From a bacterium (GTDB taxonomy: Bacteria; Electryoneota; JAOADG01), in the NCBI GenBank assembly GCA_030247525.1, contig JAOTSC010000006.1, positions 1-43,248 on the forward strand: a stretch of DNA of 43,248 bases, given 5' to 3'. A program made the position numbers and the translations under genes. This document shows positions 1 through 43,248 of the stretch, one piece after another. The notes below the pieces were generated by a model, which saw nothing but the letters and a program-made list of their open reading frames with translations, ran no database searches and had not been told where the DNA came from. Every line of letters begins with the position of its first letter. The stretch's first letter is position 1.

Positions 1-677
1 GGCTCGTCCTCTTCGATCCAAAGTGGTTCCCCTTTACGCTGGGGAATCGGAACGGGTATCAACTCGCTGACAAATTCTTCCTTTGCATTGACGGCATTTT
101 GGTGGCTGCGTACCGCAAATTCATCCTGCATATCGCGGGTGATATGCGGATATTTCTCAGCGAGGTTTTCGGCGGTTTCGCCCATCGCTTCGGGAGGAAA
201 TCGTTTTGCCAGCAAAGGGTTCGTGAACCGCCATCCCAATGCGGTGTCGAACATGGTCACATTGCCCCGAGGTTGATTGTCGATCGGTTTCGGCATTGCC
301 CACGGTGCGCGGGTCATCGATTCCACACCGCCGGCTATCAGCAAATCGCCGTCGCCGCAACGAATCGTCCGGGCGGCTAAATTGACCGCTTCCAGCGAAC
401 TGGCACATAATCGGTTCACGGTTACCGCTGGTACTTCATTGGGCCAACCGGCAAGCAGAACCGCCATTCGCCCAACATTCCGGTTATCTTCCCCGGCTTG
501 ATTTGCACAACCCCAAATCACTTCGTCAACGAGTGCCGGATCGAACTGTGTCTGCTCTTGCAGGTCGTGTAATACGAGTGCAGACATATCATCCGGTCGT
601 ACCGATTTCAGCACACCAAACAGTTTTCCGATAGGAGTGCGGCGCGCTGACAAAATGAAAACTTCACGATCTGACAT
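1..677 (-). CDS. Thiolase (acetyl-CoA acetyltransferase / 3-ketoacyl-CoA thiolase), N-terminal part
   Basis: The gene runs off the left edge, so only about the first 225 residues are present. I translated it by hand from the ATG at 677-675. The protein opens MSDREVFILSARRTPIGK, typical of thiolases. The nucleophilic cysteine is C91 in the motif NRLCASSLEAV, and the conserved GGVESMTRAP follows. The segment GCANQAGEDNRNVGRMA is close to the PaaJ/PcaF (3-oxoadipyl-CoA thiolase) branch, but an ordinary acetyl-CoA acyltransferase cannot be excluded without the C-terminal half. The family cleaves 3-ketoacyl-CoA with CoA or runs the reverse condensation in the cytosol. The two dehydrogenase genes at 3868-5562, same strand, would supply its substrate. 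No clear Shine-Dalgarno is seen. Confidence 0.9.
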   Translation of the reverse strand, partial: MSDREVFILSARRTPIGKLFGVLKSVRPDDMSALVLHDLQEQTQFDPALVDEVIWGCANQAGEDNRNVGRMAVLLAGWPNEVPAVTVNRLCASSLEAVNLAARTIRCGDGDLLIAGGVESMTRAPWAMPKPIDNQPRGNVTMFDTALGWRFTNPLLAKRFPPEAMGETAENLAEKYPHITRDMQDEFAVRSHQNAVNAKEEFVSELIPVPIPQRKGEPLWIEEDE

Positions 678-930
678 TATTTAGATTCCTTACAGGATTG
701 CGACAATGTACGCTCATCACATCGGCGATTCAATTCTATTGGAGGCAGCTTTACATGAAGTATGAATAGCAAGATAGCTTCACGAAACAGAAAGTGGTCG
801 TGATTTACTACGCGACAGTCTGGTTACTCCCGAATTGAGAATCGAAATGTTAAGATTGTTGCAGACAGATACAATCGCTTCGTATCATGTAACCAAGCTA
901 TTTGCCTGAATAAACGATGCCGGAGGTTTC
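678..930. other. Divergent intergenic region, thiolase / histidine kinase
   Basis: This 253-nt spacer separates divergently oriented genes and must hold both promoters. I see no ORF and no convincing operator. The only recognisable element is the weak promoter listed separately for the kinase. Confidence 0.5.
859..888 (+). promoter_or_regulatory. Possible sigma70-type promoter for the histidine kinase
   Basis: TTGCAG (859-864) and TATCAT (883-888) are separated by 18 nt, about 40 nt ahead of the kinase start. This is a moderate match only. Confidence 0.3.
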
Positions 931-3768
931 ATGGCAGATTCACCAGATGCGAATCTACCACCGAGTAAGTTCTCTTCGAAGCAAACGCAACAACTGGAAG
1001 TCCTTCGGATTGCCGCAGATATCGCTCCATTTATCGAATTCTGGGTGGACAAGTCGGGTTTACTTGTATACGTCAATCGGTATGTTGAACAAATCCTTCA
1101 GTTAAACCGCGAACAAATCATTGGTCGATACTTTTGGGAGATCGACGATTACTATGACCACGATAAATGGAAAACGATTTGGATTCAATTAAAACACCAT
1201 AACCATACCGTCTTTGAAAATAAAATTACCATCGACGAGAAGAATGTAGGGGTTTATGAAACCCATGCTACTCTTGTTAACGATGGTGAGACTGCTATCG
1301 CTGTCTGCATCTCTTTCGATATCACCAAACGGAAAGCAACTGAAATTGCGCTGCGGGACAGTGAAGCGCGCCATCGTCTGTTGATAGAAAATTCTGCTGA
1401 CCCGATTTTCATACATGCCGATGGAGTAATCTGCTATGCAAATCCGGCAACGGCAACCGCAATTGGAGTCGATGATTCGATAGAACTCATCGGGATGAAC
1501 ACACTCGACATCATCCATCCTCACGACCGTCCTTTTATTGAAAAGCTTTTACTTCTACATCAAAGAGTCCAACTGCCCGATAACAAGGCCGAATTTCGAT
1601 TACTACATCGCAACGGTTCTTCGAGCTACTATGAAATGGCTTGCTCCTCGATCTTCATCGACGATGAACCCGCCGTCCAAGTAACAACCCGTGACATCAA
1701 CGACCGAAAGAAAGCATCCGAATTATTACAATCAAGCCACAACCGGTTGATTGCATTGTATCAGCTCAGCCAAAAAAGCCATCTTGGCGAGCAGGAATTA
1801 ATCGAGTATGCCATCAATGCGGCGATACGTCTAACAGGAAGCACTGTCGGATACATCAACTTTGTCGAAGCGGTTAATACTACGTTGGGTGTGTTTACAT
1901 GGTCGAATGGGGCTTTAGAGCGTCGTGACGCATCGGAGAATCAAAAAAGCTTTTCTTCAGATGTAGCCCGAATCTGGGGAGATTGTGCCCGTACTAAAAA
2001 ACCAGTCATTCATAACGACTTTGTAGATGAACTAGCGAACCAGCGACAATCGGATGGGCAGGTCGCACTCAAGCGCCATCTGAGCGTACCGGTAGTCGAG
2101 GGAAACCGGGTTGTCATCGTCACTGGCGTCGGAAACAAAGAGGAACCGTACGATGATTCCGACGTTTTGCAAATGCAGTTGTTTGCCGATGGCCTTTGGA
2201 AACTATTAGTTCAAAAACGGATTAGCGACAAACTGCTGAAAAGCGAAGAGAACTACCGCCTCTTGTTCCACAGCATGAAAAACGCCTTTACACTTAACGA
2301 GATAATACTTGACGATGAAGGGATACCAAACGATTTTCGGATAATCGAAGCAAATGCGGCATTTGCCTCAATGTATCATGTTATGGTCGATCAGGTAATC
2401 GAACGAACGTACCGGGAACTTAATCCTACAATCGACTTGGAGTGGATTGCGGTCTGTGGAGAAGTCGCTTTAACTGGAATACCGCGAAATTTAGAATGGA
2501 GCTCACTACGAACACAAAGTAATTTTGATTTCTATATCTATTCGCCGTCACCCGGTCGTTTTGCTGTTATCAGCTCGGATATCACTGAGCGAAAGCGAGC
2601 GGAAACGGAGAAGCAATGCCTTACCGAACAACTGCAACATGCCCAGAAATTAGAAGCGATTGGTCAGCTTGCCGGTGGTGTTGCACATGATTTCAATAAT
2701 TTACTCATGCCGATTTTAGGGTACTCGGAAATTCTCCAGATGAGTATGCCGAAAGACAGTCCCTTACAAAGCGAAGTACAGGAGATTTTCCGGGCAGCCG
2801 AGCGGGCACGCGATTTAACCAGACAGTTACTAGCGTTCAGTCGACGTCAAACCCTCGAAATGAAAGATATCCGGTTAAACGATGTCATTCGAAATTTTGA
2901 AAAAATCCTTCGCCGAACAGTGCGCGAGAACATCCGATTAACTATAGCTGTTCCCGAAACTCCATATACTGTCCGTGGTGATACCGGACAAATCGAACAG
3001 ATATTGATGAACCTTGTTGTGAATGCGAAAGATGCTTTGCCCGATGGTGGCACGATTACAATTACGCTATATTTGCAGTCATTTTCCGAAAAAGAAGTAA
3101 CAAATCAAACGGCAAAACCGGGTGACTATGCCGTCGTTGCCGTCACTGATAATGGAACAGGTATTGCACCAGAGCTACAAAAGAAAATTTTTGAACCGTT
3201 CTTTACCACCAAAGCAAAAGGACAGGGTACCGGTCTGGGGCTCTCCACAGTGTTCGGTATCGTCGAGCAACACTTGGGATTTATTCAGTTAATAAGCGAA
3301 CCCAATAAGGGAACTTCTTTTCGGATATGTTTACCATTACTCCCAACTGAATCGGAAGTCGATCAGGTCAGCGGCGATCAGCCAATTATCAAAGGGGGAA
3401 CCGAAACTATTCTATTGGTGGAGGATGAGCAAGTTGTCCGGGATATGACCGAGCGCTTATTAAGAATTTTAGGTTACAAAGTAATCTCGACTGACAGTCC
3501 AGAAACCTGTCTAAGCCATCCTGAAATATACTCCCGTCACATCGATTTAATGGTGACCGATGTTATCATGCCAATGATGAACGGAAAACAGCTGTATGAT
3601 TATATAAAATCCTTCCGTCCAACAATGAAGGTGCTCTATATGTCAGGGTACACATCGGAAATTTTGGAGTTCGACGAAGAGATTGTGAATGGGGCAAACT
3701 TCCTCCCGAAACCCTTTAATCTGGAAACGTTAGCCACGAAAGTACGGGAAGTTCTCCGCAACTCTTAG
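931..3768 (+). CDS. Hybrid sensor histidine kinase with PAS, GAF and receiver domains
   Basis: A 945-residue cytoplasmic-looking hybrid kinase with no membrane segment. Order: PAS (about 20-135, ending in the typical DITKRK), PAS (about 145-265, ending DINDRKK), GAF (about 275-430), a further PAS (about 440-560, ending DITERKRAE), a HisKA dimerisation helix, HATPase_c and a C-terminal receiver. The phospho-accepting histidine is H586 in GGVAHDFNN, the N-box asparagine is N698, the G1-box aspartate is D740 in DNGTGI, and GTGLGLS forms G2. The receiver has its acidic cluster at VEDE (830-833) and the phosphoacceptor D877 in VTDVIMP. The start is fixed by GGAGG a few bases before the ATG. It has no adjacent response regulator, so its output partner and ligand are unknown. 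All key catalytic residues are intact. Confidence 0.95.
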
Positions 3769-3867
3769 TCTACCTGTCCGCATGATTATTCAGAGATGAT
3801 CCTCTTAGCTTTCTTTGAAACGCACTCAATACTCCAGTGAACAAAAATCCATCTTGGAAAAACAAAT

Positions 3868-4563
3868 TCACGCGCTTAGCGCGATTCCCATTGCCGCCCT
3901 CCGAACAAGCAACGGAGCGGGACGATACCGCGGATCACCGGTTTCCCGCAAAAGTCCGGTCAATACATCGAGAACAAATTGCGTCCCTAACTCGTCGCCC
4001 CATGCCAATAGACCCTTCGGATAATTCACCCCAAACAACATCGCTTGATCCAATTCGCTTGCGGATGCCAACCCTTCCTGCAAGGCAAAGCATGCTTCAT
4101 TTACTAGCATTGCCAGCGTTCGCGGCAACACTCCGCCCGCCCGGTCACCGATAACTTCCATCGGAATACCCAGCAAACCGAGTTTTTCCTTGGCGGTAGC
4201 AATGGCAGCATCTGAGGAGATTTCCGTACGGGTAAACTCAAGATTGTATTTGCCAAGCGGAGGGCAAACCGCCATCCCCACCACCCGCTCAGGGTGTTTG
4301 CATAACGGAGTGTATTGGGCTGCCGAAGCCGCAACGATGTTTGCTACAATCGGTGCGCGAAGATCCATGTGCGATTCGAACAACCAAAGCTTTTGTAAGA
4401 TGTTCGATTCCCAATCGGTATCGACTACCAGTGCGATTTCTACTTCCTGCAGCGAATGCAAAGGTGCGCGGTCAATCGCGACCGTCGAGATATTTTTCCC
4501 GCGTAAGTAAGTTTCCCACGGTTCACGGTTTTCTGCCGAACCCAACAATCCCCAAAGCGACAT
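3868..4563 (-). CDS. 3-hydroxyacyl-CoA dehydrogenase, C-terminal half (reduced Rossmann + 3HCDH domain)
   Basis: A 231-residue protein whose second half (from about residue 140) is a clear 3HCDH C-terminal domain: GDRAGGVLPRTLAMLVNEA, then GVNYPKG, then a TGDPRYRPAPLL ending. The first ~130 residues lack a GxGxxG dinucleotide motif and fit the reduced Rossmann domain found in the second half of long PaaH/PaaC-type dehydrogenases. I chose the ATG at 4563 because GGGAG lies just before it; a TTG 33 nt upstream has no such site. It lies downstream of the complete N-terminal half (4723-5562), same strand, separated by a REP pair. It has no NAD site of its own, so it probably works with the upstream protein or is a leftover of a split gene. 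Confidence 0.85.
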   Translation of the reverse strand: MSLWGLLGSAENREPWETYLRGKNISTVAIDRAPLHSLQEVEIALVVDTDWESNILQKLWLFESHMDLRAPIVANIVAASAAQYTPLCKHPERVVGMAVCPPLGKYNLEFTRTEISSDAAIATAKEKLGLLGIPMEVIGDRAGGVLPRTLAMLVNEACFALQEGLASASELDQAMLFGVNYPKGLLAWGDELGTQFVLDVLTGLLRETGDPRYRPAPLLVRRAAMGIALSA

Positions 4564-4636
4564 TTCTTCTCCCAAACTCGTAAGGTAAAAGTTCAATGAA
4601 GGTTTCTAACTAAACATGTTCACATAATAGTGCACT

Positions 4637-4704
4637 GGTAGTCGCGGGCTTTAGCCCGCGCGATACTAAATTTCAAGAATCGCAGGCTAAAGCCTGCGGC
4701 TACC
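4637..4704. repeat. REP/BIME-type palindrome pair between the two dehydrogenase halves
   Basis: A 68-bp element beginning GGTAG and ending CTACC, made of two hairpins: CGCGGGC/GCCCGCG first and CGCAGGC/GCCTGCG second, with a 20-nt spacer. It is the same element type as the 74-bp copies flanking the RAYT transposase at 27 kb, but in the opposite orientation and with a different spacer. Confidence 0.9.
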
Positions 4705-4722
4705 ATAGAGTCAAAGGTTTCG

Positions 4723-5562
4723 TCAATACTCGTAAAAACCGCGACCGGTTTTCCTGCCGAGCAGTCCGGCATTCACCATCGCCGTTTGCAGCGGATGCGG
4801 ACGGAACCGCGGCTCTTGAAAGAAGCCATCGTACACGGCATTCGTCGCCGCATAATTGACATCGATGCCGATTAAATCCATCAGCTCGAATGGTCCCATT
4901 TTGAATCCCGCCGCCTTGAGAATCCGATCCACCGTGGGAATGTTAGCGATACCGTCGCCGACTATCCGCAACGCTTCGCCATAGTACGGCCGGGCAATCC
5001 GGTTGACGATAAAACCGGGGGAATCTTTCGCCACGACCGGTATCTTCTTCCACCGTTTCATTGTGTCGACCAGCATTGGCAACCGTTCGCGATTGCTGCG
5101 GATGCCCGGAATTACTTCCACCAATTTCATCGCCGGTACCGGATTAAAAAAGTGTAATCCGTAGAACCGTTCGGGGTGTTCCAGTACCGACGCTAATTTG
5201 TTGACCGAGAGCGATGAGGTGTTCGTTGCTATTATCGCGTCGCTTGCTACCCACCGTTCGAGATTCTTGAACAACTCGTTTTTGATCTCATAGCTTTCCG
5301 GCGCTGCTTCAATTACCAGGTCGCAACCGTCCAATTGCGACAACTGCGAAACAAACGAACAGCACAACAGACATGCCTCAACCGCTTCGGGTTCGATTGT
5401 GCCGCGCTCTGCCGCCTTAGCGAAGACCTTCCTCAAATCGAGGATTGCCCGTTTGAGTTGTTCTTCTTTTACGTCGAAAAGAACGATGGTTTCACCCGCC
5501 ATTACCGCCACTGCCGCAATGCCGACCCCCATCGTTCCCGATCCACAGATGCCTACTTGCAT
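4723..5562 (-). CDS. 3-hydroxyacyl-CoA (3-hydroxybutyryl-CoA / PaaH-type) dehydrogenase, NAD-binding half
   Basis: A 279-residue protein. The NAD-binding fold opens with G7-x-G9-x-x-G12. The catalytic pair is H137 in GLHFFNP and E149, and the 3HCDH C-terminal domain closes with [11 protein letters not shown]. This is the full length of a stand-alone 3-hydroxybutyryl-CoA dehydrogenase (Hbd) and should oxidise (S)-3-hydroxyacyl-CoA with NAD+ in the cytosol. GAGGG precedes the ATG. The next gene downstream encodes exactly the domains that follow in PaaH-type proteins of about 500 residues (279 + 231 = 510). The pair therefore looks like one long enzyme split in two. Together with the thiolase at the left edge it suggests beta-oxidation or phenylacetate-type ring catabolism. 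Confidence 0.92.
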
Positions 5563-5645
5563 GTCACGTCCCTCTTAACTGCTGTCTGCTTACCAAGACA
5601 AAAAGATCTGTTTGTCCGAGAATACCCGCGAAGATACAATGAAAT

Positions 5646-5666
5646 GGGGGCTCTTGCGAGTCCCCC
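5646..5666 (-). terminator. Probable hairpin terminator after the propeller lipoprotein
   Basis: On the minus strand GGGGGACTC-GCAA-GAGCCCCC (one bulged base) lies just after the lipoprotein stop and is followed by an AT-rich but not purely T tract. It probably ends the three-gene operon at 5700-8805. Confidence 0.5.
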
Positions 5667-5699
5667 GGTTCCATCGAACGATTTTTTTACTTCTTATCA

Positions 5700-6731
5700 C
5701 TAATGTGCCAATTTGCCGAAGAAACCGTCGGTGCCGCAAACAAATATCCCTTGAGTCGGTTCGACGGCGATGTCGCGGATTTCGTGGTCGACATCGGCGA
5801 TTAAGAACCAATTCTGTTTGTCAAAGCTTTGCCAAATTCTGCCGTGACGTTCATCATCGGGGTTGTAAAAGCCGGAAATTGCAACATAGCCATCGTTTGG
5901 TACTTCGATAATTCGGTTGATCCGTTCCGACACTAACGCTGGGATGTTCGCCCGCTCCCACGACCCGCCGAAATTGTAGCTGCGCAAAATCGTTCCGTTG
6001 GAACACCCCATCATCATCTCATCGGCACCAAAAAACAAGATATCATTTGGAGTCGCCTCAATCGCGATTGGACCATTCCAGAGATTGCCGTTGTCGTAGG
6101 TACGGAATGCTTGGACACCGGTTGCGATATAACCCCGCCGGGCATTGGGGAAGAATTCGATAGAATAGAATCCCGTAACCGAAGTACCGCCAAACTGGTC
6201 ATATAGAATCCAACTTTCGCCCTCATCCGCTGAGACATAGGGTCCGACATTGGAACCAAGCGCCCAGATGCGGTTATTACCATCGATTTTTGCGTGGTGG
6301 AATTGTTGCCCGGGATCGCCTTGGCGTTTAATAATCCAATCATCGCCAAAGTTAGAACGATAGATTGTACCTTCCTCGCCAAAGACAAATGTATAATTGC
6401 CGTGTTTCAGGATATCCCAAACGGTTGTGTTGGTCGGTAACTCAATCGCCTGAAGTCCGAACCGGGGATCGCCGCGATACAAGTAACCATCGTCGCCAGC
6501 GAGGTAAATCACATTGCTGATTGCACGAATAACATTCAAGTGTTGGCTCGTGGGAGCTGTTAGATGCTGCAATTGCAATGTATCGGCGGGTTCCGGGAGG
6601 ATAGGATTGCTTTCGTGCTTATTCGGCTTACAGCCGGAGGCAAGGAAAAGTATCGATAGAGCGATTACGATGACCGCCGCGATATCGCGACGCCAGTTAG
6701 AATGAATGCTGCACCAAGTATCGTGTTCCAT
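5700..6731 (-). CDS. Beta-propeller lipoprotein (YCF48/BNR-like)
   Basis: A 343-residue secreted lipoprotein. A hydrophobic helix ends in the lipobox LASGC with the cysteine near residue 34. The body is a repeated all-beta pattern typical of YCF48/BNR-type propellers: units such as DDGYLYRGD, GEEGTIYRS, SADEGESW, TYDNGNLW, SNGTILRS and GTDGFFGK, with Asp-box-like S/T-x-D-x-G-x-x-W elements. No enzymatic motif is evident, so it is probably a surface or periplasmic scaffold. The start overlaps the EamA gene by 67 nt, and GAGGTG 7 nt ahead of the ATG lies inside the EamA reading frame. The overlap is therefore likely real and the gene translationally coupled. Confidence 0.8.
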   Translation of the reverse strand: MEHDTWCSIHSNWRRDIAAVIVIALSILFLASGCKPNKHESNPILPEPADTLQLQHLTAPTSQHLNVIRAISNVIYLAGDDGYLYRGDPRFGLQAIELPTNTTVWDILKHGNYTFVFGEEGTIYRSNFGDDWIIKRQGDPGQQFHHAKIDGNNRIWALGSNVGPYVSADEGESWILYDQFGGTSVTGFYSIEFFPNARRGYIATGVQAFRTYDNGNLWNGPIAIEATPNDILFFGADEMMMGCSNGTILRSYNFGGSWERANIPALVSERINRIIEVPNDGYVAISGFYNPDDERHGRIWQSFDKQNWFLIADVDHEIRDIAVEPTQGIFVCGTDGFFGKLAH

Positions 6732-7543
6732 GCGATCACCTCATCTAAAACTAACCATGCAAAAAACACACCCCAAACCACATTTAAATATACAACCATT
6801 CCAGTTCGTGCGGCCCCCCGGTGCTTCAATAGCCATGACCATAAACTAAAGCCGATTACAGTCGAAGCCAAGCCCAAAAATGCCACACACGACCAAGCGA
6901 CGATATCCGTGGGAATCCGGTCGGGAAACGTAAACGGATAGGTCGGCAACAACAATACCGTTCCGATAACGACCGCCACTGCCGGTGCCGCCATTGATCC
7001 GGCGCGTTTTGCAACATCGTGGATAAGCAGCGTATACAAAGCCCAACTGAACGGACATAGTAAGATAACAAAGACCCCAGTCAATGCCGTCGTATCAAAA
7101 CCAAATCTATTACGCGACAGAGTTAGGATAATCACACCGAGAAAAGAGACCCCCGCCCCGAGAAAGAACCGCTTCGATACTTTTTCCCCGCGAAAGAGAA
7201 TCGCACCGCCGATGATGAAGGCGGGATTCAGCGATATAACCAAACTTGCCAATCCGGCGCCGACTCGGGTTTCACCGGTATTGAGGGCGATATTGTATAA
7301 AGCGGTGGCGCTGAGTCCGGCGATGGTGAGTTTCAACCATTCCATTTTCGTGAGGGTAAGCAGAGTATCGCGATGACGCCAACTAATCCAGAGAAAGATT
7401 GGGATGGTGGGAATAAAACGGGCGAGCACCAGTTGCCATGGAGTAAACGCCTCGAGCGCAATTTTAATGAATGCGAAAGCCGATCCCCAGATGGCGGTTA
7501 GTAGAAGAATCGCGCCAATCTCGACCTGTCGGGAAGCTTTCAA
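6665..7543 (-). CDS. EamA/DMT-family transporter
   Basis: A 292-residue inner-membrane protein with about ten hydrophobic segments in two EamA repeats. The first starts ILLLTAIWGSAFAFIKIAL; the second carries the VVWGVFFAWLVLDE signature near the C-terminus. The family exports small metabolites such as amino acids; the substrate cannot be inferred here. The start is a TTG whose bases overlap the TGA stop of the upstream DUF4010 gene (TTGA), a classic coupling arrangement. Longer upstream starts would run into that gene in another frame and add non-hydrophobic residues. It is the middle gene of a three-gene minus-strand operon. Confidence 0.88.
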   Translation of the reverse strand: MKASRQVEIGAILLLTAIWGSAFAFIKIALEAFTPWQLVLARFIPTIPIFLWISWRHRDTLLTLTKMEWLKLTIAGLSATALYNIALNTGETRVGAGLASLVISLNPAFIIGGAILFRGEKVSKRFFLGAGVSFLGVIILTLSRNRFGFDTTALTGVFVILLCPFSWALYTLLIHDVAKRAGSMAAPAVAVVIGTVLLLPTYPFTFPDRIPTDIVAWSCVAFLGLASTVIGFSLWSWLLKHRGAARTGMVVYLNVVWGVFFAWLVLDEVIAWNTILGAAFILTGVAISRRSS

Positions 7544-8805
7544 AAGATATTCCAGAGCAGCGGCAATAGCGAGGATACACCGATAACAAGGAGGATGGGT
7601 ACCAATTTCTTCCGGTACACCGGTGTTCCCACGACAGCGGCAATACCAGCTTTCAAAATACAATTGGCAAGAATTGCAGCAGCGACACCGGCAGTTAAAT
7701 AAAACGATGGTAAACCGGCAACGGCAAACTCGCCGAGGGATAGCACTGCCGCATCAACCGAAACCGAACCGGAAAGGGCTGCAACCAGTACCACACCACG
7801 ATCACCAAGAAATTCAACCGCCAGCCGGGCGAAAAATGTGGCAGCAGCGAACAAAAGTCCGAAATTTAAGGCGACCATCAAGCGAAACGGGTTATTGAGT
7901 GTGAGCGAAGTGTGGCGGTCGGATTTCGATTTTACCAAACGTAGTGAAATATAGGCCCCGATTATCAATCCTGGAATCGCAATTGGCAATATTTCTGCCC
8001 AGTACTGCGGAACGACAACGATGGTCAAAACGACGGCACGAATCGGCATTGTTGCCGAAGCGATAATCGCAGATGTGGCAAATGTTTCCGAATGATCCGG
8101 CTGTTCCTGAGAATGCTTTGCCAACGTCATGGTTGCCGCAGTGGAAGAAACAATCCCACCCAATACCCCGGTGACAATTACACCGAGGGTTTTGCTAAAC
8201 ATTTTCAAGGCGACATAAGCCGAGAATGAGAGTAGGCTGACCAATACAACGAAGAGCCATAACCGGTATGGATTTAGCGCTTCGTAAGGACCCATTCCTT
8301 TATTAGGTACAATTGGCAATACGATGAAAATAATCACCAGTAACGTCACCGATGCCCGGATGTCTTCATAGGAAAGGTGGGTCGTTAGCTGATGGAGTAG
8401 CCGTTTCGATGAGAGGAAAAAGAGTATAGCAATCACCAGGGCTAACGCGAGATGATAATGTTCCCACCAACACAATCCGCCGAGCCCGAAGACCAGTGGC
8501 GATACCATTTCCGTTGTGGTACCTTCATCGCCCCCTTTTAAAATCGACACGAGGTGACTGGAAAGCACTAACAGCGAAGTACCGGCAAACGCTAATAAAA
8601 AGAAACCGGGAATATGTTTATCGTCGATGAATGCGGCAATCGCGCCACCCAATGCGACAAACACAAACGTGCGGATTCCACCGAACGATTTATCGAGCCG
8701 ACCGGCGGCAAATTGCCGCTCGGTACCAATTAAGGCACCCAACAGAATCGCTAAACCGAATGAAACATACTCGGTAGGCAGTAGATTACCCGACGTTTCT
8801 AACAA
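7540..8805 (-). CDS. MgtC/SapB + DUF4010 family membrane protein
   Basis: A multi-spanning inner-membrane protein of about 421 residues. The N-terminal MgtC-like domain carries FGLAILLGALIGTERQ and a conserved GGIRTFVFVALGG; the C-terminal DUF4010 half has STAATMTLAKHSQE and SGSVSVDAAVLSL. The family is widespread and its transport role is unproven. I prefer the TTG at 8805 (GGAGCC just upstream), which gives a family-like N-terminus. A start at 8922 would add 39 residues lacking family features. Its stop overlaps the start of the EamA gene. Confidence 0.85.
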   Translation of the reverse strand: MLETSGNLLPTEYVSFGLAILLGALIGTERQFAAGRLDKSFGGIRTFVFVALGGAIAAFIDDKHIPGFFLLAFAGTSLLVLSSHLVSILKGGDEGTTTEMVSPLVFGLGGLCWWEHYHLALALVIAILFFLSSKRLLHQLTTHLSYEDIRASVTLLVIIFIVLPIVPNKGMGPYEALNPYRLWLFVVLVSLLSFSAYVALKMFSKTLGVIVTGVLGGIVSSTAATMTLAKHSQEQPDHSETFATSAIIASATMPIRAVVLTIVVVPQYWAEILPIAIPGLIIGAYISLRLVKSKSDRHTSLTLNNPFRLMVALNFGLLFAAATFFARLAVEFLGDRGVVLVAALSGSVSVDAAVLSLGEFAVAGLPSFYLTAGVAAAILANCILKAGIAAVVGTPVYRKKLVPILLVIGVSSLLPLLWNIF

Positions 8806-9482
8806 ACCGAAGGCTCCGCTTCCACAGTTAAAAGTGAGGATAAAATATACAGTTCTTTTCGTTAGAATAAAAGGATATCTGTTGTTTTCTAAGGATGAAC
8901 ATGGTAGCCCGTACCTGCCCAAACGTCGTAAAGGCGTATGTCATACGCCATTTATTGTAGCTCAGGTAATCCTGCTTGACTAAGGGTAGTGACAGGCCTC
9001 CAGACCTGTAAATTGGAGATTTGGCAACCCGCCATGCGGCTCACCAAAGGTAATTCCAAAAGAATATTGTTTCGTGTGTATGGGCGAATCTCGTGCTCGC
9101 CCCCTGACCGGCGACTTTCGAGCAGGGTCAACTCCGTATCCGATACTCGAGATATACAACCCTTGTCGAACAGGAGAATTTGGAATAGAGATGACACTCT
9201 TCAATGATGTCCTCTTTTCCATCTTTGACAAAATTCTTGCTCAAGTCGTATTGCGAATTTGCTGAGTCCGAAAACCCGCTTCCACAGGGACGTATAGCAA
9301 TACGAACCAACGAAAAACGAGAGTTATCCGAATTCTTAATAGGTTACAAGATTGTTGGTACTACTGTTGCTAACTGGACAAATAGTCGAAAACGAAACAC
9401 ACTTTGTGAAGTAGTGAATGCAATCTTGTTTCTGTTGGGGCGAGGATATACTATATTGTTTTCGTAAAACATCTTCCCTTGA
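8806..9482. other. Long intergenic region with several hairpins
   Basis: The spacer between the divergent DUF4010 and sensor genes has no credible ORF. It contains a perfect 8+1+8 palindrome GGCGTATG-T-CATACGCC at 8933-8949, a CAGG/CCTG element at about 8963-8974, and a 25-nt hairpin module at 8985-9009 listed separately. The remaining sequence to 9482 shows nothing recognisable beyond possible promoters. Confidence 0.6.
8985..9009. repeat. Dispersed hairpin module, copy 1
   Basis: GGTAGTGACAGG followed by CCTCCAGACCTGT. It is homologous to copies at 30857-30881 and 32163-32187, with the stem pair changed from ACGGG/CCCGT to ACAGG/CCTGT. The base pairing is therefore kept. Confidence 0.65.
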
Positions 9483-12383
9483 GTGCAACTCGAGATATTC
9501 ATCGTGCGACCTACTGCATATCCCATTCATAAACCAACGCTGCTGCTTGTTACTCTAAGCGTTTGGTTTGCTCTTATCATCCCGATGGCGTCTGCTCAAC
9601 AGTATGCTTTTTACACATACGACAATGTGCAATTTCCCGATATCGGCGAAATCACCAGCAGTATGCAGGACAGTCGCGGCTTTCTTTGGTTTAGTGGTTC
9701 TCAAGGTATCGTTCGTTATGATGGTTGCGAGTTTCGGCGGTTTTCGGTCATCGATGGTTTACCCAACAATTTCGCGTACAATGTCGTTGAGCGACCCGAC
9801 GGCCGCCTAAGCATTTGCACATGGGGTGGCGCGTGCATTTTTGATCCCGTAACTGGTTTAATTTCAAGCGATTTCTTGGGTGAAAAGTTAGTTGTGAAAA
9901 ATGTCTATCCGACACAAAACATGACACTCTATGCGACGTCGGCGGGATTAATGATTCGGCGGGGAGAAGGACTCTACTGTGTAACTTGGCGCTTTTTAAA
10001 CCCAACCCAATACAATTCCAACTTTTTGGTTGATTTTCATTACGATCCTCGAAGTGATCTGTTATGGCTTGTAACTGAGATGGATGGTATCTACTCGGTG
10101 AAGCTCACAAGCTTATTACAATTGTGGGAGTTTAAGGATAAAGCAATACAACAGGAATTTGAAAACCTGTCTCCTGAACAGTTTTTAGCAAAACATCCAT
10201 CCAGTGTTACGGGTCTCAAACAGGGAGTTGCTCATGCCGCTTATTCGACTTGTTTACATTACGAATCGGTTGAGTCGGCGCGCGCATTGTTTCAATCGAT
10301 TAGCACTTTTTACTACCCAAATCTCAATACAACATCTTGGTTTTGTTATAAATTGCAAATTGACAACAACGGTATGGTTTGGGTGTTAGCTCGCGATGGC
10401 ATTTACCGCATTCAGAACCAGAAACTGGTAAAAGCGCCGACGGTCGGACCCTTTGCCGGTAAAATCGATTTCTTTCGAATCTTTGGAAATGATCAAGCGG
10501 TTGCCGGTTCCGATGGTTTGTTCGTTATTCGATCATCCGACACCTTGCATTTTTCCGTCGCAACAGGACTTTCTTCGGACGAAGTAAGTAATTGTTTATA
10601 TGACAGTCAAGGTATCTATTGGATCACAACGAAAGAAGGGGTACTACATAAGCTCCCTTCAACTGGAATTCGCGTTTACAACAAAGATACGACCCCTGAA
10701 CTCAAGGGGATTATTGACGCAGTCCAAACAAAAAGTGGCGATGTCTTTATTGCTACGACCGATCGTTTGATGAAGTATTTCGATAACACACTAACCGATC
10801 TAAAAATTCGACTACCAGATAAGAATATCATCCGAGGACTTGCACTTGATTGCAACGAAGATGTAGTCTTTTTAACCGATTCAACACTTTATCTGTATCA
10901 GCATCATCGAGTTAGGGTTTTAGCAGATCACCTTACAACCGGCTATGATAAAGCCACTTTTTCACTGGATCATACTGGAAAGCTTTGGATTAGTTGTGGA
11001 TGGTTCATTCGGCAATGGGACGGCAAGCATCTTCACTATCATCCGGATTGGCAAAAATCGCTGTTATTCAACAATTTCATTCACACCAGCGAAGATGGGT
11101 CGACCATTTTTGGTAACTGGAATTTTGTATACCGGCTACAGTTTCCATATCTGTACCGGTTTTCTACGGGAGATGTTGTCCGGTGGGATTATCGCGACTT
11201 CGACAGTAGTTACGCAATTATCTCCAATACCTCGCGGATTAAAGACCCTGTTGTTACCTCAGGGGCGTATGCCTTCGATTCCCATTTCTACTTAGGAACA
11301 TTCACCGGCTCCATCATGCGTTTGCAAGGAGATACGCTGATCGATTGCGATTTGAGTCGTATTGGTACAATCGGTGGGATAAATCGTTGCGTGCGCGACC
11401 TCGAAGGGAATCTCTACTTTCTCGGCAGCGAAGGCGTCATTAAACTGGATTCCAGCGGCTTTTCGCAGATGGATCTCTCGCGAGATCACACTTACCGTTT
11501 CAACGATCTCTACATCGATTCACTTGGTAATCGGTTTTTTGCCACCTCGAATGGATTACTGTTCACAAACAACCAAACGCAGCTTGTCATCGACCATCAG
11601 TTCGGGTTAACCGAAAGTAATGTCCAGAAAATCTTGGCACTTGGCGAAAACCGCTATCTATTGATTCAACCCAATAGCATTGTATCGATTGATTTCAACA
11701 CGCTATGGCAATCCGAATCAACTACGAAACCGGTATGGGTGACCGGTGTATGGGCGAATAACACTCTGCAAGCAATAAAGCCTACGATTGAACTGGCTCT
11801 TGGACAACGTACGTTGAAAATCCGATATGCATCGATGGATTTCCTTGCTGAGAAGTATAATCGGTACCGTTGGAAGTTGAACGGATTTACCGACACGTTT
11901 TCTGCCCCTTCTACGCATAGTGAGGTAACTTTTCTCCGAATTCCGCCCGGCACCTATCAATTGTATGTCCAAGCCACCAACGTTTTCGGTCATAGTTCCG
12001 AGATCGAGCGACCAATCATCATAACGGTACCGGCATTTTTTTACGAAACAACTGCGTTTAGAGTTCTGATTGGGGTGCTGCTGTTGGGTACGGTTGCGAT
12101 GATTTATTCGATCCGGTTACAATCCCAAAAACGGGCAAACATCCTTTTGGAAGAAAAAGTGGCAGTTCGAACAAAAGAGTTGGCGGAAGCGTTGGAGAAT
12201 GTAAAAGTATTGAGCGGTTTCATTCCGATTTGTGCCAGTTGCAAACATGTCCGCGACGATCAGGGATACTGGCAACAAGTTGAACAGTATATCTCCGAAC
12301 GATCGGATGCACAGTTTTCACACAGCATTTGCCCCGATTGCGCTCGAAAACTGTATCCCGAATTTTACAAGGACAAGAAGTAG
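9483..12383 (+). CDS. Two-component-type Reg_prop/Y_Y_Y sensor with C-terminal four-cysteine module
   Basis: A protein of about 966 residues exported by an N-terminal signal sequence ending ASA-QQ. The extracytoplasmic part holds Reg_prop-like propeller repeats (GFLWFSGSQGIVRYDG, MVWVLARDGIYRI, GIYWITTKEGVLHKL, KLWISCG) followed by a Y_Y_Y-type beta domain near 760-850. One membrane helix lies at about 858-878, followed by a short coiled coil. Instead of a kinase the cytoplasmic tail carries C917-x-x-C920 and C950-x-x-C953, a plausible metal site with conserved-looking text such as LSGFIPICASCK and QGYW. GTG at 9504 is an equally plausible start that gives a shorter signal peptide; neither has a strong ribosome site. 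The output mechanism is unknown. Confidence 0.85.
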   Translation: MQLEIFIVRPTAYPIHKPTLLLVTLSVWFALIIPMASAQQYAFYTYDNVQFPDIGEITSSMQDSRGFLWFSGSQGIVRYDGCEFRRFSVIDGLPNNFAYNVVERPDGRLSICTWGGACIFDPVTGLISSDFLGEKLVVKNVYPTQNMTLYATSAGLMIRRGEGLYCVTWRFLNPTQYNSNFLVDFHYDPRSDLLWLVTEMDGIYSVKLTSLLQLWEFKDKAIQQEFENLSPEQFLAKHPSSVTGLKQGVAHAAYSTCLHYESVESARALFQSISTFYYPNLNTTSWFCYKLQIDNNGMVWVLARDGIYRIQNQKLVKAPTVGPFAGKIDFFRIFGNDQAVAGSDGLFVIRSSDTLHFSVATGLSSDEVSNCLYDSQGIYWITTKEGVLHKLPSTGIRVYNKDTTPELKGIIDAVQTKSGDVFIATTDRLMKYFDNTLTDLKIRLPDKNIIRGLALDCNEDVVFLTDSTLYLYQHHRVRVLADHLTTGYDKATFSLDHTGKLWISCGWFIRQWDGKHLHYHPDWQKSLLFNNFIHTSEDGSTIFGNWNFVYRLQFPYLYRFSTGDVVRWDYRDFDSSYAIISNTSRIKDPVVTSGAYAFDSHFYLGTFTGSIMRLQGDTLIDCDLSRIGTIGGINRCVRDLEGNLYFLGSEGVIKLDSSGFSQMDLSRDHTYRFNDLYIDSLGNRFFATSNGLLFTNNQTQLVIDHQFGLTESNVQKILALGENRYLLIQPNSIVSIDFNTLWQSESTTKPVWVTGVWANNTLQAIKPTIELALGQRTLKIRYASMDFLAEKYNRYRWKLNGFTDTFSAPSTHSEVTFLRIPPGTYQLYVQATNVFGHSSEIERPIIITVPAFFYETTAFRVLIGVLLLGTVAMIYSIRLQSQKRANILLEEKVAVRTKELAEALENVKVLSGFIPICASCKHVRDDQGYWQQVEQYISERSDAQFSHSICPDCARKLYPEFYKDKK

Positions 12384-12618
12384 CCTGTTCATCAACACTC
12401 GATAGTAACCCCTCCATTTTTCGATTCTTGATAACGAAAGATGGTTTAATTGACACACACAATCGGTTCAATCGACAATTCGTTTTGATCCAGTGTGCGT
12501 TAACAATGTGAACACTCCACTGTATAGTTGGCAATCAAAGCGCAGTATACTGACATTTTGTTGTTCTCTCCGATTTTCTTGCACTGGATTCGTATTATTT
12601 TGTACTATCGATTGACCC

Positions 12619-14454
12619 ATGAATCGCATGAACCAGATGAGCCGCCTTGCCTATTTTGTATTCTTCCTGCTCGGATTCGGGCTGGGACTGATACCGTGCG
12701 CCTTTGCGCAAACGACGGCGGCACCCACTCCGACGAAACCACTCCCGAAACAACAACCGCAAAATCTCCGCGATTTTCAAGCCGGACAGCAATTCGAGAT
12801 GCGGGGGAAATACGACGAAGCGCTCGAACAGTACCGCCGTATCCTGCAAACCACGCCGGGCGATGTGAATGCATTACAAGGGGTTGCACGGGTGCTGGCA
12901 CGAACGCGAAAGTACGAGGAGTTGGAACAACACTGGCAACAATACTATTCCCAAGCGCCGGTTTATATGCGCCCGCAAATCGACGGCGAACTCGGCGCCT
13001 TGCTCTGGCGGCGGGGAGATCACGCCAACGCCCGTGCCCGGTGGGATGCCGCACTGAACGTCAATCGCAACGAAGGTGGCTATACGGCGCTCAATAACGT
13101 ATTGCTACAATACGGGATTCACGAGGAAGCGATTCGGATTCTCCTCGAAGGTCGAACGAAATTAGGCAACCCGACACTCTTCTCCTATCAATTGCTCCAG
13201 CTCTACCTATCGGCGATGAATCCGCGCGCAGCCGCACTGGAAGCGGTACAACAGGTGCGTATCAATCCCGGACTCGAATCGAATTGGTCCTATTGGCTCA
13301 CCCAATTCGGCGAAGAAACCGAAACCGTGAACACCTTACGGGATGTATTGCAAAGCGAACTGGAAAAACCGGCAGCGCCGGCAGTGCGCGGCGGTATCGC
13401 CTCGATTCTCGCCAGCGTTTCGTTTCATACCGGAAATTTTACGGCGGCTGTTAGCGAAACAAACCTTGCCGATTCGTTACTCAATGGGAGGGGAATACGG
13501 TTATTCGGATTGGCAAACCAATTGTTGGGCGAGGGGGAAGTCGTTGCGGCAAAATCCGCGCTGCAAATCGCCACCCGCCGCCAATCGGGTGAAACCCCGC
13601 AGATATTGGAATTGCTGGCAAAATTGGAGCTGGCACAAGGCGATACGGTCGCGTCGCGTTCCCGGTTCGAGGAATTGGTCAAGAAGTATCCCACCGCCCC
13701 GGAGTCCGAAACCGGCGCATTGACGTTGGCGCGAAGTTATCTGCCCCGTCAACCGGAACAAGCTGCCGAGTGGGCACGAAAAGCGTTGTTGCATCCGATG
13801 AAATATCATCCTGCCGAAGCGCGGGTGATTTTAATCGAAGCGGCATTGGCGCAAGGTTCGATCCCCATCGCCGAACGGATTCGCAACGAGGCATTACATT
13901 CCAATGGGCTCGATTTGCCAAAATTCTCCGGTCAACTTTCGCTCTTGGGTTTCCGCGCGTTGTTGCTTTCCGATGCCCCCGATTCGTTGGTCACGAATGG
14001 ACTCACACTGCTCGACCAAGTGCGGTTCGACGATCCAGCGAGCGTAGAAGCGTTACGGTGGCGATTGCTTTGGAATTCCTGTACTGCGAGACCGGAGTTA
14101 TTGGCAGTACTGCGGAAAGGCGAACGGGCGTATGTTACCGGAAAGCCATTCCCGGCGCTCGATTCGCTGAATCTAACGAAACAAGATGAAGCGGAGAAGG
14201 AACTACTGGCGCGCATCATCGTGTGGACGGAAGGGACACCACAGCAGACGTTATGGATCGACCGTTTGTTGACCCAATTTCCCACCGAGCCGCGGTTGCC
14301 CGGTTTTCTTTTGCAACGGGCGGAAACGCGCTACCGGCAAGGTGATACCGCTTCCGCGTTGCGTGATCTTGAATTGATATTGCAACGCTTCCCCAATCGG
14401 CCGGAAGAGGAACGCGCCCGTAAACTCTTGCGCGCCTGGAGTAAGGAAGGGTGA
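12619..14454 (+). CDS. Secreted tetratricopeptide-repeat protein
   Basis: A 611-residue protein with an N-terminal signal peptide (hydrophobic stretch ending CAFA-Q), then a proline/lysine-rich linker. The rest is almost entirely helical repeats with TPR character, e.g. GKYDEALEQYRRILQTTPGDV near residue 60 and GDTASALRDLELILQRFPNRPE near the C-terminus. Such proteins act as periplasmic or outer-membrane assembly scaffolds. No catalytic domain is seen. The start could be any of three nearby ATGs (12619, 12628, 12637); none has a clear ribosome site. Its stop overlaps the GTG of the next gene, so the two are co-translated. Confidence 0.85.
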   Translation: MNRMNQMSRLAYFVFFLLGFGLGLIPCAFAQTTAAPTPTKPLPKQQPQNLRDFQAGQQFEMRGKYDEALEQYRRILQTTPGDVNALQGVARVLARTRKYEELEQHWQQYYSQAPVYMRPQIDGELGALLWRRGDHANARARWDAALNVNRNEGGYTALNNVLLQYGIHEEAIRILLEGRTKLGNPTLFSYQLLQLYLSAMNPRAAALEAVQQVRINPGLESNWSYWLTQFGEETETVNTLRDVLQSELEKPAAPAVRGGIASILASVSFHTGNFTAAVSETNLADSLLNGRGIRLFGLANQLLGEGEVVAAKSALQIATRRQSGETPQILELLAKLELAQGDTVASRSRFEELVKKYPTAPESETGALTLARSYLPRQPEQAAEWARKALLHPMKYHPAEARVILIEAALAQGSIPIAERIRNEALHSNGLDLPKFSGQLSLLGFRALLLSDAPDSLVTNGLTLLDQVRFDDPASVEALRWRLLWNSCTARPELLAVLRKGERAYVTGKPFPALDSLNLTKQDEAEKELLARIIVWTEGTPQQTLWIDRLLTQFPTEPRLPGFLLQRAETRYRQGDTASALRDLELILQRFPNRPEEERARKLLRAWSKEG

Positions 14455-15035
14455 GTCAAATCGAACTGCGGGAAGAATCGTTATCGCAGCTTTCCGACTA
14501 TGCGAAACTCTCCATCCGTTTTACTGTCGCAAGTGTTCTTACTCTCCACCAAACCGATGACCAACTGTCTGGCTTTCCCCTCACTGAGACTGGTATAGAA
14601 AATCCTTACGAAAAAGATTACGATGCGATTCCCGGAAATCACCCGACTGAATGGGTCAAGCGCTTTGATGTTTCGCAGTGGGGGATGATTTGCGCCTACC
14701 ATGAGCAAAACCGGATCGGTGGCGCGATTATTGCGCATAACACGAAGAGCGTGCACATGCTGGAAGAGCGCGCCGAGTTAGCGGTATTGTGGGATCTGCG
14801 GGTTGCCGGGGCGTGGCGCGGAAACGGCGTCGGGAAACGGTTATTCGATGCGGCGGAGGCGTGGGCGAAACAGCGGGATTGTCATTGGCTAAAAATCGAA
14901 ACGCAAAACAACAATGTCGCGGCGTGCCGTTTCTATGCCCGTTGTGGTTGTGTATTAGGCGCAATCCATCGCTTCGCTTACCCGGAGTACCCGGAAGAAA
15001 TACAGTTGTTGTGGTATAAGTCGCTTGAAGAGTAA
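14451..15035 (+). CDS. GNAT-family N-acetyltransferase
   Basis: A 194-residue cytosolic enzyme that would transfer acetyl from acetyl-CoA to an amine. The acetyl-CoA pyrophosphate-binding motif is visible as AWRGNGVGKRLFDAAEAWA, followed by IETQNNNVAACRFYARCGC, which resembles the streptothricin acetyltransferase branch. That resemblance does not establish an antibiotic substrate. The GTG start shares four bases (GTGA) with the stop of the TPR gene, and AAGGAAGG lies just upstream inside that gene. Confidence 0.85.
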   Translation: MSQIELREESLSQLSDYAKLSIRFTVASVLTLHQTDDQLSGFPLTETGIENPYEKDYDAIPGNHPTEWVKRFDVSQWGMICAYHEQNRIGGAIIAHNTKSVHMLEERAELAVLWDLRVAGAWRGNGVGKRLFDAAEAWAKQRDCHWLKIETQNNNVAACRFYARCGCVLGAIHRFAYPEYPEEIQLLWYKSLEE

Positions 15036-15456
15036 ATTGCTTTGCCCATAGGCAAGGCGCACAGAGGGAATCGTTTCGACTCGGTGTGACGAACGCCGCA
15101 GACATAGGGTGGCTGAATCTGACCGAAACGCCTATAGGTCGATTTTATGTTTATCAATGAATTACTTTGACTCTAATGGTAGCTGCCAGCTTTAGTCCGT
15201 AATTTTTGGTTTGGTGTTAGTTGTGTTGATAATAAAACACAAATAATCATGATGTGACAATTTTTTAACACCAAAAATCCGTTTGATATCAGGCTCGAAC
15301 TGAATACGACCAAAAAATTTGCGAACTCAGAGATTGTCAGCATACACATCCAGTTACTTGCCCTCGATTCTCCGGGAAAACCTCGAAAAGAAAGTTTTTC
15401 TCAGCATAACTTTCGGAAAAGCCTCGTCAGATAAGTGATTTGCGTTGTCTTTCAAC
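15036..15456. other. Intergenic region upstream of the fab cluster
   Basis: About 420 nt without a credible ORF. It is AT-rich in the middle (15180-15330) and shows no tRNA, no riboswitch I recognise and no strong hairpin. It separates the TPR/GNAT pair from the promoter of the fatty-acid operon. Confidence 0.5.
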
Positions 15457-15485
15457 TTGACTAAGCCGAGGGAATGCCGTATTTT
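15457..15485 (+). promoter_or_regulatory. Near-consensus promoter of the yceD-rpmF-plsX-fab operon
   Basis: TTGACT (15457-15462), a 17-nt spacer and TATTTT (15480-15485). The -10 box ends only 8 nt before the yceD ATG, and no Shine-Dalgarno fits between them. The first transcript would be leaderless or nearly so. Confidence 0.7.
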
Positions 15486-15493
15486 AGCGGGTT

Positions 15494-15883
15494 ATGAAAT
15501 TACAAATCGCTGCCGGTTCGGACGGCGAATGGGTAGTTACGCTTACGCCGACTGCCGATGAGCTTGGGCTTCCTCAAGATCCTGCTTTCACGGATATTTC
15601 CGTCGAAATCACAGTGACGCAGAGGGATCGCCAGATCATGCTTGATCTTGATGCGTACGCCGCGGTGACAACCGAGTGTTATCACTGTGGTGAACCGTAT
15701 ACCTTTACCATCAATCCAAGCTTGCAACTGCGCTGCTTGCGGGTTCCCAATCCCGACCGCGACAGTGGCGACGAAAATCTGAAATTCATCGGGCTGATGG
15801 AAACCTCCATCGAACTCGAACAGGATGTCCGCGATTTGTTGTTGCTCGAATTGCCGATGCGAATCGTCTGCTGCGAGCAATAA
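15494..15883 (+). CDS. yceD: YceD/DUF177 family protein (23S rRNA accumulation protein)
   Basis: A 129-residue protein identified by position (immediately before rpmF and plsX, as in many bacteria) and by the CYHC motif (C62, C65) followed by the family-like ELEQDVRDLLLLELPMRIVC. In E. coli the family is needed for 23S rRNA accumulation. The C-terminus stops at CCEQ (C126, C127), without the acidic or DCKGLCPxCG-type tail seen in many homologues. The protein is thus a short variant. The ATG lies directly behind the promoter with no ribosome-binding site. Confidence 0.85.
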   Translation: MKLQIAAGSDGEWVVTLTPTADELGLPQDPAFTDISVEITVTQRDRQIMLDLDAYAAVTTECYHCGEPYTFTINPSLQLRCLRVPNPDRDSGDENLKFIGLMETSIELEQDVRDLLLLELPMRIVCCEQ

Positions 15884-15901
15884 TCGTTTTGGTTTACTGG
15901 A

Positions 15902-15946
15902 GGTTGAATCGTTGGTTCAACCGAACTGGGCATACGCAATACGCCC
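15902..15946 (+). repeat. Two small hairpins between yceD and rpmF
   Basis: GGTTGAA/TTCAACC (15902-15922, 7-nt loop) and GGGCATA/TACGCCC (15928-15946, one mismatch) fill the gap inside the operon. They have the same architecture as the hairpins in the fabH-fabD and fabD-fabG gaps. Confidence 0.6.
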
Positions 15947-15970
15947 GTACAAGAAAGAAAGAAGAGTAAA

Positions 15971-16153
15971 ATGGCGGTACCGAAGAAACGGACCTCGAAA
16001 CAACGCAAACTGAAGCGCCGAACTCACCAAGTACTCACCGCAGTTGCCGTTGTGAAATGCAGCCACTGCGGCGCATCCCGTAAACCTCACTACGCATGTG
16101 CGAGCTGTGGTTACTATGACGGGCGCGCAGTGTTAATCGCCCGCGAACAGTAA
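15971..16153 (+). CDS. rpmF: 50S ribosomal protein L32
   Basis: A 60-residue protein with the L32 start MAVPKKRTSKQRKLKRRTH and a zinc-ribbon: CSHC and CASC, the second followed by GYYDGR. It is a structural component of the large ribosomal subunit. Length and motif match the zinc-containing form of L32. It sits between yceD and plsX, the usual order. Confidence 0.97.
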   Translation: MAVPKKRTSKQRKLKRRTHQVLTAVAVVKCSHCGASRKPHYACASCGYYDGRAVLIAREQ

Positions 16154-16158
16154 CTGAT

Positions 16159-17148
16159 ATGCGCATCGCGGTCGATGCGGCGGGCGGCGTTTTTGCACCG
16201 GCAGCGCCGGTGCAGGGAGCACTCGCGGCATTATCCGCTCGCGGCGCGCCGGAACATATCCTGTTGGTAGGGAATCGCGAACTCATCCAACGGGAAATCG
16301 GAAAACGTAGCGACGCCCGGGTGAGTATCGTCGAAGCCGATGAGGCAATCAGCGATCACGAAGCGCCCTTGAAAGGACTTCACCGGCTCCCTCGTACCAC
16401 GATTGTCGTAGCACATGAATTGGTAAAGGAGGGACGTGCCGATGCGGTTGTTTCCGCCGGCTCGACTGGCGCACAATTGGCAGCCTCGGTATTGAAATGG
16501 GGCAAACTCCGCTGGGTATTGAAACCAGCTTTCGGTGCCGTGATTCCCAAGCCGGCGGGATCGGGATTCATCCTCGATGTTGGAGCCAATCCCACGGTAG
16601 CTGCCGTGCACTTAGTCCAGTTTGCCGCAATGGGTGCTGTCTTTGCGGAACAGTTGTTGAATATGAAGAATCCGCGTGTCGCATTGTTATCCAACGGCGA
16701 AGAAGCTAACAAGGGTAACGACGCGGTGCGCGGCGCTCATCAAATTTTAACCCGCAGCAATGTGTTGCGGTTCGTCGGGAATATCGAAGGCAACGAGATT
16801 TTTTCCGACAAAGCGGATGTCATCGTTACCGATGGTTTTACCGGTAACATTTTTTTGAAATTTGCGGAATCGCTTCCCGCGCTGTTTGGCAACGAAGGAT
16901 CGTCGCGGCTTGCCGCCTTTGATCCGAAACGTTACGGCGGCGTTCCGATTCTCGGCGTAAAAGGCATTTCGGTCGTTTGCCACGGCAACTCGAATGCCGA
17001 TGCTATTACCGCCGCCATCATCGAAGCGAACCGAATGGTCAAGGTACAGTTGACCGAAAAAATGGAGAAGCTTGCCGCGAAACTTCGTTGGCAGCGTTTC
17101 CTCTTTAAGCCGCGCCGCGGAAATGGCGCAGCAGGTGAACCCGTATGA
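16159..17148 (+). CDS. plsX: Phosphate acyltransferase PlsX
   Basis: A 329-residue enzyme converting acyl-ACP to acyl-phosphate, the first step of the PlsX/PlsY route to phospholipids. Family landmarks: MRIAVDAAGG at the N-terminus (usually DAMGG), ADAVVSAGSTGA (usually SAGNTGA), FILDVGANPTV, VIVTDGFTGNIFLK and GVKGISVVCHGNSNADAI. The M-to-A and N-to-S changes in two signatures are mild. The stop overlaps the fabH start (ATGA), so the two are coupled. Confidence 0.95.
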   Translation: MRIAVDAAGGVFAPAAPVQGALAALSARGAPEHILLVGNRELIQREIGKRSDARVSIVEADEAISDHEAPLKGLHRLPRTTIVVAHELVKEGRADAVVSAGSTGAQLAASVLKWGKLRWVLKPAFGAVIPKPAGSGFILDVGANPTVAAVHLVQFAAMGAVFAEQLLNMKNPRVALLSNGEEANKGNDAVRGAHQILTRSNVLRFVGNIEGNEIFSDKADVIVTDGFTGNIFLKFAESLPALFGNEGSSRLAAFDPKRYGGVPILGVKGISVVCHGNSNADAITAAIIEANRMVKVQLTEKMEKLAAKLRWQRFLFKPRRGNGAAGEPV

Positions 17149-18131
17149 TTTTTGCCAAATTGGTCGCAACCGGACGTTTTAATCCGGAGACCATCCTTAC
17201 CAACGCCGACCTCGAAAAAATGGTCGACACCACCGATGAGTGGATTTATACCCGTTCTGGTATCCGTGAACGCCATATCGCTAAAGTTGGCGACGCCAAT
17301 AGCGACTATTGCGCTGCTGCCGCTAAAGTAGCGCTCGAGCGCGCCGGCATGAGCGCCGAAGAATTGGACTACATCATTGTCGGTACTGTCACCGGCGATA
17401 TGAAGTTTCCGGCGACGGCGGTATTCGTGCAAGCGAAAATCGGGGCAAAAAACGCCACAGCGTTTGACATTGCCGCCGCCTGTACCGGTTTCATTTACGG
17501 AATCGAGCTGGCAAATTCGCTCATTAAATCCAGCGCCGCCAAAAAAGTTATGGTGATCGGCGCTGAAATATTAACCAGTATGGTTGATTGGGAAGACCGT
17601 GGTACCGCCGTGCTGTTTGGCGATGGCGCGGGCGCTGCGATTTTCGTTGCTGAAGAAACCACCGAACCGATTGGCGTATTAGCGACCTATTCGAAATCCG
17701 ATGGGACGCTGGCGCATCTGCTCAATCATCCCGGCAGCGGCAGCATCCTGCCCCCGTCACACAAGAGTATCGATGAACGGAAACATTTCATCAAGATGTC
17801 GGGGAATGAGGTATTCAAGCATGCCGTCCGGATGATGGAAGATTCGGCGGTCATCGGTCTCGAACGCGCAGGCATTCCGCTCGACCAAGTGGATTTATTG
17901 ATTCCACATCAAGCGAATATCCGGATTATCGAAGCGACCCAGAAGCGTTTGAAACTGCCGAATGAAAAAGTATACATCAACCTGGATCGCTACGGTAATA
18001 CCTCGGCGGCGTCGGTACCGATTGCTTTGGATGAAGCGATAGAGCTTGGCAGAGTGAAGCGCGGTGACATCGTTGTGTTTGTCGCCTTTGGCGGTGGCTT
18101 CACCTGGGGCAGCGCAATTGTAAAGTATTAA
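17145..18131 (+). CDS. fabH: 3-oxoacyl-ACP synthase III (FabH)
   Basis: A 328-residue condensing enzyme that starts fatty-acid chains by joining acetyl-CoA and malonyl-ACP. The catalytic triad is complete: C113 in AACTGFIYG, H255 in IPHQANIRI and N285 in YGNTSAASVP. It begins with the ATGA overlap with plsX and is followed by a hairpin-filled gap before fabD. Confidence 0.97.
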   Translation: MIFAKLVATGRFNPETILTNADLEKMVDTTDEWIYTRSGIRERHIAKVGDANSDYCAAAAKVALERAGMSAEELDYIIVGTVTGDMKFPATAVFVQAKIGAKNATAFDIAAACTGFIYGIELANSLIKSSAAKKVMVIGAEILTSMVDWEDRGTAVLFGDGAGAAIFVAEETTEPIGVLATYSKSDGTLAHLLNHPGSGSILPPSHKSIDERKHFIKMSGNEVFKHAVRMMEDSAVIGLERAGIPLDQVDLLIPHQANIRIIEATQKRLKLPNEKVYINLDRYGNTSAASVPIALDEAIELGRVKRGDIVVFVAFGGGFTWGSAIVKY

Positions 18132-18139
18132 TGCTGGAA

Positions 18140-18222
18140 GTTGGACAGGGTTGTCCAACCTGCGTAGTCGAACGACAAAAATGTCGGTCGTACGGAAGTT
18201 TCGGGTTCGATGAATCGAACCC
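18140..18222 (+). repeat. Three consecutive hairpins in the fabH-fabD gap
   Basis: GTTGGACA-GGGT-TGTCCAAC (18140-18159, perfect), an imperfect CGAACGACA/TGTCGGTCG element (18168-18195) and GGGTTCGAT/ATCGAACCC (18203-18222). The middle one is homologous to 19192-19220 in the next gap. Confidence 0.75.
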
Positions 18223-18237
18223 CTACAGGAACCAAAA

Positions 18238-19158
18238 ATGTCGGAATACGTATTTCTATTTCCGGGACAAGCGTCGCAATTCGTCGGCATGGGGAAAGAT
18301 TTTATCGGGCAGTACCCCCATGCGAAAGAACGATTTACAGAAGCGTCGGAAATTCTCGGAGTCGATTTATTGAAGGTCTGTATCGAAGGGCCGGAAGAGG
18401 ACCTGAAGCAGACAAGAATAACGCAACCAGCCATCTTCGTTCATTCGGTTATCGCCGCGGAACGATTGCTTGAGCGTGGTATTACTCCGGTTGCGGTTGC
18501 CGGGCACTCCCTCGGCGAGTATTCGGCGCTGGTTGCCGCGAAGGCTTTTGATTTTGGTACCGGGATCCGGTTGGTCGCCTTGCGCGGCAAACTGATGCAA
18601 GCTGATTGTGAAGCGAATCCATCGACGATGGCGGCAGTTGTTGGCTTGCAACCCGATCAGATTTTACAAGTGTGCGCCGATGCGAAAGACACCGGGATTG
18701 TCGTCCCCGCGAATTTCAACAGCCCCGGCCAAACCGTTATCTCCGGCGAAGTCCCGGCAGTATTACGGGCGATGGAATTAGCAAAGGCGGCCGGCGCGCG
18801 GATTGTAAAACAATTACAAGTCTCCGGCGCGTTTCATTCGCCGTGCATGAATAGCGCTGCGGTCGGTATGCAACTTCCGCTCGACGATGCTATAATAAAA
18901 GCGCCGGTTTGCGACGTTTATCCGAACGTCACCGGAAAAGCGACCCGCGATCCGGAAGAAATTCGCCGCTGTCTCAAGGCGCAAGTCACTGCGCCGGTAT
19001 TGTGGGCAGATACGATTGCGAATATGCGCGCTAATGGTCTTATGCGATTTGTTGAAGTCGGTCCGAAGAATGTCTTGCAAGGCATTCTGCGCAGTATCGA
19101 TAAGGGGATTGATATTCAATTGGCGGGAACGGTTACTGAGTTGGAAGCATTGTTGTAA
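18238..19158 (+). CDS. fabD: Malonyl-CoA:ACP transacylase (FabD)
   Basis: A 306-residue acyltransferase that loads malonyl onto ACP. It starts YVFLFPGQASQFVGMGKD, the nucleophile is S91 in GHSLGEYSAL, and the catalytic histidine is H200 in GAFHSP. AGGA precedes the ATG. All active-site residues are intact and the length is normal. Confidence 0.97.
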   Translation: MSEYVFLFPGQASQFVGMGKDFIGQYPHAKERFTEASEILGVDLLKVCIEGPEEDLKQTRITQPAIFVHSVIAAERLLERGITPVAVAGHSLGEYSALVAAKAFDFGTGIRLVALRGKLMQADCEANPSTMAAVVGLQPDQILQVCADAKDTGIVVPANFNSPGQTVISGEVPAVLRAMELAKAAGARIVKQLQVSGAFHSPCMNSAAVGMQLPLDDAIIKAPVCDVYPNVTGKATRDPEEIRRCLKAQVTAPVLWADTIANMRANGLMRFVEVGPKNVLQGILRSIDKGIDIQLAGTVTELEALL

Positions 19159-19168
19159 CATCAGTAGG

Positions 19169-19220
19169 GGCGTGCCGCGCACGCCAAAATTTCGACCGAC
19201 AAGAGTGTCTGTCGTACCGT
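19169..19220 (+). repeat. Two hairpins in the fabD-fabG gap
   Basis: GGCGTGC-CGC-GCACGCC (19169-19185, perfect) and a CGACCGACA/TGTCTGTCG element (19192-19220). The second matches the hairpin at 18168-18195 over most of its length, so these are copies of one module inside the same operon. Confidence 0.7.
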
Positions 19221-19297
19221 AAGGAACTGCAATACGCGCTTACGAAAAGAGGACGAGCCTATGCTGCGTTCCTCGCGAATAATTGAGGGGGAGAGAA

Positions 19298-20038
19298 TTG
19301 TTAACGGATAAAATAGCCCTTGTGACTGGAGCGGCACGCGGCATTGGTCGCGCGATTGCCGAGCGGTTATTGGCGGACGGCGCCATCGTTTTCATTAACG
19401 ATCTCTTTGCCGCCGATGTCGAAAAAACCGTAACTGAGCTTTCCTCAACCAATACCGGAAAAGTATTCGGCATCGCCAGCGACATCTCTACGGAAGAAGG
19501 TTCCAGTGCTGCGATCAACGCCCCCGTCGAAAAATTCGGCCGGATCGATCTCTTAGTTAATAATGCGGGTATCACTCGTGACGGGTTAGTGATGCGGATG
19601 TCGCTCGCTGACTGGGAAAAAGTCATTCACGTCAATTTGACCGGAACGTTCCTTTGCTCGAAAGCGGCTTCCCGGAAAATGCTTTCGCAGAAGAGCGGCC
19701 GGATTATCAACATCAGTTCAGTCGTCGGTGTGATGGGCAATGCCGGACAAGCGAATTACGCCAGCAGTAAAGCGGCGGTGATTGGTCTTACTAAATCGCT
19801 GGCGAAGGAGTTCGGTTCCCGCGGCGTAACGGTAAATGCGATTGCTCCCGGTTACATCGAAACCCCGATGACCCACGTCCTCTCCGAAGAGGTGCGTCAG
19901 AATTTTATGAAGTCGATCCCCTTGCAACGCGCCGGAACCCCGGAAGACGTTGCCGGAGCGGTCGCGTTTCTCGCCGGACCCTCGTCGGCGTACATCACGG
20001 GACAAGTGCTGCACGTTGATGGCGGCATGGTAATGTAG
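19298..20038 (+). CDS. fabG: 3-oxoacyl-ACP reductase (FabG)
   Basis: A 246-residue NADPH-dependent SDR enzyme reducing 3-ketoacyl-ACP in chain elongation. The cofactor motif TGAARGIG is near the N-terminus, followed by NNAG and the catalytic S141, Y154 and K158 (YASSK). The C-terminus [14 protein letters not shown] is typical. I place the start at TTG 19298 because the strong site GAGGGGGAG lies just upstream and the resulting length matches the family. A TTG at 19283 would put that site inside the gene. Confidence 0.95.
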
Positions 20039-20139
20039 TTACCTTTAGGATTATCCGGTTCGCACTTGTACCGGAGAAAATGAATTTCACCTTTGAAATG
20101 GCAACCGCGGCGACAAAATGTGCCGCAATTGGAGGAACA

Positions 20140-20376
20140 ATGTCCGATAAGGCTTTGAAAGTCAAGGAAATCATTGCCGAGAAGCTTGGCGTTAATATGG
20201 AACAATTAACCGATAACGCACGGTTTATCGAAGATCTCGCCGCCGACTCGCTCACCATTACCGAGCTGATGATGGCATTAGAGGATGAGTTTAAACTGGA
20301 AATCGTCGACGAAGACGCCGAAAAATTGAAGACCGTCGGCGACGCAGTCAAGTATATCGAATCGAAGGTTTCCTAA
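20140..20376 (+). CDS. acpP: Acyl carrier protein
   Basis: A 78-residue acidic protein carrying the growing acyl chain on 4'-phosphopantetheine. The attachment site is S37 in [14 protein letters not shown] (a DSL motif). The start is decided by GGAGG just before the ATG at 20140; an upstream in-frame ATG at 20080 would add 20 residues without family character. It sits between fabG and fabF in the usual order. Confidence 0.96.
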
Positions 20377-20415
20377 TCGAGAGCGGGCATCGTCCCGCGA
20401 AATCGTGGAGTCGTT

Positions 20416-21663
20416 ATGTCGAAACGACGGGTAGTTATCACCGGTCTCGGTGCCATTACACCCATCGGGATTGGCGTGGACGCGTTTTGGGAAGGGCTGA
20501 AACAAGGAGTTTCCGGCGCTGGTCCTATTACGCTGTTTGATGTCACCAATCATGAAACAAAATTCGCCTGCGAGGTGAAAGGGTTCGATGCAACCAAATG
20601 GATCGACGCGCGCGAAGCGCGCCGCTACGACCGTTATTGCTCGTTTGCCGTTGCCGCTGCGGAATTGGCAATTGAACATGCCGGTTTGTCCAACTGGGAA
20701 GGCATCAATCGTGAGCGGGTTGGCGTCGTGGTTGGCAGCGGTATCGGCGGTTTGGGTGTATTTGAGGAACAGTCTAAAATTCTGTTCGATCGAGGACCGC
20801 GCCGTTTGAGTCCGTTCTTCATCCCGATGATGATTTCCGACATTGCAGCGGGTATTATTAGTATCCGGCACAGCTTGAAGGGTATCAATTTCGCGGTAAC
20901 CAGCGCTTGTGCGACCGGTACTCACGCCATCGGCATTGCTTATCGCCACGTCTTGTTTGGCGACGCGGATATCGTGATCTGCGGCGGAGCGGAAGCGGCG
21001 GTTACGCCAGTGGGAGTCGGTGGTTTCAATTCGATGAAAGCACTCTCTACCCGGAACGACGACCCCACCCATGCTTCGCGACCATTCGATAAAGACCGCG
21101 ATGGCTTTGTCATGGGCGAAGGTTCCGGTATCGTTGTCATCGAAACATTGGAATCGGCAAAGCAACGCGGCGCAAAAATTTACGCCGAAATTGCTGGTCT
21201 TGGATTCACCGGCGACGCTCACCATTTGACGGCTCCCGCTCCGGAAGGAGATGGTGCTCGTCGGGCGATGGAAGCGGCAATTGCCGAGAGTGGTTTACCG
21301 AAAACCGCCTTTGGCTACATCAACGCCCACGGCACCTCGACCGATTACAACGACAAGTTTGAAACGATGGCGATAAAGAATGTGTTCGGCGAACACGCTT
21401 ATAAGCTGGCAGTTTCGTCAACGAAGTCGATGACCGGTCACTTGTTGGGCGCTGCTGGCGGCGTCGAGACGATTGCAGCAACGTTAGCGGTGGCGAATGG
21501 AATCCTGCCGCCAACGATAAATTATACCACCCCCGACCCGGAATGTGACCTCGATTACGTCCCGAACGTAGCCCGGGAGAAGGTTGTGGAAGCCGCTCTT
21601 TCGAATACCTTCGGCTTTGGCGGTCACAATGCCGTGTTGGCAATCAAGCGGTTTGTGGAGTAA
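20416..21663 (+). CDS. fabF: 3-oxoacyl-ACP synthase II (FabF)
   Basis: A 415-residue elongating condensing enzyme. The catalytic triad is C165 in TSACATGTH, H305 in NAHGTSTDYND and H342 in SMTGHLLGAAGG. The C-terminus SNTFGFGGHNAVLAIKRF is diagnostic. GGAG lies 7 nt before the ATG. Length and all motifs are normal. Confidence 0.97.
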   Translation: MSKRRVVITGLGAITPIGIGVDAFWEGLKQGVSGAGPITLFDVTNHETKFACEVKGFDATKWIDAREARRYDRYCSFAVAAAELAIEHAGLSNWEGINRERVGVVVGSGIGGLGVFEEQSKILFDRGPRRLSPFFIPMMISDIAAGIISIRHSLKGINFAVTSACATGTHAIGIAYRHVLFGDADIVICGGAEAAVTPVGVGGFNSMKALSTRNDDPTHASRPFDKDRDGFVMGEGSGIVVIETLESAKQRGAKIYAEIAGLGFTGDAHHLTAPAPEGDGARRAMEAAIAESGLPKTAFGYINAHGTSTDYNDKFETMAIKNVFGEHAYKLAVSSTKSMTGHLLGAAGGVETIAATLAVANGILPPTINYTTPDPECDLDYVPNVAREKVVEAALSNTFGFGGHNAVLAIKRFVE

Positions 21664-21670
21664 CGTTGCT

Positions 21671-21711
21671 AATGTTTATCGGGGGCGTATATTCACGCCC
21701 CTGTAAACATT
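21671..21711 (+). repeat. Long stem-loop between fabF and rnc
   Basis: AATGTTTA (21671-21678) pairs with TAAACATT (21704-21711), and inside it GGGGCGT (21682-21688) pairs with ACGCCCC (21695-21701). There is no T-tract after it, so it is not a standard terminator. It could be a processing site, since the gene just downstream encodes a double-strand RNase. Confidence 0.65.
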
Positions 21712-21724
21712 CTGTGAATATAAA

Positions 21725-22513
21725 ATGTTCGATCGCATTCGCGAATGGCTGCTTGGCACCAAACCAGTGTCGGCGAAAGATGTTCCGCCGGAGCTGGTCG
21801 AGTTGCAGCGGCGATTGGGGTATCGTTTTCGCGATCCGGCGCTCTTGCGGCAAGCGCTCAAGCACCGCAGTTTTTTGGGGCAATCGGGCGAAGCACGCCA
21901 CGAAGCCAATGAACGGATGGAGTTTCTTGGCGATGCTGTACTCGATTTAATCGTTTCCGATTACATCTATAAACGTGATGTTTGTGCGAGCGAAGGGCGA
22001 TTAACCCAAATTAAGTGTACGGTTGTATCGGGAAAATCGCTTGCCCGGTTATCCGATGAGTTGGGGTTGGGTGAATTTATCCTCATGAGCGATGGGGAGT
22101 CCCGCTCCGGTGGACGGCAGCGCTCCTCGATTCTCGAAGATGTGTTTGAAGCGGTAACGGCGGCGATATATCTTGATGGCGGATTTTCTGCGGCACAGAA
22201 ATTCCTCAATAAAGTAGTTTTGAACCGCCTCGACCAGTTGTCGACATTGGAACCATTTAGCAATCACAAATCGGAACTACTCGAGTGGGCGCAGGATATC
22301 GGTTTGGGAACGCCAAAGTACCACGTATTACAGGAAGAGGGGCCGGAGCATAAAAAACTCTTCCACGTTTCGGTTGAAATAGCCGGAAAACCGGTCGCCG
22401 TCGGGCAGGGGAATTCCAAAAAAGCCGCCGAACAGTGCGCCGCAAGAGTCGCATTGGAAACGGTTCAGAACCAAAACGGAAAACTCGACGATCTGACGCC
22501 AGTACAATCATAG
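21725..22513 (+). CDS. rnc: Ribonuclease III
   Basis: A 262-residue double-strand-specific endoribonuclease acting on rRNA precursors and structured mRNA. The RNase III signature NERMEFLGDAVLDL (E63, E66, D70) is present, with the second acidic cluster SILEDVFEAVTAAIY. A double-stranded-RNA-binding domain occupies about 179-247 and ends NSKKAAEQCAARVAL. The gene closes the plsX-fab-acpP-fabF-rnc order common in bacteria. Confidence 0.97.
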   Translation: MFDRIREWLLGTKPVSAKDVPPELVELQRRLGYRFRDPALLRQALKHRSFLGQSGEARHEANERMEFLGDAVLDLIVSDYIYKRDVCASEGRLTQIKCTVVSGKSLARLSDELGLGEFILMSDGESRSGGRQRSSILEDVFEAVTAAIYLDGGFSAAQKFLNKVVLNRLDQLSTLEPFSNHKSELLEWAQDIGLGTPKYHVLQEEGPEHKKLFHVSVEIAGKPVAVGQGNSKKAAEQCAARVALETVQNQNGKLDDLTPVQS

Positions 22514-22592
22514 CGATACTTTTTGTTACATTGGTTCAGGCATATACGATTTGCCAACCATGCACCAATGACATTCCCTGGAGGAACGGACA

Positions 22593-23765
22593 ATGATGGA
22601 TTATTTCCTAACCGAAGATCAACAGCAGTTACGCGATCTTGCCCGGCAAATCGCCATTGAAAAAGTAAAGCCGCGGGTTGCCGAACTGGATCGCGAAGGC
22701 GAATTCCCCTGGGACTTAGTGAAAGTGTTTGCCGACGCCGGGCTCTATGGCGTATATGTCCCGGAAGTGTACGGCGGAGTGGGAATGGGTGTATTTGAAC
22801 TTGCCCTCATCACCGAAGAACTGTCCCGGATCGATGCCGGTACAGCATTAGCGTTAGCCGCCTCCGCGCTTGGAACGTTCCCAATTTTGCTTTCCGGTAA
22901 TGAAGAACAGCGAAAACGGTTTCTTCCCGATTTGGCGAGCGGTTCCAAACTCGCAGCGTTTGGTCTCACCGAACCGAATGCGGGCAGCGACGCTGGAAGT
23001 ATAAAAACCACCGCAATCAAGAAGGGCAACAAGTACGTTCTGAATGGCAGTAAAGTATTTATCACCAATGGCGGCGTTGCAAAAGTATATACCGTCGTCG
23101 CCTCGACTGATCCATCGAAGGGTTCCCGTGGCGCCTCCGCGTTCATCGTAGAAGAGGGCACCCCCGGCTTTACCTATGGAAAAGAAGAGGATAAAGTCGG
23201 TATTCGCGCTTCGGCTACCCGTCAGCTCCATTTTGATAATTGCGAAATTCCCGAAGAAAATCGCATTGGACCTGAAGGCGGCGGATTCCTGGTCGCGATG
23301 AAGACCCTTGACCGCAGCCGCCCCGGTGTTGCCTCGCAAGCGTTGGGAATCGCACAGGGCGCGCTTGATCTCGCCCTCGAATATTCGCGCGAACGAATTC
23401 AATTCGGTCAGACAATCAACAATTTCCAAGCGATCCAGTTTATGCTCGCCGACCTCGCGATTAAAGTGGAATCGGCGCGGGCGTTGTTGTATCAAGTAGC
23501 GCGGATGGTTGATGCCGGAGTGAAAGATGTCGCCCGCGAATCGGCAATGTGCAAGGTACTCGCGTCCGATGTCGCGGTTGCAACTGCTATTGACGCCGTC
23601 CAAATCTTCGGTGGTTATGGTTACATGCGCGACTATCCGATTGAGAAGTTTATGCGCGATGCCAAGATTACCCAGATTTACGAAGGTACCAATCAAATTC
23701 TGCGCGGCGTTATCGCAAAGCATTTGATCAAGGAATCGGCGAACAACGTGAAGTTGATGGGATAA
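22593..23765 (+). CDS. Acyl-CoA dehydrogenase (short-chain/butyryl type)
   Basis: A 390-residue FAD flavoprotein introducing the alpha-beta double bond into acyl-CoA. It has the two family signatures AFGLTEPNAGSDA and QIFGGYGYMRDYPIEKFMRD. The catalytic base is E364 in QIYEGTNQILR, the position typical of short-chain enzymes. GGAGG lies upstream; translation may begin at 22593 or at the next ATG, 22596. It follows rnc by about 80 nt on the same strand, so a degradative enzyme may be co-transcribed with the synthesis operon. Confidence 0.95.
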   Translation: MMDYFLTEDQQQLRDLARQIAIEKVKPRVAELDREGEFPWDLVKVFADAGLYGVYVPEVYGGVGMGVFELALITEELSRIDAGTALALAASALGTFPILLSGNEEQRKRFLPDLASGSKLAAFGLTEPNAGSDAGSIKTTAIKKGNKYVLNGSKVFITNGGVAKVYTVVASTDPSKGSRGASAFIVEEGTPGFTYGKEEDKVGIRASATRQLHFDNCEIPEENRIGPEGGGFLVAMKTLDRSRPGVASQALGIAQGALDLALEYSRERIQFGQTINNFQAIQFMLADLAIKVESARALLYQVARMVDAGVKDVARESAMCKVLASDVAVATAIDAVQIFGGYGYMRDYPIEKFMRDAKITQIYEGTNQILRGVIAKHLIKESANNVKLMG

Positions 23766-23775
23766 ATGAAGACTG

Positions 23776-23798
23776 GGGGGATACAAATAGTGTCCCCC
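23776..23798 (+). terminator. Probable terminator after the acyl-CoA dehydrogenase
   Basis: GGGGGATAC-AAATA-GTGTCCCCC forms a 9-bp stem (one G-U pair) followed by ATTTTC. It lies immediately after the stop codon and just ahead of an unrelated AT-rich gene. Confidence 0.6.
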
Positions 23799-23811
23799 AT
23801 TTTCAAAAAAA

Positions 23812-24915
23812 ATGCCTTACTTGCAACTGCTGTTTCTATCACTGATAGCTATTGTAACACTTGTTAAGCCTGCGCTTCCGAGTGACAAGCAAACCTCTGA
23901 CAATAAGCATTCAGTTGAGTACGCTCTAACCCCCGACAGTTTAATGAAAATTGTATCAAGACAACTAGGGGATACAATTTATTGGAAACTAGCTGACTAT
24001 AATGGGTATAAAGCAGACACACTCAAAGAAGTGATAAATCAGTTATCGTCTCGAGGCTACTTAAAAAACACTGAAATCTTTGTTCTTAAGAGCAAGTCCT
24101 GGAACGCATTTGCTAGTGCTGGTTTGTCAGAACCTGATTTGATTTGTCTTTATACTAACTTGATAGAAGATGTACAAACAAAAGATGAGTTAGCCACCGT
24201 TCTTTCTCATGAAATATCTCACAACAACCGTAAACACGGTTCTGCAAAAGCGAGAGCATTTGGGCTGTCAATCTTGATTAGTGCATTAGCCTTAAAAAAT
24301 GCACCAATGGAACAGCACAAAGCCTTTATCAATTTAATGAATAATGGTTATACCCGTGATCAAGAAATGACAGCAGATGCTGATGCAGTTGTGATTCTTA
24401 CCAAAACCGGTTACAATCCTAACAGTGCATTTGAGCTTTGGGAAAGAGTAAGCAAGAAAGACTCTGTTGATATTGGACGATCATTCATGGATCACCCTCC
24501 TAGTCGTGACCGGGCAGATTCTCTTAGAGCTTTTGTCAATAGATACGTAGTAAAAAAAAAAGATGTCTATCGTATTGACTCTTCCTATTTTCATCGAGAC
24601 ACCTCATTCACAATACAGCAACGCTACACGAATGGGTGTGGTGCTGCAGGAGCGGCATTTGCATTCAACCTTTTTTTTGAAGCATCGAAGTACGACTTCG
24701 ACGTTTCAAAGTTGAAGTGGAAGAAAATGGAAAAGACTTCTTACCGTTGGCTTTTAGCAGGATTCTCGTTCGGATTCATACTTCCTTCTGACTTTTCGTA
24801 TACATCAAGTGACAAACCAAGAGCGAAGACAAAAAAACAATCGTCGATTTCGATTACACCTGTTGTTGAACCTTTCAGCGATGCATTTAAGCTAAACTTT
24901 AGAGTAACATTTTAG
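23812..24915 (+). CDS. M48-family zinc metalloprotease, exported
   Basis: A 367-residue protein with an N-terminal signal sequence (hydrophobic LLFLSLIAIVTLV). The M48 zinc motif is HEISH (H133, E134, H137); the third ligand is probably E185 in DQEMTADADA. The order (protease domain, then MDHPPSRDRADSL) is that of periplasmic M48 proteases of the BepA/LoiP kind. The ~110 C-terminal residues after about 260 are not family-like and contain a glycine/alanine-rich hydrophobic patch (GCGAAGAAFAF). The gene is visibly AT-richer than its neighbours (about 40% GC in a sampled line) and has only an A-tract instead of a ribosome site. Both features suit a horizontally acquired gene. Confidence 0.85.
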   Translation: MPYLQLLFLSLIAIVTLVKPALPSDKQTSDNKHSVEYALTPDSLMKIVSRQLGDTIYWKLADYNGYKADTLKEVINQLSSRGYLKNTEIFVLKSKSWNAFASAGLSEPDLICLYTNLIEDVQTKDELATVLSHEISHNNRKHGSAKARAFGLSILISALALKNAPMEQHKAFINLMNNGYTRDQEMTADADAVVILTKTGYNPNSAFELWERVSKKDSVDIGRSFMDHPPSRDRADSLRAFVNRYVVKKKDVYRIDSSYFHRDTSFTIQQRYTNGCGAAGAAFAFNLFFEASKYDFDVSKLKWKKMEKTSYRWLLAGFSFGFILPSDFSYTSSDKPRAKTKKQSSISITPVVEPFSDAFKLNFRVTF

Positions 24916-24980
24916 TGTTATTTAATAATTTGATAAAATAATTACACGAGGCTAACTGCTTTTTTAATATAGAAAATCAA

Positions 24981-25021
24981 AATTTAACCGGCAAACTCGT
25001 TTAGAATTTGCCGGTTAAATT
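24981..25021. terminator. Bidirectional terminator between convergent genes
   Basis: AATTTAACCGGCAAA (24981-24995) pairs perfectly with TTTGCCGGTTAAATT (25007-25021) across an 11-nt loop. AT-rich flanks on both sides suit termination of the M48 gene and of the convergent outer-membrane gene. Confidence 0.85.
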
Positions 25022-25039
25022 ACTCCATCAAAGCAAAAA

Positions 25040-25852
25040 CTACCACTTGATATCTTCGGCATAACTAATCGTGAAGGCACGGTCGGCGCCGCCCGGATTA
25101 TTTACCCGGTTCCCCATCAAATCCTTGAATTCGAATTGGAGATAGATTTTCCCGATTGCCCACCGGACGCCGCCATTCAGATATCCGCGACCGCGACCGA
25201 GCGATAAGTAATTGCCATTGACTTTTTTGAAGTCGTCCTGCGCGGCATTGTATTCCATGAGCAACACCAATTCCTCGTTCAGCGAAACGTCACAGCCGAG
25301 CGAGCCGCTCATCCCGCGGTCGTCTTCGGTCTCGGTGCTATTCCAATTGACCATCGCATGGAGTCCGAGGTTCTTATCGCCACCGAACCCAAAATTCTTC
25401 GAGGCAACGATAAAAAGACCGGGCGACTTGTACTCGAATCGGTTCAAGGAATCGCTCCAGCGTCCAGCACCTTGGTTGTCGTATCCGCCGACAATCGCCG
25501 GGAACGCTTCAGTTTCTTCCCACAATCGATACTTCACGAGCACGCCCGGCTGCTTATTCCCTTCGACATTGCCACGTCCGACAACATTGGTGCCGCCATA
25601 GGAGAGACCCATCATAAAGCGGCGGAACAAGCCGATCCCCATTTGCAACTGAATGCCCCCTTCGGGATAAATCCGAAGGTCGGAATTGAATTCGGAGCGG
25701 TGATTGATACCGGCAGTCGGCATATCGATTACCCGGAGCGGTTCGCGTTGTGCAGCTTCCGGGGCTTGGGCAAAGGTGATGCCGGTGATTCCCAGTACGA
25801 GCAAACTGAGTAGAATTTGGATCGAATGGTGACGTAACGTAGTGGTAATCAT
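25040..25852 (-). CDS. Probable outer-membrane beta-barrel protein
   Basis: A 270-residue protein with a cleavable signal peptide (hydrophobic stretch ending TFAQA). The rest is rich in alternating aromatic/glycine beta-strands, e.g. GIQLQMGIGLFRRFMMGLSY, PGLFIVASKNFGF and GGVRWAIGKIYLQFEFKDLM. The last residues end in an aromatic (IKW), a common outer-membrane barrel ending. It resembles YjbH-type or PorV-like small barrels in layout but I cannot assign a family. It is transcribed alone and converges on the M48 gene. Confidence 0.7.
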   Translation of the reverse strand: MITTTLRHHSIQILLSLLVLGITGITFAQAPEAAQREPLRVIDMPTAGINHRSEFNSDLRIYPEGGIQLQMGIGLFRRFMMGLSYGGTNVVGRGNVEGNKQPGVLVKYRLWEETEAFPAIVGGYDNQGAGRWSDSLNRFEYKSPGLFIVASKNFGFGGDKNLGLHAMVNWNSTETEDDRGMSGSLGCDVSLNEELVLLMEYNAAQDDFKKVNGNYLSLGRGRGYLNGGVRWAIGKIYLQFEFKDLMGNRVNNPGGADRAFTISYAEDIKW

Positions 25853-26207
25853 GCTTCCTCCGCAGTGGGCTTCATTTTCGGAAAGCTACGGATTTCCAGA
25901 GAGCGTAGCAAGTGTTTCCAATGGATTTTCATCAGAAAAAGAAAACGGGAGAGTAATATTGTTCGTACACTGCTTGTACGACAGCCGTTGCATCTGTTAG
26001 ATTAACCGCGTGCAGCCGGATGCGCTCGCAATGAATGCCGATCAAAAACATCAGCCGCTTCGTCTCGTATTATTGGATGAGTCGAAACGGAAATTGGTTG
26101 CACAAGTTCTGCGCGGAAGGGCACGTTACACCCAATTCGCAGATTAACTTTATCTCACAGCATAAACCCGTTAGAATGATTACGCGTAGCGTTGGTTCAA
26201 AATCACT
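25853..26207. other. Divergent intergenic region
   Basis: Spacer between divergent genes. It contains a hairpin with arms CGTACA/TGTACG at about 25974-25990 and a possible small ORF (listed separately). Nothing else is recognisable. Confidence 0.4.
26010..26147 (+). CDS. Possible small ORF, function unknown
   Basis: From GTG 26010 (or ATG 26031) the frame codes for 45 (or 38) residues including QPLRLVLLDESKRKLVAQ and ends at TAA 26147. The text is basic and helix-like with codon use like the neighbours. There is no ribosome-binding site and I recognise no family, so this is only a candidate. Confidence 0.22.
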   Translation: MQPDALAMNADQKHQPLRLVLLDESKRKLVAQVLRGRARYTQFAD

Positions 26208-26936
26208 ATGTTAAGAAATATGAATAAGCTCCGTCGATGGTTGCCGGTCGGAGGCGCAGTAACTCTGCTCTTAACGCAGATGTGGCTTTGTTATGCCCAA
26301 GTGCCACGCCCGACACCCAAGCAAATCGAAGCGCAGCCCGGCGAGTTCGTCATCGCTCAACTCAAGTACAGTGGTGGCGGTGACTGGTATGCCAATCCCT
26401 CCGCATTACCGAATCTACTCGCCTTTGCAAAATCCAAGGCGAATCTCGCCTGTGCCGAGCGGGCAGCGACCGTGATGCTCGATTCGCCGGATTTATGGCG
26501 GTACCGCTATCTCTACATCACCGGACACGGCAACATCGCGCTTACTACCGAAGAGGCGCGCAATCTGCGGGACTGGCTCGAAGCGGGGGGCTTTCTCCAT
26601 GCCGACGATAATTACGGTTTGGATGGTTCGTTTCGCCGGGAAATGAAAAAGGTCTTTCCCGAACAGGACCTGAAAGAGGTTCCCGCCGATCACCCGATCT
26701 ATCAGAAACCGTTCCGGTTTGCCGACGGCAGACCACCGAAAATCCACGAACACGATGGCAAACCGGCTCAGGGATTTGGCTGGTGGATCGATGGTCGGTT
26801 GGCTGTGTATTACACCTATCAATGCGACCTTGGCGACGGGTGGGAAGACCCTGACGTCCACCACGATCCGGAACCGGTGCGGCAGGCGGCATTGCAGATG
26901 GGTACCAATTTGTTGGTATATGCGTTAACGAATTGA
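26208..26936 (+). CDS. DUF4159 domain protein, exported
   Basis: A 242-residue protein with a signal peptide (hydrophobic TLLLTQMWLCYAQ). The mature part matches DUF4159: QLKYSGGGDWYANPSALPNLL, YLYITGHGNIALT, LRDWLEAGGFLHADDNYG and DHPIYQKPF. The fold is thought to be related to glutamine-amidotransferase-like/ThuA-like domains; no catalytic role has been shown to my knowledge. Translation may start at 26208 or at the ATG 26220. It is followed at once by REP sequences. Confidence 0.85.
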   Translation: MLRNMNKLRRWLPVGGAVTLLLTQMWLCYAQVPRPTPKQIEAQPGEFVIAQLKYSGGGDWYANPSALPNLLAFAKSKANLACAERAATVMLDSPDLWRYRYLYITGHGNIALTTEEARNLRDWLEAGGFLHADDNYGLDGSFRREMKKVFPEQDLKEVPADHPIYQKPFRFADGRPPKIHEHDGKPAQGFGWWIDGRLAVYYTYQCDLGDGWEDPDVHHDPEPVRQAALQMGTNLLVYALTN

Positions 26937-26953
26937 ATTTTCACAGCATTGGT

Positions 26954-26977
26954 GGTAGCCGCAGGCTTTAGCCTGCG
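26954..26977. repeat. Single REP palindrome
   Basis: GGTAGCCGCAGGC-TTTA-GCCTGCG, one A-type arm of the REP pair, just downstream of the DUF4159 gene. Confidence 0.85.
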
Positions 26978-27010
26978 TTACGGGTAGTTGTAAGTATTAA
27001 CAAACGCATT

Positions 27011-27084
27011 GGTAGCCGCAGGCTTTAGCCTGCGTTCATTGATATTCTCGGATGGTAAAACGCGGGCTAAAGCCCGCGGCTACC
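27011..27084. repeat. REP pair (BIME), left copy flanking the RAYT gene
   Basis: A 74-bp element starting GGTAGCCGCAGGC and ending GCCCGCGGCTACC. It holds an A-type hairpin (CGCAGGC/GCCTGCG) and a G-type hairpin (CGCGGGC/GCCCGCG) separated by a 26-nt spacer. It is identical, base for base, to 27614-27687. Confidence 0.95.
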
Positions 27085-27110
27085 AAGAAAATCTTATACA
27101 GGTTTGGCAG

Positions 27111-27605
27111 ATGGTGATAGAGAAAAGGCATCGACTCCATCGAGAATACTACACTGGCTACAAAATGATGTCCGTGACAATTTGTTGCCATGGAATGTTA
27201 AGCCAGTATTACAATCACGAGACTATTGGGACACTTATTCTTTTTCTATCGGAAGCATCTCTAAAACAAAATTGTATCGTACCGGTATACTGCTTTATGC
27301 CTGATCATTTACACTTTATGTTGGCTGGACAACAAGAGCAATCAGACCTTAAGAAGGCTGTCATTAACTTTAAACAAAAATCCGGTTATTGGTTCTCACA
27401 GAATGCTAAAGAGGTTCAGCTGCAAAAAGGATTTTACGACCACCTTCACTGGAAAGATCACAGTATTACAAACCACATCCGGTACATTTTAGAAAATCCG
27501 GTGCGAAAAGAAATTGTGAGTGAGTGGAATCAGTATCCTTACTCTGGATCGATTGGAGTTGATCTGTTCGATGTACTTGGCGGAAAACCAATTAACAAAA
27601 CGTGA
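27111..27605 (+). CDS. REP-associated tyrosine transposase (RAYT, Y1_Tnp/IS200-like)
   Basis: A 164-residue single-strand transposase of the IS200/IS605-like Y1 class. The HUH metal motif is H66-L-H68 in FMPDHLHFM, and the nucleophilic tyrosine is Y125 in HIRYILENPVRKEI. Upstream residues LHREYYTGYKMMSVTICC fit the family's first strand. RAYTs are known to bind and cut REP palindromes, and this gene is bracketed by two identical 74-bp REP pairs. The ATG at 27111 is used because earlier in-frame starts lie in the flanking repeat. All catalytic residues are intact, so it may be active. Confidence 0.92.
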   Translation: MVIEKRHRLHREYYTGYKMMSVTICCHGMLSQYYNHETIGTLILFLSEASLKQNCIVPVYCFMPDHLHFMLAGQQEQSDLKKAVINFKQKSGYWFSQNAKEVQLQKGFYDHLHWKDHSITNHIRYILENPVRKEIVSEWNQYPYSGSIGVDLFDVLGGKPINKT

Positions 27606-27613
27606 CACCGTTC

Positions 27614-27687
27614 GGTAGCCGCAGGCTTTAGCCTGCGTTCATTGATATTCTCGGATGGTAAAACGCGGGCTAAAGCCCGCGGCTACC
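27614..27687. repeat. REP pair (BIME), right copy flanking the RAYT gene
   Basis: Identical 74-bp copy of 27011-27084, beginning 8 nt after the transposase stop and ending 33 nt before the next gene. Confidence 0.95.
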
Positions 27688-27720
27688 AGCACTACCGAAG
27701 AGGAATGTAAAGGAAACGTA

Positions 27721-28719
27721 ATGATCAAATCTTTAGAAGCACTCTTACGCGACAGTATCGATTATGCTGGACTTTTTCCACCGGCGAAATTGCCGTTTCC
27801 AGAGGCGTTTGCAAACTACTTGCAATATCGCGCCACGAATGACTCGTGGTTGCTCGCGCGGTTCATTCTGCCATTAAAATTGTTCGCACCGTTTTGCGAC
27901 ACGATGTCGCGCGATCCGCAACACCACCACCCGGTTCGTGTTACAACCATCGGCGGCGAAGCAAGTGGCGAGGTTACCTCGGTCGATGAACTCGCAAAAG
28001 AATTGAGCTACTTACCAATGCTGAGCGAATCGCATCCGCACGATTTACATATCGAATCCTACGAAGCGAAATTGTCACAGGAAATCGCAAGCGAAATCGT
28101 TCATTTCCATCGGGTACATCCCCTGTTATCCTCGCCATCGACGATGGGCGAGCGAATGGTGAGTGTCTTGTTGGCGCAACCGGAACCGTTGCGGGTCTTC
28201 TTTGAGTTTCCCATCGACAGCGGTACGATTACCTATAGTCAGATCGATGTATTTGTGAAAGAGTTGGCGGCGATGCAACAATTTCTCATCCAATCCGGGA
28301 AAGACATTCGCGTCGGTATCAAAATTCGATGTGGCGGGAAAACGCCGCCCACTGCCTTCAACATTGCTTCGGTGATAAAGCTCGTTGCCAATTCGCCAAC
28401 ACCGGTGCTATTTAAGGCAACGCAAGGGCTGCACCATCCGTTCTACAATGCGCAACGCGAGGAACCCCACGGTTTTATCAATCTGTTTGCCGCAACGGTT
28501 CTCACTGCCACGCACCACATCGATTCGGAGAAAAAAATTGCGGAAATGCTAACCGATAGCGACCATAGCAAGTTCACATTCGCTTGGGAAAGTATGCGTT
28601 GGGGCGAGTACTCGGTAACCTTACAACAAATCGAACAAGCGCGGAAAATGTTTCAGTCAATCGGCAGTTGCAGTTACGACGAACCGCGGGAAGACCTCCG
28701 CGCTATCGGGTTATTATAA
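27721..28719 (+). CDS. Conserved protein of unknown function
   Basis: A 332-residue cytosolic protein. I recognise the text as a conserved hypothetical type (opening LLRDSIDYAGLFPPAKLPF, then IRVGIKIRCGGKTPPTAFN and LFKATQGLHHPF) but know no assigned function. The alternation of strands and helices and the KIRCGG/KATQGLHHP motifs are compatible with a TIM-barrel-like enzyme; that is inference. AAAGGA precedes the ATG. It is 17 nt upstream of an aldo/keto reductase and probably co-transcribed. Confidence 0.8.
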   Translation: MIKSLEALLRDSIDYAGLFPPAKLPFPEAFANYLQYRATNDSWLLARFILPLKLFAPFCDTMSRDPQHHHPVRVTTIGGEASGEVTSVDELAKELSYLPMLSESHPHDLHIESYEAKLSQEIASEIVHFHRVHPLLSSPSTMGERMVSVLLAQPEPLRVFFEFPIDSGTITYSQIDVFVKELAAMQQFLIQSGKDIRVGIKIRCGGKTPPTAFNIASVIKLVANSPTPVLFKATQGLHHPFYNAQREEPHGFINLFAATVLTATHHIDSEKKIAEMLTDSDHSKFTFAWESMRWGEYSVTLQQIEQARKMFQSIGSCSYDEPREDLRAIGLL

Positions 28720-28736
28720 CAAAAAGGAAAGACATC

Positions 28737-29759
28737 GTGAAGCACACTTTACTGGGAAGCAGCGGAATGCGCGTTTCCGAATTATGTCTCGGAACAATGA
28801 CCTTTGGCGAAGAGTGGGGATGGGGTTCCTCCTACGAAGAGAGCAAACGAGTATTCGACACCTTTGCGAATGCCGGTGGTAACTTTATCGACACGGCAAA
28901 CCGCTACACCGAGGGAACCAGCGAAAAGTATTGCGGCGATTTCATTCGCAGCGACCGTGAGCGGTTCGTCCTCGCCACCAAGTATTCACTCAGTTCCAAA
29001 CCGGGTGATCCCAACAGCGGCGGCAATCACCGGAAGAATATGATGCAGTCGGTTGAAGCGAGTTTGAAACGTTTAAACACCGACTATATCGATCTCTATT
29101 GGCTTCATGCGTGGGATTTCACAACGCCGGTCGGTGAAGTGATGCGCGGACTTGATGATTTAGTCCGGTCGGGAAAAGTGCTCTACATCGGCATTTCGGA
29201 CACCCCGGCGTGGATTGTATCACAGGCGAATACGATTGCGACGCTTCGCGGCTGGGCGCCGTTCATCGCACTGCAGATTCAATATAGCTTGGCGGAGCGG
29301 ACACCGGAACGCGACCTCTTGCCGATGGCAAAAGCATTCGGGATGACGGTAACACCGTGGGGTATTCTCGGATCGGGTTTGTTAACCGGGAAGTACAACA
29401 AGCAAACGAAAGAAATGTCACGCTTGCACGTTACGATGTCGCCGACCCGAACCGATACAAAGAAATTGCAGATTGCCGATGTCATCGCCGAAGTTGCTCA
29501 CGAAATTGGTTGTACTGCATCACAGGTGGCGATAGCGTGGCTGCGGCAACAATCCGGCAATATGATTCCCATTCTTGGCGCTCGAACGGAAGCGCAACTG
29601 CTCGACAATCTCGGTGCGCTATCAATTACCCTCAATTCCGAACAGATGAAACGGCTCGATGAGGAAACGAAAGTCGAATTGGGTTTCCCGCACGACTTTT
29701 TGAATTCGGAGCTTGTTCGTAACATGGTCACTGCCGGTTGCCCATTACCGCGACGCTAA
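28737..29759 (+). CDS. Aldo/keto reductase
   Basis: A 340-residue NADPH-dependent oxidoreductase of the AKR barrel family. The catalytic tetrad is complete: D52 (FIDTANRYTEG), Y57, K82 (LATKYSL) and H124 (YWLHAWD). The C-terminus carries the cofactor segment IPILGARTEAQLLDNL. The start is a GTG at 28737 with AAAAAGGAAAG upstream; a longer in-frame start lies inside the preceding gene. The substrate is unknown. Confidence 0.92.
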   Translation: MKHTLLGSSGMRVSELCLGTMTFGEEWGWGSSYEESKRVFDTFANAGGNFIDTANRYTEGTSEKYCGDFIRSDRERFVLATKYSLSSKPGDPNSGGNHRKNMMQSVEASLKRLNTDYIDLYWLHAWDFTTPVGEVMRGLDDLVRSGKVLYIGISDTPAWIVSQANTIATLRGWAPFIALQIQYSLAERTPERDLLPMAKAFGMTVTPWGILGSGLLTGKYNKQTKEMSRLHVTMSPTRTDTKKLQIADVIAEVAHEIGCTASQVAIAWLRQQSGNMIPILGARTEAQLLDNLGALSITLNSEQMKRLDEETKVELGFPHDFLNSELVRNMVTAGCPLPRR

Positions 29760-29785
29760 GCTATTGTTTGTAAACCACGTGAATA

Positions 29786-29804
29786 GGCGCTCTCACTGAG
29801 CGCC
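29786..29804 (+). terminator. Hairpin terminator after the aldo/keto reductase
   Basis: GGCGCTC-TCACT-GAGCGCC followed by TGTTCTATTTGTCTT, 26 nt after the stop codon. Confidence 0.7.
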
Positions 29805-29902
29805 TGTTCTATTTGTCTTCGCGAGGAATGAAGCATGTAACCTTGTACATGCGCAGTGACGTGGCGATCTCTTCCTTTTAATGCAACTGGACATCAATGC
29901 AA

Positions 29903-29931
29903 TTTTCAAGGTACGCCCGCTATCTTATATT
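29903..29931 (+). promoter_or_regulatory. Possible promoter of the SDR gene
   Basis: TTTTCA (29903-29908), a 17-nt spacer and TATATT (29926-29931), about 37 nt before the ATG. The -35 match is weak. Confidence 0.35.
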
Positions 29932-29967
29932 GAAGCAAAACAATAAAAGAAAATCTTGGGAGGTAGC

Positions 29968-30735
29968 ATGCCAGCGGTGGCAGGAAAAAACGTTTTCATA
30001 ACCGGCGCATCTGCCGGGATCGGTGAAGCGTGTGCCCGGGTATTTGCCCGCGAAGGCGCTCGGTTGTTGTTAACTGCGCGCCGTAACGAGCGGTTGGCGA
30101 AACTGGCGGCGGAACTGAAATTTGATGGCGTCGACGTTCATTGGTTCGAGCTGGACGTTCGTAAGCAGAAAGCCGTACAAGCCGCCATCGACGGATTACC
30201 CGAAGCATGGCGCAATATCGATATTCTGATCAATAACGCCGGGCTGTCGCGGGGACTCGATAAACTACAGGATGGGAAACTCGACGATTGGGAAGAGATG
30301 ATCGATACCAACGTCAAAGGGTTGTTGTATGTTTCGCGCGCCGTGCTCCCCGGGATGGTCGAACGGAAAAGCGGACATGTCATTAACATCGGCAGTATCG
30401 CCGGGTACGAAGTCTACCCGATGGGAAATGTCTACTGTGCGACGAAACATGCTGTCCGCGCTCTGAACAAGGGAATGCGAATCGATACACTCGGTACGGG
30501 GGTTCGCGTCACCAGTATCGATCCCGGATTAGTCGAAACGGAATTTTCCTATGTCCGGTTCCGGGGCGACGATAAACGGGCGAAAACCGCCTATACCGGC
30601 ATCCAGCCATTGGTTGGGGAAGATGTTGCAGAAACCGTTTTATTTGCCGCTACCCGCCCTCCCCACGTCAATATCAACGCATTGGTCGTCATGCCGACCG
30701 CGCAAGCCGGGGTCGCCCACATTTTTCGGGAGTAA
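29968..30735 (+). CDS. SDR-family oxidoreductase (YdfG-like 3-hydroxy acid dehydrogenase)
   Basis: A 255-residue short-chain dehydrogenase. The cofactor motif is ITGASAGIG (11-19), then NNAG (89-92), with catalytic S143, Y156 and K160 (YCATK). The C-terminal stretch PGLVETEFSYVRFRGD and NINALVVMPTAQA matches YdfG, which oxidises L-serine, L-allo-threonine and 3-hydroxypropionate with NADP+. The start is decided by GGGAGG before the ATG at 29968. Confidence 0.92.
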   Translation: MPAVAGKNVFITGASAGIGEACARVFAREGARLLLTARRNERLAKLAAELKFDGVDVHWFELDVRKQKAVQAAIDGLPEAWRNIDILINNAGLSRGLDKLQDGKLDDWEEMIDTNVKGLLYVSRAVLPGMVERKSGHVINIGSIAGYEVYPMGNVYCATKHAVRALNKGMRIDTLGTGVRVTSIDPGLVETEFSYVRFRGDDKRAKTAYTGIQPLVGEDVAETVLFAATRPPHVNINALVVMPTAQAGVAHIFRE

Positions 30736-30755
30736 CAATTTCATGCTGGGGAAAG

Positions 30756-30928
30756 GTGTAGGGTGTAAGGTGTAAGGTGATGGGTTATAGTGTTGGGGTA
30801 GGGGCGGACTCCCACGTCCGCCCGTAGTTGGAGGTTAGGCAATCCTGCCTGACTTGGGTGGTTACGGGTTTCCAAGCCCGTTTTAAAACGGGTCGATTTG
30901 AAATCGACCCGGTGCGGCAAACGCCGCA
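30756..30928. repeat. Block of consecutive palindromes between the SDR and a secreted-protein gene
   Basis: A short direct repeat (GGTGTA-type units, 30756-30780) is followed by hairpins GGGCGGAC/GTCCGCCC (30802-30823), GTTAGGCA/TGCCTGAC (30834-30853), ACGGG/CCCGT (module 30857-30881), GGGTCGATT/AATCGACCC (30890-30910) and TGCGGC/GCCGCA (30913-30928). They are almost head-to-tail. Confidence 0.75.
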
Positions 30929-30968
30929 TAAAAGGGAGGTTAGTGTCCCTTGCTGGTAAGGAGATGTC

Positions 30969-32033
30969 ATGTATCGAAAAGTTATGCTCTTCGTTGTTGG
31001 TCTTGCGTTTTTACTACCACACCTTTTGTTCATTTCCGATGTGTACGCGAAACCTAGATCACAATTGTATGGGTTGTCGTGTAGTACATATATCGAATCG
31101 CGAAAAGCGGGAGTACCATTTCAAATCGTTGTCGAAGCATATCTCCCTTGCCAAGCAAATAAAGCTTCGCTTGATGTTCATCTTCCTGCCGGGGTCGAAT
31201 TGATCAGTGGAAATTTACATTGGAAAGGTGTTATCACATCAGAGGGCAATTGTGAGCATCGTGAATCGCTGCTTCTTCAGATCAACAATCCTGGTATCTA
31301 TCGAATCAATTATTATTTCAACGCATCCGGATTACAGTCTGATTACTACACATACGAAGACCCTATAAATCTGCGAGGAGTCGAGTATTTTTATGTTGAC
31401 AAGGACACAATCGTTTTAGAACCCAATCGAGAAATGATCGAGCAGAAAATCCGCGACTCGCTTTATCTACCCAGAGAACAAATCGACGCAAGGCGACACG
31501 CCAAATCCGAGCGGGAGCATTGGGAACAGGAAGCCGAAAGAAAGAAGAATCTCAGTAAAACTAGATTTAATACAGAAACACATGGAGATATGAAGATTCC
31601 GGTTTCTGCTATGTGCGCCGATTTGGCTACAATCAGTTTTCCAACAACCTCATATCTAACGCTACCTGAAATCTTTCCCGATTCGAATCTATATGTTCGA
31701 CAACTCCGACAAACGTTCGAACAATTAAGCAATGATGAGATTCAGCGTTTGAAGAAAAATCCCACCCTGCGTCCGATCCCTCCTGACTTACATATTCTCG
31801 ACAATTTAATAAGAAACAATTCGAAGTATTCCAGATTGAAGCATGTGTCACCTGACAATATATCGGAAATCGCATTACTTCTCCACCAACAATTCATGCA
31901 ACTTGCGGTAATCGACCGAAAACTCGCTTCAACTTCCGACTCGGTAGAGTATGTTCGGCTTTATCAAGAACGCGAAAAGTTGTTGTTAGAGCAACATCGT
32001 GTCATGGAACATACAATTTCGAAATCTAAGTAA
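30969..32033 (+). CDS. Secreted protein of unknown function
   Basis: A 354-residue protein with a signal peptide (hydrophobic MLFVVGLAFLLPHLLF, cleavage near VYA-K). Residues about 45-130 look like an immunoglobulin-like beta sandwich (PFQIVVEAYLP, LDVHLPAGVELISGN, GIYRINYYFN). A charged helical stretch with coiled-coil character (about 150-200, EREHWEQEAERKKN) and a mostly helical C-terminus follow. I recognise no family. AAGGAG lies just before the ATG. There is no obvious partner. Confidence 0.75.
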   Translation: MYRKVMLFVVGLAFLLPHLLFISDVYAKPRSQLYGLSCSTYIESRKAGVPFQIVVEAYLPCQANKASLDVHLPAGVELISGNLHWKGVITSEGNCEHRESLLLQINNPGIYRINYYFNASGLQSDYYTYEDPINLRGVEYFYVDKDTIVLEPNREMIEQKIRDSLYLPREQIDARRHAKSEREHWEQEAERKKNLSKTRFNTETHGDMKIPVSAMCADLATISFPTTSYLTLPEIFPDSNLYVRQLRQTFEQLSNDEIQRLKKNPTLRPIPPDLHILDNLIRNNSKYSRLKHVSPDNISEIALLLHQQFMQLAVIDRKLASTSDSVEYVRLYQEREKLLLEQHRVMEHTISKSK

Positions 32034-32390
32034 TCCCCTGTTGATCTTTTTGTATGACAGGGTATCTCATGAAGACGAAACAGAGTCATTCGGTGTGTGT
32101 GTAACCCAGCGTATTCCGTCCGCCGGGTTCGATTTGGCCGGGGGGCTGCCGGCAGCCCTACGGGTGGTTACGGGCTTCCAATCCCGTTTTTTTTCGGACG
32201 GTTCCCAAATCTCCCTGACACAACAGGTGACAATGCTTCCGTCATCGATGCAAACGGTAACGAAGTACTGAAACAATCTTATGACAAGGACCGTGAACGC
32301 TACGACAGTCTAATATCAGGTGCCGACGACGGTCGTTAGTAAACCATTCACAACCGGTGATACTATACTGATCACCAACACCAAAACGTC
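32034..32390. other. Intergenic region with hairpins and a possible gene remnant
   Basis: It contains a perfect GGGCTGCC/GGCAGCCC palindrome (about 32143-32158) and a copy of the dispersed hairpin module (32163-32187). Downstream lies an open frame ending at TAG 32339 whose last ~40 residues (VIDANGNEVLKQSYDKDRER) look protein-like and may be the tail of a broken gene. No start is convincing. Confidence 0.45.
32163..32187. repeat. Dispersed hairpin module, copy 3
   Basis: GGTGGTTACGGG followed by CTTCCAATCCCGT. It matches 30857-30881 at 23 of 25 positions and 8985-9009 with paired stem changes. Confidence 0.7.
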
Positions 32391-32425
32391 AACCCGTATC
32401 GCAACAGTGATACGGGTTGTTTTTT
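32391..32425 (+). terminator. Strong rho-independent terminator
   Basis: AACCCGTATC (32391-32400), loop GCAACAGT, GATACGGGTT (32409-32418), then GTTTTTT. It has a perfect 10-bp stem and a T-tract. It follows the possible remnant ending at 32339 or ends readthrough from the gene at 30969. Confidence 0.85.
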
Positions 32426-32756
32426 ACCCTTTAGCAATCCAATTCTTTCCGTTTGTCATAACCTGGTTTGTTATTCTTAAGGGATTGGTTTCGGCTATTA
32501 AGAGGTCACCCAGTGAGCAAAAGTGTGGCATAGACAATGGTACATAAAATGGGGGCTTGATCAATATCACATTACGTTTCTGAAATGAGATAAATTCGTC
32601 TCATTGGTTTGCGCCTCAATGCACACATGCGTCATTATTTCTGAGCAATGCAATTAGTGCATTAAAAATCGTAGATACAAAGAAAACTCACAAAAGATTA
32701 GCTCTTTCAGATATATAAAACAGAGAATCCATGCTTTGTCAAGCAATAAAGAAGAG
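32426..32756. other. Intergenic region, nothing recognised
   Basis: About 330 AT-rich nt between the terminator and the convergent T9SS cargo gene, with no ORF or structure I can support. Confidence 0.4.
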
Positions 32757-35138
32757 TCATCTCAGCAGAACAACTTTTTTGACCGCTTCAAAATCGCCGC
32801 TGCGCAGTTTCAGAAAGTAGACACCGGAGCTGACAAAATCTCCTTTGTTTGATTTTCCATTCCAGTTTGTTAGATAGGTTCCTGCTGGGTAGGGACCGAT
32901 TTGCTTATTAAAGACTTCGCGTCCTAGGATATCGATGATACACAACTCAGCAATGCCTCGCATCGGGAGAGTATAGGGGAGGATTACCGTTTGGTTAAAT
33001 GGATTGGGAAAGGGATCGCCAAGCTGGAAAGAAACTGGAAGCGCTGAAGATTCATCGACAATCGAAGAATAAGGTGGAATCGAATATTTACTGAAACAAT
33101 CTGCTAATGAACCTAAAGACATTATAGATAATAGTATACCTGACGAGTTTTCAACAGCAAATAAGTTTAGCGAGTGTGTTGGGGCAATGATTAATCCACG
33201 ATACTCAAATCGCTCGGGTAGCATTTCAAAAACGAAAACTCTACTGCGCCATCCTACTGTCATTGTTGCTTCATTAATATCGATGTAAATGTGTCCGCCG
33301 GGCTGCTGGGGTCCCAATTGTTCAAGCAGCGGCGTTAAAGTTCGATAGAAGTAAGGGGTTCCATCGGCGCGAATTCCAAACAACGAGTGGTCGTACAAAG
33401 CGAGAGTATCCAGATCAGTACAAAAATCAAAATATGCATTTTCATAGGCATGAGTTGGTGTCGTCAGTTGTTCGACAAACTGCCACCTCCCGTCGACTTT
33501 TCGATACCAGTCCAGTTTATTGCCTTCAAGCCTTCCAAAAACCAATGAATTATCTCGCCAGACGATTGGTTGCTTTAACGAATACATGTATGCATAGTTG
33601 TTATCGTAGACCAAGGAAGTATCCCATATTGCGGAATCGCCAATAATCGTGTAGAGGTCACAACGATTCGCGAGATTACTCCGACAAATAAGATTGCTTC
33701 CTCTAAAATAAAATGGCATCGGTCGTTGCGAACGTCCGGGTTGAAAGCGTAATGTATCGAACTGCCAGGAATTCCCATTTCGCGTACCGATCCGGATGTA
33801 ATTGGAGTCTCCGGGAACCCCGCAGGAAAAGAGTCGATTTCCATCGATGGCCCGTACACGAGGTGGTATCTTGACAAAATCCCACCGGTTCGTAATCGGG
33901 TTTCGTTCGATGAACATTCCCGAATCAGAACTAGATAGACCATAAATTGTTTTTAATATCACTCGATTTTGCTCGCGCTCCACAAGTTGAAGGGTTGAGC
34001 TACTCAACCCTTCACTGGGTAGAACCGAAAGACTGTTCGGTTGGTTATGGAACCAGAGCGTATCCAAGACGACCCGGTCGTTGCGAACGACTTTCTGCAA
34101 ACCGATGATTTGTCCACTTCTGTTATCCCAAATCCAACCATACCTTGTCCGAATGCTTTGAAAAGGTCCGGGATTCGAAAAGTCTAAGCCATATTCGGTA
34201 AAAGTATAGAGCGGCAAGGAATCAATCACGATCGGTGCAGTTACACTCGGCGACAGGCGAAAGAGAAAAGCGCTCGTCTGCACTGCTCCGCTGCCTGGAT
34301 ACCAACCTCCCCAACCCAAATACACACTGTCGGAAATCTCCTGTTCTAACCAAAACAAGGTTTTGGGTAGGGTATCGATACGGATAGCGGCTGGTTGCGC
34401 AGGATTAGACAATGACCAGCTTTGCCAAAGGTTCGCTTTAATTGTCACTAACGTATCGTTAAAAATTCGGGGAAAACCACTCGTAAGGCACGTATCTTGA
34501 AACACTCGTTGCGGCGGCGAAGCAGCAAGATCCCAAACAACCAGTTGATTTCTGGCGAACTTCGTTCCATAGGCGTATCTTCCGAGATAGCACCATTCAC
34601 AAACACCGCTATCGACGGCGACTTGGTTTAATATGCCTAATGTGTCCAGGGAAAGAATGTATTGCGAATAAAGTACCCGGTCGCCTACAATGACGGGGGC
34701 ATAATATGGACCGTATCCAAACCCATTATTCCCCAAGTAGTTACTATTGAAACTGATGGAATTAATAGTAGGCAACACCAATCCCGAACGTAGCGCGCCG
34801 TCATAAATGGGAGGATTATCGCCGTTCCAGTCAAATTTGGAATTCGGCCAACCGTTATAGATCCGGTTTCCGATGCGCAGCGGGATTCCCGAAGAGTAAG
34901 GAGGAATGGAAATGTGAAACAACTGTTCAAAGGAGTCGGGTGCCGCGACACGGAAAGCGATAAGCCCACCTCGGGTCGAAATCAGTACTGTATCGCGAAA
35001 CGAAATCCCCGACTGCATGGAACTGAATGTGTGATGAAGAAGCGTATCCCCTTGCCAATCGAAGTCGTCGCCCCAGCGCGGAGCGGCAGTTGCCGCTCCA
35101 CAAAGCAGAAATACGAGGACAATAAACGAACGATTCAT
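32757..35138 (-). CDS. Secreted protein with T9SS/FlgD-like C-terminal sorting domain
   Basis: A 793-residue exported protein. The signal peptide ends GAATAAP. The body (about 25-690) is beta-rich with propeller-like units but no enzyme motif. The last ~90 residues form a sorting domain: DPFPNPFNQTVILPYTLP, then LCIIDILGREVFN, NWNGKSNKGDFVSSGVYFLKL and a short basic end. In the FCB group such domains direct export through the type IX system and anchoring at the surface. I start at the ATG 35138 (a GTG 12 nt upstream is the alternative). Its 3' end DNA is nearly identical to that of the next upstream gene. Confidence 0.85.
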   Translation of the reverse strand: MNRSFIVLVFLLCGAATAAPRWGDDFDWQGDTLLHHTFSSMQSGISFRDTVLISTRGGLIAFRVAAPDSFEQLFHISIPPYSSGIPLRIGNRIYNGWPNSKFDWNGDNPPIYDGALRSGLVLPTINSISFNSNYLGNNGFGYGPYYAPVIVGDRVLYSQYILSLDTLGILNQVAVDSGVCEWCYLGRYAYGTKFARNQLVVWDLAASPPQRVFQDTCLTSGFPRIFNDTLVTIKANLWQSWSLSNPAQPAAIRIDTLPKTLFWLEQEISDSVYLGWGGWYPGSGAVQTSAFLFRLSPSVTAPIVIDSLPLYTFTEYGLDFSNPGPFQSIRTRYGWIWDNRSGQIIGLQKVVRNDRVVLDTLWFHNQPNSLSVLPSEGLSSSTLQLVEREQNRVILKTIYGLSSSDSGMFIERNPITNRWDFVKIPPRVRAIDGNRLFSCGVPGDSNYIRIGTRNGNSWQFDTLRFQPGRSQRPMPFYFRGSNLICRSNLANRCDLYTIIGDSAIWDTSLVYDNNYAYMYSLKQPIVWRDNSLVFGRLEGNKLDWYRKVDGRWQFVEQLTTPTHAYENAYFDFCTDLDTLALYDHSLFGIRADGTPYFYRTLTPLLEQLGPQQPGGHIYIDINEATMTVGWRSRVFVFEMLPERFEYRGLIIAPTHSLNLFAVENSSGILLSIMSLGSLADCFSKYSIPPYSSIVDESSALPVSFQLGDPFPNPFNQTVILPYTLPMRGIAELCIIDILGREVFNKQIGPYPAGTYLTNWNGKSNKGDFVSSGVYFLKLRSGDFEAVKKVVLLR

Positions 35139-35153
35139 AACCAATTCCACTTT

Positions 35154-38100
35154 CTATTTAAGCAGAATAACTTTTTTGACCGCTTCAAAATCGCCGCTGC
35201 GCAGTTTCAGAAAGTAGACGCCGGAGCTGACAGGAATCTGCGACGCATTCGTTCCGTTCCAACTCGCTAAATATTTGCCTGCTTGCAGATTACCCATCGT
35301 TCGATGAAACACCTCTCTCCCTAAACCATCGAAGATAATGTACTGAGTAACTCCAGCAGAAGGAAGCGTAAAGTGAAACTGCAAAACAGAATTGAATGGG
35401 TTAGGGTAGGGATTTCGGAGTTCAAATTGCAAAGGTAGCGCTACTTGCGTAGTTTGTCGGTTTCGAACTCGGTGAGTGACGAGTAAATCCTCCAACTCTT
35501 CAACCTTCCGAAGATTCGCAACAATGGCTTGATCGCGGAACGCGTCGCCGCGCTTGTTTTCCGGACCCATCACCGGGTCTAATTCGAGCATCGCAATCAC
35601 TGCAGCAACCGAATCCTCAAAACAGAGGGGAAAAAGCTGGAACTGCTGATAAGTTGCGTATGCTTCTTCCGGTTTATCGTGTAATAGTTCCAATAATGGC
35701 TTGTAATTTCGAACCACCGGAAACATATCCGTTCCTTCAAAGCGTGCCTGTAGGCTATCCCATAGTGTATAGTTTTGCGTGTAAGTCCAACCCCGACGTT
35801 CATTTACACCAAACAGTAATGGAACGGCATGCGCCCGCTGCGACCAAAGCAATGTTTCGTCGTTGATCATGTTCGACAACCGGGAAGCAGCAGTGGCATA
35901 ATCTCCCGTTGCGACATCTTGAAACATATCCATCGCTGAGTCGGCTCGTGGGTAGTCGATTGGCGCTCGAGTCAATCGGTTCCGATATAATTCATTCGGT
36001 GGAATCAATGCAATAAGATTAGTTCCATCATGTCCAGAAAATCTCGAACTGATGTCCTCATTCGTTCCCCACCAAACCCCGGTGAACTTGTATGCATCAG
36101 GGATGTTTTCACCATCGCACGGGTTTCGAATAACGTATTGATCTCGATATTCATTTTGGGGTCTCTCGACTGGATCGGTATAGTAGATGCTATTCCAAGC
36201 AATCGTTGGTGCTGGTGTATTTCCTTCCTCAGCGACAAAGTGATAATACTGTGCTGGCTGCAAAGATGTTAGAGGATCGTTTGTAGTACGTACGTTATCG
36301 AATATCCTGCTGCCCCGATAACCGGGGCGTCCGAAGAAGATTGGATTTGATGTCCAATAACTCAGAACGCCATTCGAGTAATTACTGTCGATATCGCATT
36401 CGGTAATGATAGGAAATGCATACTTCAGTAACATTCCATTCCCACGCAAGAGCGAATTGCTTGCGTTTTCACGTTCGGTCGATCCCGAGAATCGGCAGGA
36501 ATCGATTCGATTTCGATTCCAGTCGTTTAACGGAATGGAAGACAACTTAAGCGCGTTTGCATGCGTCATTCCAATCACGGTATCCCGCTCAAGCTTGAAG
36601 TTCGTGTTTATTAAATAAATCCCATTACAGGTATCATAGTCTATTACAGCCGATCGATTGTATCCGATTAACTTCGAGTGTTTCAAAATGAATGAGTTGC
36701 CATCGTTTAGAATCGGGTCTTTACCCAAGTTGCGAGCTACGATAAAATTGCTTGCTTGGGATAAAGAATGACGGTATTTTTTTATCAATGCTGAGTCAAT
36801 GTTGACGTAGGTCGATGGCGCGTTGGGAGTAATGTCGCGTTCCGCGAATATCCCAAACGAATAAAAAACTCCTTTACTGAAGGGATACATCTCGAGTCCA
36901 GTAACCGTTAACCTGCGATGTTTGATGTACAGCGACTTTGGAGCCAAATTGCCGGTGGGACCTCCCATGCCATTGCCGACGCCAATGATACGTAAATTAT
37001 GAAATGATACCGGGTTCGCCTCTTGATTGGAGTACCCGGTTAATTGCAGTCCGTAGATAGCCCCGTCGATCCACAGTTTTTCGAAACGGTTCTCACCAAA
37101 ATTTCCCGTTGGTTCAACAACCATTCCATACCAGGTTTTCGTAGTAGTATCGCAAACAAAGTTTCCGCTCGGTGAACTCTCTACCCAACGACCGTATCGA
37201 AGTCTAAACCACATGCTGTCTAATGCGCCATTATCATAGTTTTGGAACTGCAATAGATTGTAGTCGGGTGAGTCGCCAACCTGCAATGAACCTTTTAAAA
37301 TAAAACTGTCGGGATCGGTTTGGGTTTGCTGTGTTGCAATCCGCGACATGTTTGCAAACCAGATGTCTACTCCCGGTTCGACGTACAACACATCATTTTC
37401 GTCGACAACACACGTGGAAAAAGCTTGGTACTCCTCACCGACTAATGTGCCCGATAGGTGAATCCTGCCATCCTCTTCATTATTCGGGAATAATAAGTTC
37501 ATGTGCTCTGCTCGCCAGTTTTTTGCTATTGGAAGTAATCGCCGATTGCCGCCAAATGCGCCGATGTTTATTCTCGTACCATTCGCATCTCTTAGATCGG
37601 GGTCTCCAGCGTTGAATGCAGCGGAAGGGAATATTAAATGGAATCGGTACATCAAAAAATGTCGGGGTGTCGGATTGAAGAGATGGGGGTTCCCGTTGAT
37701 GTTAGTGCCTTGTTGAAAACCGTTTGTCAGTGTACTCCAGTCTTGGGTTGTATCTCGGTTACACCAAGCGATGTTGTATCGAACATTTGAATTTCCTGGC
37801 TGAACATCAAAACAGTGGTAAGGATTCCCAACATATACTGACACAATATTATCGTCGATTGTACCGTTTTCGGGAAAAGCAACACACTGAAAACCACCGC
37901 CGGTTCCTGTCTCATCATTTAGAACGGTGTTGTTCCTGATAATCGGTTCAAATGTTTGCGCAGTAGTAGTAATCGAAACCGCCATATTCTTGTTGTTGTA
38001 AAAAATGTTCTGAGCAAGTATGTGAGGGTACAAGGAGGAAGTAATTCCATTCCAAGACCCAAAGATTTCGTTAGCAAATATATATAAGGAATCGGGAATA

Positions 38101-41060
38101 ATTTCCGAAACGATTCGAATATTTGCATCTGTGTTGGAAATCGGTTGCGCACCGTTGGCGTAGAATCGACAGGAATTTACTTCGACTTTTTCAACTCCTG
38201 TGGTTATCGAAACTCCACTTTCATTATTCAACAAGAAGGAAGCGGCGCGCAAATGGATTTTGTGGTGACGGTTTTGATTTTGACCATCGATCAGTAAACC
38301 GGAGCTGCCATTTTCTTCAAACACAGGACCAGCACCGATGACACGAGTAGTATCGGGAAGAAGTCTGACCTTCTGACCGCTGGCACCTGTGACTAAAGTT
38401 ACTCCATACGCATTGGCGTCAATGGTTACACCATTGGAAATGTGCTTCGTAAAGTATCCACCTATGATTGAATCAAGGTGTACCACGCTTGATTCGCGAA
38501 AACCAAAATACTGGTATCTCGGTTGTGTGACATGCGGAAATTGGACTCCCGACAGATAGCAATTGGTAAGTTTTGCAAATCCGCCTGCTTCGTCGATCCA
38601 TACACCTGCATGAGCAGCTTGAAGAGTGGCATTTGCATAGATCGAATCACCTTCTAAAACAATCGTCGTTCCACCAAAATTAGAGCGTGGATACCCGCGT
38701 CCACCGGTAGATTGCACAAGTATTCCGTTCGTACCATTGGCGTAGATTTTACAACCATCAAAACGCACCGTGTGCCAACCTAATGAATCTCGAGTTGTAG
38801 AAGATGTTGCCCTTTCGTCAAGCATAACTCCATTATCGCTATTGCTATGAATTGCACCGCTAGCACAGTAAAGAGTATTTCCTTTGCCCAGCATATAGAT
38901 CCCATGATCATTGTTGTAGAATATCTCAGGAAATCCATAAAGAATAACTCTCGCTGGTGGGTTAGGAGGAAAACAAGGAATACTAGGTTCAGTTACCCAA
39001 AATTGTCCTTGGCTTGGAACAATGCTTATCCAATTGGAATCGGCATAGTCCGATTCCAAGCTTATACCGTTTCCGGTTAACGCTGAGTTGACAAACCTGT
39101 AACCTTCGTACTTTACACCACCGATGCTTTTCAGACGACAGTTCTTAAAACCGGAAATATTACTAGCGTCGGATTCGGTAAATCGGATACAACTATTCGT
39201 GTTGCGTGAAATGAAGAAACTCGATCCAGCATCATTCAGTAATGCAATTTGCACAGTGTCAATGATTGTTGATGATCCGGTACTTGGAGTAACTAAGATG
39301 CCAGAAGTAGCGTTACAATTGATAGAAGTTGATACGGTTCGACCATGATTATTCCCCACATAGTGAGATTCAATCAAAAGATCGTGGTTGTTATCGGTAA
39401 TCTCTATTCCACAGCGATTGCTATCGATAGCACACCCAACAACTTCCAAACGACCCGGATTAAAGGGGAATCTGTCGTCAGTTAACACAGAGTCGTTTAT
39501 TCGGATTCCCTTTCCCCGAATTGCAATACCTGCTAGTGCGTTATTCCCAATGCCAACGTCAAAAAACCTAATTTTATCAAGAGAGTGTCTACCAATTTCT
39601 ACATCTTGTGGCGTTGAAATTCTCACGCCATGTCGCTCATCAGCTTGTGCCAATGGACGGTTCAAAAGGGGTAAGCCACTGAACTGATTAATACCGCAAT
39701 TCTGGATAAATGTGGGAAAAACCCTTGATCGACTTAATGGATAAAATTGTGTTGCCCCTAATGCTAAGTCACGTTCAAAATCAAACACTGTTCCATCACC
39801 ATGAAATTCTGACACATCATCCACTGAACATAAACGAATACCATTGTTGAACACAGAGTCTATGTAGCAGTTAGAAAAGTCAATGTGAAATGTTCCTCCT
39901 TCCAGAACAAATCCATTAGATTGTGAAGTAAGATTTTCCGTTCTCAATCGTCCAATATTTGTCAAACTGCTCTTAATCACACAAAACGAATCAGGTCCAA
40001 AGATTGTTCGACTGCTTTGATTGCGTGTTCGAAGTCGAATACCATCAAGTGCAGTATTTCGAATTGCAAGATCTTGTAATTTAATCATAACTCTTGTTTC
40101 ATCGATTCGTATACCACACCCTGTAAGTGATGTAATCTCTTGAATCGTATGGTCGTTATGATGTATGTCGACATCGATATTACAAAGACTTCGAATACTT
40201 TTTATCCCGTTTCCACAGTTTTGAATTAGAGGTAACCCGGGATAGTTTCCTCTTATGATCAATTGATATTGATTCTGTCCAGTCCCTCGCGAAAGGTTTA
40301 TCGCAGACCCTTGATCGTCTTCCAACTCACTGCCAGGGGAATACCCAAAGTTCTCAATGTGAATGTTCTCCGCTAATATACCAGTGGGATGAAAGTCGTC
40401 CGGACCGCTTAATCGGATTCCATCACTATTTTGTGTGTCATTTTCTTGCAAAGTGCCTTCGATACGCGTATTAGATATTCTGGAAACAGTATCTTCATTA
40501 AGAATAAATAATCCCTGATAAATGATACCTGTAATTGGAATGCGTCTAGCCCAACAATGATCCATAAGAAGTTGTGAACAGTTACCACTCACGATAAGCA
40601 TCCCTTCGTCAGGATCTGATGAGCCGATTCGATCAAAGCTGCATCTAGTAAGTAAGGCTCGTCCGCGATGAGTTTGTGAAAAATCTCGTACTATTATCCT
40701 TCCCGCGGTTCCATTTTCAAGAGTAGGTCGAAAAAAAATGGAATCCTCCTCTTCACCATTTGCAGATAAGGTTACACCAATCAACTCTAAAATCGAACCA
40801 GGCGCCATAAATATCTGACATCCAGCATGAATTGTAAGACTGACTTCATCCTGAATCTGTTCATTTGCACAAATCGTCAGATGACCATTTAAAGTTACCG
40901 TTTCATCGCCTTGCCATTCGAGAGATAAATTAGTAATTGTTTGATCTCCGTATACAAGTTGAGCAAAACAATCAGTGACATACGAACTGAGTGACAAAAG
41001 CAACACAACTGTTAACCGACCGATAACGATTAATCGGGTAACTTTAATATTATGTTTCAT
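35154..41060 (-). CDS. Giant right-handed beta-helix protein with T9SS/FlgD-like sorting domain
   Basis: About 1968 residues. AAAGGAG decides the start at ATG 41060, followed by a signal peptide ending DCFA-Q. Residues about 60-1165 are a right-handed parallel beta-helix with recurring short asparagine/glycine-rich turns (NNGIRL, NDNGVML, NGTNGILV) and the typical closing INIGAFGG. A second helix-like region, opening with another LSGTLVGEEYQ unit, covers about 1190-1665. Then come a helical, TPR-like stretch (about 1690-1870) and the sorting domain from ELRNPYPNPFN to the end. Such proteins bind or cleave polysaccharides or act as adhesins; no catalytic residues can be named. The next gene downstream (32757-35138) is probably co-transcribed. 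Confidence 0.88.
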   Translation of the reverse strand: MKHNIKVTRLIVIGRLTVVLLLSLSSYVTDCFAQLVYGDQTITNLSLEWQGDETVTLNGHLTICANEQIQDEVSLTIHAGCQIFMAPGSILELIGVTLSANGEEEDSIFFRPTLENGTAGRIIVRDFSQTHRGRALLTRCSFDRIGSSDPDEGMLIVSGNCSQLLMDHCWARRIPITGIIYQGLFILNEDTVSRISNTRIEGTLQENDTQNSDGIRLSGPDDFHPTGILAENIHIENFGYSPGSELEDDQGSAINLSRGTGQNQYQLIIRGNYPGLPLIQNCGNGIKSIRSLCNIDVDIHHNDHTIQEITSLTGCGIRIDETRVMIKLQDLAIRNTALDGIRLRTRNQSSRTIFGPDSFCVIKSSLTNIGRLRTENLTSQSNGFVLEGGTFHIDFSNCYIDSVFNNGIRLCSVDDVSEFHGDGTVFDFERDLALGATQFYPLSRSRVFPTFIQNCGINQFSGLPLLNRPLAQADERHGVRISTPQDVEIGRHSLDKIRFFDVGIGNNALAGIAIRGKGIRINDSVLTDDRFPFNPGRLEVVGCAIDSNRCGIEITDNNHDLLIESHYVGNNHGRTVSTSINCNATSGILVTPSTGSSTIIDTVQIALLNDAGSSFFISRNTNSCIRFTESDASNISGFKNCRLKSIGGVKYEGYRFVNSALTGNGISLESDYADSNWISIVPSQGQFWVTEPSIPCFPPNPPARVILYGFPEIFYNNDHGIYMLGKGNTLYCASGAIHSNSDNGVMLDERATSSTTRDSLGWHTVRFDGCKIYANGTNGILVQSTGGRGYPRSNFGGTTIVLEGDSIYANATLQAAHAGVWIDEAGGFAKLTNCYLSGVQFPHVTQPRYQYFGFRESSVVHLDSIIGGYFTKHISNGVTIDANAYGVTLVTGASGQKVRLLPDTTRVIGAGPVFEENGSSGLLIDGQNQNRHHKIHLRAASFLLNNESGVSITTGVEKVEVNSCRFYANGAQPISNTDANIRIVSEIIPDSLYIFANEIFGSWNGITSSLYPHILAQNIFYNNKNMAVSITTTAQTFEPIIRNNTVLNDETGTGGGFQCVAFPENGTIDDNIVSVYVGNPYHCFDVQPGNSNVRYNIAWCNRDTTQDWSTLTNGFQQGTNINGNPHLFNPTPRHFLMYRFHLIFPSAAFNAGDPDLRDANGTRINIGAFGGNRRLLPIAKNWRAEHMNLLFPNNEEDGRIHLSGTLVGEEYQAFSTCVVDENDVLYVEPGVDIWFANMSRIATQQTQTDPDSFILKGSLQVGDSPDYNLLQFQNYDNGALDSMWFRLRYGRWVESSPSGNFVCDTTTKTWYGMVVEPTGNFGENRFEKLWIDGAIYGLQLTGYSNQEANPVSFHNLRIIGVGNGMGGPTGNLAPKSLYIKHRRLTVTGLEMYPFSKGVFYSFGIFAERDITPNAPSTYVNIDSALIKKYRHSLSQASNFIVARNLGKDPILNDGNSFILKHSKLIGYNRSAVIDYDTCNGIYLINTNFKLERDTVIGMTHANALKLSSIPLNDWNRNRIDSCRFSGSTERENASNSLLRGNGMLLKYAFPIITECDIDSNYSNGVLSYWTSNPIFFGRPGYRGSRIFDNVRTTNDPLTSLQPAQYYHFVAEEGNTPAPTIAWNSIYYTDPVERPQNEYRDQYVIRNPCDGENIPDAYKFTGVWWGTNEDISSRFSGHDGTNLIALIPPNELYRNRLTRAPIDYPRADSAMDMFQDVATGDYATAASRLSNMINDETLLWSQRAHAVPLLFGVNERRGWTYTQNYTLWDSLQARFEGTDMFPVVRNYKPLLELLHDKPEEAYATYQQFQLFPLCFEDSVAAVIAMLELDPVMGPENKRGDAFRDQAIVANLRKVEELEDLLVTHRVRNRQTTQVALPLQFELRNPYPNPFNSVLQFHFTLPSAGVTQYIIFDGLGREVFHRTMGNLQAGKYLASWNGTNASQIPVSSGVYFLKLRSGDFEAVKKVILLK

Positions 41061-41617
41061 CGAATACTCCTTTCGTTGTTGAACAAACATCTGTTCCATG
41101 GCTTGGCAGTGTTCAATTAGAGGTTCAAAGGTTGATGATGCTTTAAGTAAAAGAGTAATGAGCAAGTGTTCGCTTTAATGCGAACATAAAGTTTGGAAAG
41201 TTTCCGCAGGATTTCACATTAGAACTTAAGAAACAGTACCAAATCTTCAGGTTTAACACTGCTTATGACCCGTTAACAAAACAGAACCGTCTCATCAGTA
41301 CCGTTAAGGTAAGAAGAGTTATTCAATCACGCAATGATTTGTGTCTATTTTTATAAATATTCATAAACTATTGTTATCGCGAACCTTGACAGTTCAATCG
41401 GGCAAACTAACGCTCCAATTCAGATCATCTTCACGGAAACTGGATTCAATTTATTTGATGCAACCACCTGGTCATTCTTGTTTAGAAATGTTTGCCGCGT
41501 TCTCCGCCCACCCCGGTCAGAATTATTTTTTCTGCAATGTTGACCATTTAACCCATGACGGCGATGACGACAGTGACGGCACTTTTGTCGTATTCATAAT
41601 TTTCTTTCCGTTATCAC
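41061..41617. other. Intergenic region upstream of the beta-helix gene
   Basis: It must contain the beta-helix promoter. A + strand frame at 41341-41688 runs through the downstream terminator and shows no family, so I do not call it. Nothing else is recognisable. Confidence 0.4.
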
Positions 41618-41637
41618 AGCCCATTTATCAATGGGCT
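41618..41637 (+). terminator. Rho-independent terminator
   Basis: AGCCCATT-TATC-AATGGGCT followed by TTTTTCTATTT. A perfect 8-bp stem with a T-tract. No intact gene lies upstream of it on this strand, which suggests the remains of a lost gene. Confidence 0.8.
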
Positions 41638-41645
41638 TTTTCTAT

Positions 41646-41696
41646 TTATGCGAAGCTTCTGAAGCATCACTTATGCGAAGCTTGCTGAAGCATCGC
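41646..41696. repeat. Two tandem copies of a 25-26 bp palindromic unit
   Basis: TTATGCGAAGCTTCTGAAGC plus ATCAC, then TTATGCGAAGCTTGCTGAAG plus CATCGC. Each unit is partly self-complementary (ATGC-GAAGCTTC-GCAT-like). It lies between the terminator and the broken recombinase frame. Confidence 0.7.
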
Positions 41697-41726
41697 CTAC
41701 ACCAACCCAACGAAAGGAATCAACCA

Positions 41727-42785
41727 ATGAAACCAACAACCGAACTACAATCAACCCGAAAACTGCTGCTGGAAATGTTCACAACATCGCGCGGTCATAA
41801 CCTAGTCGACAGCGGTTGCGCCTATGGCTATTCGTCAGACCACAACCAACGCTTGGGATTAGATCGGCAACCATTTCTACTGAAAAGGTAATGGGAAACC
41901 GGGTATCGCGGTAAACACGACAAAGGAGTTCACGTCGGTTTTTTAGTCAACACGTTAAAATACATTGAAGCATTTATTAGTGGCATCCACGAACCACTAC
42001 AAACCGCTTGCGACAATAATTTTGTCGGGAAATCGTATCCCAAGGATAACCTATACTGTTACATCGATGGTGGCTTTTACAGCAAGGGTAAGTCGGTTTG
42101 CGACCGACATACAATTCGTCGCGAAGTGATTGAAGACCCGATTATAAAACAGGTAGCGCAAATCGTAGACAGTACAGTGATAGCTGATCGACTAGCTGCA
42201 CGTATCGAAGCATTCCTGCAAGTTCAATCAAGCGATAACAGCGATCTTAAACGCTTAGAACGCCAGATTGCTGACAACCAGTTAAAGATTGATCGCTTAT
42301 TCAATTTGGTCGTAGAAGCTGGCATCGACAACGACACAGCAATTCCCAAGATTAGGGAACTGGAAGCCGATAAGGTCCGTTTGATGAAATTACTGCAAAA
42401 AGAAGAACAGACTGCAACAAGGCAAGTTCAGATTCCCAGAGTTGCCAGGGAAGCCGTGGACTTTATGAAGGGGTTTCACAAATACTTCGCGAAGGCACCG
42501 ATACAGGAACGAAAACAACTGATCCGACACTTCATTCAATCCATTCGTGTCAGACCAGAAGACCGACAGATTGATGCCATTTTAACGAAAATTCCGACGA
42601 CCGATCCAACCTTCTTACAGGTGGTAAGGTCGTCGGAACAAGAACTTAGAAGCACTTCCGGCAGTGCAAAAAGTAGCGGGGGAGCCATCTTCTCTGCAGT
42701 CACACGCTTAGAGTACTATACGTCTATATCTTTACAAGAGTTACACAACTTTGATAAGCGTAGTACGGGTGTGTTTTTAGGGTAG
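41727..42785 (+). pseudogene. Interrupted frame: phage-like N-terminus followed by large serine recombinase C-terminus
   Basis: From ATG 41727 one frame reads to TAG 42785 with a single in-frame TAA at 41889-41891. The first 54 residues (LLLEMFTTSRGHNLVDSGCAYGYSSDHN) recall a small phage/plasmid protein type, and its apparent continuation follows the stop. From about 42040 the text becomes the recombinase zinc-ribbon (GGFYSKGKSVCDRHTIRREV) and then the coiled-coil and C-terminal region of large serine recombinases (LKRLERQIADNQLKIDRLF, ERKQLIRHFIQSIRV). The resolvase catalytic domain with its serine is absent, so no integration activity is possible. The downstream part could be re-initiated at GTG 42126. 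Confidence 0.75.
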
Positions 42786-42845
42786 CTTTTAGCATCTTAT
42801 TCGACTTCTGTGACACTTGATCACTTCCATCTTCCCACATCAATT

Positions 42846-43248
42846 CTATCGCTTTCGTGGCACAATGATCAAATCCTCACCTTTGCGTGAAGACGTTTTA
42901 CTGTTGATACGGCGACACGAATCGACTACGATTTGATCGAAGCCATGATACAAGTCCCGGATGAACCCCGTATTCGAGTTAGTCATCACGACTTTGCAAC
43001 CAATCGACAAAAGACGTTCAAACTCAATTCTCAGATTGATTTGGTCTCTTACACCGAAACGGAACTGCGAGTACAGATAGTCGTCATTGTCAAGATCTTC
43101 GGGGTGATAAGGTGGATCCAAAAAAACAAAATCATCTCGTTCAGCATTTACATGCAGTACCCCATGATAATCTCCTGACAAGATTTGAATCCCCTGCAGT
43201 GACAAGTGAGCATTCAGTAGTGAACGTTCGTCGCAAATCACTGGATCT
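42846..43248 (-). CDS. D12-class DNA adenine N6-methyltransferase (Dam-like), C-terminal part
   Basis: The frame is open to the right edge, so only the last ~134 residues are seen. The methyltransferase catalytic motif is FVFLDPPYHP (DPPY), preceded by ILSGDYHGVL. The D12-family tail follows: CKVVMTNSNTGFIRDLY and RRINSKTSSRKGEDLIIV. It would methylate adenine using S-adenosylmethionine. It stands next to recombinase debris, a usual setting for a restriction-modification or phage/orphan methylase; the partner, if any, lies outside the window. Confidence 0.9.
   Translation of the reverse strand, partial: DPVICDERSLLNAHLSLQGIQILSGDYHGVLHVNAERDDFVFLDPPYHPEDLDNDDYLYSQFRFGVRDQINLRIEFERLLSIGCKVVMTNSNTGFIRDLYHGFDQIVVDSCRRINSKTSSRKGEDLIIVPRKR

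Follow-up and report, generated by a model that had tools for sequence, protein, structure and literature searches.

The closest described relatives of the locus studied here are the RAYT genes and their REPs. In the gammaproteobacterial RAYTs surveyed by Nunvar (2010, PMC2817692), GTAG-footed REPs directly flank the gene and one third of the RAYTs lie in BIMEs; the same work described BIME-2 on both sides of E. coli rayT. In Pseudomonas fluorescens SBW25, the inverted REP doublet, or REPIN, is the unit, REPIN clusters adjoin the RAYT, and ordered clusters are made of tandem near-identical REPINs (Bertels and Rainey 2011, PMC3116915). The E. coli TnpA-REP protein, with Y115 as the catalytic residue, acts on the REP and not on its complement (PMC8266576). 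In the cited RAYT literature, the REPs at the flanks are for the most part described as inverted; a gene with one REPIN per side agrees with that description, and its REPINs form a direct repeat as well.

We analysed a 43,248-nt stretch of bacterial DNA (the window) in which, as in the REPtron of E. coli K-12 (rayT/yafM), a RAYT lies between REP doublets that have the same orientation and a common spacer sequence. The features of the locus, and one further REPIN in the window, are as follows.

26953-26979, plus strand (the RAYT orientation): single (solitary) REP, a 27/27 match to the REP at 27010-27036, with an ssDNA hairpin of -8.4 kcal/mol
26995-27003, plus strand: possible RAYT 3'-end remnant, ATTAACAAA, also present at the RAYT C-terminus (9-nt exact match, shuffle P = 0.014)
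27011-27085: left REPIN, the same as the right one, made of REP(+) 27011-27036, a 22-nt spacer 27037-27058 and an inverted REP 27059-27085
27111-27605, plus strand: RAYT / TnpA-REP gene, 164 aa, with HuH motif H66-L67-H68, catalytic Tyr Y125 and Asn N129
27614-27688: right REPIN, 75/75 identity with the left REPIN, starting 8 bp past the RAYT stop codon
4636-4704, minus strand: further REPIN, with REPs of the same family and a different spacer, between two genes, 80% identical to the 75-mer

The two flanking REPINs are 100% identical, in direct orientation, and 603 bp apart from start to start. The first-pass annotation had reported an identical, same-orientation pair of 74 bp; identity and orientation are as it described, and the length is 75 bp. 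Each copy consists of two close, inverted, GTAG-footed palindromes, the arrangement that defines a REPIN or BIME, with a GGTAG foot and a hairpin in each REP, the 22-nt spacer between them, and both ends of the repeat at REP feet. The hairpin stem is perfect (CGCAGGC-TTTA-GCCTGCG, or a CGCGGGC variant), and the 75-bp REPIN is predicted to fold as single-stranded DNA at -29.6 kcal/mol (z = -8.3). In the window there are 11 occurrences of the hairpin core, counting both strands and allowing up to 3 mismatches, compared to 0.14 expected from shuffling. The solitary REP had not been mentioned previously; with it, the left flank comprises a REP plus a REPIN and the right flank one REPIN. The 9-nt match at 26995-27003 hints weakly at a RAYT 3' remnant in the left flank, and a chance match is conceivable. 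The window thus differs from E. coli K-12 in its 100% identical copies, its single REPIN per side with one extra REP, and its perfect-stem REPs; in MG1655, 55-nt copies across rayT are 85-91% identical, and 101-nt copies stand in tandem downstream.

The RAYT is apparently intact, judged from its HuH and tyrosine residues and the TnpA-REP fold of its structural model. Its likely start is the ATG at 27111, since the longer frame from the TTG at 27009 merely reads across the left REPIN. We confirmed the earlier observation that HLH and the active tyrosine are kept: the HuH motif is H66-L67-H68, and Y125 (in RYILENP) aligns with Y115 of E. coli; H66, H68, Y125 and N129 are shared by all 32 sequences of an alignment. 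The protein scores 28.3 bits against Pfam Y1_Tnp, above the cut-off of 23. Its sole NCBIfam match is NF047646 (REP_Tyr_transpos), at 68.1 bits (E 7e-19, model positions 5-146 of 146), which falls short of the curated cut-off of 80. By this model the protein is a divergent member; the value of 80 bits serves for naming, and the protein still belongs with the RAYTs by its fold, flanks and motif. In a Foldseek search with an AlphaFold2 model (mean pLDDT 88), the best match was 4er8, E. coli TnpA-REP with a REP hairpin (E 3.5e-8, TM 0.67), which outscored every IS200/IS605 transposase, and identity to the E. coli protein over the structural alignment is 16%. The locus resembles IS200/IS605 elements (IS608, ISDra2) in the HuH-Y1 fold and in end hairpins read on one strand, but differs in having no multicopy element and no tnpB, and in its GTAG-footed REPs, Y...N motif and best structural match to TnpA-REP. 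Searches of viral contigs found no relatives of the RAYT, and a PHROGs search returned one weak match, of unknown function.

The host genome is a 3.59 Mb draft in 305 contigs. A genome-wide search for second copies found one RAYT of this kind, and the 75-mer at two sites only, both of them RAYT flanks. The next-best full-length matches to the 75-mer are at most 82% identical, with differences mostly in the spacer, and the 22-nt spacer occurs nowhere else in the genome. The REPs themselves are repeated elsewhere, as is characteristic of RAYT flanks: there are 54 REP-like matches genome-wide, compared to 0 for a reversed control pattern. At least 16 other distinct REPINs are present, a lower bound drawn from searches and fetched loci, and none of them has the spacer of the RAYT flanks. 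This distribution differs from that in SBW25, where REPIN populations are large, conserved and dispersed, while the exact sequence of the window REPIN is found only at the RAYT. It also differs from that of an IS200/IS605 element, for which several near-identical copies of the whole element per genome are expected; here there is one RAYT, and the flank element is present twice, both times at the RAYT.

The host genome also holds a MITE-like unit of ~120 bp in seven dispersed copies, up to 97% identical and in unrelated surroundings (C3:9773, C33:18576, C68:2084(-), C86:11409, C230:4054, C114:6607(-) and C126:4579(-), the numbers after C denoting contigs), each consisting of a REPIN with a spacer of its own flanked by short, imperfect terminal repeats (CTATCT...AGATAG). 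Dispersed REPINs with a common spacer were considered as proof of RAYT action in trans, and this was rejected, as all seven lie inside this separate unit.

To see how common the bracketed layout is, we compared the flanks of RAYT relatives, 80 of which had been fetched by protein alone with flanks disregarded; 73 loci, including that of the window, had both flanks. A direct flank-to-flank repeat of at least 45 bits is present at 39 of the 73 loci. Inverted matches reach this threshold at 13 of the 73, and outscore the direct match at just 2 (nominal sign test 8e-10, for loci that are phylogenetically non-independent); at 80 bits, 20 loci have direct repeats and 0 inverted ones. Among controls, 1 of 122 same-contig comparisons and 0 of 73 cross-locus flank comparisons reached 45 bits, so the flank repeats are locus-specific. 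Whole-genome searches showed that the full flank element is restricted to the two RAYT flanks in Ca. Scalindua arabica, a Zixiibacteriota MAG and bacterium STD1_36, and thus, with the window genome, in 4 of 4 genomes tested. Bracketing of this kind is nothing unusual: more than half of the related RAYT loci have it, as does E. coli rayT (PMC2817692). Direct-repeat bracketing is a recurrent trait of RAYT loci across many bacterial phyla, and the window locus is a clean example of an already known arrangement. In two of the relatives (L128 and L167), the 3' part of the RAYT coding frame contains REP sequence, and the matched span of each also has a stop or frameshift; this is reminiscent of the REP insertions described in genes of subclass 2.4 (PMC6006769).

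The number of REP units beside a RAYT differs between related loci that can be compared directly. Compared with its syntenic counterpart L166, the Ignavibacteria locus L155 carries an additional REPIN, placed exactly in front of the REP foot 5' of the RAYT, and one further unit 3' of the gene. L162 is nearer to L155 than L166 is, yet has one downstream copy as in L166, which makes the downstream change in L155 a gain; upstream, the change is unpolarised, as the L162 contig begins at the gene. In Bipolaricaulota, L154 and L165 are 96% identical over 3.6 kb, and REP units beside the RAYT in L154 are absent from L165. Similarly, the number of units beside E. coli rayT varies among genomes. Pieces of the RAYT gene lie within the repeats at L093 (3' end) and at L094 and L113 (5' start), which echoes the capture of rayt 3' ends in BIMEs (PMC2817692). 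Together, these observations speak for copying in situ, with the RAYT staying where it is. In several E. coli strains, the yafL-flhA interval carries a HicA/HicB toxin-antitoxin pair, or HicB alone, where most have rayT.

The RAYT/REP pair was probably acquired horizontally, as judged from three observations. First, among 38 same-phylum genomes there are no REP matches at E 0.001, and the best RAYT is 37% identical. Second, the two closest RAYTs in the relatives search come from distant genomes (G102 and G124), both of which also have similar REPs. Third, the GC content of the RAYT is 39%, compared to 50-55% for neighbouring genes. A donor search with the 75-mer among 147 relatives gave matches to single REPs alone, none of them in the same phylum. 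No close relative of the window genome has the locus, and the synteny of the neighbouring genes is broken in relatives; the duplication at the window site is therefore not polarisable. Homologues of the downstream gene in the same family and phylum were considered for an empty-site comparison, and have no DUF4159 neighbour, leaving no informative empty site. On the 3' side of the best RAYT relative in G102 (L032:1400-1500), a REP plus ~30 nt is in tandem direct repeat; on the opposite flank there is an inverted REP.

The suggestion of recent activity made in the first-pass annotation is reasonable for the flanks: a genome-unique 22-nt spacer is identical in both copies and the repeat ends at REP feet, which argues that the REPIN pair was recently copied or homogenised. 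We consider it likely that the locus is a REPtron, probably of horizontal origin, in which the REPIN beside the RAYT was recently duplicated to the other side, or the two flanks were recently homogenised, with no move of the RAYT. As inferred from its family, the RAYT would nick and rejoin GTAG-footed hairpins as single-stranded DNA, so that RAYT-adjacent REPINs would be copied, gained and lost in place; one REPIN would recently have been duplicated over the unmoved gene, or homogenised between its flanks. That the copy was the work of the RAYT itself, and not of replication slippage or RecA gene conversion, is our inference, and the trace of identical copies is equally expected from either of the latter. 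Host recombination could thus account for the locus with the RAYT as a passive bystander: slippage or RecA unequal exchange in a BIME array would make the direct copies, and gene conversion would keep the flanks identical. Tandem direct arrays flank several RAYTs (in steps of ~114 bp at L133, in 101-bp units in E. coli), and the pieces of RAYT ends found in repeats are what tandem duplication would yield. However, the repeat ends at REP feet in the window, L131, L151 and L130, and 46% of repeat boundaries in 37 pairs lie at a REP foot compared to 19% of random positions, an excess of which conserved REP ends alone could explain part. We regard purely host-driven recombination as a possible, though not a likely, origin. 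The doubling of one REPIN by misassembly is barely credible, even in a draft of 305 contigs, since unique sequence directly adjoins both copies and the same layout occurs independently in dozens of assemblies, complete E. coli genomes included.

Mobility of the entire BIME-RAYT-BIME cassette would require that cleavage of the same strand at two direct REPs free a single-stranded circle, carrying the RAYT and one REPIN, that reinserts elsewhere. Given the strand specificity of TnpA-REP (PMC8266576), with direct copies the substrates at the two ends do fall on a single strand, and the low GC of the RAYT relative to its neighbours is consistent with an arriving cassette. Moreover, genomes assigned to different phyla have a REP-RAYT-REP unit in common in unrelated surroundings: between L100 (Aerophobetes) and L101 (Syntrophaceae), identity is 79% over a span that begins at about the foot of the upstream REP and ends just beyond the downstream REP, and L098 and L124 have the gene and 3' REP in common at 82%. 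The simple reading of such units would be horizontal transfer, in which RAYT catalysis and ordinary recombination are not separable by sequence. Against cassette transposition, the window genome has a single RAYT copy, within-genome RAYT pairs of relatives are 42-60% identical and so are not recent copies, and circle insertion alone would not render the spacers of the target and donor REPINs identical. The earlier proposal that the whole cassette moves within the genome is not supported: the RAYT is present once and the flank element twice, and in the two syntenic comparisons REPs were gained or lost with the RAYT in place; recombination of the cassette as a unit is possible, as one E. coli strain has no rayT between yafL and flhA, only three tandem direct 99-bp BIME units, a difference of unpolarised direction. 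We consider cassette transposition at the window locus improbable. Equally doubtful is its broader form, in which direct REPIN copies would be the functional ends of a multi-phylum RAYT group, a single-stranded REPIN-RAYT circle would spread the gene between phyla and regenerate a REPIN per side, and ‘domesticated’ RAYTs would be self-mobile at low frequency.

The bias of many phyla to direct, RAYT-restricted REPIN copies is a more interesting result than the single locus, and bears on the persistence of REPINs and RAYTs and on the question of RAYT self-movement. PMC2817692 stresses inverted single REPs in gammaproteobacteria, whereas our survey finds direct, locus-specific, spacer-sharing copies in hosts of many phyla, and suggests a regularity unstated in the cited literature, namely that such copies are direct and not inverted. 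The confinement of the full element to the RAYT in all four genomes points to the RAYT locus as the site at which REPINs are copied. With two identical copies and one gene, the window locus offers a clean substrate for excision or copying assays.

Elsewhere in the window, a truncated D12-class adenine methyltransferase (Pfam PF02086) lies at the end, at 42846-43241. The adjoining ORF (42126-42785) resembles by eye the C-terminal part of a site-specific recombinase, with a sub-threshold Pfam match, and 42126-43241 is possibly another mobile or defence region. On the minus strand, 32757-41165 encodes two large secreted-looking proteins of 797 and 2003 aa with a near-identical C-terminal tail (SGVYFLKLRSGDFEAVKKV-LL-), which resembles a type IX secretion sorting domain.
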